A DNA stretch of 60,918 nt from assembly GCA_016871675.1 (NCBI GenBank), contig VHCN01000017.1:1-60918 (forward strand), in the 5' to 3' direction. Below the pieces are notes generated by a model. It ran no database searches. It saw only the letters and a list, made by a program, of their open reading frames with translations, and was not told where the DNA came from. Below are positions 1 through 60,918 of the stretch, piece by piece (position 1 is the first letter of the stretch; each line of letters starts with the position of its first letter). The translations under genes were made by a program, and so were the position numbers. The DNA is from Verrucomicrobiota bacterium. GTDB taxonomy: Bacteria > Verrucomicrobiota > Verrucomicrobiia > Limisphaerales > VHCN01.

Positions 1-3000
1 CGACGAAGAGGTCTGTGGTCGGGTTGCCCATGAGCGCGATGGCGCGGACGGTGGCGTCGAAGCCGTTGCCGAGGGTGTTGTTGAACGTGTGGTCGAACAC
101 GCCCGCGCTGCTCACCTTGGCCAGGCGGTTGATGTGCAGCGTGACGTTCGCGCCGACACCGACGACTCCGGTGGTCTGGATGGAAACGACCCTGACCGTG
201 CCGACAGCCGCAGTTTGAGCGACGTCGGCCGCCGGTCCGCCCACGGCCTTGACGTAAGTGAACGTCGTGGCGTTGACGACCGCGATGGTCGCACCTACGA
301 CGTTGAACGCCGGGTCGGTCGTGTCCGTGATGTTGACCGTGCTGAGGGAGACCAGATTGTGCGGGTTGGCCGTCGTGATGGTCGCTCTGGTATTCGCCAA
401 GTCCCACGCATGGGTCGCGATGGCAATGTCAACCGCTGGAATAGTGTAGCTGAAGTTGTTTCCCGCAACCCCAGTCACGACGAATGGCCCGCCATTGAAC
501 ATCTGAGTCGGGACGGCCGGGTCCACGTTGGCGATCGTCACCACATCGTTAAGCGCCAGATTGTGTCCGGCCGCCGTCAGCGTCGCCGTGGTCTGGCCAG
601 CCAGCGCGCGGGCAGTGACCGTAACCGGATAGCCAAAGCCTGTGGAGAAATCGCCGCCGACATAGATGTTTGGAGTTAGAGAGCCACTTTGATTGTCCAC
701 CTTGACCACTTGCACGGTGTTGTTCGGGCCGCCGTTGAGCGCCGTGCCAAATGCCGGGCGCGGAGTGCCATCCGCCGCAGCAAGCCGGGCGAGCCGGATG
801 CTGGTCAAGCTGCCGTTGAAGCTGGTGAAGGAGCCGCCGATGATGACGTCGCCGCTCACCTCGTCCACGTCCACGGCATTCACCGTCCCACCCGCTGCGC
901 CGGTTCCCGGCGAGAAGGACGTGTCGAGCGTGCCGTCGCTGTTGAGGCGCGCCACGTGGTTCCACGCCACGCCGTTGACCGTGGTGAAGGATCCGACGAT
1001 GACGTACTTCCCCTGTTGCGGGCCACTCGAATAAAAGGCCGAGGCGGTGACGGTGTTGTTGACCCCGATATTCGCGGCAGCGGGATAAATCGCCACGGCG
1101 CGGACGGAGCCGTTGGCACCGGTCCAGTTCGGATACGACGCGACGCCGCGGACGGTGGCGTTGGCGCCGGAGCCTGTGGTGAAGTTGCCGGTGTCGAGCA
1201 ACCCGCCGCTGGTGAGGCGCGCCAGGCGGATGTTGCCCCCGGTGTTGTTGAACGTGGAGTATTCGCCGACCGTGAGGATTCGCCCCGACGGGTCCACGAC
1301 GGAATTGAGGATGTTGACGTTGTTGATGTTGTTGATGCTCGGGCCGAGGCCAAACGTGGTCAGCGTCAGGTTGATCGTCTCGTTGGGCTCGACGAGCAGG
1401 TCCTGGGTGATGGGAACGGCAACGGTGGTGATGTCGGTGGCGGCGAGGCGCAATTCGCGAACGGTCAATTGCGCAAAGCCAATCGCATTCGTGACGCCCG
1501 TGTAATCCGAACCGACGGTGGCCGAGCCTCCGCTGGTCGAGAATTTGACCAGCGCAGGCGCGAGGCCTTGCGTGGCGCTGACGGTGTTCGTGCGGAAGAT
1601 GCGGATGGTCGCCGAACCGCCGCCTTCGCTCACCGAATAGGTCGGTTGTTCGAACTGGATGTTTCCGGGTCCGATGGTGGTCCCGCCGAGCAACCGCGCG
1701 ACGTTGTGGCGGGGCTTGGCGTGCGTCCATCGCATATTTCCAAACAGGTTCGGATCGTTGTCATTTGCGTTGCCCGGGATGAACGCGAGGATCGGGATCA
1801 CGGGGTGGGCGGGCGTGGTTCCAGTGACCAGCCGGGAGAAAGGCGCGCCGAAACCCGTGAAACTGCCGCCGACGATCACGTCGCCGCTTTCCTGCACAGC
1901 CACGGAGGTCAGGAAGCTGCTCGCGTTGGTCGGCCCGGAATTCCAGTTGAGCAGCGTGTCCATGAACGTCGTGTCCACGACGCCGTTGGTGAAAACACGC
2001 AGGATGTTCTTCCGCGCGGTCCCGTCGAAGGATGTGAAGGCACCGACGATGTAGAACCGGTTGGCCGCGGCGTCGAACGTGATCGCGTTGACCGTGTTGT
2101 TCGCGCCGCTGCCGGGGTCGAACCCAAGATCAAGCGCCCCGGACGAACTCAGGCGTGCGATGCGGGTTCGGCTGAACTGGTTGAAGGTAAGAAAATCTCC
2201 GGCCATGAGGATCCGGTCCGACGCATCCACGAACAGCGCGCGCACGGGGGCGTCGCATCCGGTGCCGGGGTCGAACAGCGTGTCGAGCAGGCCGTTGGTC
2301 TGCGCGCGCGCAATGCGGTTGCGGGGGACGGCCCCGTAAGTCGTGAAGTCGCCGCCGATCACCACGCGCCCGGCATTGTCGATCTTCACCGCTCGAACCG
2401 CGCCGTTCGCGCCCGCGCCCGGCGTGAACGTGAGGTCGAGCGAACCATTCGTGTTCAGCCGGGCGAGGTTCGTCATGTTCACGCCGTTGAACGATGTGAA
2501 CTCGCCGCCCACCACCACGCGGCCGTCGGGTTGCAACGCCACCGCGCGAACGGGTCCGTTGAATCCTGCGCCGGGATCAAAAGTGCCGTCCAGCGAGCCG
2601 TCCGCATTGAGCCGCGCAATCCGGTTGCGACTCAGACCATTGAAAGAAGTGAAACCGCCGACAACGACAATCTTGTCGAGGAGGGCGCCCGCGTTCGTGT
2701 GGATGGCGAGCGCGCTGATGAAGTTGTCGGCGCCCTGCCCTATGACAAACGATGCGTCGAACTGGCCGTCGTTGGTTGCGCGCGCAATCCGGTTTGCAGG
2801 AAGCGTGTTGTAGGCGGTGAAATCGCCGACGAGAATCAGGTTGCCCGTGGATTGCAGCGCGACGCCATTGACGTTGTTGTTCGCGCCGGGAAGGACGTTG
2901 TTCGGCGGAATGGTGTTGGGGTTGTTGTCGAGGTTCCACGCGCGGTCCAGCGCGCCTGCGGGTTGATCATCATCAACGACGGTCACGCTGCAGACGCCTG

Positions 3001-3586
3001 TCATGACGTAGGCGCCTCCGGTGAGCGGATGACCGGTTCCTTGGAAGTTTGCGCTCGCGCCGTTATTGCGAATAGGCGGCTGGGCACCATCAACCACGTA
3101 TTGGGTCACGCCCACGAAGATGTCCTTGTTGAATTCGGCGACGTTGTCGCTCAGCACGGTCACTGTGAAGGTGAGCGGGCCGGGATTGTTGTCGTCGAAT
3201 GTCAGCGTGCCCGAAGTCGCGGTGTAGTCCACACCTGCGACCGCGTAATCGGAACCGACGCGAAGGTCAATCACGGCCGGAGCGATGCCTGAGTTGATCT
3301 GCGGGTTGATCGGTGGATCGGCACGAGTGCCGTCCAACGTGGTCCACGAAACAACCCACGATTGCATCGGCTGGCGTCCCGGTGTGCTCACTTGAAACGT
3401 GATGGTCGTTGTGCCGGCAGGCTCCTGAATGTGACTCGGCTGCGACAGCGGACGGCTGATGATGACGTTTTGCGCTCGCGCACCGGGCGCGCTTGCGAGC
3501 ATGGCGAACAGCGTGAGCAGGAAGAGAAGGACCGCGGCGCGCGATGCGCCGGGGCGTCGTGGCGGAGACTCGATTGGAGGTCTCAT
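1..3586 (-). CDS. Exported delta-60 repeat / Calx-beta protein (partial)
   Basis: The frame is open from an ATG at 3586 through the left edge, giving at least 1195 residues without the C-terminus. A signal peptide (hydrophobic core about residues 18-32, cleavage after ARA) implies export. A Calx-beta-like segment lies at about residues 70-160. It is followed by repeated units of the delta-60 type, with cores such as LDGTFDPG, VRAVALQPDGR and VVVGGEFTSFNG spaced about 55 residues apart, which predicts a beta-propeller. A second Calx-beta domain follows (core YSVSEGGGSATIRIFR, then VGSDYTG), then more delta-60 units. Two tandem small beta-domains follow (motifs AGHNLALNDVVTI and NPHNLVSLSTVNI), then propeller sequence again. 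Such proteins are common in Verrucomicrobiota and are presumed to act at the cell surface, but no enzymatic role is known. No Shine-Dalgarno is visible, so an initiation site slightly downstream is possible. Confidence 0.88.
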   Translation of the reverse strand, partial: MRPPIESPPRRPGASRAAVLLFLLTLFAMLASAPGARAQNVIISRPLSQPSHIQEPAGTTTITFQVSTPGRQPMQSWVVSWTTLDGTRADPPINPQINSGIAPAVIDLRVGSDYAVAGVDYTATSGTLTFDDNNPGPLTFTVTVLSDNVAEFNKDIFVGVTQYVVDGAQPPIRNNGASANFQGTGHPLTGGAYVMTGVCSVTVVDDDQPAGALDRAWNLDNNPNTIPPNNVLPGANNNVNGVALQSTGNLILVGDFTAYNTLPANRIARATNDGQFDASFVIGQGADNFISALAIHTNAGALLDKIVVVGGFTSFNGLSRNRIARLNADGSLDGTFDPGAGFNGPVRAVALQPDGRVVVGGEFTSFNGVNMTNLARLNTNGSLDLTFTPGAGANGAVRAVKIDNAGRVVIGGDFTTYGAVPRNRIARAQTNGLLDTLFDPGTGCDAPVRALFVDASDRILMAGDFLTFNQFSRTRIARLSSSGALDLGFDPGSGANNTVNAITFDAAANRFYIVGAFTSFDGTARKNILRVFTNGVVDTTFMDTLLNWNSGPTNASSFLTSVAVQESGDVIVGGSFTGFGAPFSRLVTGTTPAHPVIPILAFIPGNANDNDPNLFGNMRWTHAKPRHNVARLLGGTTIGPGNIQFEQPTYSVSEGGGSATIRIFRTNTVSATQGLAPALVKFSTSGGSATVGSDYTGVTNAIGFAQLTVRELRLAATDITTVAVPITQDLLVEPNETINLTLTTFGLGPSINNINNVNILNSVVDPSGRILTVGEYSTFNNTGGNIRLARLTSGGLLDTGNFTTGSGANATVRGVASYPNWTGANGSVRAVAIYPAAANIGVNNTVTASAFYSSGPQQGKYVIVGSFTTVNGVAWNHVARLNSDGTLDTSFSPGTGAAGGTVNAVDVDEVSGDVIIGGSFTSFNGSLTSIRLARLAAADGTPRPAFGTALNGGPNNTVQVVKVDNQSGSLTPNIYVGGDFSTGFGYPVTVTARALAGQTTATLTAAGHNLALNDVVTIANVDPAVPTQMFNGGPFVVTGVAGNNFSYTIPAVDIAIATHAWDLANTRATITTANPHNLVSLSTVNITDTTDPAFNVVGATIAVVNATTFTYVKAVGGPAADVAQTAAVGTVRVVSIQTTGVVGVGANVTLHINRLAKVSSAGVFDHTFNNTLGNGFDATVRAIALMGNPTTDLFV

Positions 3587-3939
3587 AAGCGAAGGGATGA
3601 AACGCCCATGACGGGGTTTGAAAACACGACCGGCCCCTGCGAGGAACGGCAATTCGCAGGGGCGGCTATTGAGCGTCAGACGTTTCAACTGAGTGGCCGA
3701 GAGCCTAGTCGCCTGCAAGGAATTCAATCAAGTTTATTCACCCCCGGCTGACTACAGAAATGTCCTGAGTGGACGGGAGTTGGAACGGAATTCGGCGGCG
3801 ATGAAGGATGACGCCGAAGTCGCGGTGACGCGGGATGGGTGGGTAGTGGCTCAATCCGAGTTGTAGAGTCGGCTCTGTGAGCCGACACGTTGGCGCACAG
3901 CGCCAACGCTACACCCGTTTCCGCGCGTCCTCCCCCGCG
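3587..3939. other. Intergenic space between two minus-strand genes
   Basis: No reading frame here has protein-like composition. The left half is upstream of the delta-60 gene and shows no clear promoter. The right half holds the double palindrome at 3868-3908, just beyond the stop of the Sel1 lipoprotein gene, where it could also serve as a terminator. Confidence 0.6.
3868..3908. repeat. Tandem double palindrome, REP-like
   Basis: Two perfect stem-loops sit side by side. The first has arms GTCGGCTC / GAGCCGAC around TGT (3868-3886). The second has arms CGTTGGCG / CGCCAACG around a 5-nt loop (3888-3908). There is no T-tract, so a simple rho-independent terminator is less likely than a repetitive extragenic palindrome. 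The layout resembles the hairpin cluster near 60421-60553. Confidence 0.6.
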
Positions 3940-4662
3940 CTACGGGCGACCCTTCACCCCTTCGCTGCCGCTGCTCGGGAGCGTGGGTTGGAAGCCCTGT
4001 TCAAGGGCCTTGCGTTTCCAGCGGACGGCTTCGGCATCGTCGCGCGCTACGCCGAAGCCCTGTTCGTAGGCGTATCCGAGGTAGAATTGCCCCTCCGGGT
4101 CGCCCTGCTCGGCGGCTTTGCGCAGCCACTCAATCGCGGCGACCGGGTTGCGCTCCGTGCCGTGCGCGTTCCAATACATCTGCCCCAGCTTCGCTTGGGC
4201 GCGCGCCGAGCCCTGCTTCGCCGCGTCGCGGTGCTCGCGGAACTGTTGCGCGTAGTCGACCGGCGGCCGCTGGTCGCGCAGGAAGATGTCCGGGCCGTCG
4301 ACGGGCACCTTGACGATGGCCGGGGCTGGAGGCGCGGCGGGGACGACCGGCGTGACGGAGGGCGCGGTGGCGGGTTGCTCGTGTGGTTTCACGGAAGTGC
4401 CGGGTGTGTTGGTTGAAGGCGGAGCCGGGTTCGTGCGCGCGGGCGTGGATCGCGCCTGCGCCGGCGCGCCGGCCGCGCCAGGGGAAGGCGCGGGAGCGTC
4501 CTTGCGGCACGCGACGCCGGCGATGAGCAGGACCGCGCACGCGGCCGGGAACACGGGGTTTGGAAAATGGGGACGATGGCTTGCGCTCATGGAATTGAAA
4601 GTCGGGTCGTTGGACGGGCACGGCGCGCCGACACTCCCGGCGGATTTTTGTTCCGGGCTCAT
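3940..4662 (-). CDS. Sel1-repeat (probable lipo)protein
   Basis: This is a 240-residue protein. After an N-terminal hydrophobic stretch ending in GVAC (about residues 41-52) comes an Ala/Pro/Thr-rich linker. Two Sel1-type TPR-like repeats follow at about residues 165-235 (AKLGQMYWNAHG then WLRKAAEQGD; QFYLGYAYEQGFG then WKRKALEQG). The hydrophobic stretch followed by cysteine suggests a lipoprotein, although the lipobox is not ideal. The start at 4662 is 6 nt after the upstream stop, which favours translational coupling. An in-frame ATG at 4590 would give a cleaner signal peptide and is an equally good candidate. Sel1 repeats mediate protein-protein contacts; the partner is unknown. It is the last gene of the DUF4175-like operon. 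Confidence 0.8.
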   Translation of the reverse strand: MSPEQKSAGSVGAPCPSNDPTFNSMSASHRPHFPNPVFPAACAVLLIAGVACRKDAPAPSPGAAGAPAQARSTPARTNPAPPSTNTPGTSVKPHEQPATAPSVTPVVPAAPPAPAIVKVPVDGPDIFLRDQRPPVDYAQQFREHRDAAKQGSARAQAKLGQMYWNAHGTERNPVAAIEWLRKAAEQGDPEGQFYLGYAYEQGFGVARDDAEAVRWKRKALEQGFQPTLPSSGSEGVKGRP

Positions 4663-4668
4663 CGCGGG

Positions 4669-5784
4669 TCAGTCCTGGTAGATGGGAAGGAAATGGTATT
4701 TGACAGAGAGGCTCAGCACCGCGAGCGCCGTGCAATAAACGCGGCCGCAGCCGCGCTCCTGGCCGTCCTCGGCGATCCACGCGCCGTTGGCCTCCTGCTT
4801 GGGCAGCAACAGAGACTCGGTCTTGCGCCGCGCGAGGTCGGCGAAGTCGCCGCCGCGCTTGTGCATGCCCTGCGCGTAGTAGTAAATGCCGTAGAAAAAC
4901 CAGCGGTCGGAGTAGGTGAGCGGGTGCTCTCGCAGCCAGTTCGCCGCGCCGATCACCTCGGGCGCGTCGTATTGCCCGCAGATCTGCATCGCAAGCAATC
5001 CCGCCGCCACCATCGCGAAGGTCGGCCCCTGCCCCGGCGTGTAGGCGAAGCCGCTCTTCATGTCCGTCGGGCGTCCCGCGGCATCGCGCCGCGATTCGTA
5101 GCTGCGCCGCAAGTAACCCACCGCAAGATCGATCGACTCCTTCGGCACGAGGATGCCCGCGTTCTTCGCCGACCGGAGCGCCATGAGATGCCACACCGAG
5201 ACCGAGAGGTCGGCGTCGCCCGACTCCGGCGTGTAACGCCAGCCGCCGGTGAAGCGGTGGTCGAACTTGCGCACGCGCTGCGAGCGGAGCGTCAGGTCGA
5301 TCGCGCGCTGCGTCTTCTCGCGGATCAACCGGTCCTGCGCCTTGTCGATCCCCATCCCGAGCATCTCCGTCAGCGCGAGCGCCGTGATGCCGTGGCCATA
5401 CATGCGCGACGAGTCATCGCCGCCGAGGTAGCCGGGAAATCCGGCGGCATCCGAACTGCGGTCCGTCGCGGGGCGCACGAGGAATTGCAACGCACGCCGC
5501 ATGCACTCGCCCTCGCGCGTCGTGTCCGACGGCTGGTTGCCGATCGCCGCGAGCGCCATCACGGACAACGCCGTCATCGGATTGTTGTAGGCGTGGCGCT
5601 TGTCGGCGTCGTTGATCGCGCCGCTGCCGTCCTGCGACGCCATCAGGAATTCCACCGCCCGCTGGCAGGCGGTGTCGACCTTGTCGGGCGCGCGCGGCTG
5701 AACCGTCTTGCCCGTGAGTTGCGCGCCCGCAGTCCATGCGAATGCAACCGAACACACTCCCGCGAGCAGCGACTTGAAGCCCAC
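4669..5784 (-). CDS. Exported prenyltransferase / squalene-cyclase-repeat protein
   Basis: I chose a GTG start at 5784 because it begins a standard signal peptide (MGFKSLLAGVCSVAFAWTAGA, cleavage before Q) and clears the upstream gene; an upstream ATG at 6027 would overlap that gene. The product is about 371 residues. The mature part has repeated alpha-toroid units typical of the terpene cyclase/prenyltransferase fold: CQRAVEFLMASQDGSGAI, GITALALTEMLG, GGWRYTPESGDADLSVSVW, FAMVAAGLLAMQICG, and a terminal YCTALAVLSLSVKYHFLP. The DXDD motif of true squalene-hopene cyclases is not evident, so catalysis is doubtful. Proteins like this are commonly encoded beside DUF4175/VWA membrane proteins in Planctomycetes and Verrucomicrobia, where they are presumed to act in the periplasm. 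The gene lies between the giant protein and the Sel1 lipoprotein, with short gaps. Confidence 0.85.
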   Translation of the reverse strand: MGFKSLLAGVCSVAFAWTAGAQLTGKTVQPRAPDKVDTACQRAVEFLMASQDGSGAINDADKRHAYNNPMTALSVMALAAIGNQPSDTTREGECMRRALQFLVRPATDRSSDAAGFPGYLGGDDSSRMYGHGITALALTEMLGMGIDKAQDRLIREKTQRAIDLTLRSQRVRKFDHRFTGGWRYTPESGDADLSVSVWHLMALRSAKNAGILVPKESIDLAVGYLRRSYESRRDAAGRPTDMKSGFAYTPGQGPTFAMVAAGLLAMQICGQYDAPEVIGAANWLREHPLTYSDRWFFYGIYYYAQGMHKRGGDFADLARRKTESLLLPKQEANGAWIAEDGQERGCGRVYCTALAVLSLSVKYHFLPIYQD

Positions 5785-5795
5785 GAATCGAACGC

Positions 5796-5819
5796 AACCC
5801 TGAACCCTGAACCCTGAAC
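5796..5819. repeat. Short tandem repeat (AACCCTG)3AAC
   Basis: Three exact copies of a 7-bp unit plus three bases lie immediately upstream of the proposed GTG start of the prenyltransferase-repeat gene. Read on the coding strand, the units are CAGGGTT, so the array could place purine-rich sequence near the ribosome-binding region. Confidence 0.85.
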
Positions 5820-5894
5820 GCCGAACTCTCCCGTCGGACCCCGCCCCACGCCCGCGCAAATCCAAAGCCCGCCGCCTTGACGATTGCCCGCTCA

Positions 5895-8800
5895 CTACTT
5901 CCTCTCCCTCGCCTTCTCGGCCACGACTTTGAAGTAGAGCTCGACCTGCTGCCGGAACTCGCCCGCCACTCCCTCGCGCTGGCCCTCGGCAAGTCCCTGC
6001 GCGACCTTCGGCGGCAGCCGGCCCCAATCGCCACCGTCGCGCGCGACTTCGCCCGGCAGCATCCCCTTCGCTCCGCCGCCGCGGGCGGGCGAGAAGTTGC
6101 CCGTGCCGCTGCCCGGCGCCTCGTCGTCGCTGTCCGGGCCGCTTTCGCCGGGCACGCTGCCCTTCGCACGCGCGGACATCATCTCGGATTTCTGCGACTT
6201 CATCGCCTCCTGCAACGCCTCCGTCGAGGACTTGTTCGACTTGGACGCCGCGCCGCCGGTCCCGTCGGAGCCACCGGGAGGACCCGGCGAATTTCGCTCC
6301 GGACTTCCTTTCGTGCCGGCCTTCGAACCCCGCCCCTCCGGCCCGGGACCCGGCGCCTGCATCATGCCCGCGGGCGGGTTCATCTGCGCGTCGAGCTGGT
6401 CGAGACCGCGCGCCATCCAGCGCGATTGGGTGGGTGAAAAACTCGCGCCGCCCTGGCCTGCCCCGCCGGATTGCGACTGGCCTTGCGAACCACCCTGCCC
6501 CTGCTGACTGCCTTGCGACTGGCCGCCCTGCGCGCCGCCGCCGCGACCGGACTGCGCGCCTTGGGAACCGCCCGAGCCAGACTGGCCGTTCCCCTGCCCC
6601 GCTCCCTGCCCTGCGCCGGCGCCTTGTCCGCGGCCGGCGCCCGAACCTTGTTGTGAGCCTTGCTGTGAAGCTGCCGGTTGAGCGCCCGATGGCGCCGGCT
6701 GTTGCGCACTGTTCTGGCCGCTTTGCTGGCCACCTTGCTGCGAACCCTGCTGCGCCGACGCCTGCTGGCCCGATGGTTGCGCGCCCTGTTGCGCGCCCTG
6801 TTGTGGATCCGGCTGCGCGCCGCTTTGCGATCCGCGCTGCGATGACTGCGTCCCGGTTCCGAGGCGGGATTGCTGTCCCTGCGAGCCGGGTTGCGATGGC
6901 TGCTGGGCTCCCGTCGGGGGATGCCCTTGCTGTGAGTTCGGCTGCGCGCTCGCGGATTGCTGCGCGCCAGGTTGCTGCGCGCCCGGTTGCGAAGGGCGCT
7001 GCTGCGCCGATTGCTGGCCGGCCGGAGGTTGCGGCTGCTGCGACTGCGAATGCTGCGCAGACGGTTGTCCGCCTTGCTGCTGTCCGCTTTCCGGTTGAGG
7101 GCCCTGTGGTTGCAAACCCTGCGCCTGCGAACCCTGCGGCGGTTGGCCCGGATTGTTGGCCATTCCGCCGGGATTCTGCTGGCCCGACGCCGCGCGCTGC
7201 GCCTGCTCGCGGCCCGTGTTCGAGGCGTCCACCGCCCGCTGCACGACAGCCGGGTCGTTCGGATTCAGCAACGCCACCACGACGCGCTGCGCGAGAAAGT
7301 AAAGGTCTGTGGCCTCCGCCGAGGCCGCGCCGCCCTCGGTCGTGGCCGTGCGCAGCGCAACGAGTTCCTGAGGCGTCGCCGCGGCCGCGGCCGCGGCCGC
7401 GGCTTGCGCGAGCTTGTTCGTCGCGGCCACAAACTCGTTCGTCGCCTGTCGGAGCGGCGGGAAGATGGCGTTGACTTCGCGCGCGAGCGGGAGGGTCGGT
7501 TGGAAGAAATTCGTCGGCGCGAGCGCCGCGGCGGCCTTGAGCGGAGTGTGCACGCGCTCAAGTTCCGTGTCCGCGCCGGCCCGCCCCTCCTTCGCTGCGC
7601 GGACCACGGCGGGGAACGCGTTCGTCGCGAGCGCGCCGAGCCGCTCCGTCAATTCGCGCACGAGGTCGGGAAGCTCCACGCGATTCGTCCGCGCGACCTG
7701 CGCCCCGGGCGGCTGTGTTGGCGGCCCCGCCTGCGCGGATTGAAGCGGCGGAGGTTCGTTGAGCGCGCGGGCCAGCGCGGCGTTCTGTTGCTCAAGCTGG
7801 CGCTGGGCGGTTTCCATCGCCTGTCGCGCCGCGACCAGACTGCTCGCGGGGCCCAGCGCGTCGAGCGCCGCGCGCATCGGCTCTTGCGCCGTCTGCGCGG
7901 TCTCGCGGCCGATCTGCTGAAGCGCCTCGCCTTGCGGTGTGCCGAGGCGCGACTCGTGCCGGCCCGCGCGCTGGATGTCGGCACCGGCCTGGGCGACTTC
8001 GTTCGCGAGGTTCATTTGTTCGGTCGCGGCGCGAGCCATGGCTTGATCGGGCGACACGCGGTTCGTGAGCGCCGCGGCGAGTTGTTGCGCGAGCGCGACG
8101 AGTTGCGCGGTTTCGCCGGCCACGTGGGCGACCTTCGGTTGCGCGGACTGGATGCCCTGGGTCATTTCGGGCGTCCTCGCGATCTGCTGCATCGCGCGGA
8201 CGCGGTTCGCGGCGGTCTGCATCTCGGTGGCGGCGACCTGGAGGTTCGGGATCATCTCGCCGACGCTGCGCGCGAGCTGCTCGGGCGGACGCGAGAGGTC
8301 CGCGGGCACGCGGCTGATGGCGGTGTTGAGCCCGGCCTGGGCGCGGTTGATTTCGCTCGTGATGAACACTTTCACGTCCGAGAGCTCGCGGTTGAGCGGC
8401 GGAAGATCATTGGTGACAAGCCGCCGGGCGCGCGCGACGAGTTGCGCGATTTGAGCCGGGGCGTTGCCGCGTTCGGCCTCACCGCGGGCGGCCTCGGCGA
8501 GCCGCCGGGGGATGTCCGCCTGCCGTTGCGCGGCGGACGCGAGCGCGGCGCGGGCGTCCTCGAGCGTCTCGCGCCCGACTTGGCCGAGTTCCTGCCGCAT
8601 GGCGTTGTTGCGGCGCAATTGGTCTTCGAGTTCGGTCAGCCGTTCACGGTCGGACTTCTGCATCAGCTCGTTGAGCTTCTGCACGGTGTCGTAGTTGCGG
8701 TCGAGCGAATCCTTCACGCCGAGTTCCTCCTCGGCGCGGCGCAGCGCGGCGCGGGTGGCGGCGGGGTCACGGCCGGCTTCCATCGCGGCGTAGTGCTGCG

Positions 8801-11800
8801 CCATCTGGTGAAGGCTCTCGCCGAGTTTCTGCTGCTGTGCCGCGGCCTCGGTGAGCGCGGCCTTTTGGGCGGCGGCATCCTTGAGCGCGGACGCGGCGGC
8901 GAGCGCTTCCTGCGCCTTGGGCGGCGGTTCGCGCAACATCGCGATCGCGTCGTCGGCGTCGCGCGAGCGCTCGCGTCCCGCGGGCGTCGCGAGGTCCTGC
9001 ACGTTGGCGTCGCGGCGGACGGCCTGCTGCAATTCGTCCACTTGCTTGTTCAGCGCGTCCTGCCCCGCGGCGAGCCGGCGAGCGTCGTCGCGCGCGGCGT
9101 CATTGCCCGATGGTTGCTGGACGGCGCGCGTGGCCTTTTCCATTTCCTGCGCGGCGCGGGCGAGGCCGGACATCATCTCGCTGAGGCGGGGCGCGGATTG
9201 GTCGATGCGCGAGCGCGCCTCGGCGAGCGCGGGCTCGGCTTCGTTGCGCGCCTGCTGGACCGCGTCGGCGAGCTTGTCGAGTTTTGCGCTGGCGTCGGCG
9301 GGGCGTTTGGCCGCCATCTGGCGGTCGAGCATTTCGCGGTCGAGTTCGGAGGCGAGCGGATGGCGCGAAGCGTCCAGCGCGGCTTTCGTCGCCTTCTCGG
9401 GCAGGCCCGCGGCGCGGACTTCCTTGGGGACGGACTGAAGGCGCTTCGATGCCCATTCCCAATCGCGTGTGCGGCCGGACGCGGCGTCGGGGGAGTCCTT
9501 CTCCCAACGCTCGGCCCGCGCAAGCTGGCCGAGGGCATTGTTGAGTTCGCTGATCTGGCGGCCCCCTTCGAGGGTGCGCACGGAGCGCTCCATCTCGCGA
9601 AGCGCCTCGGCCTGCCTGGCCATGTCGGCGCTCGCCGCGGCGCGCATCGAGTCGAGTGCCTGCGCGGCTTTCGTGAGGTCGGCTGTGAATTGTGCGTCGG
9701 TGTCACGGCGAAGTTCCTCGGCCGTGGCGCGGTCCTTCAACTGCTGGATGGCGGCCTGCATCTGCTCGTCGGCGCGGGCGAACTGGCGTTTCGCCTGCGC
9801 ATCGAGGAACGGCGACTCGGCGCCGCGTTCCCGCAACGCGCCGGCTTTCTTCGCGGTGTCGGCGGCGACGTCGGCCTCCTTGCGCGCGGCCTCGAGCTTG
9901 TTCGCGGATGCACCGGCGATGCGGGCGAGATCCTCGCGGGCCTTGTCGCCGCGGGCGGCGAGTTCCTTCGCGAGCGGGCGCAATTCCGTCGCGGCCAGCT
10001 CGACGCCGCGCTGCAGGTTGCGCGCGGCGGGGAGCAACTCGGACGCGGGTTGGTTCGTCCCGACGGCCTTCTCCATCTGGACGCGCGAGAGTTTGAGCAA
10101 GTCCTGCGCGCGCCCGGCGCGTTCGGCGATGCCGCGCGGCGCGTGCTTGCGGAGCGGCCCGAACTGATCCTCGGCGGCGGCGGCTTCCTTGACCGCGCCC
10201 GCTTGGCGTCGCGCGAGCCGTGTGTAGGCCTGCGGGTCGGATTGCACCTCGGCGGCGGCGCGTGTGTTGATCTTGTCCTGCTCGCGGGCGAGGTAACCAA
10301 GGTGTTCGATGAGCGCATCGGCCTCCGCGCCGGCGAGCAGGTCGCGGTGCGAGCCCTCGATGAGCGCCGCGTTGTCCGCAAGCTGCGAGGTGGAGCGGGT
10401 GGCCTCGTTGAGCGCGGTGTTGTCGGCGGCGGCGTTTCCCTTGTTCTGCGAAAGCCGGTCGAGGTCGCTGCGCGCGGAGCCGAGGGCGCCGTGACGGAGT
10501 TCGCTGAGGGCGCGCGCGAGGGTGGTCAAGTCGGCAGCCTCGCGGCCGGGCGGGGCGGATTTCAAGGCTTCGCGCGTGAGCGCGGCGGCGCGGTCGAGGT
10601 GGCGCTCGAGTTCGGCGGCGGCCTTCGACGCGGCGGCGAGCACTTGCTGGCGCTGCAGCGGGTCGCCGCCGCGAATCTTCTGCGCCGCGTCGAACGCAAT
10701 GGACCGCCGCAACTCGGACGCGCCGACCACGACGCCGGAGAGCGAGTCGTGCAGTGCGCGCTTCGAGTCGAGCGCGGCAAGTCGCGTCGTGTCGAAGCCC
10801 GCGGAACCGATGACGACGTGCAGCGTCGCGGACTCGGCGCGGCTGCCCTTCAAGTCGACGGCGGCGAGCTTGGTGTGGACGCGGTCGCCCGGAGAGACCC
10901 CGAGCTGGAGCAAGTCCCACCGGCGCGAGACGGGCGCGTTTGTTCCGGCGTTTTCCGCGACGAGTGTCTCGGCCCATGGGCCGTCGTTGATTTGGACGAG
11001 CTGGAATACTTTCGCGAGGCCGACGTCGTCGGATGCCGCGCCCAGCAAGGTCACGACCTCCTCGGAGCGCGCGATGAAGTCCTGGCGCGGTGATTCGATG
11101 ACAACGCGGGGCACGAGGTCGGCGAGCGGGCGGATTTCGTAGACGGGGCTGAACTTGTTCTCGAAGCCCGTCTCCGCGGCGACGAGTTGCACCCGGTAAG
11201 TCGCGGCGACGATGACGGGAACTTGCGCCGTGAGCGTGGGCGCGGAGGACACGGGAAGCTGGATGCGGTTTGTCACGCTCTTCGCCTCGATGGAGATGGA
11301 CGCCTCGCGGACGGGTTGGTTGAGGTGCAGCGTGAGATCGACGCGAGAACCCTCGAGCGCCGTGAGGTCACCATTCTCCTCGCTGACGGCGCGCGGCGGG
11401 AGCTTCGTGTAATCGGGTGAATGGAAGACCTTGTCGAAGCGCGCGACGTGCGGCCGCGGGCGTATGCGGAGCTGGAACTTCCCCGTCATCGCGTCGCGCG
11501 CGCGGATGCGAAACTCCACGGCGCCGCCGCCGAGCGGGAGTGTGGTGCCGTATTGCCGGCCTTGCAGCAGCGGCATCGCGACCTGCTCGCGTGGCGCGTC
11601 CTTCGGGAATGATTCGAGCACCACCTTGTCCGGTTCCGGCCCGGTGACTTCGACGACGATCGGCAGGCTGTCGCCCTGCGCGTGGAAGGCGTGGATGTCC
11701 GCGGGCTCGACAAGCCGCAATTGCGTGAGCGAGACGCGCTCGAGATTCGCAGCCGGCGCGAGCGCGCGGGCGACGAGCCGCTCGTAGCGCAGTCCGGGCA

Positions 11801-12290
11801 CGAAGAACAGTCCGGTGACAATGGCCACGGCAATCGCCGCGCCGCGGAGCCACACCGCGATGAGCTGCGGCGGGAGCAGCGAGTCCATTTGCAGGTCTCG
11901 CAAGCGATCGGAAACCCCCGCTTGCACGAGCTGGCGAAACTCGGGCGAATCGTGACTCGGCGCGGACTGGCCGAGTTCGACTGCGGAGAGCAAGTCCTCG
12001 CGCAAGTCGGGCGCGGCCTTCTCGACGAGGCGCGCGACCTGGCGCGAGTCCGGCACGCGCAGCAAAAGCCGCACGCAGAAAAACCAGACGACGAGTGCCG
12101 TGGAAAGATAGACCGCGCCGCTGATGGCGAGCCGCGCAGGCTCGGGCAGCACGAAGAGCCAGTCCACGAGCGCCGCGACCGTCAGCGCGGCCAGGAAGGT
12201 GATGAGCCCGCCGCACAAGCCGCGCAGCAGCACGAGCCCGCGCCATCGCCGCGCAAAGGCGTCGAGCTGGCTAGCGATGATCGGATCCAT
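5895..12290 (-). CDS. Giant DUF4175-like membrane protein with coiled coils and Q/S/G-rich linker
   Basis: The protein is about 2131 residues from the ATG at 12290 (MDPIIASQLDAFARRW). Three membrane segments lie near residues 23-42, 50-72 and 138-158. The motif VARLVEKAAPDLREDLLSAVEL between the second and third is typical of DUF4175-like proteins. A periplasmic beta-rich region follows (about 200-450), then some 1200 residues of heptad-like Ala/Arg/Glu/Gln-rich helices. Residues about 1690-1950 form an almost uncharged Gln/Ser/Gly/Ala/Pro linker, followed by a charged tail ending in ELYFKVVAEKARERK. The family is often encoded in MoxR-type AAA/VWA operons, but neither partner is present here. 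A nine-alanine run comes from a GCGGCC microrepeat near 7378-7404. Function is unknown; a structural or mechanosensory role spanning the periplasm is inference. Confidence 0.85.
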   Translation of the reverse strand: MDPIIASQLDAFARRWRGLVLLRGLCGGLITFLAALTVAALVDWLFVLPEPARLAISGAVYLSTALVVWFFCVRLLLRVPDSRQVARLVEKAAPDLREDLLSAVELGQSAPSHDSPEFRQLVQAGVSDRLRDLQMDSLLPPQLIAVWLRGAAIAVAIVTGLFFVPGLRYERLVARALAPAANLERVSLTQLRLVEPADIHAFHAQGDSLPIVVEVTGPEPDKVVLESFPKDAPREQVAMPLLQGRQYGTTLPLGGGAVEFRIRARDAMTGKFQLRIRPRPHVARFDKVFHSPDYTKLPPRAVSEENGDLTALEGSRVDLTLHLNQPVREASISIEAKSVTNRIQLPVSSAPTLTAQVPVIVAATYRVQLVAAETGFENKFSPVYEIRPLADLVPRVVIESPRQDFIARSEEVVTLLGAASDDVGLAKVFQLVQINDGPWAETLVAENAGTNAPVSRRWDLLQLGVSPGDRVHTKLAAVDLKGSRAESATLHVVIGSAGFDTTRLAALDSKRALHDSLSGVVVGASELRRSIAFDAAQKIRGGDPLQRQQVLAAASKAAAELERHLDRAAALTREALKSAPPGREAADLTTLARALSELRHGALGSARSDLDRLSQNKGNAAADNTALNEATRSTSQLADNAALIEGSHRDLLAGAEADALIEHLGYLAREQDKINTRAAAEVQSDPQAYTRLARRQAGAVKEAAAAEDQFGPLRKHAPRGIAERAGRAQDLLKLSRVQMEKAVGTNQPASELLPAARNLQRGVELAATELRPLAKELAARGDKAREDLARIAGASANKLEAARKEADVAADTAKKAGALRERGAESPFLDAQAKRQFARADEQMQAAIQQLKDRATAEELRRDTDAQFTADLTKAAQALDSMRAAASADMARQAEALREMERSVRTLEGGRQISELNNALGQLARAERWEKDSPDAASGRTRDWEWASKRLQSVPKEVRAAGLPEKATKAALDASRHPLASELDREMLDRQMAAKRPADASAKLDKLADAVQQARNEAEPALAEARSRIDQSAPRLSEMMSGLARAAQEMEKATRAVQQPSGNDAARDDARRLAAGQDALNKQVDELQQAVRRDANVQDLATPAGRERSRDADDAIAMLREPPPKAQEALAAASALKDAAAQKAALTEAAAQQQKLGESLHQMAQHYAAMEAGRDPAATRAALRRAEEELGVKDSLDRNYDTVQKLNELMQKSDRERLTELEDQLRRNNAMRQELGQVGRETLEDARAALASAAQRQADIPRRLAEAARGEAERGNAPAQIAQLVARARRLVTNDLPPLNRELSDVKVFITSEINRAQAGLNTAISRVPADLSRPPEQLARSVGEMIPNLQVAATEMQTAANRVRAMQQIARTPEMTQGIQSAQPKVAHVAGETAQLVALAQQLAAALTNRVSPDQAMARAATEQMNLANEVAQAGADIQRAGRHESRLGTPQGEALQQIGRETAQTAQEPMRAALDALGPASSLVAARQAMETAQRQLEQQNAALARALNEPPPLQSAQAGPPTQPPGAQVARTNRVELPDLVRELTERLGALATNAFPAVVRAAKEGRAGADTELERVHTPLKAAAALAPTNFFQPTLPLAREVNAIFPPLRQATNEFVAATNKLAQAAAAAAAAATPQELVALRTATTEGGAASAEATDLYFLAQRVVVALLNPNDPAVVQRAVDASNTGREQAQRAASGQQNPGGMANNPGQPPQGSQAQGLQPQGPQPESGQQQGGQPSAQHSQSQQPQPPAGQQSAQQRPSQPGAQQPGAQQSASAQPNSQQGHPPTGAQQPSQPGSQGQQSRLGTGTQSSQRGSQSGAQPDPQQGAQQGAQPSGQQASAQQGSQQGGQQSGQNSAQQPAPSGAQPAASQQGSQQGSGAGRGQGAGAGQGAGQGNGQSGSGGSQGAQSGRGGGAQGGQSQGSQQGQGGSQGQSQSGGAGQGGASFSPTQSRWMARGLDQLDAQMNPPAGMMQAPGPGPEGRGSKAGTKGSPERNSPGPPGGSDGTGGAASKSNKSSTEALQEAMKSQKSEMMSARAKGSVPGESGPDSDDEAPGSGTGNFSPARGGGAKGMLPGEVARDGGDWGRLPPKVAQGLAEGQREGVAGEFRQQVELYFKVVAEKARERK

Positions 12291-12540
12291 GGCGATGCAC
12301 CGGACTCCAGCCGCCCGGGGAATTGGAACCAAAACCGTGGACTTCATTCCACGCCTGGCCGTGAGCCGCGCCAACCTCGCGGAACTGGCCTTTGCCCGCG
12401 AGTTGATCCGACCGGAGTTTCCATGCGACGAGGTCCGTCATGGTCGGCCGGAATCCCGCGCAGCCGCACGAGCCGACGACGCAGACGGCGACCGCCGACT
12501 TGAGCCACGCGCGGGCCGGGAGGTTCGTCGAGACCGTCAT
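12271..12540 (-). CDS. Small putative lipoprotein
   Basis: A short frame of 89 residues from an ATG at 12540 (another ATG at 12555 adds five residues). It has a positive N-terminus and a hydrophobic stretch ending in VVGSC, which fits a lipobox, followed by a short soluble part with no recognised domain. Its 3' end overlaps the start of the giant DUF4175-like gene by 20 bp, which suggests translational coupling at the head of the operon. It has no family assignment, and the frame may be fortuitous. The hydrophobic-then-cysteine arrangement is the main support. Confidence 0.45.
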   Translation of the reverse strand: MTVSTNLPARAWLKSAVAVCVVGSCGCAGFRPTMTDLVAWKLRSDQLAGKGQFREVGAAHGQAWNEVHGFGSNSPGGWSPVHRHGSDHR

Positions 12541-12572
12541 GTGCGAAGGGCTCATTGCTAGCTCTGGTGCAG

Positions 12573-12886
12573 ACTAACACGCGCGACCGACGGATGGGAA
12601 CGGGAAAGAGCGATTGCCCGCTCGGGTCTTTCATGGATGCGGGCGGGCGGCACGGCCGCCCGTTCACGCCGGAAAACCGGGAAGATTTGCATTGCGCGGC
12701 CCCCCTGCCCTGTTAGTTTCCCGCCCTTCGCGCCGGGCGGATCGGCCCCACGGCGCGCTGGAAACGGCCTCAACAGTCCCGCCACCGTGTGGCGGCGGGC
12801 GGCCACAACAACATCCAACATCAATCCCGAGTTCGCGGGATGGCCTGCGCGGCGCGACCGACGCAGGCTCGCAACCAAAGAACAAC
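12573..12886 (+). promoter_or_regulatory. rpsB leader with two stem-loops and tentative promoter
   Basis: The region lies upstream of rpsB and divergent from the lipoprotein/DUF4175 operon. A tentative sigma-70-like promoter has TTGCAT at 12687-12692, an 18-bp spacer and TGTTAG at 12711-12716; the -10 match is weak. Downstream are two perfect 6-bp stems. CCGCCC/GGGCGG occupies 12721-12740 and TGTGGC/GCCACA occupies 12788-12807. A 170-nt structured leader before rpsB is consistent with ribosomal-protein autoregulation, but the conserved core of known S2 leaders was not recognised. Confidence 0.35.
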
Positions 12887-13678
12887 ATGATCAGCGTTGG
12901 CATCAAGGAACTGCTCGAAGCCGGCGTCCATTTCGGACACCAGACCCGCCGTTGGAACCCGAAGATGAAGCGCTTCATCTTCGACGCCCGCAACGGCATC
13001 CACATCATCGACCTGAGCCAGACCGTGAAGCAGCTGGATGACGCCTGCACGTTCCTCGGCAGCGTCGTCGGCAAGGGGGGAGAAATCCTGTTCGTCGGCA
13101 CCAAGAAACAAGCCCAGGAAGCCGTCAAGGAAACCGCGCGCGCAACCGGCCAGCCGTTCGTCACCGGCCGCTGGCTCGGGGGCACGCTGACCAATTTCAA
13201 GACCGTCCGCAAATCCATCAAGCGCCTGACCGAACTTGAGCGCATGGAAGCCGACGGCACCATCGGCCAATACGGAAAACAGGAGCAATCCGCCAACCGC
13301 CGCGAAGCCGCGCGCATCCTCAAGAACTTCGAGGGCATCCGCGACATGGACGGCCTCCCCGACGCCATGTTCGCCGTCGACATCAAGCGCGAGCACAACG
13401 CCGTTGCCGAAGCCCGCCGGCTCCGCATCCCCATTGTCGCCATCGTCGACACCAACTGCGACCCCGACCTCGTCGATTACCCGATCGCCGGCAACGACGA
13501 CGCACTCCGTTCCGTGCGCATGATCTTTTCCACCGTCGCGCAGGCCGTCACGCAGGCCAAGGCCGAGTATGAGGCGAAATACGGCCGCAAACCCGCGCAA
13601 CCGGAAGCGCCCGCGGCCGAGGTCGCGCCCGCACCGGCTCCCGCGCCCGAAACCGTCGCAGTCGCCGCCACCGCGTAA
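12887..13678 (+). CDS. rpsB: 30S ribosomal protein S2
   Basis: This 263-residue protein begins MISVGIKELLEAGVHFGHQ, the canonical S2 N-terminus. Family blocks follow in order: RRWNPKMKRFIF, GRWLGGTLTNF, LPDAMFAVD and VAIVDTNCDPDLVDYPI. Like many bacterial S2 proteins it has a C-terminal extension, here Ala/Pro-rich (about residues 235-263) and probably disordered. S2 binds 16S rRNA near the head-body junction of the 30S subunit. The ATG at 12887 is fixed by the conserved N-terminus; upstream in-frame sequence is not protein-like. The gene is followed by tsf 93 bp downstream, the usual rpsB-tsf pairing; pyrH and frr, which often follow, are absent. Confidence 0.97.
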   Translation: MISVGIKELLEAGVHFGHQTRRWNPKMKRFIFDARNGIHIIDLSQTVKQLDDACTFLGSVVGKGGEILFVGTKKQAQEAVKETARATGQPFVTGRWLGGTLTNFKTVRKSIKRLTELERMEADGTIGQYGKQEQSANRREAARILKNFEGIRDMDGLPDAMFAVDIKREHNAVAEARRLRIPIVAIVDTNCDPDLVDYPIAGNDDALRSVRMIFSTVAQAVTQAKAEYEAKYGRKPAQPEAPAAEVAPAPAPAPETVAVAATA

Positions 13679-13771
13679 CGCGCACCGATCTTCGCGGCCG
13701 TCGCGGGCTCAAACCGTCCGGCGTTCGACGCATCCTCCATCCCAACCCCAACCCCTCACTCTCCAACCCTC

Positions 13772-14629
13772 ATGGCAGAAATCACCGCATCCGCCGTCGC
13801 CAAGCTCCGTGAAATGACCGGCGCCGGCCTCATGGAATGCAAGAAGTCCCTTGTGGAAACCCACGGCGACATCGAGGCCGCCGTGGACTTGCTGCGCAAA
13901 CGCGGAGTCGCGAGCGCCGCGAAGAAGGCCTCGCGCGCCGCGAACGAAGGTGTCATCTCCCAGCACATCGTCAACGGCGGCCGCGCGGGCGTCATCGTCG
14001 AGATCAACTGCGAGACCGACTTCGTGGCGAAGAACGAGACCTTCCGCGCCTGGTGCGATGACATCGCGCGGAAGATCGCCACCGAATCCGGCACCTCCCT
14101 TGAGACCGGCCTGGAGGCCGACCGCGTCGCCGCCGTCGCCAAGATTGGCGAGAACATCAAGATATCCCGCCACCAGCGCTTCGAGGTTCAGGGCAGCGGC
14201 CTCGTCGCCGCCTACATCCACACCGGCGCGAAAGTCGGCGTGCTCGTCGAAGTCGGCGCGGGTAATCCCGCCACCGTTTCCGGGGACGCCTTCAAACAGC
14301 TCGTCCGCGACATCACCCTGCAAATCGCGGCGGCCAGCCCCACGGCGATCCGCCGCGCCGAAGTTCCGGCCACGCTCGTCCAGAAGGAAAAGGAGATCAT
14401 CGCGCAAAGCGACTCCGTGAAGGGTAAGCCCGCGCAGGCGATGACCAAGATCATCGAAGGCAAGCTCAACAAATTCTACGAGAACTCCTGCCTCCTGGAG
14501 CAGGGCTTCGTGAAGAACCCCGACCTCAAGGTCGAGGCCCACGTCGCCTCCGTGTCCAAGCAAATCGGCGACGAGATCACCCTCCGCAGATTCGTGCGTT
14601 TCCAGGTCGGCGACGCCCCGGCGGCTTGA
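13772..14629 (+). CDS. tsf: Elongation factor Ts
   Basis: This 285-residue protein begins MAEITASAVAKLREMTGAG. The N-terminal UBA-like domain includes GAGLMECKKSL. The family signature TDFVAKN lies at residues 82-88 and contains the Asp-Phe pair that wedges into EF-Tu during GDP release. A dimerisation-type core and a C-terminal module follow, and the length matches long EF-Ts forms. The factor catalyses GDP/GTP exchange on EF-Tu in the cytoplasm. It is probably co-transcribed with rpsB. Confidence 0.97.
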   Translation: MAEITASAVAKLREMTGAGLMECKKSLVETHGDIEAAVDLLRKRGVASAAKKASRAANEGVISQHIVNGGRAGVIVEINCETDFVAKNETFRAWCDDIARKIATESGTSLETGLEADRVAAVAKIGENIKISRHQRFEVQGSGLVAAYIHTGAKVGVLVEVGAGNPATVSGDAFKQLVRDITLQIAAASPTAIRRAEVPATLVQKEKEIIAQSDSVKGKPAQAMTKIIEGKLNKFYENSCLLEQGFVKNPDLKVEAHVASVSKQIGDEITLRRFVRFQVGDAPAA

Positions 14630-14639
14630 GCGGCCGCGG

Positions 14640-15069
14640 TGAACGTGTGCGCCTTGGGGCTGCGGGGCAACGCGCGCCGGCACCAAGGTCGGCGACACGG
14701 CATTTCGACGTCGGAATCTGCGAGTGAAGGCGGCGCGGTGCTGTGCGTCGCTTCCCCCCGCACGACAAAAGTCCGGTGCCCTTCGCACCACGTCTCGGCG
14801 CGCCAGTGCAGCACCACGAAACTCCCATCCGCCCGCGCCAGCGCTGCCGCGAAGCTCCAAACCGCGACGCCGTTCTCCACCCGGTTGGGTTCGCCGAGCG
14901 GCCGGCCCGTCGCCTCGAACAACTGCCACACGAGCGAACCGCCCTTTTGCCAACCCGTGCCCTCGGCCCACGCGAGCAGGCGTTCTCCCTTGGGGTTCAC
15001 GGCGACTGACGGCTTGCCCGTCGCCGGGTTGATCTCCGCGAAATGGATGTGGCCCGCCGGGTCACACGC
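14640..15069 (-). pseudogene. C-terminal remnant of a sialidase-like / beta-propeller protein
   Basis: Directly after the marC stop, and in the same frame, sequence reads as good protein with no start codon at its head: HIHFAEINPATGKPS, then LLAWAEGTGWQKGG, LVWQLFEATGRPLGE, and FVVLHWR. This resembles the end of exported planctomycete/verrucomicrobial beta-propeller (sialidase-fold) hypothetical proteins. After about position 14790 the frame becomes arginine-rich and non-protein-like, and it would run antisense into tsf. I read this as the tail of a gene whose 5' part was deleted. An ATG at 15000 could allow a short peptide, but there is no signal peptide. Confidence 0.5.
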
Positions 15070-15711
15070 TCACTTCACCACGCCGTGCTCCTTCAACAAC
15101 GCCACGACGCCGTTGATCATGAACTGAAACGCGACGGCCGCGAGCAGCAGCCCCATCACCCGCGCGAAGATGCGCATCGCGATCGGGCTGATCCAGTTCG
15201 CCCCGCGCGCGGCGAGCTTGAAGATGAAGTAGCTCACGACGCACACCGCGACGATGCAGCCGTGGAGGGCGATCATCTGCTGGAGCGTCGCGGCCTGGTT
15301 GTGCAGCAGGATGGCCGTGGAAATCGCGCCCGGCCCGGCGAGCATCGGCATGGCAAGCGGCGTGATTGCGATGTCGTCCTTCTCCGTGCCTGCGTGCGTC
15401 TCCTCGCTCGTCTCCTGCACGGTGGAGCGCCTCGCGCGCAGCATGTCGAGCGCGACCAGAAGCAGCACCACGCTCGAGGCCATCTGAAACGCCGGCACGC
15501 TGATGCCGAGAAATCGAAACACCCATTTGCCAACGATGGCGAACGTGACCAGCACCGCCGCCGCCACGATGCACGCCAGCCGCGCCATGCGTGTGCGTTG
15601 CTCGGGCGTGTCCCGGGGCGTCATCGCGAGGAACGCCGGGATCGTCGCGATCGGGTCCACGATCACGAACAACGAGCTGAACGCAAGCAGCGTGAAGGCG
15701 AACAACGTCAT
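15070..15711 (-). CDS. MarC-family integral membrane protein
   Basis: The protein has 213 residues and six predicted membrane segments. The first (TLLAFSSLFVIVDPIATIPAFLAMTP) carries the conserved VDPIATIPAFL motif of the MarC/UPF0056 family, repeated in modified form as ITPLAMPMLAGPGAISTAI in the second half. MarC proteins are inner-membrane proteins of unknown substrate; the old link to multiple antibiotic resistance is not supported experimentally. The ATG at 15711 overlaps the stop of the upstream ATP-grasp-like gene (ATGA), so translation is probably coupled. Confidence 0.9.
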   Translation of the reverse strand: MTLFAFTLLAFSSLFVIVDPIATIPAFLAMTPRDTPEQRTRMARLACIVAAAVLVTFAIVGKWVFRFLGISVPAFQMASSVVLLLVALDMLRARRSTVQETSEETHAGTEKDDIAITPLAMPMLAGPGAISTAILLHNQAATLQQMIALHGCIVAVCVVSYFIFKLAARGANWISPIAMRIFARVMGLLLAAVAFQFMINGVVALLKEHGVVK

Positions 15712-17123
15712 CCCGTCTCCTCCCCTTCCCCGCCCGCCGCGGCCTGCGCCCCGACCGCGCACGGCGCGAGGATGGCGTCCTTCATGCCGTGGATGATCTT
15801 CTTGTCCGCGGGGCAAATCGTGGCGAGCACGCCGCCGAGTTTCGCGCGGGCCGCGTCGTGTTCGCCGGACACAAAGTAGTAGGGACACAGCCGCACCCGC
15901 CCAGTCATCGGCACGGCCTCGCCTCGGTCGAAGTCGAACCACCGCGATTGAACCGCGCGCGGCTTGTGGTAGCGCTGCAGCACGAACGGCGTGCGCTCAA
16001 ACTCCGCGATCGCCCGGTCCACCGCCGCGCTCCAGTCGCCCGCCGACAGGTCGCAGCCGAGGAACACGCCGCGCGAACCCCACGCGTGCTCGGAGAAGCC
16101 GGACACTTTCAGAATCAATTCACGCTCGTGCTGCGAGAGAGCCTTGAGCTGTCGCCAGTCGGTGAGATTTAACTCGGGAATCGCCGCGTGCGCCGGCAGC
16201 GGCGCGGGATCCACGACCCACGAGAACGGCACGTGCGCGAGCAGGTGGTTGAAAAAGCCCGACCCCAATTCCTGCCGCCAGAAGTCGCGCAGGTTCCGGT
16301 TCCAGAGCAGCGCGAAGAGCATCTTCTCCTCGAACACCGGCTTGGGCGGCGGCGTGAGGCGGATGCGTTTCTCGTGCGCCGCTTTGAACAGGGACGCCGC
16401 GCCGGGGACGTTGGCCGCGTCGAACAATTCGAAGAACCGATACACCGCGTCGCCCGCCGCGAAGGCGGTGAACCCCGGTTCCTGAACCTGAATCCTCGAA
16501 CCGCCAACCTCCGCCGCGACCCACTCCATCTCGGGTCGATACGTGGCGGACTCCTCCGAGACCACAACGTGAACGCGGGGCGCCGCGCCGAAAATGCTCG
16601 TGAAACCGTCGAGCATTCCACCCGCGCCGCCGATCACTTCGACCGGGGCCGTTGTCCGCGAATCCGGTCCGTCGTCTCCCGGCCCGCTCGTCGCGCGCGA
16701 GTAAGTCTTGCCGAGCCACGCCGTGAGGCCGATGCCACCGGGGACGCTGTCGAGTTCGGTGATGCTGAAGCCCGACTCGGTGAGGAGAATGTCCGGGCGG
16801 ATGACGCGCGGCAGGTCGCTCTTGAACGCGTTGTCGCGCTGCAATTCAACCAGCGACGCGGGTTTGCCGAGGTCAAGCCAGCGCGCCACCCATGCCGGCT
16901 GCCTGCCCTCGACGCTCCGGCGATACAGCAGGTTCACCGCACGGTAGAATTGCAGGAGCACGCGGCCGAGTGATTCGAGTTCCGCCGCGAGTTCCTGCGG
17001 TATCGCGAAGGGCTCGGGCGCAATCCGCCACTGCTGGCCGGCGAACAGACCGCCTTCGGGCAGCGCGTCGCGGATGAGCCTCGCCCGCCCGGCGGCGGCG
17101 GGAATGTCGGGTGTGGACAGCAT
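15708..17123 (-). CDS. Conserved hypothetical protein, possibly ATP-grasp-like
   Basis: From the ATG at 17123 the product has 471 residues, with no signal peptide or membrane segment. Recognisable blocks are ITELDSVPGGIGLTAWLG (about residue 130), HAWGSRGVFLG (about 365), TPFVLQRYHKPR (about 395) and MTGRVRLCPYYFV (about 420). The last two resemble the end of circularly permuted ATP-grasp ligases of the glutathionylspermidine-synthase type, where acidic and Asn residues bind Mg-ATP, but I cannot map all catalytic residues. It lies 38 nt after the DHH phosphoesterase and is coupled to marC. The substrate is unknown. Confidence 0.72.
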   Translation of the reverse strand: MLSTPDIPAAAGRARLIRDALPEGGLFAGQQWRIAPEPFAIPQELAAELESLGRVLLQFYRAVNLLYRRSVEGRQPAWVARWLDLGKPASLVELQRDNAFKSDLPRVIRPDILLTESGFSITELDSVPGGIGLTAWLGKTYSRATSGPGDDGPDSRTTAPVEVIGGAGGMLDGFTSIFGAAPRVHVVVSEESATYRPEMEWVAAEVGGSRIQVQEPGFTAFAAGDAVYRFFELFDAANVPGAASLFKAAHEKRIRLTPPPKPVFEEKMLFALLWNRNLRDFWRQELGSGFFNHLLAHVPFSWVVDPAPLPAHAAIPELNLTDWRQLKALSQHERELILKVSGFSEHAWGSRGVFLGCDLSAGDWSAAVDRAIAEFERTPFVLQRYHKPRAVQSRWFDFDRGEAVPMTGRVRLCPYYFVSGEHDAARAKLGGVLATICPADKKIIHGMKDAILAPCAVGAQAAAGGEGEETG

Positions 17124-17161
17124 CGGGTCGGTCGATGATTGCCGCGACGAGGCTCGCGCAA

Positions 17162-18103
17162 CTATCGCCGCGCCTCGGCCGCGGCGAACACGGCGGCCAG
17201 GTTGTTCAGGGGCGGGTCCTTCCTCGATGGCGGGTCGAGCAGCAGCCGCAGATACTCGATCGCGTCGGGGACATTCTGGACGTGCTTCGGAAGCGTGGCG
17301 CCCGCCGCGTTGGGATGCCCGCCTCCCTGGCAGAGTTGCGCGACCTTCAGCGCCGAGCCGTCGCGGCTGCGAAAACTCGCGATCACCGTGCGGTTGCCCT
17401 TCACGAAAAACGTTGCGAGCACGGCATGCGGCGTCGCCTGCTGCTCGAGCATCCGGTGGACGATCCGGTTCACGTTGCCGATCACGGTGTCCACGAAGCC
17501 CACCGAGTCGCTGAGCCGCCGCACATTCGCGCGGCTCCACTCGTAACCCAGCGGATCCTCGACGCGGTGCTTCACGGCCATCACTTCGAGCAACGGGTGA
17601 TCGAGCAGGCGATCGGGCTCGCCCTCCACGAGCGCGTGGAGGTTCCAGAAGTTGTAAACCTTCACGAGGCTCGCGTAGTCGTTGGCCAGTTCGAAATCCG
17701 CGTCGTCATCGAGGAACAGGTCGGCGACGTTGCTCAAGTGAACGAGCCGGTCGAGCGCGGGCGTGGCGAGGCCGGCCTCGCGGCAAAGCTCGTAGCACAG
17801 CAGGGCGGCAGACTTCGCCGGGTCGTGGATGAGCCGCGCCTGCCGGGGCACGGCAGTCGTGGCGTGATGATCGAGGATGACCCAGTTCGACCGGTCGAGC
17901 CTCGGCTCGAAACTCAAGTCCGCAACCCACGCCGCCTTCTCGGGCAGGGGCCGCTGCTTCCACATGTTGTAGTGATACGCCTCCAGCGGGATGTCCGCGG
18001 CGAAGAGCTTCCGCGCCAGCCGCTGCAGCAACATGCCCGAGAGCAACCCGTCCAGGTCGCTCTCGTGCGTGAGGATGACTTCCGGCCTCGGCAAGGCGGT
18101 CAT
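17162..18103 (-). CDS. DHH/DHHA1-family phosphoesterase
   Basis: A soluble protein of 313 residues from the ATG at 18103 (an ATG at 18169 adds 22 residues). The N-terminal DHH domain shows a variant first motif HESDLDG (residues 13-19) and the metal-binding DHH at 78-80 (VILDHHAT). The C-terminal DHHA1 domain ends with GGGHPNAAGATLP, the substrate-binding glycine motif. The family cleaves phosphodiesters such as nanoRNA, pAp or cyclic dinucleotides, using Mn2+. No CBS or GGDEF-like domain is present, so a cytosolic nanoRNase/pAp-phosphatase-like role is more likely than a membrane c-di-AMP phosphodiesterase; the exact substrate is uncertain. It is first in an operon with the ATP-grasp-like gene and marC, divergent from lysS. 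Confidence 0.85.
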   Translation of the reverse strand: MTALPRPEVILTHESDLDGLLSGMLLQRLARKLFAADIPLEAYHYNMWKQRPLPEKAAWVADLSFEPRLDRSNWVILDHHATTAVPRQARLIHDPAKSAALLCYELCREAGLATPALDRLVHLSNVADLFLDDDADFELANDYASLVKVYNFWNLHALVEGEPDRLLDHPLLEVMAVKHRVEDPLGYEWSRANVRRLSDSVGFVDTVIGNVNRIVHRMLEQQATPHAVLATFFVKGNRTVIASFRSRDGSALKVAQLCQGGGHPNAAGATLPKHVQNVPDAIEYLRLLLDPPSRKDPPLNNLAAVFAAAEARR

Positions 18104-18190
18104 GCGCGCAACGTAGCCCGCGCCCGGCCTGTCGGCGAGCAGAAAGCCTGTCGACTTCGGCGCGCTCACGGTGTTTCATCGGCGCGCCGC

Positions 18191-19654
18191 ATGGACGACA
18201 CGAATTCACTCATCGAACAGCGCCGCGCCAAGCTGGCCTCGCTGCGCGCGAAGAAGATGGACCCGTTCAAGAACCGGTTCACGCCGGACATCGGGTGCGC
18301 CGAGGCGCGCGCGAAGTTCGAGCGCGGCGAGCTGGCCGAGGGCGCGCCCGTCGCCATCGCCGGGCGGCTCACGTCGCGCCGCGACATGGGCAAGAGCCAG
18401 TTCGCCGACCTCAAGGACCAGTCCGGCCGCATCCAAGTTTACGCGCAGAAGCAGGCGCTCGGCGACGAGCCGTTTGACCTCTTCAAGCACCTCGACCTCG
18501 GCGACTTCATCGGCGTGAGGGGCACGATGTTCAAGACGCGCATGGGAGAAATCTCCGTGAAGGCCGGGAGTTTCACCATGCTCGCCAAGGCGCTGCGACC
18601 GCCGCCCGAGAAGTGGCACGGCCTCGCCGACACGGAAATCCGCTACCGCCAGCGCTATCTCGATTTGATGGCGAACGACGACGTGCGCGCGACCTTCCTC
18701 AAGCGCAGCCAGATTCTCCACGAGATCCGCAACTACCTCCACGCGCAGGGCTACGTGGAGGTCGAGACGCCGATGATGCAGGCCATCCCCGGCGGCGCGG
18801 CGGCGCAGCCGTTCAAAACGCATCACAACGCGCTCGGCTGCGACTTCTTCCTGCGCATCGCGCTGGAACTTTACCTCAAGCGCCTGCTGGTCGGCGGCGT
18901 GGACAAGGTCTTCGAGATCGGCCGCAACTTTCGCAACGAGGGCCTCTCACGGAAACACAACCCCGAGTTCACCATGCTCGAGGCGTATCAAGCCTATGGC
19001 GATTACGAGACCATGATGGAACTCGTGCAGGGCATGATCTGCCACGTGGCGACCGCGGTGCTCGACACGCTCGTGATCGAGCACAAGGACGCCGAGGGCA
19101 AGGTCACCAAGACGATCAACCTCACGCCGCCGTGGACGCGCGTCCGCTACACGGACCTCGTGAAGCAGAAGGCCGGCGCGGACTGGTTCGACATTTCGCC
19201 CGCCGGCCGCCGCCAGCGCGCGCACGATCTCGGCGCCGAGATCACCAAGGACTACGCCGACTTCGAGGTGACCGGCGCGGTCTTCGAGAAGCTCATCGAG
19301 CCCACGCTCATCCAGCCGACGTTCGTCACGCATCTGCCGAAGGAACTCGTGCCGCTTGCCAAGCTCTCTCCCGACGACCCGGCGTGCGTGGAGGTCTTCG
19401 AGTGCTGCATCAACGGCCAGGAAATCGCGCCCGCCTACTCGGAGCAGAACGATCCCATCGAACAGCGCGAGCGCCTCGAACACCAGGCCGGTGGCGAGCA
19501 GCAGAAACTCGACGAGGACTTCCTCATCGCGCTCGAACACGGCATGCCGCCGGCCGGCGGCATGGGCTTGGGCATCGACCGCCTCTGCATGATGCTGCTC
19601 GGGCAGGAGAGCATCCGCGACGTGATCCTGTTTCCGCAGATGAAGCCGCGGTGA
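18191..19654 (+). CDS. lysS: Lysine--tRNA ligase, class II
   Basis: This 487-residue protein has the full class II LysRS layout. An N-terminal OB-fold anticodon-binding domain covers about residues 55-135 (VAIAGRLTSRRDMGKSQFADL). Motif 1 is VETPMMQAIPGGAAAQPF, motif 2 is FRNEGLSRKHNPEFTMLE (about 247-264), and motif 3 is GMGLGIDRL (about 457-465). The start at 18191 gives the expected short N-terminal arm; upstream sequence antisense to the DHH gene is not protein-like. The enzyme charges tRNA-Lys in the cytoplasm. It is convergent with the 6-phosphogluconolactonase gene, with only 28 bp between. Confidence 0.97.
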   Translation: MDDTNSLIEQRRAKLASLRAKKMDPFKNRFTPDIGCAEARAKFERGELAEGAPVAIAGRLTSRRDMGKSQFADLKDQSGRIQVYAQKQALGDEPFDLFKHLDLGDFIGVRGTMFKTRMGEISVKAGSFTMLAKALRPPPEKWHGLADTEIRYRQRYLDLMANDDVRATFLKRSQILHEIRNYLHAQGYVEVETPMMQAIPGGAAAQPFKTHHNALGCDFFLRIALELYLKRLLVGGVDKVFEIGRNFRNEGLSRKHNPEFTMLEAYQAYGDYETMMELVQGMICHVATAVLDTLVIEHKDAEGKVTKTINLTPPWTRVRYTDLVKQKAGADWFDISPAGRRQRAHDLGAEITKDYADFEVTGAVFEKLIEPTLIQPTFVTHLPKELVPLAKLSPDDPACVEVFECCINGQEIAPAYSEQNDPIEQRERLEHQAGGEQQKLDEDFLIALEHGMPPAGGMGLGIDRLCMMLLGQESIRDVILFPQMKPR

Positions 19655-19682
19655 CGCATCGCGGAGTTTCACCCTCGCGCCC

Positions 19683-20399
19683 TCAGGCGATGTCCGTGAA
19701 GACGGCGGTGCGCTCACGCAACCGGATCAGCCGGGCCAGGGGCGTTGTGCCTTCGGGCTGGAGTGATTCCCGGAGCGCGGCTTCCTTTCCCGGGCCCGAT
19801 GCGAGCACCCACACTTCGCGCGCAGCGGCGAGGACCCCGTAACCGAGCGTGATGCGGCGCGGCGGCGGCTTGCTCGCGGTCACGGCCCGGTAGATTGCCG
19901 CGGAGTCCATCACCGCGTCGCTCTCGCCGGGGAAGAGCGACGCGACGTGCCCGTCCTCACCCATGCCGAGAAACACCAGATCGAGCGCGGGCCTGCCTGC
20001 TGCACCTGCCGGCGCGAGGCGAACCAGCTCAGCCGCGGCGTCCCGCGCGGCGACCTCCGGCTGCAACTCGCCGCGAATGCGGTGTATGCGCGCAGCGGGA
20101 ACGCGCATCGGCGCGAGCAACCCCTCGTGAGCCGCCCGAAAGTTGCTCTCGCGATCCTCCGGCGCCACGCAGCGCTCGTCGCCCCAGAAGAACGCCACGT
20201 CCCGCAGGCTCACCCCGCGCTCGGCGGCGATTCGGGCTGTGGAGCCGAACAAGTCGCGCGCGATGCGCCCTCCCGGGAGGGCCACGGTGAACACGGGCGC
20301 CGAGGCGTGGCGGCACGCGAGGCGCTCGATCCAGAGCCCGGCGACTCCTGCGGCGAGCGCGGAGGCCGAATCAAATCGTTGGATCAGGTGGTCGCCCAT
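19683..20399 (-). CDS. pgl: 6-phosphogluconolactonase
   Basis: The protein has 238 residues from the ATG at 20399, the usual length for DevB-type lactonases. Motifs include VALPGGRIARDLF (sugar-phosphate isomerase-like fold, about residues 39-51), the conserved FFWGDERCV at about 70-78, and LVFLGMGEDGHVASLFPG (141-158), which carries the GxGxDGH catalytic region. It hydrolyses 6-phosphogluconolactone to 6-phosphogluconate in the oxidative pentose-phosphate pathway. Neither glucose-6-phosphate dehydrogenase nor 6-phosphogluconate dehydrogenase is adjacent. The upstream neighbour on the same strand is an exported esterase, with a 59-bp gap. Confidence 0.93.
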   Translation of the reverse strand: MGDHLIQRFDSASALAAGVAGLWIERLACRHASAPVFTVALPGGRIARDLFGSTARIAAERGVSLRDVAFFWGDERCVAPEDRESNFRAAHEGLLAPMRVPAARIHRIRGELQPEVAARDAAAELVRLAPAGAAGRPALDLVFLGMGEDGHVASLFPGESDAVMDSAAIYRAVTASKPPPRRITLGYGVLAAAREVWVLASGPGKEAALRESLQPEGTTPLARLIRLRERTAVFTDIA

Positions 20400-20458
20400 T
20401 GGCGGCAGGTTCAGCAGGGGGCAGACGGGCAGGTCGGACCCGCCGGACACGTCGGATC

Positions 20459-22360
20459 TCACCGCTTCGCCAGTGCGCGGAGCTGCGGCACGTCGAAGTG
20501 CTCGAGCAAACCGAAGCAGAACATTTCGGGTTGCTGGCTCACGGCGACGTTTCGCCCGATCAATTCCTTGAGGCTGCCAAGCGGCTCCACCGTGTCCACC
20601 GAGGCGACGGACTTTTCCTCCAGGGCGGCGGCGACAAGCGCGACGACACTGGTGCGCGGGCCGATGCTCGCGAGGGAGACGGGCGCGCCGTGCTGCTTGT
20701 GCGCCCAACGCGCCACGGCCCCGACCTGGCTCGCCTGCAACCCCACCGGGCGGTCGCCCACGGACGCGAGCAGCAGTGAGAACAGCCAGTCGCGCGACGC
20801 GATCTTCGACTCGCCAAAGTAATACGGGTCCACCGCCACGACGCGCCGCCCGGCGGCGAGGTGCTTCTCGACCTCGGCGGCGGACGCCTTGCGCCCGGCG
20901 TCGCTGATGAGCACGACCGTTGTCTTCGCCTCACCGCGCGTGAGCTCGACCGCGGGCAGCGTCCATTCGCCCGCGAGCTTGAGCCGCCAGAACACGGCCT
21001 TCACGCCGTCCTTCTCCTCCGCGCCTGCGCGCCCGGCTTCGACGGTGTAGTCCTTCGCGCGGACAATGTCGCGCAGCTTCGCGCGGCGCGGCTTGAGCGC
21101 CGCCGCGTCCGCAGGCGCGCCGGCGTTCAACGGCAGGCTGCTCGCCAGCGTGAGCGCGAGCTTGTTGAAGTCCACGTTGTCCGCGGGCAGCGGCACGTCG
21201 AGCTGCTCCTTCGGCTTCACGTCGGACGGCAGCGCGCTTTCCTTCGCGGCGAACTCGTGGCTGCCCCCGTAGAACACGTCGCGCACGATGCGGTAGAACG
21301 CCTCGCGGTTGTCCTGGTCGAAATTGTGGTTGCCGGGCAGGTAGTTCACGTGCGAACGGAGCCGGTCCGGCTTGCCGTGCAGCTTGTATATGGGCTCGGC
21401 GGCGTCGAGCAGCGGCTGCAACGCGTGCCCGCTCGCGAAGCAGCAGTTGTCCTTCGCGTTCTTCGTGATCAGCGCGGCGCGGGGCGCGAGCATCGCGGTC
21501 ATGTGCGCGTAATCGGTCCACAGCGCAAGGTCGTTCGGCGTCTGCTCGGAATCGCCAAGGTCGGAGTGGTTGCGCACGCGCGTGCGGAAGCTCGAGTAGC
21601 CGGCCACCGGGTTGCAAAGTGTCACGCGCGTGTCGAGCGAGCTGATGATGATGGTGCCCCAGCCGCCGCCGGAAAGCCCGCTGACGGCGACGCGCTGCGG
21701 GTCCGCCTGCGGCAGCGCGAGCAGGATGTCGAGCCCGCGCTTCATCTGGAGGAAGAACGGCGCCCACCCGCTCGTGCCGCACAGGTCGAGCTGGTTCATC
21801 GAGGCGTGCGCAAAGCCGGGCGTGCGAAGCTGCCCCATGCCGAACCACTCGACGTTGAGCGAGATGACGCCGTTGCGCGCGAGGTGCGCGCAGCGGACCT
21901 GTTTGTAGGGCGACTGCTTGCCGTTCGCGTCGTGGCCGTTGACGGCGAGGTGGACCGGCACCTTGCCGCTGATGTGCGCGGGCACGTAGAGCAGCGCGCA
22001 CGTCCACATGCCGGGCAGCACTTCGTAACGCAGCTTGCGGATGCTGTAGCCGGGGCCGCCCTCGATGGTGTCGAGCCACTCGACCTTGCCTGCGTAGTTG
22101 CGCCATTGCGCCGCCGCGCCGCGATACACCACAAAGTCGAGCACGTCCGCGCGCATTTTCGACGCGAGCCTGTCCCAGTCGCCGGCGGACTTCACCGCCG
22201 GCATGAGCGGGACGTGATTCTCCACGTAGTCCTCGACCTCCGCCTGCGTGAGCCGCGGCCCGATGATTTCACGGGCGAGCATCGCCTCGACGCCACCGGG
22301 CGCGGCGCCGAGACCGGACGAGGCGAACGCGGCGAGGGATGCGAGGAGGACCCGTTTCAT
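20459..22360 (-). CDS. Exported alpha/beta hydrolase (acetyl-xylan-esterase-like)
   Basis: This 633-residue protein has an N-terminal signal peptide (MKRVLLASLAAFASSGLGAA). The hydrolase domain shows PVHLAVNGHD (oxyanion region) and the nucleophile elbow VSGLSGGGWG, with Ser230. A likely catalytic His lies in YLPGNHNFDQ near residue 340. A second, smaller region (about 430-620) contains VVLISDAGRK and looks like a degenerate second hydrolase-like domain. Secreted hydrolases of this kind are numerous in Verrucomicrobiota and are usually assumed to deacylate plant or algal polysaccharides; the actual substrate is unknown. No transporter or glycosidase neighbours support a polysaccharide locus here. 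Confidence 0.85.
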   Translation of the reverse strand: MKRVLLASLAAFASSGLGAAPGGVEAMLAREIIGPRLTQAEVEDYVENHVPLMPAVKSAGDWDRLASKMRADVLDFVVYRGAAAQWRNYAGKVEWLDTIEGGPGYSIRKLRYEVLPGMWTCALLYVPAHISGKVPVHLAVNGHDANGKQSPYKQVRCAHLARNGVISLNVEWFGMGQLRTPGFAHASMNQLDLCGTSGWAPFFLQMKRGLDILLALPQADPQRVAVSGLSGGGWGTIIISSLDTRVTLCNPVAGYSSFRTRVRNHSDLGDSEQTPNDLALWTDYAHMTAMLAPRAALITKNAKDNCCFASGHALQPLLDAAEPIYKLHGKPDRLRSHVNYLPGNHNFDQDNREAFYRIVRDVFYGGSHEFAAKESALPSDVKPKEQLDVPLPADNVDFNKLALTLASSLPLNAGAPADAAALKPRRAKLRDIVRAKDYTVEAGRAGAEEKDGVKAVFWRLKLAGEWTLPAVELTRGEAKTTVVLISDAGRKASAAEVEKHLAAGRRVVAVDPYYFGESKIASRDWLFSLLLASVGDRPVGLQASQVGAVARWAHKQHGAPVSLASIGPRTSVVALVAAALEEKSVASVDTVEPLGSLKELIGRNVAVSQQPEMFCFGLLEHFDVPQLRALAKR

Positions 22361-22423
22361 GGATGCGCGGAGCCTATCGCGCCGCGGCCGCGTGAGAAGA
22401 AAGAAGTGCGCGAAGTCCAGGCG

Positions 22424-23200
22424 TCAGAGCTTCAACCGCGCCGCGACCTCCTGCGCGAGCAACTCGTAGGCGGCCGCGGCAGCGGAATACTTGTCGTAGG
22501 CGATGATCGGCTTGCCGAAGCTCGGCGCCTCCGCGAGACGCGTCGTGCGCGGGATGAGCGTCTCGAACACCAGCTCGCCAAAGTGCTGGCGGACTTCGTC
22601 CACGACCTGCCGCGCGAGCCGGGTGCGCGCGTCATACATCGTCATCAACACGCCGAGCAACTCGAGCTTCGGGTTTACGCCGGAGTCGCGGAGCTGCGTG
22701 AGCACGCGGTTGATCATCGAGATGCCTTCGAGCGCGTAATACTCGCACTGCAACGGCACGATGAGTGAATCCGCCGCGGCAAAGGCGTTCAGCGTAAGCA
22801 TCCCCAGCGAGGGCGGGCAGTCCACGAGGACGACCTCGAACCGTCCGTTCGACGCGACGGGACCCAGCGCAAGCCGCAACCGCTGCAGATGATTCTCCAT
22901 CCGGGAGAGCTCGACTTCGATGCTGCACAAGTCCGGCTCGCTGGGCACCAGTTCGAGGCGCTCCCACGCGGTGTTCTGGATTTTCTCCGCGAGCGCGCCC
23001 TGACCGAGCAGCGCGTCGTAGGCGCTCGCGCCGGGAAGTTTCTCGAAGCCCACGCCGCTCGTCGCGTTCGCCTGCGGGTCCACGTCCACGAGCAGCACGC
23101 GGCGGCCGGCCCACGCGAGGCACGCCGCGAGATTCACCGCCGTGGTGGTTTTGCCCACGCCCCCCTTCTGGTTGGCGACAACGATGACTTTGGCCGGCAC
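22424..23200 (-). CDS. ParA/Soj-family ATPase
   Basis: A GTG start at 23200 gives a 258-residue protein beginning MPAKVIVVANQKGGVGKTTT, the typical ParA N-terminus. The deviant Walker A KGGVGKTT is at residues 12-19, switch I is VDVDPQANATSG, and Walker B/switch II is VVLVDCPPSLGMLTLNA. The rest follows chromosomal Soj proteins. ParA uses ATP-dependent DNA binding and ParB-stimulated hydrolysis to segregate chromosomes or position cargo. No parB gene or parS-like site was recognised nearby, so an orphan position is possible. An upstream ATG near 23278 exists but would add basic sequence unlike the family. It is divergent from the nucleotidyltransferase gene. Confidence 0.93.
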   Translation of the reverse strand: MPAKVIVVANQKGGVGKTTTAVNLAACLAWAGRRVLLVDVDPQANATSGVGFEKLPGASAYDALLGQGALAEKIQNTAWERLELVPSEPDLCSIEVELSRMENHLQRLRLALGPVASNGRFEVVLVDCPPSLGMLTLNAFAAADSLIVPLQCEYYALEGISMINRVLTQLRDSGVNPKLELLGVLMTMYDARTRLARQVVDEVRQHFGELVFETLIPRTTRLAEAPSFGKPIIAYDKYSAAAAAYELLAQEVAARLKL

Positions 23201-23306
23201 GCGGCGATTTAAGGGAAGCCCCGCGCACGGTGCAAGGAAGCAAACCGCGCGGGCGCGTCGCGTCGGACGCTTTGCCATCGGCCCCTGGCTGTGGGAGGGT
23301 TCGCCC

Positions 23307-24701
23307 GTGCACGTCCAACTGCCTGCCGAACTGCGCCGCATTCTCGCGGAGACGCCCGAGTTGCGGCGCGCGTATCTCGTGGGGGGGTGCGTTCGCGATT
23401 CGCTGCTCGGACTCGCCGTGAAGGACTTCGATGTCGAAGTCTTCGGCGTGAACTACGAGCAGCTCGAACCCGCGTTGCGCCGGCACGGCCGAACGGACCT
23501 CGTCGGCCGTTCGTTCGGGGTCGTGAAGCTCACCACGGGCAGCGGCATCGGCTACGATTTCAGCATCCCGCGCCGCGACCGCAAGGTGGCGCCGGGGCAC
23601 ACGGGATTCCTGGTCGGGTTCGATCCGAACATCACGCCCGCGGAAGCGGCGGGCCGGCGCGACTTCACCATCAACGCGCTGATGTTCGACCCGCGCGCGG
23701 GCGAGGTGCTCGACTTTCACGGCGGGAAGGCGGACCTGGGGAACCGCGTCTTGCGCCACACAAGCGCGGCGTTCGCCGAGGACCCTTTGCGCGTGTTGCG
23801 CGGGATGCAGTTCGCGTCGCGCTTCGAGCTCACTCCCGCGCCGGAAACGGTCGCGTTGTGCCGCAGCATCGCGTCGAGCTTCGGCGAGCTCGCAGTCGAG
23901 CGCGTCGGCATGGAGTGGTTCAAATGGGCGGCCAAGAGCACCGTGCCTTCCGCCGGGCTGAAGTTCCTCGCCGACGCCGGCTGGCTGGGGCACTTCCCCG
24001 AGGTCGACGCGATGCGCGGCGTGCCGCAGGAATCGGAGTGGCACCCTGAAGGCGATGTCTTCATCCACACATGCCATTGCTGCGATGCGCTCGCCAAACT
24101 CCCCGAGTGGCGGGCTGCGCCCGGGGACTCGCGCATCGCGTGGATGCTCGCGGTGCTCGCGCACGACTTCGGCAAGGCCACCACGACGCACCGCGCGGAG
24201 AAGGACGGCCGCCTGCGGATCGTCTCGCCCGGGCACGACGAGGCGGGCGTGCCGCTGGCCGAGGCGTTCCTCGCGCGCATCAACGCGCCGAACGCGCTCC
24301 GTGAACGCGTGCCGCCGCTCGTGAAGTGCCACCTCGCGCACTTGCAGACGATCACCGACCGGGGCGTGCGCCGGCTCGCGCGCCGCCTCGCGCCCGAGAC
24401 CATCGAGGGCTTGTGCGTGGTCATCACCGCCGACTGCTTCGGCCGGCCGCCGCAACCGTGCGTCGTGCCCGAGACCGTGGCGACGCTTCGCGCCAAGGCC
24501 GCCGAACTCGAACTGCAAAACCGCTCCCCCCGGCCCATCCTGCTCGGCCGCCACCTCATCGAGCACGGCATGAAACCGGGGCCGCATTTCTCCGAAATCC
24601 TCGAGGCCGCATTCGAGGCGCAGTTGGAGGGGAAATTCAGCGAACTCGAGGGAGCCACCGCGTGGTTGCGGGCGCGGGAGCGCGGCGTGCGGCGCGGTTG
24701 A
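23307..24701 (+). CDS. CCA-adding-type tRNA nucleotidyltransferase with HD domain
   Basis: A GTG start at 23307 is set by a strong Shine-Dalgarno, GGGAGGG at 23293-23299, 7 nt upstream. The product has 464 residues. The class II nucleotidyltransferase head has YLVGGCVRDSLLG (residues 23-35) with the metal-binding DFD at 40-42, then RRDFTINALMFD (basic motif). A helical neck/body follows. An HD-type domain in the second half shows FIHTCHCCDAL, VLAHDFGKATTTHR and HDEAGVPLAEAFL. This resembles the E. coli Cca layout. The enzyme adds or repairs the tRNA 3' CCA end; the HD domain may give phosphohydrolase activity. CCA-adding versus poly(A) polymerase cannot be settled from sequence alone. Confidence 0.93.
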   Translation: MHVQLPAELRRILAETPELRRAYLVGGCVRDSLLGLAVKDFDVEVFGVNYEQLEPALRRHGRTDLVGRSFGVVKLTTGSGIGYDFSIPRRDRKVAPGHTGFLVGFDPNITPAEAAGRRDFTINALMFDPRAGEVLDFHGGKADLGNRVLRHTSAAFAEDPLRVLRGMQFASRFELTPAPETVALCRSIASSFGELAVERVGMEWFKWAAKSTVPSAGLKFLADAGWLGHFPEVDAMRGVPQESEWHPEGDVFIHTCHCCDALAKLPEWRAAPGDSRIAWMLAVLAHDFGKATTTHRAEKDGRLRIVSPGHDEAGVPLAEAFLARINAPNALRERVPPLVKCHLAHLQTITDRGVRRLARRLAPETIEGLCVVITADCFGRPPQPCVVPETVATLRAKAAELELQNRSPRPILLGRHLIEHGMKPGPHFSEILEAAFEAQLEGKFSELEGATAWLRARERGVRRG

Positions 24702-24733
24702 ACGCGGCCATTGGCGCCCGTATTGTCCGCGCC

Positions 24734-25918
24734 GTGTTCGCCAACCTCGCCTCCGACTTGCGCGCGATGCCGCGCCCGCTGTGGATGCTCTTCGCCGGCA
24801 CGTTCGTGAACAAGTTCGGCAGCTTCGTGATGCCGTTCCTCGTGCTGCACCTCACGAAGCACGGTCACTCGCCTGCAAAGGCGGGCCTGGCGGTGGGCGC
24901 CTACGGAGTCGGACACCTCGCGGCCTCGGCACTCGGCGGCTGGCTCGCCGACCGCATCGGCCGGCGCACCACCATCGCGCTCTCCATGTTCACGGGCGCG
25001 GCGGCGATGCTCGCGCTCTCGCAGGCGGAGACGTTCTCCACCATCACCGCGCTCACGCTGCTGCTCGGCGCGGCGAGCGAACTCTACCGGCCCGCGTGCT
25101 CGGCGCTCGTCACGGACCTCGCGCCGCCGGAGAAGCGCGTGACCGCGTTCGCGGTGTATCGGCTCGCGATCAATGCCGGCTTCGCGTGCGGCCCGGCCAC
25201 GGCGGGCTTTCTCGCGGAGAAGTTGTTCATCTGGCTCTTCATCGGCGATGCGATCACTTCGGCGCTGTTCGGGGTCATCGCGCTGGCGACGCTGCCCGAC
25301 GGCGAACGCCAGCGCGGCGACAAGGCGGACTGGCGCGCGGACTTGAAGCAGGTCGCGCGCGACCGGGAGTTCCTGTGTTTCCTGCTCGCGGTTGCGCCGA
25401 TCACGTTCGTGTTCTTCCAGATGACAGCGTCGCTGCCGCTTCACGTGCGCGACGTGGGGCTGTCGAGCGCGGCTTACGGCGTCCTCATCTCGCTCAACGG
25501 GCTCATCGTGGTCATCTGCGAACTGCCGCTGACGAGCGTCACGCAGCGGCTCCCCGCGCGGCCCGTGATGGCGCTCGGCTACCTGCTCACAGGCCTCGGC
25601 TACGCGCTGACGGCGTTCGCGCGCGACGCATGGACGCTCGCGGGCACGGTGCTCGTGTGGACGCTCGGCGAGATGCTCGCGTCGCCGGTCTCGTTGGCTT
25701 ACGTGGCGGGACTCGCGCCGCTGCACATGCGCGGGCGCTACCTGGGGATGGTGAGCGTGGTCTGGGCGCTCGGGCTCATCGCGGGGCCGACATGGGGCAC
25801 CGCGCTCTACGCGCACGACGCTCCCCAACTTTGGGCGCTGTGTGCGGGGTTGGGAGTGGCGTCCGCGCTGTGCGTGTGGGTCGGGCCGGAGCGGCGACAG
25901 GTCGAACAGGTCCCATGA
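24734..25918 (+). CDS. MFS transporter (drug/solute efflux-like)
   Basis: A GTG start at 24734 gives 394 residues; an ATG at 24767, 11 codons later, is an alternative. Twelve membrane segments are predictable. The loop 2-3 signature GGWLADRIGRRTTIALSM is the classical MFS motif A. Later segments such as AYGVLISLNGLIVVICELPLTS and GRYLGMVSVVWALGLIAGP match the MdtH/YfcJ-like drug transporter group. The protein probably exports small molecules using the proton gradient; the substrate is unknown. It starts 32 bp after the nucleotidyltransferase gene and may be in its operon. Confidence 0.88.
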   Translation: MFANLASDLRAMPRPLWMLFAGTFVNKFGSFVMPFLVLHLTKHGHSPAKAGLAVGAYGVGHLAASALGGWLADRIGRRTTIALSMFTGAAAMLALSQAETFSTITALTLLLGAASELYRPACSALVTDLAPPEKRVTAFAVYRLAINAGFACGPATAGFLAEKLFIWLFIGDAITSALFGVIALATLPDGERQRGDKADWRADLKQVARDREFLCFLLAVAPITFVFFQMTASLPLHVRDVGLSSAAYGVLISLNGLIVVICELPLTSVTQRLPARPVMALGYLLTGLGYALTAFARDAWTLAGTVLVWTLGEMLASPVSLAYVAGLAPLHMRGRYLGMVSVVWALGLIAGPTWGTALYAHDAPQLWALCAGLGVASALCVWVGPERRQVEQVP

Positions 25919-26009
25919 GACATGGGCAGCGACTGAACTCCGGCAACGCCCGCGCGGCACTCGGCCCGCCGTTGACCTTCCCCGCCCCGCTCGCGCAAGA
26001 TGCCGTCAC

Positions 26010-26849
26010 ATGGTCGCCGCCGCCCCGAAGTTCTCCGGATTGGTCGAGTTCACGCCCGCGTTCGCGCCTCGCCCGCGCGTGAGCCACGTGCTGTTCGACT
26101 TCGACGGCACGCTGTCGCTCATCCGCGAAGGCTGGCCCGCGGTGATGGTCCCGATGTTCGTCGAGATGCTCCCGCGCCGGCCGGGCGAGACCGAGGCGGA
26201 TCTCGCGCGGTTGATGACCGGCGACATCATGCGGCTCAACGGCAAGCAGACCATCTACCAGATGATGCAGCTCGCCGAGCGCATCCGTGAGCGCGGCGGC
26301 GAGCCGCGCGAGCCGCTGTGGTATAAGCACGAGTATCTCCGCCGCCTCGAGGAACGCATCCGCTCGCGCACCGACGGACTTCGCAGCGGCGCGATCGCGC
26401 CCGACACCTTGCTGGTGCTCGGGTCGCGCACGTTGCTCGCGGACCTCCGCCGCCGCGGACTCACGCTGTATCTGGCGAGCGGCACGGACGAGGTCTTCGT
26501 GAAGCGCGAGGCGGGATTGCTCGGGATCACGGAGTTTTTCGGCGGCCACGTTTACGGCGCGCTCGACGACTTCAGGCAATTCTCCAAGAAGATGGTCATC
26601 GAGCGGCTGCTGCGGGAGAACGGGATCGCGGGCGAGCAACTGCTCGCCTTCGGCGACGGCTATGTGGAGATCGAGAACACGAAGGAAGCCGGCGGCCTCG
26701 CGGTCGCGGTCGCGAGCGACGAGGCGCACAACGGCTCCGGCCGTTTCGACGAGTGGAAGCGCGAGCGGCTGCTTGGCGTCGGCGCGGACGTGGTGATCCC
26801 GGATTTCCGCGATGGGGTGGCGTTGATGGACTGGCTGCTGGGAAAGTGA
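26010..26849 (+). CDS. HAD-superfamily phosphatase, first gene of the HAD/DHS-like/PfkB set
   Basis: This 279-residue cytosolic protein starts at the ATG at 26010. HAD motif I is VLFDFDGTLS (Asp30, Asp32), motif II is LYLASGTDE, and motif IV is LLAFGDGYVEIENTKEAGG. A helical cap lies between residues about 45 and 140. In motif IV the second acidic position is replaced within GDGYVEIE, as in some sugar-phosphate phosphatases. The substrate cannot be predicted. It is followed by a deoxyhypusine-synthase-like gene and a PfkB kinase on the same strand, and I infer a common pathway. Confidence 0.87.
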   Translation: MVAAAPKFSGLVEFTPAFAPRPRVSHVLFDFDGTLSLIREGWPAVMVPMFVEMLPRRPGETEADLARLMTGDIMRLNGKQTIYQMMQLAERIRERGGEPREPLWYKHEYLRRLEERIRSRTDGLRSGAIAPDTLLVLGSRTLLADLRRRGLTLYLASGTDEVFVKREAGLLGITEFFGGHVYGALDDFRQFSKKMVIERLLRENGIAGEQLLAFGDGYVEIENTKEAGGLAVAVASDEAHNGSGRFDEWKRERLLGVGADVVIPDFRDGVALMDWLLGK

Positions 26850-26982
26850 CGACGATGAACGCGACCTTCCCGCTTAATCCCCATGCTGCTCCTCATCTCC
26901 TTCCTGTTCGCGGAGATGCCCGAGGATCAGGGTCAAGAGCAGGATTGGGATTGGGCAGTGAAGCAGGAGGAAGGATGCTGTG

Positions 26983-28095
26983 ATGTTGAATCCGCATCGA
27001 CCGCTCGACCTCGACCAGGTCAGGGTCTTCCCGCTTGCCGGGCGCCGCAGCGAGGCGCGCGTGGAAGACATCCTCATCGAGCCATCGTCCCAGCCACCCG
27101 CGCTGGAGCCGCGAGCCAGCGACCTGGTGCACGGTTGCGCGCAACGCGTGCGCGAGGCGCTCGCGGGCGGGCGCACGGTGATGCTCATTTACGGCGCGCA
27201 CCTCATCAAGAACGGCGCGCACCTGCTGCTTTGCCAGATGCTGGACCGCGGCTGGCTCACGCACCTTGCGACGAACGGCGCGGGCATCATCCACGACTGG
27301 GAATTCAGCTACCTCGGCCGCTCCACCGAGAGTGTGCGCGACAACGTCGCCACCGGCACGTTCGGCACGTGGGACGAAACCGGCCGGCTCATCCACCTCG
27401 CGCTGCTGGCCGGCGGCGCGCGCGGACTCGGCTTCGGCCGCTCGCTCGGGACGTTCATCTACGAAGACGGCGCCATCCTGCCTGCCGAGAGGGAATTGCT
27501 CGAAGCCGTGGCCGGTCACCCGATGGATCCGCTGGCGCCGGCGAAGCTCGACCTCGCGCGCGCGATGCGGAAGTTCGGCCTGCAACCCGGACCCCAGATT
27601 CACCTGCACCCGAACCGCAATGTCTCGCCGCTCGCTCAGGCCGTGCGCCACGACGTGCCGTTCACGGTGCATCCGGGCATCGGCTACGACATCATCGCGA
27701 ATCATCCGTGGTTCAACGGCGCGGCGCTCGGCCGCGCGGCGGAGGCGGACTTCAAATGGTTCGGCGGCGCGGTCGAGCGACTTGACGGCGGCGTGGTGCT
27801 CTCGGTCGGTTCCGCGATCATGGGGCCGCAGGTGTTCGAGAAGAGCCTGAGCTGCGTGAACAACATCCGCCTCGCGCAAGGCCGGCCCGTCGTGGCCGGG
27901 CATCACATCTACGTGGTGGACTTGCAGGACGGCGGCGGCTGGGACTGGTCGAAAGGCGAGCCGCCGAAGGACAATGCGGCCTACTACCTGCGCTTCTGCA
28001 AGAGCTACTCGCGCATGGGCGGCACGATGCACTATGCGCAATGCGACAACGTGGCGTTTCTGCACAACCTCTTCGCCGCGCTGACGAAGCCGTGA
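26983..28095 (+). CDS. Deoxyhypusine-synthase-like protein
   Basis: The ATG at 26983 is preceded by AGGAGGAAGG (26964-26973); a GTG at 26980 is also possible. The product has 370 residues and follows the DHS fold in order: VMLIYGAHLIKNGAH, LATNGAGIIHDWE (counterpart of the TTAGG NAD-binding turn), HPGIGYDII, and HHIYVVDLQDGGGWDWSKG (counterpart of the INTAQEFDGSDSGA region). The canonical catalytic lysine segment GGGVVKH is replaced by VGSAIMGPQ, so hypusine chemistry is unlikely. Bacteria lack eIF5A hypusination, and bacterial relatives make other amine products. Its substrate is unknown. The stop overlaps the GTG start of the downstream PfkB kinase by 4 nt, so the two are translationally coupled. 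Confidence 0.83.
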   Translation: MLNPHRPLDLDQVRVFPLAGRRSEARVEDILIEPSSQPPALEPRASDLVHGCAQRVREALAGGRTVMLIYGAHLIKNGAHLLLCQMLDRGWLTHLATNGAGIIHDWEFSYLGRSTESVRDNVATGTFGTWDETGRLIHLALLAGGARGLGFGRSLGTFIYEDGAILPAERELLEAVAGHPMDPLAPAKLDLARAMRKFGLQPGPQIHLHPNRNVSPLAQAVRHDVPFTVHPGIGYDIIANHPWFNGAALGRAAEADFKWFGGAVERLDGGVVLSVGSAIMGPQVFEKSLSCVNNIRLAQGRPVVAGHHIYVVDLQDGGGWDWSKGEPPKDNAAYYLRFCKSYSRMGGTMHYAQCDNVAFLHNLFAALTKP

Positions 28096-29123
28096 CTCCG
28101 GCCCGCTTCAACGAAATCACCTCGCGCTACGCTTCGCTGCGCCTCGCGGTCGTCGGCGACTTCTGCCTGGACCGCTACCTCGAAATTGACCCGGCGATGC
28201 AGGAGACGTCCATCGAGACGGGCCTGCCCGTGCACAACGTGGTGAACGTGCGCTCGCAACCCGGGGGAGCGGGGACGGTGACCAACAACCTCGTGAGCCT
28301 GGGAGTCCTCACGATACACACGATCGGATTCCGTGGTGAGGATGGCGAGGGATTCGAGTTGGAAAACGCATTGTCGGGCCTGCGTGGCGTCCGGCCCGGT
28401 GGCTTCGTGCGCACGCCGCTGCGGCGGACGTTCACCTACTGCAAGCCGCTGGTCGTCTCCCCCGGCAGGCCGCCCGTGGAATTGAACCGGCTCGACAGCA
28501 AGAACTGGTCACCCACGCCCGCGGTCGTGACTGGCGAAGTGATGCGCGCCCTGAACGTCGTGCTCCCGAGTCTGGATGCGCTCGTCGTGCTGGACCAGGT
28601 GAACGTGGCTGACACCGGTGTCGTGACCACAGCCTTGCTCGGGGCTTTGCAAACGGCCTTGGAGCGTTATCCGGTCAAGACCGTCATCGGCGACAGCCGA
28701 CGCTCGCTTCGCGGCTGGCCCGACGTGATGCTCAAGATGAACGCGGCTGAACTCGCCGCGCTCACGGGAATGGCTGCGACATCGAACATGGCCGACTTTT
28801 GCGCGGTCGCGCGGAAACTCGCGCACACACACGGCCGCAATGTGTTCGTCACCTTGTCCGAGCGCGGCATCATCGGCGCGACGCCCGCGGGCGAAGTCGC
28901 GCACGTGGCCGCCCCGCCCGCGCGCGGACCGATAGACGTGGTGGGCGCGGGCGACGCCGTGACCGCGAACCTCGCCGCCGCGCTCGCCGCGGGCGCGACA
29001 TTGCGCGAGTCGCTCGAACTCGCCATGGCCGCGGCCTCCATCGTGGTCCACCAACTCGGCACGACGGGCACGGCGGGCGTGGAACAGATTCGCGCGTTGC
29101 TCGTGGCGGAGGCGCGTTCCTGA
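28092..29123 (+). CDS. PfkB-family (RfaE/HldE-like) sugar kinase
   Basis: A GTG start at 28092 (GTGA overlap with the previous stop) gives 343 residues. The N-terminal signature LAVVGDFCLDRYLE and RSQPGGAGTVTNNLVSLGV resembles the kinase domain of heptose kinases of the HldE/RfaE group. The C-terminal PfkB signature VVGAGDAVTANLAAAL contains the catalytic Asp (about 288). No cytidylyltransferase domain follows, so this is not a complete HldE. It is predicted to phosphorylate a sugar or sugar phosphate. Coupling to the DHS-like and HAD genes suggests a dedicated kinase/phosphatase pair around an unknown metabolite. Confidence 0.88.
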   Translation: MTPARFNEITSRYASLRLAVVGDFCLDRYLEIDPAMQETSIETGLPVHNVVNVRSQPGGAGTVTNNLVSLGVLTIHTIGFRGEDGEGFELENALSGLRGVRPGGFVRTPLRRTFTYCKPLVVSPGRPPVELNRLDSKNWSPTPAVVTGEVMRALNVVLPSLDALVVLDQVNVADTGVVTTALLGALQTALERYPVKTVIGDSRRSLRGWPDVMLKMNAAELAALTGMAATSNMADFCAVARKLAHTHGRNVFVTLSERGIIGATPAGEVAHVAAPPARGPIDVVGAGDAVTANLAAALAAGATLRESLELAMAAASIVVHQLGTTGTAGVEQIRALLVAEARS

Positions 29124-29201
29124 ACCACAAAGTCACGAGGGACACAAAGGGGCAAGGCTTGGCGTCCCCGCCTTCTTCGTGTCCTTCGTGTCGTTGTGGT
29201 T
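29123..29201. repeat. Long imperfect palindrome of the ACCACAAAG...CTTTGTGGT type
   Basis: The left arm runs AACCACAAAGTCACGAGG then GACACAAAGG. The right arm is CCTTCTTCGTGTCCTTCG then TGTCGTTGTGGTT, and pairs with it with a few mismatches. The element begins at the last base of the PfkB stop codon. It could form a long hairpin and may terminate transcription from the HAD operon. I recall similar CACAAAG/CACGAAG palindromes as dispersed elements in many environmental bacteria; this is from memory and not checked. Confidence 0.6.
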
Positions 29202-29249
29202 GAAACGATTCTCCAGCGTTTCCCTGGAGCGCCGCCCGGGGGTCAGGCC

Positions 29250-29274
29250 GCGCGGCCGGTGAGTTCGGCCGCGC
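29250..29274. terminator. GC-rich hairpin downstream of the mtnA-like gene
   Basis: Perfect 8-bp arms GCGCGGCC / GGCCGCGC flank a 9-nt loop. It lies in the roughly 200-bp space between the palindromic element and the stop of the MtnA-like gene, and could end that minus-strand transcript. There is no T-tract. A 26-codon frame from an ATG at 29323 reads through it, but is too short to call. Confidence 0.3.
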
Positions 29275-29406
29275 CAAGCACCGCCCGGTTGACGACCTTG
29301 TCGATGAGTGCCGTGGGATTCATGTTGAAGTGGCTGAGCGGGTTTTCTGCGCCGGACGCGGCGCAGGGCAGCAACCGAGTTTCGAACGGCAACCGGGAAC
29401 TGCCCG

Positions 29407-30519
29407 CTACCGCGGCCCTCCGAGTTGCGCGCGGTGGCGCCAGAGTTCGGACGGCCTGAAGATGCCGGCGGGCGTGACGATTCCCGTGATCAATTCCGGC
29501 GGGGTCACGTCGAAGCCGGGATTGCGCGCCCGGCTTCCCGGGTTCGCCACGCGGAGATACGCGCGCGCGGACATCTTCGGACCCTGGACCGTGCCCCACG
29601 CCCCGAGCACCTCGTCCCCGCTCCGCTCCTCGATGGGAATGTCGCGACCGCGCCGGAGATTCCAGTCAATCGTCGAGAGCGGGATGCACACGTAGAACGG
29701 GATGCCGTGACGGTGCGCGAGCACGGCCTTGGTGTAAGTGCCGATCTTGTTCGCGACCTCGCCCGTGCGGCCGAGCGTGCGGTCGCTGCCGACGAGCACG
29801 AGGTCGACCTCGCCCTGCTGCATCAGGTGGCCCGCCGCGTTGTCGGCGATGATCTCATGCGAGATGCCCTGCTGCGAGAGTTCCCACGCCGTGAGTGTCG
29901 CGCCTTGCGAGCGCGGGCGGGTCTCGGCGCAAAAGACGTGGAACTTCCGCCCAAGCTCCTGCGCGGCGTAGAGCGGCGCCGTGGCCGAGCCGATGTCCAC
30001 GAACGCGAGCCAGCCCGCGTTGCAATGGGTGAGCACGTGCGCCCCCGCGCGCACGAGCTTCGCCCCGTGGCGGCCGATGGCCTCGCAATGGGAAACATCC
30101 TCGTCTGCAAACGCCATCGCGGCGTCGAGCGCGCGTGCTTGCCGGCCGGCGACGGTCGTCCCGGCGCCGAGGCGCGCGCGGACTTCAAGCATCGCGTTCA
30201 CCGGGTCCACGGCCGTCGGGCGCGCGCCTTTCAGCCGTTCGAAGACGCGCTCGACATGGGCTTCGAACTTCGCGAGCCCGCCCTTGCAAAAGGCGCGCGC
30301 GCCCTGCGCGAGTCCGAACGCGGCGGTCGCTCCGATCGCTCCCGCGCCGCGCACCGTCATGTCGCGGATGGCCTCCGCGGTCTCGCGAAAGTCGCGCGTG
30401 CGGACGAGCTTGAACTCGTGGGGCAAGCACCGCTGGTCGATGAGGACGACTTCGTTCCGCGCCGCGTCAAAACTCACCGTGCGGAACGGGCGCCTGCGGC
30501 CTCGAACGGTGACGTTCAT
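29407..30519 (-). CDS. MtnA/eIF2B-alpha-like sugar-1-phosphate isomerase
   Basis: From the ATG at 30519 the protein has 370 residues. It carries the family landmarks: MTVRGAGAIGATAAFGLA, with Ala-Gly where most MtnA proteins have Ala-Pro, THCNAGWLA with the catalytic Cys166, and DLVLVGSDRTLGRTGEVANKIGTY with catalytic Asp246. The C-terminal block EVLGAWG and FDVTPPELITGIVTPAGI also matches. MtnA converts methylthioribose-1-phosphate to the ribulose form in methionine salvage; relatives act on 5-deoxyribose-1-phosphate or ribose-1,5-bisphosphate. No other methionine-salvage gene is adjacent, so the exact aldose is uncertain. A TPR gene lies 22 bp upstream. Confidence 0.87.
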   Translation of the reverse strand: MNVTVRGRRRPFRTVSFDAARNEVVLIDQRCLPHEFKLVRTRDFRETAEAIRDMTVRGAGAIGATAAFGLAQGARAFCKGGLAKFEAHVERVFERLKGARPTAVDPVNAMLEVRARLGAGTTVAGRQARALDAAMAFADEDVSHCEAIGRHGAKLVRAGAHVLTHCNAGWLAFVDIGSATAPLYAAQELGRKFHVFCAETRPRSQGATLTAWELSQQGISHEIIADNAAGHLMQQGEVDLVLVGSDRTLGRTGEVANKIGTYTKAVLAHRHGIPFYVCIPLSTIDWNLRRGRDIPIEERSGDEVLGAWGTVQGPKMSARAYLRVANPGSRARNPGFDVTPPELITGIVTPAGIFRPSELWRHRAQLGGPR

Positions 30520-30541
30520 CGCAGGGTTGCGCGCGCGGCGG

Positions 30542-30958
30542 TCAGTGCCTGCACCGCTGGAGCGCGCGGATCTTGGCGCGGACGGCGCCGAAGAGCGGAT
30601 GATTGCGAAGCGGCGTGAGATCGGGGTCGGAATCGATCCACTCGAAGTCACGAAAGCCGAGGTCCATCGAGCGCTGCAGCGTCTCAATGGCCCGCTCGAT
30701 CTGGCTCGTGAGCGCGTAGCTGCACGCGAGGTTGTAGTGGATCATCGAGTCGTCGGGCAGCAGGCGCGCGAGCGTTACGTCCACGCGCAGGCTGTCCGCG
30801 TGGCGGCCCGCGCGCGTATAATTGTCCCCGAGCGCGCGGAGGACATCCGGATTCCCAGGGTCGGCGACGGCCAATCCCTCGAAGAAATCGATTTCGACCT
30901 GGAGTTCGCGAAGTTCCCTCGCTGACGGGAGGTTGCGCGGCGTCTTGGAGTGCTTCAT
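30542..30958 (-). CDS. TPR-repeat protein
   Basis: A 138-residue soluble protein with no signal peptide. Tandem TPR helices are visible in NPDVLRALGDNYTRAGRHADSL, then HYNLACSYALTSQIERAIETLQRSMDLGF, then a capping segment WIDSDPDLTPLRNHPLF that often ends such short TPR proteins. It is first in a two-gene unit with the MtnA-like gene and divergent from mobA. The partner is unknown. Confidence 0.85.
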   Translation of the reverse strand: MKHSKTPRNLPSARELRELQVEIDFFEGLAVADPGNPDVLRALGDNYTRAGRHADSLRVDVTLARLLPDDSMIHYNLACSYALTSQIERAIETLQRSMDLGFRDFEWIDSDPDLTPLRNHPLFGAVRAKIRALQRCRH

Positions 30959-31042
30959 GCGTCCGCGCGTATGTTTCGCGGCGCGACCGTGAAGTCAAGT
31001 CCGCGGGCTTGCACGAGGGGGACCGGGTGTGATGATTCGCGC

Positions 31043-31618
31043 GTGCAACGACGACGAACGCCCAAGGCAACGGCGAAACCCGGGTGCGAGGTGTTCATCC
31101 TCGCGGGCGGACAGAGCCGGCGGATGGGCCGTGACAAGGCGCGCGCGCGAATCGGCCGGAGCCCGATGCTCGCCCTTGTCTCGGCGGCGGCGACGTCGGC
31201 GGGACTCCGCGTCCGGATCGTGCGCCGTGACGCGGTGCCGCGGTGCGGGCCGATGGGGGGCGTGGTGACTGCGTTGCGGCGAAGCCGCGCGGACGCGCTG
31301 GTGTTTCTCGCGTGTGACATGCCGTTTGTTCCGCCCGCGCTCATCCGGAAAATCGCCGGCCTGATGCGCGGCCGGACAACCGCGGCGTTCGTGACGCAGC
31401 GGCGGGTCGCGGGGTTTCCGTTCGCGCTGCGGCGCGGGGCGCTCCGAGTCGCCGGGGCGCTGATCGCCCGCGGGGAGTTCTCACTGCAATCCCTCGCGCG
31501 GGAGACCGGCGCGAAGCAGGTTCGTGTGAGCGGGGCCGCGTTGCGCGCGCTGGCCAATGTGAACACGCGGGAGGATCTGGAACGCGCGCGAATCCGGGCG
31601 GGGGGTCGGAAGCGTTGA
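31043..31618 (+). CDS. mobA: Molybdenum cofactor guanylyltransferase
   Basis: A GTG start at 31043 gives 191 residues. The N-terminal nucleotide-binding signature VFILAGGQSRRMGRDKAR (about residues 17-34) is diagnostic for MobA-like nucleotidyltransferases. GPMGGVVTAL and ALVFLACDMPFVPP (Mg-binding Asp) follow. The enzyme attaches GMP to molybdopterin for molybdoenzymes. No other moa/moe genes are close. An upstream ATG at 30950 would overlap the divergent TPR gene and adds poorly conserved sequence. Confidence 0.85.
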   Translation: MQRRRTPKATAKPGCEVFILAGGQSRRMGRDKARARIGRSPMLALVSAAATSAGLRVRIVRRDAVPRCGPMGGVVTALRRSRADALVFLACDMPFVPPALIRKIAGLMRGRTTAAFVTQRRVAGFPFALRRGALRVAGALIARGEFSLQSLARETGAKQVRVSGAALRALANVNTREDLERARIRAGGRKR

Positions 31619-31628
31619 CCGGCGCGCG

Positions 31629-31709
31629 AACGAAGTCCTGGTCCAACCGGTCGAGGTTCTTGTGGCCCTCCACGAGGAATTCTTTGACGATTTCTCCCAA
31701 CGCCATCAT
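31629..31709 (-). pseudogene. N-terminal remnant of a CheA/Hpt-type gene
   Basis: An ATG at 31709 (second ATG at 31706) opens sequence reading GEIVKEFLVEGHKNLDRLDQDFV. This closely resembles the first helix of CheA-type histidine kinases, such as the xxIxEFLxESxENLDxLDxDLV pattern. Similarity ends at about 31629, just before the mobA stop, so the phospho-accepting His segment is absent. I infer that a rearrangement removed the rest of the gene. Confidence 0.5.
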
Positions 31710-31772
31710 GGCTGCCCTTCCCCGGACGGGCTTCAACCCGGGAGTGCCCCGCTCACGGGGCGCGAGGTCGCA

Positions 31773-32636
31773 TCAGAGCCTCCCGTTGTCGATCAACCTC
31801 GTGCGCCCGACGAAGACCGCGAGCGCGAAGTGAATGCCGCGCGCGGCCGCGGGCGCGGGTTCGAATGTCGCGGCGTGAAAGAACTCGAGGTAGTCCACCC
31901 TCGCCGCGGGTTGGGTCGCGATGAGCTTGCGAAGTTCCTGCTTCAAACTCGCGGCGGGTATCGGTTCGCGCGCCCGGCGAACCCTTGCGCGAGCAAACCG
32001 GATCGAGCGTGAGAGAATCGTCGCTTGCGCCCGTTCATCAGGGCTCAAGTAGTTGTTCCTCGAACTCAGCGCGAGTCCGTCCGGCTCGCGCACCGTCGGG
32101 GCGAGGATTAGTTTCACCGGGAAGTTCAGGTCGCGGATCATCCGGCGGACGACGGCGGCCTGCTGGAAATCCTTCGCGCCAAACACGGCGAGGTCGGGTT
32201 GGGTGATGTGAAGGAGTTTGCCGACGACCGTGGTCACGCCCCGGAAGTGGGTCGGCCGCGATGCGCCTTCCATCGTCCGGCTCACGGCGGTTTCCTCGAC
32301 CAACGTGCTGAACCCGCCGCCAGCCGCCGGATACATCGAAGCGTCATCCGGCGCGAACAACACATCCACGCCTTCCGCGCGGCAGAGCCTCGTGTCCCGC
32401 GGCAGGTCGCGGGGATAGCGGGAGAGGTCCTCACCCGCGGCGAATTGCGCAGGATTGACGTAGAGGCTCACGGCGACAATCCCGCGTGAGCCCACCGCGC
32501 GGCGCGCGCGGCGGATGAGGCTCAAGTGGCCTTCGTGCAGAAAGCCCATCGTGGGGACAAGGGCGACTCGACGGCCGCGGCGGCGCCACGAACCGGCGAG
32601 CCGCTGCATGGCTGGAACTGAGTGGATCGTTCGCAC
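31773..32636 (-). CDS. panC: Pantothenate synthetase
   Basis: A GTG start at 32636 places the beginning (RTIHSVPAMQRLAGSWRRRG) where PanC proteins normally start; an upstream ATG at 32720 would add 28 unrelated residues. The protein has 287 residues. ATP-binding PTMGFLHEGHLSLIRRA is at residues 28-44 with the HxGH motif. NPAQFAAGEDLSRYPRD, FGAKDFQQAAVVRRM and LALSSRNNYLSPDER complete the signature. It condenses pantoate and beta-alanine using ATP in coenzyme A synthesis. panB and panD are not in the window. Confidence 0.94.
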   Translation of the reverse strand: MRTIHSVPAMQRLAGSWRRRGRRVALVPTMGFLHEGHLSLIRRARRAVGSRGIVAVSLYVNPAQFAAGEDLSRYPRDLPRDTRLCRAEGVDVLFAPDDASMYPAAGGGFSTLVEETAVSRTMEGASRPTHFRGVTTVVGKLLHITQPDLAVFGAKDFQQAAVVRRMIRDLNFPVKLILAPTVREPDGLALSSRNNYLSPDERAQATILSRSIRFARARVRRAREPIPAASLKQELRKLIATQPAARVDYLEFFHAATFEPAPAAARGIHFALAVFVGRTRLIDNGRL

Positions 32637-32756
32637 TCGCTTGAATTTGGCGAAAGCCTGCTTGCGCGGAACCGCGGCAACCTTTCCGAACAACGCTTGT
32701 TGCGCGCCGGGCGAATCCACCGGCGCCGGACGACGGTGGGTCGGGAAACAACTGGA

Positions 32757-33095
32757 TCAGCGGTTGAATTGCATCGGCGCGGCGCCGGGCATCTCGTGGG
32801 CGCAAGGCTGGTTCGTCGGCGCATCGGGAGTGCGCGCGTTCGACTGCACAAGTCCGTTGGCGAGCATGTAGGCTTCGACTTCCTCGCCGCTGATGTCCGC
32901 GAGCATCTGGCCGTTGACCTCGACGCACGGGCTGAGCATCTGGCCGCTCTTCTCGATCATTTCCTGCCGCTGCACGGGGTCATTGATGATGTCGCGATCC
33001 TCGTAAGGCAGGTCATACTTGCGAAGGATGGCGCGGACGCCGTTGCTCCAACCGCAGGTGGGCTTCAGGTAGGCGATGATCTTGGGCTTGTTCAT
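32757..33095 (-). CDS. Glutaredoxin-like protein, CxxS type
   Basis: The ATG at 33095 gives a 112-residue protein starting MNKPKIIAYLKPTCGWSNGV. The thioredoxin-fold redox motif is CGWS, a monothiol arrangement. The glutathione-side cis-proline is in MLSPCVEVNG, with a second cysteine right after the proline. Residues about 85-112 form an extra Cys-containing tail rich in Pro and Ala. The protein probably transfers electrons or Fe-S clusters; which one cannot be decided. It lies 120 bp upstream of panC on the same strand. Confidence 0.82.
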   Translation of the reverse strand: MNKPKIIAYLKPTCGWSNGVRAILRKYDLPYEDRDIINDPVQRQEMIEKSGQMLSPCVEVNGQMLADISGEEVEAYMLANGLVQSNARTPDAPTNQPCAHEMPGAAPMQFNR

Positions 33096-33438
33096 GGTTT
33101 GGATCCGTTTCGTGCGCGTAAAGTGCCACACAACCCGAACTAGACAAGGATAACTTCCCGTCCGTCGAACCCGCGTGCAGTCCGGCTCGCCGGCGAAACG
33201 GGAGGGAATGGACGATGCGCGACATCATGGGCATGGCGGGGGATGCAGGCCGTTGCCGGCTGCCGGCGGGTGTGTTGAGGTTGGGGCCACTTCCGATGCG
33301 TTGACCCGGTCGTCGCGGCGCTGTCGCGGGCGATTTTGGGGCACGGTTTTACGCAAACTCGCCACGCGGCAAGGGAGGATTCCCGGGCGCGCTCCGGTGC
33401 CCCCGCATCGGTCCGGCTGAAATCTCAGCTCGCAATGG
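33096..33438. other. Intergenic space, no gene seen
   Basis: This space separates the glutaredoxin start from the ApgM stop, both minus strand. No frame has protein-like composition and no strong hairpin was seen. The glutaredoxin promoter should lie in the first 60 bases: a TTGTCT-like hexamer is present on the minus strand near 33142-33147, but a convincing -10 is lacking. Confidence 0.4.
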
Positions 33439-34665
33439 CTACGCGCCGAACTTGTCGAACATCCGGGCGTTGGCCTGCATGAGCCGGATGAGGTGCTTCG
33501 CCTCGAACACGCCTAGCGAACCGAGGTTCGCGTCGGTTTCCGTGAAGCGGTCGAGTTTGTCCGAACCGCTGAACGCCGAGTGCAACAACACCGGCTGCGG
33601 ATGCCACGAGTGGCCCTTCATCGCGCACGGCGTCGAGTGATCGCCCGTGATCGCCAGCACGTCGGGTTTGTTCGCAAGCAGGATCGGCAGCGCCGCGTCG
33701 AACTCCTCGATCGCCTTCGTCTTCGCGGCGAAGTTCCCGTCCTCGCCAAACTTGTCCGTGTATTTGTAGTGGATGAAGAAGAAGTCAAAGTTCGCGCGCT
33801 CGGCCACGTATCGCTCGAACTGCCCTGCAATGGTCTGCGGGCCCTCGATCTTCGTCATGCCCACGAGTTGCGCCAGCCCCTTGTACATCGGATACACCGC
33901 GAGGCACGCGGGCTTGAGCTGGTAGCGCTCCTCGAACGATGGAATCTCCGGCTGGTGCGCGATGCCGCGCATCAGGAACCCGTTCGCCTTCGCCTGCTTC
34001 GCCAACAACGGCAGCGCCTGCCGGCAAAAATCCGCCACGGCTTTCGCGGTTCGCTTCTGCGCGGCGGACTTTGCGTTCGCCGGCTTCGCGGTCGCGATGG
34101 GCAAACCCTCGCGGTTCGGGTCCGTGGAACCCAGCGGCCCTTCGAGCCCCTTGCCGCGGAAGATCACCACGAACCGGTGCTCCTTGCCCGCCTTGATGAT
34201 CACCTGCGCGCCGCCCGCCTTCTTGATCTTCTTCGAGAGCAGCGCGCACAACTCCTCGCACACCCCGGTCGCGATTCGGCCCGCCCGCCGGTCGGTCACG
34301 ATGCCTCTCCTGTCCAGCGTGCAGAAGTTCGCGCGCGCGGCGACGTCGCCGGCCTTCATCTCCAGGCCGAGCCCGAGCGCCTCGATCACACCGCGGCCGA
34401 CCTCGTAGTCCAACGGGTCGTAGCCGAACAACCCGAGATGGCCCGGCCCGCTGCCGGGCGTGATGCCGGGCGCGACGGGAATCATCCGGCCCTGCGCGAC
34501 GCCGCGGCGCACGAGCGCGTCGAGGTTCGGCGTGCGGGCGGCTTCGAGCGGGGTGAGTTCGCCCTGCGCGGCCGTGGCGATGTCGCCGAGACCGTCGAGG
34601 ACGACCAGCGCGAGCTTCGCGCCGGTCTTGATGGTGAGGGACGAGTAGAGGGTGTCGAGGTTCAT
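33439..34665 (-). CDS. apgM: 2,3-bisphosphoglycerate-independent phosphoglycerate mutase, archaeal type
   Basis: From the ATG at 34665 the protein has 408 residues. The alkaline-phosphatase-fold metal site is LALVVLDGLGD (about residues 18-28). The phospho-accepting Ser72 lies in TPGSGPGHLGLFGYDP, and the C-terminal metal ligands are in LAITGDHSTPC and GHSWHPQPV. This is the ApgM branch rather than GpmI. It interconverts 3- and 2-phosphoglycerate in glycolysis/gluconeogenesis. The long upstream in-frame extension to 35742 is arginine-rich and not credible as coding. Confidence 0.93.
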   Translation of the reverse strand: MNLDTLYSSLTIKTGAKLALVVLDGLGDIATAAQGELTPLEAARTPNLDALVRRGVAQGRMIPVAPGITPGSGPGHLGLFGYDPLDYEVGRGVIEALGLGLEMKAGDVAARANFCTLDRRGIVTDRRAGRIATGVCEELCALLSKKIKKAGGAQVIIKAGKEHRFVVIFRGKGLEGPLGSTDPNREGLPIATAKPANAKSAAQKRTAKAVADFCRQALPLLAKQAKANGFLMRGIAHQPEIPSFEERYQLKPACLAVYPMYKGLAQLVGMTKIEGPQTIAGQFERYVAERANFDFFFIHYKYTDKFGEDGNFAAKTKAIEEFDAALPILLANKPDVLAITGDHSTPCAMKGHSWHPQPVLLHSAFSGSDKLDRFTETDANLGSLGVFEAKHLIRLMQANARMFDKFGA

Positions 34666-35185
34666 GTTCCTATTCGGGTTGCGGTCAGCAAAAAAGCGAT
34701 CCGCCCCGGCGAAGGGTTGGATCGCCACGCGCAGTGTGCGAAGCGCATTCACCAGCGTCAACGGTGAACACGCATCACCCCCGTTGCGGGCACCGTGCCT
34801 GCGAACGGGGCGCTGCCATCCTGGGCGGCCAGCCCGGATGCGAAGCGTCCGGGCCGCAAGGATTGCGGCGCCCCGCCCAAGTTCAAGGACCGAAATCGCG
34901 TCCGGTGGCGGGCCGTGAATTCGCGTGCGAGGCCGAGTCTGGCACCTACCACCCCGGCAGGTCGAGTCCCACGCGCCGGTCGCCGACGCAATCCCGCACG
35001 AGCAGGCAGTCCGTGCCGTGAATGGTGATCCCGCGGTTGCGCGAATCCCAGATGCTCGCGCCGGGCCGCCCGCCCCGATCACGCAGGCTGAGCGATGCCG
35101 CCGGCCGGACGGGCATCGGAACGCCGGCAGCACCGCGTCGGCTGCAGTCCGTCTCACTTGCCACTGGTTTTTGATTTGATCACGG
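34666..35185. other. Divergent intergenic region with a large palindrome and a possible beta-helix scrap
   Basis: This 520-bp space lies between divergent apgM and a DUF1080 gene. It contains the palindrome at 34807-34874. On the minus strand, about 35070-34946, a short stretch reads ASIWDSRNRGITIHGTDC and LLVRDCVG, which resembles a parallel beta-helix coil and may be a gene scrap. No complete gene is visible. Confidence 0.4.
34807..34874. repeat. Nested imperfect palindrome, 68 bp
   Basis: The outer arms GGGGCGCTGCCATCCTGGGC and GCAAGGATTGCGGCGCCCC are complementary with a few mismatches. They enclose an inner palindrome CCCGGATGCGAAGCGTCCGGG. A structure this long and GC-rich in non-coding DNA suggests a dispersed palindromic element rather than a terminator. 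Only one copy was seen in the window. Confidence 0.55.
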
Positions 35186-35959
35186 ATGACGGCGAGCCAA
35201 CAATCCACCCCCATGACCCGGCCGGATTCGCTCACCTTCTCCAGCGCGGCGCGATGTCTCGCTGCCGTGTTGCTCGCGGCGGGCGCGCTGCCCGGCACGT
35301 CCTGCCGGCTGGGTTGCCACCCATCCGAAAGTTCCGCGGCGCGCGCACGCGCGACCGTGCGGCCCACGGACGGCTGGCGCACGCTGTTCGACGGCAAGTC
35401 GCTCGCGGGATGGAAAATCACGGACTTCGCCGGAGGCGGCGAACCGAGGATCGAACAAAGCTTCCGCGGAGGCGGGCCTGTGATCCTCATTCCCGCGGGC
35501 GCGAGTCTCAGCGGCATCACGCTCACGAATCCGCCGCCGTCCGGCGCGTACGAAGTCGAACTGGAGGCGCTCAAGATCGAAGGCGGGGATTTTTTCTGCG
35601 GGCTCACCTTCCCCGTCGGCAGGGCGCACGCGACGCTCGTGCTCGGCGGTTGGGGCGGCGCCACCGTGGGCATTTCAAGCATCGACGGACTCGACGCGTC
35701 GGAAAACGAGACGACGCAATTCCTCACGTTTCCGAAGGACAAGTGGTTTCATGTCTGGCTGCGGGTCACAGAGGACCGAATCCAAGTCCGGCTCGACCGC
35801 GAGGCCAAGCTGCTCATTGACCAGGACATCAAGGACAAGAAGATCAGCATGCGGTTCGGCGAAATCGAATCGAGCATCCCGTTCGGCATCGCCACCTATC
35901 AAACCGACAGCGCCGTCCGCACGGTGAAATGGAGGCCGCTGGGCGCAGGCGCCCGGTGA
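35186..35959 (+). CDS. Exported DUF1080 (3-keto-disaccharide hydrolase-like) protein
   Basis: The product has 257 residues from the ATG at 35186; an ATG at 35213 is equally plausible. The N-terminus has a hydrophobic segment (CLAAVLLAAGALPGTSC), which may be a lipoprotein signal. The mature part begins with the DUF1080 hallmark GWRTLFDGKSLAGWK. A concanavalin-like beta sandwich follows, ending with FGIATYQTDSAVRTVKWRPL. Some members hydrolyse 3-keto-glycosides; many only bind carbohydrates. It lies 31 bp before a DapA-like aldolase gene on the same strand, so both may act on a sugar-derived substrate. Confidence 0.83.
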   Translation: MTASQQSTPMTRPDSLTFSSAARCLAAVLLAAGALPGTSCRLGCHPSESSAARARATVRPTDGWRTLFDGKSLAGWKITDFAGGGEPRIEQSFRGGGPVILIPAGASLSGITLTNPPPSGAYEVELEALKIEGGDFFCGLTFPVGRAHATLVLGGWGGATVGISSIDGLDASENETTQFLTFPKDKWFHVWLRVTEDRIQVRLDREAKLLIDQDIKDKKISMRFGEIESSIPFGIATYQTDSAVRTVKWRPLGAGAR

Positions 35960-35990
35960 GCCCGGCCGATCCCGCGACCGACCAGCCCGC

Positions 35991-37034
35991 ATGAACCCCG
36001 ATCGCGCGCGGTGCTTCGCCCGGCTGTTTCCCGCAGGCGTTCCCGCGCTGTGGTGCCCGATGATCACGCATTATCGCGCCGGGGGCGGGCTCGACCGCGC
36101 GCGGCAGGCGGCGCACCTGCGGCATCTCGCGCCCTGCGTGAAGGGGTTGCTCATCCCCGGCTCGACCGGCGACGGCTGGGAGATGGATGACGCGGAAATC
36201 CGCGAACTCCTCGATTACATCCTCGGCGAATCGGCGCCCCTCGGGCTGCGCGTGCTCATCGGCGTGCTCAAGACCGACGCGGCCGAGGCGCGCCGGTGCA
36301 TCCTCGAAACAGTGAGCTGGCTGCAATCGCGCGCGGGCACGTGCGACGTGGACGAGGCGCTCGCGCGCGCGGGCGTGTGCGGCTTCACCGTGTGCCCGCC
36401 GAAGGGCGCGGAACTCCCGCAGCCGCAGATTCACGCCGCGCTCGCGGGCATCCTCGCGCTCGGTCTTCCCACGGCGCTGTATCAACTCCCGCAGGTCACG
36501 CAAAACGAAATGACGCCCGACACGGTGGCCGCGCTCGCGGCGCGGTTCCCGAACTTCATCCTGTTCAAGGACACGAGCAGCGCGGATCGCGTGGCGCGAT
36601 CGGGCGCGCCCCTCGATGGCGTGTTCCTCGTGCGTGGCGCGGAGGCGGACTACGCGAAGTGGCCGCGCGCGGCGGGCGGACCTTACGACGGCTTCCTGCT
36701 GAGCACGGCGAACTGCTTCGGGCGCGAGTTGCTTTCGGTGATCGAGGACGTGAACGCAGGCCGCGCGGCCGGAGCCGGGGCGACTTCGAGCAAACTCACC
36801 ACGGTCGTGAACGAGGTGTTCCGCATCGTGACGGGGCTGCCGCAAGGCAACGCCTTCGCGAATGCGAACAAGGCGATGGATCACTTCTTTGCGCACGGGA
36901 ACCGGGCGGGGCACGCGCCGTCGCCGCGATTGCACGGCGGAAGTGTGTTGCCGCCTGCCGTGCTGGATGCGACGCGCGATGTGTTGATGCAGCACGGATG
37001 GCCGCCCGGCCGCGGGTATCTCGGCGGTGGCTGA
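35991..37034 (+). CDS. DapA/NAL-family aldolase-like protein
   Basis: This 347-residue TIM-barrel protein carries the DHDPS-family landmarks. LLIPGSTGDGWEM takes the place of the GTTGE loop, Tyr164 is in ALYQLPQVTQNE, and the Schiff-base Lys193 is in FILFKDTSS. An insert (about residues 108-128) precedes the strand GFTVCPPKGAEL. The family cleaves or forms 2-keto acids with pyruvate. The altered GTTGE loop argues against true dihydrodipicolinate synthase, and a sugar-acid or other keto-acid aldolase is more likely. It probably forms an operon with the DUF1080 gene. Confidence 0.82.
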   Translation: MNPDRARCFARLFPAGVPALWCPMITHYRAGGGLDRARQAAHLRHLAPCVKGLLIPGSTGDGWEMDDAEIRELLDYILGESAPLGLRVLIGVLKTDAAEARRCILETVSWLQSRAGTCDVDEALARAGVCGFTVCPPKGAELPQPQIHAALAGILALGLPTALYQLPQVTQNEMTPDTVAALAARFPNFILFKDTSSADRVARSGAPLDGVFLVRGAEADYAKWPRAAGGPYDGFLLSTANCFGRELLSVIEDVNAGRAAGAGATSSKLTTVVNEVFRIVTGLPQGNAFANANKAMDHFFAHGNRAGHAPSPRLHGGSVLPPAVLDATRDVLMQHGWPPGRGYLGGG

Positions 37035-37043
37035 CACGGAAGC

Positions 37044-37063
37044 GCGGGCAACACGGGGCCCGC
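37044..37063. terminator. Candidate bidirectional terminator
   Basis: A perfect 6-bp stem GCGGGC / GCCCGC with an 8-nt loop sits in the 37 bp between two convergent genes, the DapA-like gene and the SpoU methyltransferase gene. There is no T-tract, so any role would be weak or rho-assisted. Confidence 0.35.
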
Positions 37064-37071
37064 CGCAATCC

Positions 37072-37887
37072 TCACGCGAGCCCGCGCTGGCGACGGACTT
37101 CGTAGAGAAACGCCGCGGTCGCGCTCGCGACGTTGAGCGAGTCCACTCCTTCGCACATGGGGATGGCGACGCACCGCTCACACGCGTCGAGCACTTCGGC
37201 GGAGAGGCCCTGCCCTTCGCTCCCGAACACGATGCAGCAGTCGCCCGTGAAATCCGCTGCGGAGAGTTTGCACTCGTCCGTGTGCGGATGCGCGGCGAAC
37301 GAACAGACCCCGCGGCGGCGAAGGTCCGCAATCGCCTCGACGAGTGACGCAGGCTCGATGAGCGGCAGCTTGAACACCGCGCCCATCGAATTCCGCACGG
37401 CGCGGCGGATGTAGGGATGCGACGAAGTCTCGCCGACGAGCAAAGCCTGCACGCCGAGCGCGGCGCAATTGCGCACCACGATGCCGAGGTTTTCGCTGCT
37501 CGTGAGTCCGTCCACGGCGGCGAAGAGCCGCGGGCCCGGGCTCGATTGGAGCGCCGAGTCGAGCGGCACCGCCGCGGGAATGCGCCCCAGCCCGAGCACG
37601 CCCTGATACATCGGGAAACCCGTGAGTGTTTCGAGAACCTCCTTCGGCGCGACGTGGGCGATGACAGTTTCCCGCCGGCGTTCCGCGAGCGAACCGAGGT
37701 CCGCGAGCCATTTGTCGGGCAGGACGATGGAGATGACCTCGACGGGACTCTCGAGAAGGCGGCGTGTCACCTTCTCGCCTTCGGCCACGAAGATGCCCTG
37801 TTGATGGTGGTCGCGCTGGAGCCGCATCGAGCGGTAGGGCGCGAGCTCCGGAATGTCGAGGGACTCGATGCGCTGGACGCGAAGCAT
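37072..37887 (-). CDS. TrmH/SpoU-family RNA 2'-O-methyltransferase
   Basis: This 271-residue protein has an N-terminal substrate-binding domain (FVAEGEKVTRRLLES) and a SPOUT knot domain. Motif 1 is DGLTSSENLGIVVRNC, motif 2 is CIVFGSEGQGLS, and motif 3 is IPMCEGVDSLNVASATAAFLYE. These form the trefoil-knot AdoMet site. The target is a ribose 2'-OH in tRNA or rRNA, but the specific nucleotide cannot be assigned. It is followed on the same strand by nothing close and is convergent with the DapA-like gene. Confidence 0.91.
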   Translation of the reverse strand: MLRVQRIESLDIPELAPYRSMRLQRDHHQQGIFVAEGEKVTRRLLESPVEVISIVLPDKWLADLGSLAERRRETVIAHVAPKEVLETLTGFPMYQGVLGLGRIPAAVPLDSALQSSPGPRLFAAVDGLTSSENLGIVVRNCAALGVQALLVGETSSHPYIRRAVRNSMGAVFKLPLIEPASLVEAIADLRRRGVCSFAAHPHTDECKLSAADFTGDCCIVFGSEGQGLSAEVLDACERCVAIPMCEGVDSLNVASATAAFLYEVRRQRGLA

Positions 37888-37954
37888 GGTGGCGGTGAAA
37901 TGGCGGAATGATCAGCGGGCCCGGCACATGTCGCGGCCGGGACGGGTTGTGAAC

Positions 37955-38737
37955 TCACAGTTCGATCGTCGCGCTCGGCGAATCCTGTCCCGCGGTCTCG
38001 ACCCGGACGTGCCGGACGCCGAGTTCGTGCAGTCGCGCGCAGACCGTGTCGTGCGCGAGTTGCGGCGTGTTGCAGTCGCGGCTCAAGTGCCCGAGGTAAA
38101 GATGGCGCAACCGGTCCGTGACGACTTCCGCGGCGACACCGGCCGCGGCGTCGTTTGAGAGGTGGCCGTGCCGGCCGAGGATGCGCTGCTTGGTGCTCCA
38201 CGGGCGTTTGGTGTCCTCCTGCAGCAACTTCAAATCGTGGTTGGCTTCGAGCAGCAGGATGTCCGACTCGCGAATGCGCTCGATGACCAGTGTCGTCGCA
38301 TGGCCGAGGTCGGTGAGGATGCCGACGTTCCCCGAAGGCGCGCGAATCAGAAAACCGACGGGGTCCCACGCATCGTGCGGCACGCTGAAGGAATCGACCG
38401 TGACCTCGCCCACCTCGAAGCTGGCGCCCGTGGTGAACAGGCGCCACTCGAGCTGGAGGCCGAGCTGCTCCTCGAGGGCGCGCGCGGTGTGGGCGTTGCA
38501 ATACACCGGCACCCGCAGCTTCGCCGCGATGGTGGTGAGTCCCTGCACGTGGTCGCTGTGCTCGTGCGTGATGAGGATTCCGGCGAGCGATTCGGGACCG
38601 CGGGACAGGCTCGTGAGCCGGTGCCGGATTTGCCGGCCGCTGAAGCCGGCATCGATGAGCAGACGGGTGTCGCCCGATTCCAGGTAGGCGCAATTGCCGC
38701 TCGAACCGCTTCCAAGAATTGTGAACCGCGCGGGCAC
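37955..38737 (-). CDS. Metallo-beta-lactamase-fold hydrolase, YycJ/WalJ-like
   Basis: The protein has 260 residues. It begins FTILGSGSSGNCAYLESG, the start typical of YycJ-type enzymes. The di-metal motif THEHSDH is at residues 57-63, further ligands are in SVPHDAWDPVGF and LTDLGHAT, and the late histidine block is HGHLSND with LGHLSRDCNTP. Members are proposed to be 5'-3' exonucleases or to affect cell-wall signalling. No WalRK genes are adjacent. It is divergent from rpoN. Confidence 0.87.
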   Translation of the reverse strand: MPARFTILGSGSSGNCAYLESGDTRLLIDAGFSGRQIRHRLTSLSRGPESLAGILITHEHSDHVQGLTTIAAKLRVPVYCNAHTARALEEQLGLQLEWRLFTTGASFEVGEVTVDSFSVPHDAWDPVGFLIRAPSGNVGILTDLGHATTLVIERIRESDILLLEANHDLKLLQEDTKRPWSTKQRILGRHGHLSNDAAAGVAAEVVTDRLRHLYLGHLSRDCNTPQLAHDTVCARLHELGVRHVRVETAGQDSPSATIEL

Positions 38738-38832
38738 GAGCGACGGTAGGACGGGCGGCCGAGGCGGGCAATGAATTTGGCGGCCCCGTTTCTCTCCTTG
38801 AGCCGCGCCGCTGCGCCCGTATCTTCACGCGC

Positions 38833-40341
38833 ATGGCGCAAGGGTTACATCTGAGCCAACGCATGAGCCAGCAGATGGTGCTGGCCCCGCAGCTCCAGCA
38901 ATCGCTGGCGCTGTTGCAGGCTCCCACCCTCGAACTCAAGGCGCTCGTCGAGCAGGAGCTCGAACAAAACCCCGTCCTCGAGGAGGCGCCCGAGCTGTCG
39001 CAGGAGGAAAAGGCCGCCCGCGAAAGGGACGGCGAGGCCGACATCGACCCCACCGATCCCGCGGAGCCGCCGGCCGATGTGAAATTCGACCCGGCGACGG
39101 AGAAGCCAAGTTCCGAGCCCGTGGATGATTTCCAGGCGGAGTTCGACCGGCTCGTGCAGATGGACCAGGAGTGGCGCGAGCACTTCTCGCAGAGCAGCCT
39201 GCCCAACCGCGCGACGCCCGAGGACGAGGAACGCCGGCAGTTCATGTTCGACTCGCTCGTGGCGGAAACCTCATTGCAGGAGTTCCTGCTCGAACAGGCG
39301 CGCGAAGCGAACCTGCCCGCCGGGGACAACCAGATCGCCGAGTTGATCATCGGCAACATTGACGAGCACGGGTTTTTCCAGGCGAAAGTTGACGAACTCG
39401 CGGCGTCAACGGGGTTGCCCGCCGATCGTATTGCGGGCGTGCTCAAAGTGGTGCAGTCGTTCCAGCCGCCCGGTGTCGCGGCGCGCGACCTGCGCGAGTG
39501 CCTCATGCTCCAGCTCGAGCGCGCCGGCCGCACCAAGACGCTCGAGTATGGAATCCTGCGCGACCACATGGATCTTCTCGGGCGGCGGCGCTTTCAGGAA
39601 ATCGCCCGCCTGCTGGCCAATGACGCCATCGACGCCGTGGACGTGCAGAACGCCGCCGAGCGCGTCGCGCAGCTCGAGCCGCGGCCCGGGAGGGCGTTCC
39701 TTCCCGATGACCCGCAATACATCGTCCCGGAGGTCTTTGTCCAGAAAGTCGGCGACGAATGGCAGGTCACCACGAACAACGACCAGGTTCCCCACCTGCG
39801 CATCAGCAATCATTACAAGGACCTGATGTCGCAAGCCGACACGCCCGTCGAGGTGCGCGAATACATCCGCGAGAAAATCCGCGCCGGGAAATTCCTCATC
39901 AAAAGCCTGCACCAGCGGCAGAGCACCATCCTCAACATCGGGCGCGAAATCCTGAACCGTCAGCGCGCGTTCTTCGAGCAGGGCATCACGCACCTCAAGC
40001 CGCTCACGATGAACCAGGTCGCCGAGGTCGTCGGCGTGCACGAAACCACCGTGAGCCGCGCCGTGTCCGGCAAATACATGGAGACGCCCCACGGCGTGTT
40101 CGAGATGAAGTTCTTCTTCACGTCCGGTTTCAAGATGACCACCGGCGCGGACATGGCGAACACGAGCATCAAGGACATCATCGCCGCGATGGTCGCCGGG
40201 GAGGACACGGCGAACCCGCTGTCCGACGAAGCCATCGTGGCAAAGCTCAAGGAGAAGGACATCGTCATCGCCCGCCGGACCGTCGCGAAGTATCGGTCCG
40301 AGTTGAACATCCTGCCCTCGACCTTGCGGAAGGTGTTTTGA
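38833..40341 (+). CDS. rpoN: RNA polymerase sigma-54 factor
   Basis: This 502-residue protein starts MAQGLHLSQRMSQQMVLAPQLQQSL, the Gln/Leu-rich region I that contacts enhancer-binding proteins. An acidic region II lies at about residues 50-110, then the core-binding region. The helix-turn-helix TMNQVAEVVGVHETTVSRAV lies at about 392-411, and the RpoN box ARRTVAKYRS is at 480-489. It directs transcription from -24/-12 promoters and needs activator ATPases, none of which is in this window. It is divergent from the YycJ-like gene and convergent with def. Confidence 0.96.
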   Translation: MAQGLHLSQRMSQQMVLAPQLQQSLALLQAPTLELKALVEQELEQNPVLEEAPELSQEEKAARERDGEADIDPTDPAEPPADVKFDPATEKPSSEPVDDFQAEFDRLVQMDQEWREHFSQSSLPNRATPEDEERRQFMFDSLVAETSLQEFLLEQAREANLPAGDNQIAELIIGNIDEHGFFQAKVDELAASTGLPADRIAGVLKVVQSFQPPGVAARDLRECLMLQLERAGRTKTLEYGILRDHMDLLGRRRFQEIARLLANDAIDAVDVQNAAERVAQLEPRPGRAFLPDDPQYIVPEVFVQKVGDEWQVTTNNDQVPHLRISNHYKDLMSQADTPVEVREYIREKIRAGKFLIKSLHQRQSTILNIGREILNRQRAFFEQGITHLKPLTMNQVAEVVGVHETTVSRAVSGKYMETPHGVFEMKFFFTSGFKMTTGADMANTSIKDIIAAMVAGEDTANPLSDEAIVAKLKEKDIVIARRTVAKYRSELNILPSTLRKVF

Positions 40342-40415
40342 CCGGCGGCAGACGGCGTCCCGTGGTCAGACTCGGCGCAGCCCCCGGCCCGGGTCTGCGA
40401 TCCGATTCCTGCGGG

Positions 40416-40994
40416 CTATCCGCCCTTGCCCCGCTTCAGGGCCGCCTTGGTTTCCAGCGCCAGTTCGTCCAGCTCGGGTTTCAGTTCGCGCTTTTTTTCC
40501 GCGCTCATGCGGTCGATGAACAGAATCCCGTGCAAGTGGTCGTGCTCATGCTGGATGGCGCGCGCGAGCAATCCGCCGCAGCGGAACTGCACGGGTTCGA
40601 GCCTGTCGTTGAGCGCGCGGACATCGATCGACTCCGGGCGCGAAATCTCGCCGTAGAGTTCCGGGAAACTCAGGCAACCCTCGCTGCCCGGGACAGGCTC
40701 AGCCGCGGGTGTGAGTTCCGGATTGAGCAGGATGAGTGGCATGATCGAGTTCGGGTCGGCGGGCTTGCCGTCGAGTTCGAGTGTCGAAGGCCGGTCCGTC
40801 ACCGCGCGAATGTCGAGCACGGTCAGTTGAAGCGCCTCGCCGATTTGCTGCGCGGCGAGTCCCACGCCGCGCTTCGCGGCCATCGTCTCGAACATGTCCG
40901 CGATGAGCTGCCGGAGTTCCGGCGTGATGGATTCGACCTTGGCGCCCTTTTTACGCAGGACGGGGTGTCCGTATTTCACGACTTCAAGGACCAT
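40416..40994 (-). CDS. def: Peptide deformylase
   Basis: This 192-residue enzyme contains all three metal/active-site motifs in order: GVGLAAQQ (43-50), EGCLSFPE (105-112, Cys ligand) and QHEHDHLHG (148-156, HExxH-type). It removes the formyl group from nascent proteins with Fe2+. The C-terminal helix carries a Lys-rich tail. fmt, the usual partner, is not adjacent. Confidence 0.96.
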   Translation of the reverse strand: MVLEVVKYGHPVLRKKGAKVESITPELRQLIADMFETMAAKRGVGLAAQQIGEALQLTVLDIRAVTDRPSTLELDGKPADPNSIMPLILLNPELTPAAEPVPGSEGCLSFPELYGEISRPESIDVRALNDRLEPVQFRCGGLLARAIQHEHDHLHGILFIDRMSAEKKRELKPELDELALETKAALKRGKGG

Positions 40995-41081
40995 GTCGGC
41001 GCAGACGTTCTAGCGGAGGCAGGGCGAGGTCAAGAACGGTGTCGCCGGCGGGACCGGCTGGCATCTGCCGATGGATGCGAT

Positions 41082-43340
41082 TCACGGCTCGCGGTTGAGC
41101 CGGCGCAGCACTTCCTTCACGCGGTCGAGATCAATGCCGCGCGGCTGTTTCTCCAGCACGTAAGTAAGGTCGTCCCGCGCACCGGAAGTGTCGCCGGACT
41201 GGGCGCGGAGCAATCCGCGGCTGAGCCGGTCGCGCGGCGAGTCGGGCGCGAGCGCGCAAATGATCTCGAAATAACGCAGCGGCGGGTCGTTGGAGCCCGC
41301 GCGGTTGGAGGCGCCGACGAGGTTGCGCAGGATGCGGAGGATGATGTCGCGCTTGGTGGCGGGCTGGAGATCCGCTTCGCGGAGGGGCTCGCCCGTGTTC
41401 AACTGCACGAGCCGTTCGGCGTCGCGTCGCGAGAGCGTCTTGCCGCCATCGAACACGTCAAGCAACTGGGCGTCGCCCTTCGCGGGCTTGTGCTGCACGA
41501 CAAAATGGCTCGGCAGCGGAATACCGCGGATGCCTTCGACCCCGGCGCGCCGCGCGAGCTCGATGAAAAGCACCGAAAGCGTGATCGGCAGCCCCTCCCG
41601 GTCGTCCATCACGCCGCTCATGTGGGAGTTCGCGCGGTTGTAGTAATCGCTGCGGCTTCCGTGGAAACCCGACTCGGTGAACATGAAGCTCACGAGCGCG
41701 GCGACCCGTGACGCCTCGTCGGTTTTTCCCGCGAGACGGCCGCGGGCATCCGCGGCCATGGCATCGAGCTGCCTGCGGTAGGCGTCGACGTCCATCTCCG
41801 GATTGTCGAGTTTGGCCAGCAACAGCGCGGCGTGGAACAGGTCGATCGTTTCCTCGGGTTGCGCGAGCGCCTTCACCAGGGCGTCCTGAACGGCCTTGTG
41901 GTGCACCGCGAGGGCGAGCCGTTTGAGCTGCCGGCCCTCGGCTTCGAGCTGCTTCGCCCGCTCGGCAAGAATCCCAGGCACGGCCGCGGCGTGCGGCTGG
42001 AGTGCCTCGATGGTTTTCAAGTCGAGCGCGCCGGTGGCCGGGAGCTTCTCGACCTGCTTGAGGATGCCCGCCACGACGTCCGGCGAGGGCGTGGTGGGCG
42101 TGAGGTTCGTGCCGACGGCGAATTCCTTGAACTGCGCCTGCGTGTCGCGGAACTTCGCGAGACCGGCCTTGCCCGCGGTCAATTCGCCGTCGTCCGTCTC
42201 GGCGACGAGATGGCCATTGACGAAGCACGTTGTCCGGTCCCTTGTGACGCGGACTTTGAGCGTGTTCCAGTCGCCGGGCTTGTAATGCGGCGTCGCGACT
42301 TCCTGCAGCACATGCCATGTAAAGACATTTGGTCCGTCAAATCGCGTCAGGCGGAGCCGGCCGGCGCTTGGATAAAACCCGTAATGCCGGTCGCCGCCGT
42401 CGCTCTCAAAGATGAGCCCCGCGGCGCCCGACTCGTCATCGAGCTTCACCGTCACGCTCACGTCGTAAGGTCGCGCGGGCACCACGCGCTGCGAGACGAG
42501 CAATGACCGCCCGCCGAAGCCATTGCCCGCGCCCTCGACGGAGATGCGACCGGCCTTCTGCGTCCACCGAGCACCGTTGACTTGCGCCCACTCGCGCGGA
42601 TTGAGCGCGCCGATTGTGAGCCAGCGATCCAGCGGGACGGTGTTTGGCTTGGCGAGCAGCGGCTTCAGCGCATTGACGGGCATCGCGAAGCCGAGGTTTT
42701 CCGTGATGGCACTCTTCAGTGTCAGGATGCCGTGGACGCGACCCTGCATGTCGAGCAGCGGACCGCCGCTGTTTCCCGGCTCGATCGGAATGGCGAGTTG
42801 GATCATCTCCGCAAGTTCGATGTCGCGCTTCGCCGAGACGACGCCCTGCACCACGGAGAAGTCGAGCCCGCGCGGGCTGCCGAGCGCGACGACAGGCGTG
42901 CCCTGCTTCAAGGTGTCCGAGTCGCCGAGCGCCAGCGCCGGTGTGTTGGAGGCGGCGATCTGGATGATCGCGAGGTCGCGACTCCGATCCCACGCGTGGA
43001 CATGCGTGGCGTGGAACTTCCGTCCATCGGCAAACTGCACAGAGATGGGCCGCGCCTCGCCGATCACGTGCAGACTCGTGGCGATAAGGCCGTTCGTTGA
43101 AATGACAAATCCCGCGCCGACGCCGTCCACGCCCCCGTCACGCCCGTAGTGTGAGATAACGACGATGGACGGCTTGGCGATCGCGGCGAGTTCCTCGACG
43201 GGCTTGGAGGCGGGTTCGCCCTTCGACGCCTTTGCTGGGGCGGGCGCCTGCGCGGACTCCTTGGCAGGCGGTTCAGCCGCGCGCAGGGCCATGGTGACGG
43301 TGACGAGAACTGCGGACCAGATAGCGAGGGAAGTTCGCAT
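41082..43340 (-). CDS. Exported trypsin-like protease / lectin-like / SirB1 fusion protein
   Basis: This 752-residue protein has a signal peptide (MRTSLAIWSAVLVTVTMALRA). A HtrA-type serine protease domain (about residues 50-240) has an intact triad: His91 in ATSLHVI, Asp122 in SRDLAIIQI, and Ser191 in EPGNSGGPLL. No PDZ domain follows. A concanavalin/DUF1080-like sandwich occupies about 245-405 (YGFYPSAGRLRLTRF, FVNGHLVAETDDGEL). After a helical linker comes a SirB1-type transglutaminase-like domain (about 540-640; NSHMSGVMDDREGLPITLS, IPLPSHFVVQH), and finally a TPR-like C-terminus. The order is unusual, and a periplasmic quality-control or scaffold role is inference. Confidence 0.87.
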   Translation of the reverse strand: MRTSLAIWSAVLVTVTMALRAAEPPAKESAQAPAPAKASKGEPASKPVEELAAIAKPSIVVISHYGRDGGVDGVGAGFVISTNGLIATSLHVIGEARPISVQFADGRKFHATHVHAWDRSRDLAIIQIAASNTPALALGDSDTLKQGTPVVALGSPRGLDFSVVQGVVSAKRDIELAEMIQLAIPIEPGNSGGPLLDMQGRVHGILTLKSAITENLGFAMPVNALKPLLAKPNTVPLDRWLTIGALNPREWAQVNGARWTQKAGRISVEGAGNGFGGRSLLVSQRVVPARPYDVSVTVKLDDESGAAGLIFESDGGDRHYGFYPSAGRLRLTRFDGPNVFTWHVLQEVATPHYKPGDWNTLKVRVTRDRTTCFVNGHLVAETDDGELTAGKAGLAKFRDTQAQFKEFAVGTNLTPTTPSPDVVAGILKQVEKLPATGALDLKTIEALQPHAAAVPGILAERAKQLEAEGRQLKRLALAVHHKAVQDALVKALAQPEETIDLFHAALLLAKLDNPEMDVDAYRRQLDAMAADARGRLAGKTDEASRVAALVSFMFTESGFHGSRSDYYNRANSHMSGVMDDREGLPITLSVLFIELARRAGVEGIRGIPLPSHFVVQHKPAKGDAQLLDVFDGGKTLSRRDAERLVQLNTGEPLREADLQPATKRDIILRILRNLVGASNRAGSNDPPLRYFEIICALAPDSPRDRLSRGLLRAQSGDTSGARDDLTYVLEKQPRGIDLDRVKEVLRRLNREP

Positions 43341-43525
43341 GACGTGTCGTGGGCTAGACTCGACCCCGTCGGCGCGAATTCAGTCGCGGCCGGGTGGGCA
43401 TTTCGAACGAGGGCGCGAGACTCGTCGTTGCTGCCCGCGTGCATACCACTTCACGCAGGCAACCAGGGGAAGACGCAACGGCGACAGGGCCACCGGGCAT
43501 GCTCAAAATAATCTGAATATTTCCC

Positions 43526-43555
43526 TTGCCCCTCTTCCGGGCCTTCGGCTAGAAC
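43526..43555 (+). promoter_or_regulatory. Candidate sigma-70 promoter for the two-gene membrane unit
   Basis: TTGCCC (43526-43531) and TAGAAC (43550-43555) are separated by 18 bp, in a local AT-richer island that starts near 43501. Each hexamer matches the consensus at four positions. The ATG at 43607 lies about 50 bp downstream. Confidence 0.4.
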
Positions 43556-43606
43556 ACCATTCGACCCAGCTAGACAATCATCACACATCAAACCTTGCCT
43601 CAATTT

Positions 43607-44356
43607 ATGAGCCCGGATGAAGTTCAGAAACAAGTTCAGGAATTGGAGTCCGTTCGCTCGCAAACTCGCCTGTGGCGGGCCGGTTCCGTCCTCGCCATCA
43701 TCGTCATCGTGGCCGCTTGCGTCGGGCGGCTGATCGACGGTGTCAACGGCCTGGCGAGCCCCGGGCCGCGTCAGGACGCCTTCCTCGGAGACGTGACCGC
43801 CAGCCTCAAGACGAACGTCGTTCCCGGCCTGCAGAAGATCGCGACGCAGGCGATCTACGACATCAAGCCGATGGTTGAGCTTGAGATTCAAAAGCTCAAT
43901 GAGCGCGCCCCTGACATCGCCGCGACCTTGAAGAAGGAAATCGACCTGCTGACGCACAACCTCCCGAACCGCGGCGAGAAGGTCCTCGACTCGACCTTCG
44001 GGGCGATGCTCAAGAAGCGCGAGGACAAGATTCGGAAAATGTATCCGACGGTCACCCCTGAAAATGTCGCCTCGCTCGTGCACAATCTGGTCGCCGAGAC
44101 GCATGATCAGGTCGAACACGTCAGCGACCGGCTCTTCGCTCCGCACATTCTGTCGCTGAACAACATCCTGGAAAACGTCTCGGAGATCCAACGCACGGAG
44201 AAATTCGACGCCTCGGAGGACTTTCCCAAATGGGAGATGGCCTCGCTGATCATCGACCTGCTCCAGCAGGAGTTCAAGGACCTCAGCGACCTGGACGAGA
44301 AAGATCCTTCAACCAAGTCGCCGAAGGAGCCGAAGAAGAAAGAAGCGAAGAAGTAA
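43607..44356 (+). CDS. Single-pass membrane protein with long helical domain, first of a pair
   Basis: From the ATG at 43607 the protein has 249 residues. One membrane segment (AGSVLAIIVIVAACVGRLI, about residues 22-40) follows a short cytoplasmic helix. The rest, presumably periplasmic, is almost entirely helical and charged, with GLQKIATQAIYDIKPMVELEIQ and FAPHILSLNNILENVSEIQ. It ends in a Lys-rich tail (PKEPKKKEAKK). No Pfam family was recognised. The downstream gene has the same plan and starts 21 bp later, so the two probably arose together and may hetero-oligomerise. Confidence 0.8.
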   Translation: MSPDEVQKQVQELESVRSQTRLWRAGSVLAIIVIVAACVGRLIDGVNGLASPGPRQDAFLGDVTASLKTNVVPGLQKIATQAIYDIKPMVELEIQKLNERAPDIAATLKKEIDLLTHNLPNRGEKVLDSTFGAMLKKREDKIRKMYPTVTPENVASLVHNLVAETHDQVEHVSDRLFAPHILSLNNILENVSEIQRTEKFDASEDFPKWEMASLIIDLLQQEFKDLSDLDEKDPSTKSPKEPKKKEAKK

Positions 44357-44377
44357 CAACCCCATCTCTAACCCAAC

Positions 44378-45217
44378 ATGAGCACGACACCCACACCCAG
44401 CGACCCGTCGAGCGGTTCCACCGGGCAACCGGCGCCAGCGGCAACGTCGACTCCCACTACCGGCCAGTCCGCAGCCGAGCAATTCATCGCCGACCAGCTT
44501 GCCAAAGCCCGGGCATCGCTGCGCCGCACGCAAATCGCCGGCTTGATCGCGTCGCTCATCGTTCTCGGCTACATGAGCTTCGTCACCAGCCGCATCCTCG
44601 AGTGGCTCGACCCCAAGACCGCCGCCGATTACGTCACGCTCTTCGTCAATAATGAAGTTCAGGAAAAGGCCACCGATCTCGCGGGCGAACTCAAACAGAA
44701 GATTCCCGAGCTCGTGCGGCAGATCCCGACGCTCGTGATGGACCAAATCCCGCTCATTCGAGAGGAACTGGAGAGCAAGGTTGAGCAGGACCTGCGGCAG
44801 TTCTGCGCCACGACGTCGGTTCAGATGGGCAAGCACCTCGACCTGTATCTTGAGAACAACGCCGCGAAAATCCGCGCCGTGCTCAACGCCACGCAGGACC
44901 GTGAGTCCATCAAGCAACTCGGCCCGGACATCGAACAGACCATCATGGATTACCTCGCCGAGAAGACCGAGGACGGCGAATCCATCAAGGACAAGATCGA
45001 CAAGACCCTTGAGGCGCTGCATCGCGTCGAAGCCCACACAGACCGCCTTGCAAAAGCCAAGGGTCTCACGCCGCAGGAGACGAAGACCCGGCGCATCATC
45101 GCAATCCTCGGCAAGGCGGCCGACGGGACCGACTTGGGAACGTCAAAGGACAACACGGTAGTGACAGACCCCGCGCTGCCCCTGCCCAAGAAACCCAAGA
45201 GCGAGCCCAAGAAGTAA
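44378..45217 (+). CDS. Single-pass membrane protein with long helical domain, second of a pair
   Basis: This 279-residue protein has a Ser/Thr/Pro/Gly-rich N-terminal 30 residues. One membrane segment follows (IAGLIASLIVLGYMSFVTSRI, about 53-73). A helical exported domain with ELKQKIPELVRQIPTLVMDQIPLIREELESK comes next, then a Lys-rich end (LPKKPKSEPKK). It shares architecture and the final Pro/Lys tail with the preceding protein. Function is unknown. Its last 75 bp overlap a doubtful minus-strand frame. Confidence 0.8.
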   Translation: MSTTPTPSDPSSGSTGQPAPAATSTPTTGQSAAEQFIADQLAKARASLRRTQIAGLIASLIVLGYMSFVTSRILEWLDPKTAADYVTLFVNNEVQEKATDLAGELKQKIPELVRQIPTLVMDQIPLIREELESKVEQDLRQFCATTSVQMGKHLDLYLENNAAKIRAVLNATQDRESIKQLGPDIEQTIMDYLAEKTEDGESIKDKIDKTLEALHRVEAHTDRLAKAKGLTPQETKTRRIIAILGKAADGTDLGTSKDNTVVTDPALPLPKKPKSEPKK

Positions 45218-45496
45218 CGGCCCGCGCCCGACTGAACCCCTCGCCCGAACCACGGCCCAGTCCGCATCCGCTGCGGCCGATTTCGAGACCCGGAACTTCT
45301 CCGCGCCGCCGTGGGAGGCAAACACCTCCTCAAGCTGGGTGCCGTCTGCGGGCTTCACGCGTTGCATCCGGTCGCGCACCCATTCGAGGAAGAACTGCGT
45401 CGTCGCCTCAGCAATCGCCAACTCGATTCGCGACGTCTGCGCGAGCGCCGGGGCGTCGAACGCTCTCCAAGCCGGGGCGATGCTTGTCGGACTCAC
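45143..45496 (-). CDS. Doubtful small hypothetical protein after the beta-lactamase-like gene
   Basis: A GTG at 45496, one base after the upstream stop, opens 117 codons. The first 60 read like protein (LAQTSRIELAIAEATTQFF, LEWVRDRMQRVKPADG). The remainder is Gly/Arg-rich and overlaps the convergent membrane-protein gene by 75 bp. It could be a real short protein, or the remnant of a longer one with a shifted 3' end. No family was recognised. Confidence 0.35.
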   Translation of the reverse strand: MSPTSIAPAWRAFDAPALAQTSRIELAIAEATTQFFLEWVRDRMQRVKPADGTQLEEVFASHGGAEKFRVSKSAAADADWAVVRARGSVGRGPLLLGLALGFLGQGQRGVCHYRVVL

Positions 45497-45497
45497 G

Positions 45498-46457
45498 TCA
45501 CTTTGCAGCGGCCATCCCATCGACCACAACCTTCGCGACGGTGTGGATGATTTCCTTCTCGCCCGAGTGATCCGTGGTGAAGACGACGAGCACGAACTTC
45601 GCGCCGCTCGGCAGCTCGACGTAGGCGCAGTCGTGGCGTGTCTGGCTCGTCCAGCCGGCCTTGGACCAGAGTTTCGCGCCCGCAGGCAGCACGGGGCCGG
45701 TGAACCGCGCCTGGCTGTCGGGGTCCTTCTCCTTCGCGGCGGGATTGCGCGCGAGGAGCTTCATCATCTCGGCGCTGCGCGTTGCGGAGACGCACTTGCC
45801 CGTGGCGATCTCGGTCATGAGCCGCGCGGTGGCGTCGGTCGTGAGCATGTTCCGCTTGGGCGTGAAGGTGTTGATGGCCTGCGTCTCGCGGCCGTAGGGG
45901 CCTTCGCACCACGGCTTCTTGCTGGCATTGAGGTTCGCGTAGCCAAGCGACGTGAAGTAGCGGTTCACGGCGTTGCGCTTGTCGAACCAAGCCTTGATCT
46001 CGTCGTCCGCCAACTCCGGCCCGCTCGTCGTGCCGGTGAGCAGGTCGATCACGTAGCCCGTCGCCTCGTTGTAGCTGTGGACGATCATGTCGCTCATCGC
46101 GCGGCGCAACTCGGGCGTGTCGGCCAGCTTGCCGTCCTCCATCCAACGGTGCGCGGCGGCGAGGTAAAAGAGCTTGATGACGCTCGCGGGATAGATTTGC
46201 ACATCGCCACGGAAGCTCGCGCGCGCGGGCTTCGCAGGATCGGTCAGGTCCACAAGCGTGACGGCGAGCTGGGTCGGGAAGAGTTTCTTGTCGCTTAACT
46301 TCTCAATCGTCGCACTGGACGCGGCGTTGACGAGCGCCTGCAGCTTCGGCGATTCGGCGAAGCCGGGTGCCGAGGCGGCCTGGGCTTTGGCGCGGGGCAT
46401 CGGCGCGACGAGTAACAGGAAAACGGCGAGAAGTGGAGCGCGGAGTGGACGGGTCAT
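45498..46457 (-). CDS. Exported class A beta-lactamase-like serine hydrolase
   Basis: From the ATG at 46457 the protein has 319 residues, with a signal peptide ending AKA. The SxxK motif is SVIK (92-95, in YPASVIKLFYLA). The SDN-like position is SYNEATGYVID, and the KTG box is changed to KAG (SKAGWTSQTRHDCAYVEL). The Glu166 omega-loop motif was not clearly found. This suggests a penicillin-binding or non-lactamase serine hydrolase of the beta-lactamase-2 family rather than a proven resistance enzyme. It lies 107 bp after rsmD on the same strand. Confidence 0.85.
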   Translation of the reverse strand: MTRPLRAPLLAVFLLLVAPMPRAKAQAASAPGFAESPKLQALVNAASSATIEKLSDKKLFPTQLAVTLVDLTDPAKPARASFRGDVQIYPASVIKLFYLAAAHRWMEDGKLADTPELRRAMSDMIVHSYNEATGYVIDLLTGTTSGPELADDEIKAWFDKRNAVNRYFTSLGYANLNASKKPWCEGPYGRETQAINTFTPKRNMLTTDATARLMTEIATGKCVSATRSAEMMKLLARNPAAKEKDPDSQARFTGPVLPAGAKLWSKAGWTSQTRHDCAYVELPSGAKFVLVVFTTDHSGEKEIIHTVAKVVVDGMAAAK

Positions 46458-46564
46458 GTCGGAATGGAACCCGAACTGCTGCCCGCTGGCAAATGTGTTC
46501 GCTGCAGGCGCTCGGCCCGATTGCCAACGGTGGCGGGACGCGTCGCGCAGCGAGCCGTTCCGCC

Positions 46565-47179
46565 TCAATCAAGCATCGGCGGCGACGACGAGGACAACGG
46601 CGATTCGGGTGTTTCAAGGAAGCGCATCCACGAGTCGCCATGCTTGAGTATCTTTCGCTCGCTCCACGCGGGCGTGAGTTCGAGCGTGTCGCGCCTGGCG
46701 TGGCCGAGGATCAGCAGTCCGCCGCGCGCGAGCAGTGTCGGCAGCGTCGGATCATCAAGCAGCTTCTGGGAAAGCGATCCCGACCGGCGGCCGATGTTTT
46801 TCTCCCCAAACGGAGGATCCGCGAGCACGAGATCAAACGTCCGTCCCGCCGAGGCAAGCTGCGGCAGCGCCGTGAACACGTCCTGCACGCGGACCTCCAC
46901 GATCGCGCGCGAGAACGAGGCCTTCGCGATGTTTTCCTCGATGAAGCGCGCGTGCTTGCGAGAGAGTTCGACGCACACGGCGTGTCGTGCCCCGCGGCTC
47001 AGGCACTCGAGGCTCAGCGCGCCCGTGCCGCCGAAAAGTTCGAGCACTCGCGCGCCGGGCACTCGCGCGCCGAGGCTGTTGAAGACGGCCTGCCGGACAA
47101 GGTCGGGAGTCGGCCGCACGTCGAGACCCTTCGGAGTCGCGAGGATCAACCCAGCCGCCGTGCCGCCAATGATGCGCAT
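46565..47179 (-). CDS. rsmD: 16S rRNA (guanine966-N2)-methyltransferase
   Basis: This 204-residue protein starts MRIIGGTAAGLILATP, the RsmD N-terminus. AdoMet-binding motif I is VLELFGGTGALSLE (about residues 45-58). The catalytic motif IV DPPF is at 121-124, within LVLADPPFGEK. RsmD methylates G966 of 16S rRNA during 30S assembly. A Ser/Pro-rich end follows the last conserved strand. An orphan Tat-signal fragment lies just upstream in the same direction. Confidence 0.93.
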   Translation of the reverse strand: MRIIGGTAAGLILATPKGLDVRPTPDLVRQAVFNSLGARVPGARVLELFGGTGALSLECLSRGARHAVCVELSRKHARFIEENIAKASFSRAIVEVRVQDVFTALPQLASAGRTFDLVLADPPFGEKNIGRRSGSLSQKLLDDPTLPTLLARGGLLILGHARRDTLELTPAWSERKILKHGDSWMRFLETPESPLSSSSPPMLD

Positions 47180-47295
47180 GAAGCATTGTGCGCCGGGAAG
47201 TGGCGGCGTCCAAGACGGATTCGCGCGGACACGAGTCCCGGAAGCGCAACCGCGGTGGCGACGAGAAACTTCCGCCGGGAGGGCTGCGACTTCAT
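47180..47295 (-). pseudogene. Orphan twin-arginine signal peptide remnant
   Basis: An ATG at 47295 opens MKSQPSRRKFLVATAVALPG, a textbook Tat signal (SRRKFL then a hydrophobic core). Within about 25 codons the sequence turns into Arg/His-rich, non-protein-like residues and then overlaps the rsmD start. I read it as the head of an exported protein gene whose body was deleted. It may still provide rsmD with upstream signals. Confidence 0.5.
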
Positions 47296-47387
47296 GCGCC
47301 AGCTTTCACCACATCCAAACGGCGAACGCAAGCCGCGGGCGCGCCAAATCTGTTGCCAGCCCGGCTGTCGTGGGCAATGCTCCGACC

Positions 47388-48782
47388 ATGCGCGACCGGG
47401 TGTTCCTCCTCGTGTCCGTCGTCCTCAACACGGTGCTCGCGTTTGTCCTCGTCGCCCACCACCTCGACTCGCGCCCGAAAGTCCGCCGCGTCACACGCAC
47501 CATCCGCACACCCACGACGGTCACGAACCTCGTCCGCACGAACATCACGCTCACCCAGTTGAACTTTGACTGGGCCAAGGTCGAGTCCGACGACTTCAGC
47601 GTCTACGTTCAAAACCTCCGTTTGATTGGATGCCCCGAGGAGACCATCCGCGACATCATCGTCGCGGACGTGGAGAAACTTTTCGCGGGCCGGCGCGCGC
47701 GGGAACTGCCCGACGAAGACATCGAGTGGTGGCGCGCCGATCCGCACGCCAGCCGAAACAAAGCTCGCGAGGAGCGCATGGCCGCGCTCGATGCCGAGCG
47801 TGACGAGTTGCTCACCCGCCTGCTCGGCGCGGGCTGGGCAAAGGCAGAACCGGAAGTCGACGCGGACAACTCGCTGCTGACCGGCCCCGTCCTCGGCGCG
47901 CTTCCAGCCGAGACGAAGAAGGCGATCGCGGAGATCGACGCGCGCGGCGCCAAACGGATCGCCGACCTGTATGCCGCCGCCGAGAGCGCCGGACGCGAGC
48001 CTGACGCCGGCGCGGAGGTTCGGATCAGGCGCGAGATGCGCGAGGAGTTCGCGCGGCTCCTCTCTCCGGCCCAGCTCGAGGAATATCTGGTGCGGAATTC
48101 AGCGAACGCGGACCGCATCCGCAGTGAACTCGGGTTCTTCGAACCGACACCCGATGAGTTTCGCTCCATCTTTCGCGCGAGCGACCCGTTCGACATCAAG
48201 ATTCAAGCGGACTACTCGGGCGACGATGCCATCAGCCGGCAGGCCCGCGCCCAACTGGAGCAACAGCGGGAAAACGCGCTCAAACAGGCGCTCGGACCGC
48301 AGCGCTACGAGGATTTCAAACTCAACCAGGATGCGGGCTACCGCGACGTGTTCGGCGCGCTCCAATCGGCGGGCGCCCCGGCGGAGTCCGCGCGCACCGT
48401 GCATCAGGTCAACCAAGCCACGCAGCAGGAGATCGAGCGCATCCGTGCGATGCAGAATCTCGGCGAGGAGCAGCGGCGCGCGTTGGTTGCCACCGCCGAG
48501 GCCGAGCGCGACCGCACGTTGAAGGGATTTCTGGGAGAGGAGACGTTTGGAAAGTTCACCGAACAGCGCCGAGTGATGACGGACACCGATTTCTTCACCC
48601 TGAACATGCCCTTCGATGCCAAGGGCCAGCCGCTCCGCGCGCGGGAGTGGATCATCAAGTCGCCCGCTGACGCGACCGTCCGCCGCGCACATGACGCCAC
48701 CCGGCTGATCAATGTCGAGGTGGGGCAACGCGTCTTCACCACCGAGCCGGGCTCGCAACCCGAGAAGAAAAAATCGCCGTGA
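47388..48782 (+). CDS. Membrane-anchored helical protein of unknown function
   Basis: From the ATG at 47388 the protein has 464 residues. One N-terminal membrane anchor (VFLLVSVVLNTVLAFVLVA) precedes an exported, largely helical domain rich in Glu, Arg and Ala. Notable blocks are LIGCPEETIRDIIVADVEKLF (about residues 80-100), LLSPAQLEEYLVRNS, FEPTPDEFRSIF and LGPQRYEDFKLNQDAGY. The repeated xPxQxxEY pattern is seen in periplasmic sensor proteins of this phylum, but I recognise no named family. The stop overlaps the GTG start of an exported esterase (GTGA), so the two are translationally coupled. Confidence 0.82.
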   Translation: MRDRVFLLVSVVLNTVLAFVLVAHHLDSRPKVRRVTRTIRTPTTVTNLVRTNITLTQLNFDWAKVESDDFSVYVQNLRLIGCPEETIRDIIVADVEKLFAGRRARELPDEDIEWWRADPHASRNKAREERMAALDAERDELLTRLLGAGWAKAEPEVDADNSLLTGPVLGALPAETKKAIAEIDARGAKRIADLYAAAESAGREPDAGAEVRIRREMREEFARLLSPAQLEEYLVRNSANADRIRSELGFFEPTPDEFRSIFRASDPFDIKIQADYSGDDAISRQARAQLEQQRENALKQALGPQRYEDFKLNQDAGYRDVFGALQSAGAPAESARTVHQVNQATQQEIERIRAMQNLGEEQRRALVATAEAERDRTLKGFLGEETFGKFTEQRRVMTDTDFFTLNMPFDAKGQPLRAREWIIKSPADATVRRAHDATRLINVEVGQRVFTTEPGSQPEKKKSP

Positions 48783-49909
48783 GCAGGGCGGTGATCCGAC
48801 GCATTTGCGGTGGCTTGGCCGCGGTCGGGGCGGTGGTTTCACTCGTTTCCGTGTTTCCAGCACGCGGCGCTGAATCGGCGTCCTCGAAGCTTGCGCCGTT
48901 CTTCACGCCACCCGCAGAGCTGGCAAACGGGTTCGGAGCGTTCAAGTCGCCGCTTGGCTTCAACGACGGCCGCACGGTGAGGTCCGCGGCCGACTGGCAG
49001 GAGCGGCGCCGGGAAATCCTGGCGGACTGGCACAGGCTCATGGGGCCGTGGCCGGCTCTGCTCGACAAGCCGCGCGTGGAAATCCTCGAATCGCGAGCGC
49101 GCGAGGATTTCACCCAGCATCGCGTCCGCGTGGAAGTCGCGGCGGGCCGGCTCGAACCGGGTTTCGTGCTCGTGCCACCGGGCAAGGGTCCGTTCCCGGC
49201 GGTGCTGGTGCCTTACTACAATCCCGAGACGAGCATCGGGCTCACGACGAATGGGCTGCGCGACTTCGCGCTGCAACTCACACGGCGCGGGTTCGTCACG
49301 CTCTCGATCGGTTCGCCCGGCGGCGACGCGCGGCGGCCCGACCCGGAGCGCCCGACATGGCAGCCCCTCTCCTTCCTCGGCTATGTCGCCGCCAACTGCC
49401 GCACTGCGCTCGCGCAACGCGGCGATGTGGACCCGCGCCGCATCGGCGTCGTCGGTCATTCCTACGGTGGCAAGTGGGCGATGTTCGCCTCGTGCCTGCA
49501 CGAAGGCTTCGCGTGCGCGGCGTGGTCCGACGGCGGCATCGTGTGGGACGAGAAGCGCCCGAACGTGAACTACTGGGAACCGTGGTATCTCGGGCGCGAT
49601 GCCTCGGCGACTCGCAAGCCGGGCGTGCCCACGGAGGCAAACCCGCGCACGGGAGCTTACAAGGAACTCGTCGCCACGGGGCGCGACCTGCACGAGTTGC
49701 ACGCGTTGATGGCGCCGCGACCGTTCCTCGTCTCGGGCGGCTCGGAAGACCCGCCGGAGCGGTGGCGCGCACTGAACCACTCGATCGCCGTGAACAAGCT
49801 GCTCGGCCACACGAATCGCGTCGCGATGACAAACCGGAGGACACATTCCCCGACGGAAGAATCCAACGAACAGATTTACCTGTTCTTCGAGCGGTTTCTG
49901 AAGCGATGA
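48779..49909 (+). CDS. Exported alpha/beta hydrolase (esterase-like)
   Basis: A GTG start at 48779 overlaps the preceding stop. The 376-residue protein has a signal peptide ending near ARGAES. The hydrolase core shows LVPYYNPETSIG, the nucleophile elbow VVGHSYGGKWAM with Ser228, and a probable catalytic His in RRTHSPTEESN near the C-terminus. It resembles exported acetyl-xylan or glucuronyl esterase-like proteins, but the substrate is unknown. Coupling to the membrane-anchored helical protein suggests joint expression. Confidence 0.85.
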   Translation: MSRAVIRRICGGLAAVGAVVSLVSVFPARGAESASSKLAPFFTPPAELANGFGAFKSPLGFNDGRTVRSAADWQERRREILADWHRLMGPWPALLDKPRVEILESRAREDFTQHRVRVEVAAGRLEPGFVLVPPGKGPFPAVLVPYYNPETSIGLTTNGLRDFALQLTRRGFVTLSIGSPGGDARRPDPERPTWQPLSFLGYVAANCRTALAQRGDVDPRRIGVVGHSYGGKWAMFASCLHEGFACAAWSDGGIVWDEKRPNVNYWEPWYLGRDASATRKPGVPTEANPRTGAYKELVATGRDLHELHALMAPRPFLVSGGSEDPPERWRALNHSIAVNKLLGHTNRVAMTNRRTHSPTEESNEQIYLFFERFLKR

Positions 49910-49920
49910 GCCGCCGCGGG

Positions 49921-50673
49921 CTACGGTTTTCCCTGGCCGAGTCGGCTCAGCTTCGCACGAGCCTGAGAATTGCCCTGCGCTGCGGATTGCTTGAGCCAGT
50001 ATTCGGCGATGTTCGCGTCCTTCTCAACGCCATCGCCGGTGAGATAACGAACGCCGAGGTCGTATTGCGCCGTGTCGGAGCCTTTCGCCGCCCGGTCCAT
50101 CTGCGACGCGACGACTTTGCTGCGGGTCTCTTCGGGGGTCTGGGTTCGCGGCGGTGTCGAAGTCGAGGTGCCCTGGGTTGGAGTGGAACGGCTGGCCGTG
50201 CTGGCTGCGCCGGACTTTTTGGCCATCGCCTTTTCCGCGTCGGTCAACGGCGCGGCGGTGAGCGGCGCGTCCTTCCCGCCGATGCCGGTGAGCGAGTAAA
50301 TGAAGTTCAGGTCGTCCTCCGATTCCCACTTCTTGTCCGGCCCGGCGGACTTGATTTCGAAACCGTTCTTGTCGCGCCTCGCCGCGATCCGATAATCGGT
50401 TCCCCACATGTCTTTGGACTTGTCGCGCGTCTCGCGGCCGCCCTTCTCCATCATGTTCTCCTTGAGGAACTGGCTGAAATTGTTGAGCGGCAGCGTGGCG
50501 CTGTCGGCGTATTCCATCGCGACGGCGTCGGCGATGCCCTGCATCTCGATGCCCGCAGTGGCGGCGCTCTGGACCTTGGTGATCACGTCGAGCGATTGGG
50601 CGAGCGAGTCCTTGTTCACGTAGCCCACGATGCCGAGCGCGGCGACGGGCAGGAGTTTGAGCAGCGCGCTCAT
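49921..50673 (-). CDS. Pseudopilin-like (GspG C-domain) protein with Sel1 repeat
   Basis: This 250-residue protein has an N-terminal hydrophobic segment (LLKLLPVAALGIVGYV), but no GFTLIE prepilin-peptidase site. A segment with DMWGTDYRIAARRDKNGF and SAGPDKKWESEDDL matches the C-terminal domain of the GspG major pseudopilin. A Ser/Thr/Pro linker (about 150-180) leads to one Sel1 repeat (AQYDLGVRYLTGDGVEKD, EYWLKQSAAQGNS). Its ATG overlaps the stop of the M50/cNMP gene (ATGA), so translation is coupled. No other type II secretion gene is close. It probably acts as an anchored adaptor rather than a pilus subunit (inference). Confidence 0.82.
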   Translation of the reverse strand: MSALLKLLPVAALGIVGYVNKDSLAQSLDVITKVQSAATAGIEMQGIADAVAMEYADSATLPLNNFSQFLKENMMEKGGRETRDKSKDMWGTDYRIAARRDKNGFEIKSAGPDKKWESEDDLNFIYSLTGIGGKDAPLTAAPLTDAEKAMAKKSGAASTASRSTPTQGTSTSTPPRTQTPEETRSKVVASQMDRAAKGSDTAQYDLGVRYLTGDGVEKDANIAEYWLKQSAAQGNSQARAKLSRLGQGKP

Positions 50674-52610
50674 GACGCGGTCGCCGTGAGGCGCTGGTCG
50701 AGGACGTTTTCGAGCGTGAGGCCGGTGACGAAATCCTGGCTGACGAGCCGGAGGAAATCCTCCTTGCCGAGACGGAGGCAGCGGCCTGCGCCGACGGCGG
50801 TGACCTGCGCGCTGGCGGGCTGGTTGCGCAAGAGGCTGATCTCGCCGCAGAAGTCACCGGGGCCGAGCGTGCGCTTGTGCTGGCCTTGCACGCGCACCTC
50901 GAACTGCCCCTCGTGCACGAGCCAGAAGGAGTCGTTGGCCTTGTTCTCCTCGATCACCCGGTCGCCGGGCTTGAAATCGCGAAACGTGAAGGCGCTCGAC
51001 GCGCGGAGCAGCGGCTGCGGATGCCACTCGGCGAAGAGCGGGTTGCGACGCAGAAACGCGCACACCTGCACCGCGTCGCGAATGGTCTTCGTGCCGAGCG
51101 CAGACACGAGCAACCGGTCGAAATCGGCGCGCGTGAGCGCGAAGAGCTGCGTCGCCTCGACCGCCTTCACCGACCGCGTGCGCGGGAGGTTCTCGAGCAA
51201 CGCGACCTCCCCAAAGACATCGCCCGTGCCGAGATTGGCGACAAACATCTGATCGCCGGCCTCGGTTTCCTTGAGCACCTCGACGCGCCCGGAATACACC
51301 ACGAACATGGCCTCGCCGCGATCGCGCTCGCGGATGACCATGGTGCCGGCCTCCACCGTGAGAAACTTCATCGAAGCCGCGACCTGCCTGAGGTCATCGG
51401 GCGGAAGTTGCCCGAGAAGGAGCGTGGAGCCGAGAAAACGGACAACCTCGCTTTCCACCGGACGCGCCATTCCCGCGGGCCGCTCGTGCGCGGCTCGCTC
51501 GGCGGCCATCAGGCTCGGTGCCGCCAGGCGCCACAACCCGCGCGCGAGGATCCACGCGACGTAGAGCACCGGCAGCATCACCACCGCGGCCAGCAGCGCG
51601 AAACCCACCAACGAAAGCCACCGCGTGGCCTCGCCGACTTCGTTCGTGAAAAGCGAACTGAGCACGCCCTCCTGCGCCTGCAGCCGTCGCGCCCCGTATT
51701 GATACACCGCGCCGAGCCAGAGGATCGCGTAGGTGCTGTAGACCAGAAAATACTTCTCCTCCACGAGCTGGTCCTTCCAGTTGAAGATCTGGGCAACGAG
51801 TTTCCGGCTGAGGAATCGCGCGGCGCATTTCGGCAGTTGATAGTCCTTGCGGAGCAGCGCGTGCAGCAGCGCATGCGCGGGCGTGTCCCCGAACGGACAC
51901 GCGAGCACCACCGCGGCGAGACCGCTCGCGAGCAATCCGGTCGGCGACTGGATCAGCGCGGCGACCATCGCGAGCAGGAACGGCGCGCTGAGCGCACGAA
52001 ACGCGACGCACAATTCGCAGATGCGCCCGCCCATGAACGCATCCCGCAAGTCCACCGCGAAAAACGGCAGTCCCCGGTCGAACCGGATGCGCAATCCGCC
52101 GACGAGCCGGCCGAAGTTGCAGAGCACACAGCCGGCAAGCGCGTTCGCAAGGCTCAGGCCGAGAGCCACCCAGAACGCGACCGCAAGCCAGCCGTCGGGC
52201 ATGGTGCCGGTGACGAGCGACGACGACGCCATCACGCCGCAGCCCGCCAGGATCATGGCGAGCGAGAGCCCGATCGAAAGTCCCGGGCGGATTCGCGCGC
52301 CGGCTTGCTTGAGAAACATCACCGTCTGCGTCGGTTCCGCGGTGTCGGAGATGAAGCCCTTCAAGTGCGCGGCGAGGACGAGGTCGTAGAACCCGCGCAC
52401 GCGCACGGGCGGGTCGAGCTGGAGCAGACCGTGGAGCACCTCCTGCACGGAGCGCTTGCCGTCAAACTGGTCGAGCGAGCGCTGCTGCTCGGCGTCGAGC
52501 GCGAGGTATTCGCCGCGCGTGGTCTGCTTGAGCAGGCGCGTGCCGCCAGGCAGGTGGCGCGTCTCGATGGCCGACGACAGCCGGAAAACTCTCGAGTTGA
52601 GTGCCAGCAT
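50670..52610 (-). CDS. Catalytically dead M50-like membrane protein with two cNMP-binding domains
   Basis: From the ATG at 52610 (another at 52661) the product has 646 residues. It has a PqqD-like N-terminal domain (LLKQTTRGEYLALDAEQQ, then LLQLDPPVRV) and about six membrane segments. The membrane part aligns by eye with the PqqD-associated M50 peptidases, but the HExxH position reads SLANALAGC. The NPxxxxDGYY position reads CPFGDTPAHALLHALL, so neither zinc motif remains. Two cyclic-nucleotide-binding domains follow. The first has GEVALLENLPRTRSVKA with the phosphate-binding Arg; the second reads GEISLLRNQPASAQVTA and lacks it. The gene is divergent from clpC. I infer a membrane sensor or scaffold. 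Confidence 0.8.
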   Translation of the reverse strand: MLALNSRVFRLSSAIETRHLPGGTRLLKQTTRGEYLALDAEQQRSLDQFDGKRSVQEVLHGLLQLDPPVRVRGFYDLVLAAHLKGFISDTAEPTQTVMFLKQAGARIRPGLSIGLSLAMILAGCGVMASSSLVTGTMPDGWLAVAFWVALGLSLANALAGCVLCNFGRLVGGLRIRFDRGLPFFAVDLRDAFMGGRICELCVAFRALSAPFLLAMVAALIQSPTGLLASGLAAVVLACPFGDTPAHALLHALLRKDYQLPKCAARFLSRKLVAQIFNWKDQLVEEKYFLVYSTYAILWLGAVYQYGARRLQAQEGVLSSLFTNEVGEATRWLSLVGFALLAAVVMLPVLYVAWILARGLWRLAAPSLMAAERAAHERPAGMARPVESEVVRFLGSTLLLGQLPPDDLRQVAASMKFLTVEAGTMVIRERDRGEAMFVVYSGRVEVLKETEAGDQMFVANLGTGDVFGEVALLENLPRTRSVKAVEATQLFALTRADFDRLLVSALGTKTIRDAVQVCAFLRRNPLFAEWHPQPLLRASSAFTFRDFKPGDRVIEENKANDSFWLVHEGQFEVRVQGQHKRTLGPGDFCGEISLLRNQPASAQVTAVGAGRCLRLGKEDFLRLVSQDFVTGLTLENVLDQRLTATAS

Positions 52611-52858
52611 GGGTTCTTCGAAAGCTGCCGGGAGTGAAGCAGCAAGACGCGCCCGCGGCAAGTTTCAATTCCGGGACGAGGCCGCGAACATTGCGGCGAA
52701 ATTCGTTTTGCAACTTCGCGGTTCGGAATTACTCTCCACGCGTCGGTCGGCGGTGACTCCTCGAAGCGGTGAAGCGGGTTCCGCTTCTTCGCGTCAGATT
52801 TCCGACCCCGCAGCCGCGACGCTGCGTTGCAACCGCCGACCGCAACACTCTCGATGTT

Positions 52859-55381
52859 ATGAGCGAAGAAGCCATGAGCAACTTCACCCCCCGCGCGCAG
52901 CAGGTGCTTGCCCTCGCGCGCAAGGAGGCGGACCGCTTCAACCACAACTTTGTCGGCACGGAGCATCTCCTGCTCGGACTCATCAAGCTCGGCCAGGGCG
53001 TCGCCGTGAACGTCCTCCAGAAGATGGGCCTTGACCTCGAGACCGTCCGCATGGAGGTCGAGAAGCAGGTCGGCACCGGGCCGGACCAGAAGCAGGTCGG
53101 CAACATTCCCTACACACCCCGCGTGAAAAAGGTGCTCGCCCTCTCCTCCAAGGAAGCCAAGGCGCTCAACCACACTTACGTCGGCACGGAGCACATCCTG
53201 CTTGGCCTGTTGCGCGAGGGCGACGGCGTCGCGGCGCGCGTGTTGAAGAGCCTCGACGTGGACATTGAGCAGACGCGCCAGGAAATCCTGAAGGAGCTCG
53301 ACCCGAACTTCGGCGCCTCCGAGGAACAGCCCGCCGGCGAGGGCACGCCCGAGCCCAAGAGCGAGAAGCCCGCCGGCGAGGGCAAGAAGTCCGAGCAGAA
53401 GACGCCCGCGTTGAAGGCCTTCGGCCGCGACCTCACGGAGATCGCGCGCAAGGGCGAGATGGACCCCGTCATCGGCCGCAAGAACGAGATCGAGCGCGTC
53501 ATCCAGATTCTCTGCCGCCGCACGAAGAACAATCCCGTGCTGCTTGGCGAGGCCGGCGTCGGCAAGACCGCCATCGTCGAGGGCCTTGCGCAGGAGGTCG
53601 CCAAGGGCAACGTGCCGGAATTGCTGCGCGAGAAGCGCGTGATCACCCTCGACCTCGCCCTCATGGTCGCCGGGACGAAGTATCGCGGCCAGTTCGAGGA
53701 GCGCATCAAGGCGGTGATGGATGAAATCCGCCGGAACAAGAACGTCATCCTGTTCATCGACGAGCTGCACACGATCGTCGGCGCAGGCTCGGCCGAGGGC
53801 ACGATGGACGCCAGCAACATCATCAAGCCCGCCTTGAGCCGCGGCGAACTCCAGTGCATCGGCGCCACGACGCTCAACGAATACCGAAAATACATCGAGA
53901 AGGACGCCGCGCTCGAACGCCGCTTCCAGTCCGTCAAAGTCGAGGCTCCGTCCATCGACGAGGCCATCCTCATCCTTCGCGGGCTTCGCGGGAAATACGA
54001 GGACCACCACAAGGCCGAGTTCACCGATCTCGCGATCGAGTCCGCGGTGAAGCTGTCCGACCGCTACATCACCGGGCGCTTCCTGCCTGACAAGGCGATC
54101 GACGTGATGGATGAAGCCGGCGCGCGCGCGCGCATCAACGCGATGACGCGCCCGCCCGATGTGAAAGCCCTCGAGACGGAGATCGAGGAACTCAAGACCC
54201 GCAAGGAGCGCTCGATCAAGGACCAGGACTTCGAGGGCGCGGCGAACTTCCGCGACAAGGAAAAGCAGTCCAAGGAACGCCTCGATGCCGTCATGGCCGA
54301 GTGGCGCACCGCCCGCGAGGAAAAGCGCGTGAAGGTGGACGAGGACGACATCCTGCAAATCGTCTCCAAGTGGACCGGCGTGCCGCTCAAGCGCATGGAG
54401 CGCGACGAAATCAAGCGGCTCCTCGACATGGAACTCGAGCTCTCAAAGGCCATCGTCGGCCAGCAGGAAGCCGTCACCGCGTTGTGCAAGGCGCTGCGCC
54501 GCTCGCGCGCCGACCTCAAGGACCCCAAGCGGCCCATCGGCACGTTCGCCCTGCTCGGGCCGACCGGCGTGGGCAAGACGCTTGTGGCCAAGACGCTCGC
54601 CGAGTTCATGTTTGGCGACCCCAAGTCGCTCGTGCAGCTCGACATGAGCGAATACATGGAGAAGTTCACCGTGTCGCGGCTCGTCGGTTCGCCGCCGGGC
54701 TACGTGGGCTTCGAGGAAGGCGGCCAGCTCACCGAGCAGGTGCGGCGCCGGCCGTATTCCGTCATCCTCTTCGACGAAATCGAAAAGGCGCATCCCGACG
54801 TGATGAACATGCTCCTTCAGATTCTCGAGGAGGGCAAACTCACCGACAGCCAGGGGCGCGTGGTGGACTTCCGCAACACCATCGTGCTGCTCACCTCGAA
54901 CGTGGGCGCCGAGGCCATGCGCAAGGGCGCGGGCATCGGCTTCACCTCGCAGAAGGAACAGGACACCTACGACCGGATGCGCGACAAGATTCTCGACGAG
55001 GCCAAGAAGGCGTTCCGGCCCGAGTTCCTCAACCGGCTCGACGACGTCATCGTGTTCCGCTCGCTCACCAAGCCCGACCTCATCAAGATTCTCGACCTCG
55101 AAGTCGCCAAGGTGCTGGGCAGGCTCAAGTCCAAGAACATCCGCCTCGACCTCGACGAAAAGGCGCGCGATTTCCTGGTGGAGAAAGGCTTTGACCCGGT
55201 TTACGGCGCGCGGCCGATGCGGCGCTCGGTCGAGAAATACCTCGAAGACCCGCTCGCCGAGGAACTCCTGCGCGGCAACATCCACGATGGCGAGCCGGTA
55301 AGCGTCACGACCACCGGGGACAAGCTGACCTTCTCGCAGGCGAAAGCCGCGGCGGAAGGCGCGGTCGCATCAAGCCAGTGA
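52859..55381 (+). CDS. clpC: ATP-dependent Clp protease ATPase subunit ClpC
   Basis: This 840-residue protein starts at the ATG at 52859 ([20 protein letters not shown]). It has two N-terminal Clp repeats ([30 protein letters not shown]). D1 has Walker [10 protein letters not shown] and Walker B LFIDELH. A short middle domain contains a UVR-like segment ([16 protein letters not shown]). D2 has GPTGVGKT and [13 protein letters not shown]. The ClpP-binding loop region is present after D2 Walker B (GIGF). It unfolds proteins for ClpP. No ctsR or mcsAB is adjacent. Confidence 0.96.
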
Positions 55382-56033
55382 GCGGGTTGGCGGCGGCGTA
55401 GATATTCTGCATCGGCATGCTGGCACAAGGCCTGTAGCCCCTTCGACTCCAAACTTGCCTCAAGGCGCTGTCGCAATGAGCAGGGTAAAACCGTCAGGAC
55501 TAGGGCTGGGAACGAGACGGAAGCTTGGGATTGAAGGGCCGGATGAAATTCGTCTGGTTGGTGGCAACGCCCTGAATGGGCGGGACACCGGGAACGACCG
55601 GTTGAGCAAACACCGCGGGAGTTCCGGGCGCAGGCTGCGCGCGTTGGATCGGGGTCGTTCCCAAAGTCGCGCGCCGTGGCGAGCGCTTCCCGGCAGGGCG
55701 GTTCCGCGACCGAGGGCTGGCCGCATTGGTTGAGAATCCACCCGGGCTTGACGAGCGAGTGGGCGACTTTCTGGAGCCCGAGTGCCGCGATCTGCCGCGC
55801 AAGGTGCAGCGACTGGCGGAGCATCCCATCTCCTTCATGGACGACGACACCTGCTGGACAAGCAACTGGGTGCCGGGCTCGTTCACGGCCGTGCGGGAGA
55901 CTTCTACAACGGGACGGCGGCTTCGCCCACTCAAACAAGCCGCAACGCAACGTCCCCAACTTTCCCCTGTCCACCCGCGCCGCCTTTGCTACTCTCCCAC
56001 GCGCAAGAAACCCCTGAAGACTGAGAGGCCGCC
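55382..56033. other. 650-bp region without an intact gene
   Basis: No frame is protein-like over its whole length. Short stretches on both strands look coding in different frames, for example FMDDDTCWTSNWVPGSF on the plus strand near 55835-55885. This suggests one or two decayed genes. The 3' part should contain the promoter of the CehA-like gene; no clear hexamers were seen. Confidence 0.4.
55500..55661 (-). pseudogene. Proline-rich C-terminal gene remnant
   Basis: A 53-codon tail ending at 55500 reads AVFAQPVVPGVPPIQGVATN then FIRPFNPKLP. Its residue use is coherent, but upstream in the same frame it becomes Arg/Ser-rich. It is probably the end of a gene disrupted by a frameshift or deletion; the family was not recognised. 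Confidence 0.35.
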
Positions 56034-58445
56034 ATGCTGTCCCAACATCCCCGACCCGTGTTCACCGCCATCCTCACCGCCACCCTCGCCCTCGCGGCCC
56101 CGGTTGCGCGCGCCGCCGACCTTCCCATCGTGGCCGACGTCGAGTGGCAGCCGTTCGCCGCGCAAGCCCGCCGGCTCATCGAGGCCACGGACTATCTTGG
56201 CTCGCCGTTTAGTGACGCCGACAAGGCCGCGCTGAACACCGCGCTCGCCGCCACCGACACTGCCGCCGCCGTCGAGAAGATCCAGACCGTGCTCGACCGT
56301 TACGCGCTCTACGGCGTGCACATCAATCCCGAGATGCGCGTGAAGGTCGCGCAGGGCGCCGCGAAGCCCGAGCTCGTCGAACAAGGCTGGCGGCAATTCC
56401 TGGTCAAGGTCGCCAACGAATCCGGCACCACCGCCCCGCTCCGCGGCGCAAGCCCGAACGCGCAGCGCCTCTTCAACTCCCCGCAAGCCGACGTCGCCAG
56501 CCGCTGGCTCGATTTGCAGATGTTCGACGCCCAGCCGCTGCGCCCGACCCTCAGCGGTCTCAAGGTCGAGTATCGCATCCTCCAGCTCTACAGCCGCGAC
56601 GCCGGCAAGCGCGAGGCCCGCATCAACTTCAACGTCGGCCAGGGCACGCAGGACATCGGCTTCCGCAACGAGGCCGACACGCTCTTCGACTGCAAGCCCG
56701 CGCGCAACATCGTCTTCGACGTGAAGGACGAGAACGGCAAGCCCACCACCGCGAGCTTCATCATCCGCGACGCGCAGGGCCGCGTGCATCCGTCGCAAGC
56801 CAAGCGCCTCGCGCCGGACTTTGCGTTCCATCCGCAGGTCTATCGCGCCGACGGCGAAGTCATGAAGCTCCCCGTCGGCCAATACACCGTCGAATTCCAG
56901 CGCGGCCCCGAGTCGCTCGTGCGCCGCTATCCCATGGCCGTGAAGAACGACACCGTGCGCTGGACCTTCAAAGTCGAGCGATGGGTCGACCCCGCCAAGC
57001 TCGGCTGGATTTCCGGCGACCACCACATCCACGCCGCCGGCTGCGCGCACTACACCAATCCCACCGAGGGCGTCCACGCGCCCGACATGATGCGCCACAT
57101 CCTCGGCGAAGATTTGAAAGTCGGCGCGAACCTCACGTGGGGCCCGTGCTTCGACTACCAGAAACAATTCTTCACCGGCAAAGACGACAAGGTCTCGCAG
57201 CATCCCTACATCCTGCGCTACGACGTCGAGGTCAGCGGCTTCGGCTCGCACCAGAGCGGGCACCTCTGCCTGCTGCGGCTCAAAGAGCAGATGTATCCCG
57301 GCGGCGACTCGAAAAACCACTGGCCCACCCTCGGCCTCAACACCCTCCGCTGGGCCAAGAAACAGGGCGCGCTCGTCGGCCCCGCCCACTCCGGCTGGGG
57401 CCTGGAGACCCGCGCGCCCGCGGCCGGACGCGACGCCGCGCCCCTCAACAGCAAGACCTCCGGCGCCGCCGCCGGCATGAGCGCCGAACTGCCCACCCTC
57501 ATCATGCCGCCCTTCAACGGCATCGGCGCCAACGAATACATCATGAACGTCACCCACACGGTGCCCGGCCCCGACGGCAAGCTCGTCCCCGCCGTGGACT
57601 TCCTCTCCATGGTGGACACCCCCTACGTGTGGGAACTCAACATCTGGTATCACACCCTCAACGTCGGCTTCCGCACCCGCATCAGCGGCGAGACCGACTT
57701 CCCCTGCATCTACGGCGAAAAAGTCGGCCTCGGCCGCAGCTACGTGAAACTGCCCGCCAAATGGACCTACGAAGACTGGTGCGAAGGCATCCGCGCCGGC
57801 CGCAACTACGTCAGCGACGGCAAGAGCCACATCATGGAAATGAAACTCAACAACACCGCCCTCGGCGAGAACGGCAGCGAAGTCAAACTCGCCGCGCCCG
57901 GCAACGTGCGCATCACCGCGAAAATCGCCGGCTACCTCAACCCCCAGCCCGACCCCACCATGAAAGGCCGGCCCTACCAGCAGAAACCCTACTGGGACAT
58001 CGAGCGCGCCCGCATCGGCGACACCCGCCAAGTCCCCGTCGAACTCCTCGTCAACAGCCTGCCCGTCGCCACACAGAACCTCCTGGCCGACGGCGCGACC
58101 CGCGACATGACCTTCGACGTGAAAATCGACCGCAGCAGTTGGGTCGCCCTGCGCGTCCTGCCCTCCTCGCACAGCAACCCCATCTGGGTGACCGTCGGCA
58201 ACAAACCCGTGCGCGCCTCCCAGAAGAGCGCCGAGTGGTGCCTCAAAGCCGTGGACGTGTGCTGGCAGCAAAAAGAACGCACCTACCGGGCCGACGAGAA
58301 GGAGCAAGCCGCCAAGGACTACGAACACGCCCGCCAGAGCTACCAGCGCCTCGTGCAAGAAAGCGCCGACGCCCCCGACGCCCGCGCCGACGCCGCGCCG
58401 GACAACCCGCAGCGCCGCGCGGTTCAGGCAGCAGGCTCGAAGTGA
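56034..58445 (+). CDS. Exported CehA/McbA-family metallohydrolase (PHP-like)
   Basis: This 803-residue protein has a signal peptide ending VARAA. After an N-terminal beta-rich region comes the metal-binding start of the CehA/McbA domain, LGWISGDHHIHAAGC (about residues 323-337, GDHHIH at 328-333). VGPAHSGWG and GRNYVSDGKSHIMEM then supply further PHP-type positions. The family includes carbaryl and other ester hydrolases and many uncharacterised exported enzymes. Length and the N-terminal domain match long verrucomicrobial/planctomycete members. The substrate is unknown. It is followed by degenerate sequence. Confidence 0.87.
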   Translation: MLSQHPRPVFTAILTATLALAAPVARAADLPIVADVEWQPFAAQARRLIEATDYLGSPFSDADKAALNTALAATDTAAAVEKIQTVLDRYALYGVHINPEMRVKVAQGAAKPELVEQGWRQFLVKVANESGTTAPLRGASPNAQRLFNSPQADVASRWLDLQMFDAQPLRPTLSGLKVEYRILQLYSRDAGKREARINFNVGQGTQDIGFRNEADTLFDCKPARNIVFDVKDENGKPTTASFIIRDAQGRVHPSQAKRLAPDFAFHPQVYRADGEVMKLPVGQYTVEFQRGPESLVRRYPMAVKNDTVRWTFKVERWVDPAKLGWISGDHHIHAAGCAHYTNPTEGVHAPDMMRHILGEDLKVGANLTWGPCFDYQKQFFTGKDDKVSQHPYILRYDVEVSGFGSHQSGHLCLLRLKEQMYPGGDSKNHWPTLGLNTLRWAKKQGALVGPAHSGWGLETRAPAAGRDAAPLNSKTSGAAAGMSAELPTLIMPPFNGIGANEYIMNVTHTVPGPDGKLVPAVDFLSMVDTPYVWELNIWYHTLNVGFRTRISGETDFPCIYGEKVGLGRSYVKLPAKWTYEDWCEGIRAGRNYVSDGKSHIMEMKLNNTALGENGSEVKLAAPGNVRITAKIAGYLNPQPDPTMKGRPYQQKPYWDIERARIGDTRQVPVELLVNSLPVATQNLLADGATRDMTFDVKIDRSSWVALRVLPSSHSNPIWVTVGNKPVRASQKSAEWCLKAVDVCWQQKERTYRADEKEQAAKDYEHARQSYQRLVQESADAPDARADAAPDNPQRRAVQAAGSK

Positions 58446-58461
58446 CCGAATAGCAAGTTCA

Positions 58462-58581
58462 TGTGATTATGAGGGAGTTGACGCCTCTGGCAGAGAGGTC
58501 ACCCAGTTTGTTCCTCCAGTGTCGCTGAAGAAGGGTGATATGATTCAGATTGTGATTGGAGATTCATATGCGGCCTCGTAA
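58462..58581 (+). pseudogene. AT-richer C-terminal gene remnant
   Basis: Forty codons ending in TAA at 58579-58581 read REVTQFVPPVSLKKGDMIQI then VIGDSYAAS, clearly protein-like, but with no start codon in place. Base composition is visibly lower in GC than the flanking genes. Upstream the frame merges into the end of the CehA-like gene. It is probably the tail of a lost, possibly acquired, gene. Confidence 0.5.
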
Positions 58582-58631
58582 GAAACAAGGATCAGACAAG
58601 AGGCCTGTTTTTTCTGGGGCATTGGCGCGGG

Positions 58632-58880
58632 GTGATTTTTGAGAGGGGGGCTGCCGACTCAAATGGCGAGTGGAACGCGAAGACGCGGATCATGACCTGG
58701 AAGGGCGTGGACTTGCCGGAAGGCTGGACGAGTTCCTCGCAGGTGACGCACGAAGCGGATCGCGTGGTCTTGACAGCGCTGACGAGGAACGAGAAGGGGG
58801 AAGTGTTGCGCGACGTGCGTTCGACCTCGAAGCGCTTGGCGGAAACCGGCGCGTCGGCGCAGCCGGCGAAGCCGAAGTGA
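58632..58880 (+). pseudogene. Probable C-terminal remnant of a secreted hypothetical protein
   Basis: From a GTG at 58632 there are 82 codons. The sequence NAKTRIMTWKGVDLPEGWTS followed by RVVLTALTRNEKGEVLRDV resembles the last beta strands of DUF1579-like exported proteins, but the larger N-terminal part is missing. It could be translated as a small protein; the lack of a signal peptide and the abrupt start favour a remnant. Confidence 0.5.
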
Positions 58881-58886
58881 CCGGGC

Positions 58887-60326
58887 CTACCCCACCTTGC
58901 CGAGCATGTCCGGCAGCGTCTGGAACGCGCGGGCGCGGAAGAGAAAGTCCACGATGTTGCCTTCGTGCGGCTGGAGCCAGTCGAGCTTGATGGTGGGCAG
59001 CGCGCCGATGTTGAGGCGGTCGATGTTGTGCGCCTCCATGAGCTGCCGTTGCCAGGCGCGGTTGTGGGTGATGCACGAGGCGACGAGGGTGGTGCCGATT
59101 TTCTCGATCATCTGGTCCTGCGGGCACTCGACGACGGTGGCATAGGGGAACATGTATTCGGTGTTCGCGATGGCGCGGTCGGGCGAGTCGCAGTGGAGCA
59201 CCCACGGGCGCAGATACGCGCAGCGTTCCTTCTCGACGAGGCGCGGGCCAAACTTGGCGGTCATGTCGGTGACGCCGGCTTCCTTGGCCTTGTCGAGGAT
59301 CGAGGCGTGGACGGCCTGGGCTTGTCCCGGCACGGTGAAGGCGGCGAGGGCGGCCTTGGGGTCCTCGGGCGGGAGCACGTCGATGGGGCCGATTTTCTCG
59401 GCGAGCGCGGCGGCGATTTCTTTGGTGTGGCGCGAGGCCCAGACGCCGGAGGTGTTGATGCAGCCGCGGCCGGAGTTGAGGTAGATGCCGTCGGCGATGA
59501 GGTCGATGTATTTGGGCCAGTCGTCCACCACGTCGTCGCCGAGGAGGACCTTGCTGAAGCCGGGCCCGTGGACTTGCACGCGCGGGTTGCCTTCGTATTG
59601 CTTCACGGTCTGGGTGCTGCCGAAGATCATGGTGCGGCGGCAGCGGTTGACGACTTCGGCGCCCATCTCGCCCGCGCCCGGGTAGATGCCGAAGGCTTCG
59701 CGCGGGATGCCCGCCGCGGTGAACGCCGCGGCCATGCGGTAGGGCGTCCACGGCTCCTGCGGGCCGGGCTTGAGCACGAGGCCGATTTGCATCGCGATCA
59801 CGGGCAGCCACAGCGTGTGGACGCCGGGCGAGTTGGACGGCAGCACCATGCCGAGCACGGGCGTCTGCGCCTGGTAGCTGACGATGACGCCGCGGTTCTC
59901 ATCGCCGTAGCCGCGCGTGAGGATGTCGAGCGGCAGGCCGCGCGTGAGGCAGTCGAGGATCTTGTCCATGTTGGAGAGCACGAAGTGGTTCTTGGACATG
60001 TTGAATTTGCACATGTGCTCGGGCAGGCCGGTGGACGCGGATTGCTGGCGCGCGAAGTCGTCGGGCGATTGAGTGCCGTCGCCCATCGGGAGGGTGGCGT
60101 CGCGGTAGAAGTCGGCGGCCTTCTTCATGATCTGCACGAGGTCGCGGATGGGGATGTCCTTGAGGACTTCGCGCGAGCGCGCGGCCTTCTTCATATCCTT
60201 GGCGAGCAGGCCGGGATTGGCGCGGCTGACTTGCGCGAGGGTCTCGCCGGTGACGAAGTGGATGACGGGATCGGTCTCGAGGCTTTCGTAAGGCTGGCCC
60301 CAGCGGAGGACGGGAATCTTGACCAT
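58887..60326 (-). CDS. Aldehyde-dehydrogenase-superfamily enzyme
   Basis: From the ATG at 60326 the protein has 479 residues. Cofactor-binding elements are VLGMVLPSNSPGVH, IGLVLKPGPQEPWTP and MIFGSTQTVKQYEG. The catalytic Cys289 lies in YLNSGRGCINTSGVW. The general-base Glu of hydrolytic ALDHs (ELGGK motif) is replaced by RVQVHGPG. Loss of that Glu is typical of CoA-acylating or otherwise specialised members, so a simple NAD-dependent aldehyde-to-acid reaction is not assured. It is divergent from a nucleoside-type transporter. Confidence 0.85.
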   Translation of the reverse strand: MVKIPVLRWGQPYESLETDPVIHFVTGETLAQVSRANPGLLAKDMKKAARSREVLKDIPIRDLVQIMKKAADFYRDATLPMGDGTQSPDDFARQQSASTGLPEHMCKFNMSKNHFVLSNMDKILDCLTRGLPLDILTRGYGDENRGVIVSYQAQTPVLGMVLPSNSPGVHTLWLPVIAMQIGLVLKPGPQEPWTPYRMAAAFTAAGIPREAFGIYPGAGEMGAEVVNRCRRTMIFGSTQTVKQYEGNPRVQVHGPGFSKVLLGDDVVDDWPKYIDLIADGIYLNSGRGCINTSGVWASRHTKEIAAALAEKIGPIDVLPPEDPKAALAAFTVPGQAQAVHASILDKAKEAGVTDMTAKFGPRLVEKERCAYLRPWVLHCDSPDRAIANTEYMFPYATVVECPQDQMIEKIGTTLVASCITHNRAWQRQLMEAHNIDRLNIGALPTIKLDWLQPHEGNIVDFLFRARAFQTLPDMLGKVG

Positions 60327-60420
60327 GGTGGATGAGGTGAGGTGTGAGCAGTCGGTGATGTGCGGTGATTGCGCGTGTTTGACGGAGTGCGCGCAAGGAA
60401 ATTCTGGGAAGCTGAGACCG

Positions 60421-60553
60421 CTGCAAAACGTGCAGCGTCGAGCCTGCGCCTCGACGGAACATGCCAGATTCCAGGGAAAGTCCGGCCCCAGACCGGACAC
60501 TCCGCCGACGCTCGATGAATTTTGCAGAGAGGGGCCAAGGTGGCGCTTGCCAC
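60421..60553. repeat. Cluster of four small palindromes
   Basis: Perfect hairpins occur in a row: CTGCA/TGCAG (60421-60435), CGTCGAG/CTCGACG (60436-60456), GTCCGG/CCGGAC (60480-60498) and GTGGC/GCCAC (60540-60553). CTGCAAAA at the left also pairs with a TTTTGCAG near 60517-60524, giving a nested fold. The block lies in the 264-bp divergent space between the aldehyde-dehydrogenase gene and the transporter gene. Its second hairpin has the same plan as the one at 3868-3886. Confidence 0.6.
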
Positions 60554-60590
60554 TCCAGGGGCCTTCCCCTACGGTTTCACGCACACGGCT

Positions 60591-60918
60591 ATGAATTCCT
60601 CACCCAAGCTCAAGCTCTTCGTCATGATGGTGCTCCAGTTCTTCATCTGGGGCGCGTGGCTGCCGCTCATCTTCGGCTACCTGCCGAGCCTCGGCTTCTC
60701 GCCCGGGCAGCAGTCGTGGATTCTCAACGCCTTCCCCATCGCGTCGATCGTCGGCATGTTCTTCAGCAACCAGTGGGCGGACCGGAAGTTTGCGGCGGAG
60801 AAGTTCCTCGCCTTCTCGCACCTCATCGGCGGGCTTGCGATGATCGGGCTCGCGTTCACGAAGGATTTCAACACGTTCTTCGCGCTGATGATAGTGCACT
60901 GCCTCTTCTACGTGCCGA
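60591..60918 (+). CDS. Nucleoside:H+ symporter-like MFS protein (partial)
   Basis: The ATG at 60591 opens a frame that runs off the right edge after 109 codons. LFVMMVLQFFIWGAWLPLIFG, then GYLPSLGFSPGQQSWILNAF and IASIVGMFFSNQWADRKF, match the N-terminus of the NupG/XapB nucleoside:proton symporter family, with two and a half membrane segments visible. It probably imports nucleosides or related sugars; the missing C-terminal part prevents a finer call. Confidence 0.82.
   Translation, partial: MNSSPKLKLFVMMVLQFFIWGAWLPLIFGYLPSLGFSPGQQSWILNAFPIASIVGMFFSNQWADRKFAAEKFLAFSHLIGGLAMIGLAFTKDFNTFFALMIVHCLFYVP

Follow-up and report, generated by a model that had tools for sequence, protein, structure and literature searches.

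A conserved pseudoprotease related to PqqD-M50 membrane proteases, fused to two CNB domains and co-encoded with a GspG-like protein, suggests a signalling pair of recycled parts in Verrucomicrobiota

Described systems related to the component parts

The gene pair considered here, whose products we term P1 and P2, is made of parts of known kinds. Like the PqqD-M50 proteases (for example, those of loci L121, L122 and L128 to L138), P1 has a PqqD-like N-terminus followed by an M50-type core; however, it lacks both the HExxH motif and the Asp of the NPxxxxDG motif and ends in two cyclic-nucleotide-binding (CNB) domains, whereas the C-terminus of the PqqD-M50 proteases is HlyD-like as judged by eye from the sequences. 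A CNB domain, which might have marked a PqqD-M50-CNB intermediate, was seen in none of 44 intact M50 relatives, a sample drawn from Verrucomicrobiota at loci that may cut the far C-terminus.

Among relatives of the site-2 proteases (S2P), the plant protein EGY3 has been termed the only pseudoenzyme homologous to this family (PMC9355673). EGY3 and P1 are both S2P homologues and membrane proteins that are conserved though predicted to be inactive (PMC9355673). They differ in setting, with EGY3 belonging to the plant chloroplast. EGY3 is not known to have a CNB domain or to be coupled to a partner gene. A working analogy is offered by the iRhoms, which are likewise conserved inactive relatives of intramembrane proteases and act in regulation (PMC3149277), but which have the rhomboid serine-protease fold, no CNB domains and no homology to P1. 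While pseudoproteases are established regulators among the rhomboids, for the M50/S2P group the EGY3 study names EGY3 alone (PMC9355673).

The tandem CNB arrangement of P1 recalls the regulatory subunits of PKA and PKG, from which P1 differs in being a membrane protein, in having no kinase and in the loss of the Arg from the cassette of the second CNB domain (CNB2). The PKA-R of trypanosomes also has an altered cassette (PMC10959531), and its likeness to the changes in CNB2 is a possible parallel at most. P2, in turn, shares with the major pseudopilin GspG/PulG the C-terminal motif DxWGxxYxL...SxGPDxxxxxxDD, but it has no prepilin peptidase site, carries an extra Sel1 repeat and is encoded with P1 instead of with secretion genes. 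A literature search for PqqD-M50 or M50-CNB fusions did not find the architecture of P1 described, and the combination of these parts, together with a bacterial pseudo-S2P family, appears to be new.

The gene pair and its surroundings

The window, i.e., the whole stretch of 60,918 nucleotides that was analyzed (contig VHCN01000017.1 of a Verrucomicrobiota bacterium), encodes the pair on its minus strand:

50670..52610, minus strand: P1 gene, encoding a PqqD-like region, an M50-like pseudoprotease membrane domain and two CNB domains (646 aa)
49921..50673, minus strand: P2 gene, encoding a transmembrane (TM) helix, a GspG-like domain and a Sel1 repeat (250 aa)
50670..50673, minus strand: ATGA overlap of the P1 stop and the P2 start (4 bases), with a -4 offset shared by nearly all orthologues

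The frame of P1 opens with the ATG at 52610, a start common to the aligned orthologues, and closes with the stop at 50670-50672; that of P2 extends from the ATG at 50673 to the stop at 49921. These coordinates were re-derived and agree with the two frames overlapping by ATGA that the original prediction had reported. In the genome as a whole, P1 is present in a single copy. Upstream of P1 lies a divergent ClpC-like gene (within 52769-55381, plus strand) and downstream of P2 a convergent alpha/beta-hydrolase gene (48779-49909), and the pair is isolated from these neighbors. A neighborhood comparison found that the ClpC-like gene is not common to other P1-P2 loci and that no further gene is conserved in the wider, differing flanks, synteny being limited to P1 and P2. 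A promoter scan of the minus strand upstream of P1 gave no sigma-70-like site. Elsewhere in the window, positions 56034-58445 hold an 803-aa open frame with no Pfam match at an E-value of 1e-4 or better.

Distribution of P1 and its pairing with P2

Related loci were detected with an alignment as the query (24 loci), whereas P1 as a single protein retrieved none. With 19 P1 orthologues at 44-52% identity, dN/dS well below 1 and the 4-base overlap recurring in nearly all, the arrangement exceeds what chance would give. P1 is encoded in 20 of 196 genomes of the order, with P2 directly downstream in 19 of these (in the exception, G111, the contig ends behind P1) and P2 in none of the 176 genomes devoid of P1, although these counts are not phylogenetically independent. 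Six more genomes outside the order have P1 with an adjacent P2. The tight pairing of the two genes is therefore well supported, and the survey of gene pairs in related genomes that had been suggested along with the original prediction bears out their coupling within the order. It does not extend to a sister clade, in which 17 genomes encode P1 and none of them encodes P2. Consistent with this, a single branch of the P1 tree (SH-aLRT 100, in a tree made by a quick method and with some long branches) separates P2-bearing from P2-less versions. Since P1 occurs without P2 in this large sister clade, P2 cannot be the sole possible output of P1.

Three further observations were made on these loci. 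A genome lacking P1 has a weak partial match to P2, a GspG-like domain, within a 1711-aa open frame (G070:C136:7750-7929). In a genome without P2, a 451-aa Sel1-repeat protein is encoded 25 bases after P1 (L094:4309-5664, minus strand), which may reflect P1 and Sel1 repeats having been paired independently. Finally, Limisphaerales-like P1-P2 loci occur in public records whose titles name Klebsiella pneumoniae or Akkermansia muciniphila (L096, L101, L103, L114 and L118), titles that look like those of mislabelled metagenome-assembled genomes.

The CNB domains of P1

The C-terminal part of P1 comprises two CNB domains:

51096..51458, minus strand: CNB1, P1 residues 385-505 (Pfam; VIA-align Z 18-19 to CNB domains of PKG/PKA; cassette alignment)
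50727..51092, minus strand: CNB2, P1 residues 507-628 (Pfam; VIA-align Z 19)

Pfam recovers cNMP_binding in two stretches of P1 (E 4e-41); its sole other match, a cupin below threshold, overlies the second stretch. The fold (PF00027) is present in all 24 members of the family alignment A3, and the closest matches of the pair in both sequence and structure are the tandem domains of PKA/PKG regulatory subunits. The phosphate-binding cassette of CNB1, FGEVALLENLPRTRSV, is canonical, retaining E468 and R477; across the family it reads FGEVALLxxxPRT, with the Arg missing in only a few distant rows. In contrast, the cassette of CNB2, CGEISLLRNQPASAQV, retains G589/E590 but has A599 in place of the Arg and so lacks the Glu-Arg combination. 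A599 is invariant in A3, and no row of the P1 homologue alignment has an Arg here, the position being held by Ala or a similar small residue. The claim that only the first domain has the phosphate-binding Arg holds for P1 of the window and matches the pattern of the family. CNB1 is a candidate binding site for cAMP or cGMP. CNB2, in turn, may serve structurally as a partner domain or have a different ligand; an example of CNB domains with a changed ligand is the PKA-R of trypanosomes, to which nucleosides bind instead of cAMP (PMC10959531).

With regard to ligand supply, class III cyclase genes were found in 19/19 P1 genomes tested, with a median of 8, as against 2 in 19 P1-less genomes (Mann-Whitney p 1.5e-6; per megabase, p 2.8e-6). 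Because the P1-less set was hand-picked and kinship, which confounds the comparison, was uncontrolled, this abundance is only suggestive of a supply of ligand for P1. A search of a plasmid collection returned CNB-domain matches only.

P2: an N-terminal helix, a GspG-like domain and a Sel1 repeat

Three elements make up the P2 of the window:

50614..50664, minus strand: single hydrophobic helix, P2 residues 4-20 (hydropathy, alignment), with P9 and N20 nearly invariant
50299..50559, minus strand: GspG-like domain, P2 residues 39-125, with a DxWG and a calcium-loop-like SAGPDxxxxxxDD motif
49969..50070, minus strand: one Sel1 repeat, P2 residues 202-235 (Pfam, 39 bits against a cut-off of 30.7)

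The Pfam T2SSG model matches 15 of the 23 P2 members, the member in the window scoring below the Pfam cut-off (E 0.0025; 18.3 against 21 bits). When a profile of P2 orthologues was compared with GspG/PulG of the PDB, they aligned at E 3e-4 via the DxWGxxYxL...SxGPDxxxxxxDD loop, which identifies a GspG C-terminal domain in P2. In true GspG the residues of this loop bind calcium. The predicted structure of P2 is consistent with this assignment, with VIA-align placing 3g20 (GspG) at a middling Z of 7.1 over 93 residues; Foldseek with the same model returned mostly Sel1 proteins with weak E-values. The N-terminus, MSALLKLLPVAALGIV, has no G|FxxxE prepilin cleavage site, nor does any other aligned P2 N-terminus. 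Hence, a GspG-like domain without a prepilin cleavage site, as proposed in the original prediction, is confirmed by the orthologue profile and the aligned N-termini. The Sel1 repeat that it also listed is present in the window but is above the cut-off in 17 of 23 members, and it is missing from P2 of L078, L079, L080, L083, L098 and L119; the constant core of P2 is accordingly the helix and the GspG-like domain. At one locus a further gene about 1.1 kb past P2 encodes a second GspG-like protein, of 189 aa (L077:10311-10880; E 1.8e-14 with the P2 profile).

Proposed function of the pair

The overlapping pair, conserved in Verrucomicrobiota, suggests a signalling pair built from recycled parts. 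Against the computed background of its architecture, zinc-motif loss, selection, tight linkage, canonical CNB1 and degenerate CNB2, we infer ligand binding, direct contact of P1 with P2, a membrane topology, a direction of signalling and an output. Specifically, we propose, with a probability of about 0.5, that P1 is a cyclic-nucleotide-responsive pseudo-S2P acting as a membrane receptor or scaffold that holds P2 by its helix and signals outward. On binding cAMP or cGMP, CNB1 would induce a conformational change in the CNB pair, to be passed on to the membrane bundle of P1. This bundle may have kept an S2P-like grip on a single-pass helix, in this case the one at the N-terminus of P2, without cutting it. 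P2 would then convey the state to the far side of the membrane by way of its GspG-like domain and, in the present lineage, might also relay it through the Sel1 repeat to a bound envelope partner. The nearly invariant Pro in the P2 helix would fit an S2P-type client. A more specific version, in which CNB1, when occupied, makes the dead core tighten on or let go of the helix of a dedicated, single-pass GspG-like client, so that P1 would be a cyclic-nucleotide-gated holder sending a second-messenger signal outward, is put forward only tentatively.

The strongest competitor, which we nevertheless regard as unlikely, is that the pair forms a static membrane scaffold, in which the CNB domains are ligand-free dimerization modules and P1 anchors P2 and the partners of its Sel1 repeat. 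The dead catalytic site, the loss of the CNB2 Arg in every homologue and the role of Sel1 as a protein-binding repeat would all suit such a scaffold. Two observations speak against it: nearly all homologues, however deeply diverged, have kept the Glu and the Arg of CNB1, and class III cyclases are numerous in the host genomes.

It is also conceivable, though with still poorer odds, that P1 is a cyclic-nucleotide-dependent regulator of type II secretion or of the type IV pilus, with P2 as a docking subunit resembling a minor pseudopilin. While the GspG-type domain of P2, with its calcium-loop-like motif, invites this comparison, the aligned P2 proteins have no prepilin cleavage motif, P2 tracks P1, and no gene except P2 is conserved beside P1. 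Improbable, too, and somewhat more so, is a retained role in export or peptide handling of the kind supposed for the PqqD-M50-HlyD-type proteins, whereby the PqqD-like region would bind a peptide that the bundle moves or holds under regulation by a cyclic nucleotide. The PqqD-like N-terminus is indeed the strongest link to those proteins; however, their C-terminal part is gone from P1, nor does the neighborhood of P1 contain a conserved peptide or transporter gene.

With respect to the receptor reading that we prefer, the original prediction of a signalling or scaffolding pair made from repurposed protease and secretion parts stands as to the pairing and the origin of the parts, and as to function such a pair is what P1 and P2 would plausibly form. 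P1 defines a conserved, selected, bacterial and CNB-fused family with one partner constantly co-encoded in one large clade, and the pair, with only two genes, is a simple system in which to test how a dead intramembrane protease can act as a receptor. It also bears on the role of cyclic nucleotides in Verrucomicrobiota, the examined genomes being rich in class III cyclases.

Origin of the N-terminal and membrane regions of P1

The proposal above draws on the descent of the following regions of P1:

52326..52610, minus strand: PqqD-like winged-helix region, P1 residues 1-95 (hhalign against PqqD-M50 proteases over their PqqD part: 90.8%, E 1.2e-6)
51516..52298, minus strand: M50-like membrane domain, P1 residues 105-365, with about six TM helices (hhalign, hydropathy, charges, model)

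Hydropathy gives about six TM helices, the fifth being weak. Positive charges lie in the loops of P1 expected to be cytosolic, which would place the PqqD-like part as well as the CNB domains on the inside; an N-in/C-in topology with both parts cytosolic is therefore most likely on the basis of charge. An AlphaFold model of P1 built with 24 sequences (mean pLDDT 75, pTM 0.49, with the membrane region only moderately confident) predicts the helices, with a short strand hairpin separating TM2 from TM3, and the two CNB domains.

Single-sequence scans with Pfam and NCBIfam of P1 and of 29 N-terminal regions gave no M50 match and no PF02163 at an E-value of 1 or better, and TIGR03859 (PqqD) gave weak matches in 2 of 29 family members, so that P1 has neither the PF02163 nor the PqqD model above cut-off. 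Profile-profile comparison, on the other hand, placed the PqqD-like and membrane domains in the PqqD-M50 lineage: against PqqD-M50 proteases of the same phylum, hhalign gave 97.4% (E 3.6e-11) with a first set and 97.5% (E 5.2e-12) with 34 P1 and 44 intact PqqD-M50 sequences, with reversed and column-shuffled controls at or below 2.6%. The two families are collinear across about 290-356 columns, from the PqqD-like N-terminus through the membrane core. Because pairwise hhalign E-values lack a database calibration, reciprocal ranking in a pool of open reading frames from all fetched loci served as a second test; there, the top non-self matches of the M50 profile were P1 proteins and those of the P1 profile were M50 proteins, both with weak E-values.

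One could argue that only the PqqD-like N-terminus is shared and that the membrane domain has no M50 origin, as the lack of a Pfam M50 match and the 11% obtained for the membrane part alone with the first, shallow alignments might suggest. Deeper alignments resolved this low figure, raising it to 80.9% (E 1.2e-5) against controls of at most 1.1%, and, with motifs collinear along the whole length and reciprocal top ranks, a separate origin becomes very improbable. For the full P1 model, the Foldseek and VIA-align lists were filled by CNB-containing matches, with no M50 chain among them, which says nothing against M50 ancestry. Taken together, the sequence comparisons support P1 as an inherited relative of PqqD-type M50 (site-2-protease-like) membrane proteases. 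The M50-type layout claimed in the original prediction was thus recovered by profile searches, the very comparison in which a lack of similarity would have spoken against it, though in the absence of a Pfam or NCBIfam match.

Loss of the catalytic motifs

The profile alignment locates what has replaced the two zinc motifs:

52134..52148, minus strand: ANALA, P1 residues 155-159, at the HExxH position (aligned with HEFGH)
51876..51899, minus strand: CPFGDTPA, P1 residues 238-245, at the NPLLRFDG position, with the metal-ligand Asp replaced by P244

P1 thus has neither the HExxH nor the NPxxxxDG with a metal-ligand Asp of an active M50 or site-2 protease, in line with the loss of both motifs noted at the outset. 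At the NPxxxxDG position the P2-bearing clade has PFGxxxAH. HExxH is absent from all 44 P1 homologues, at identities down to about 16-20% and including one from another class, whereas the intact M50 relatives have HExxH in 44/44 and NPxxxxDG in 43/44. Since the motif is missing from close and distant homologues alike, its loss is ancestral to the P1 family. The missing zinc motifs could also be taken as signs of decay, making P1 a defunct copy of a protease that is active and intact in close orthologues, but this reading is ruled out by the conserved motif loss (0/44 with HExxH) and by purifying selection, dN/dS in close pairs being far below 1. By these sequence criteria P1 is an inherited, catalytically dead pseudoprotease, with dN/dS in close pairs of about 0.06-0.23 for P1 and about 0.08-0.35 for P2.
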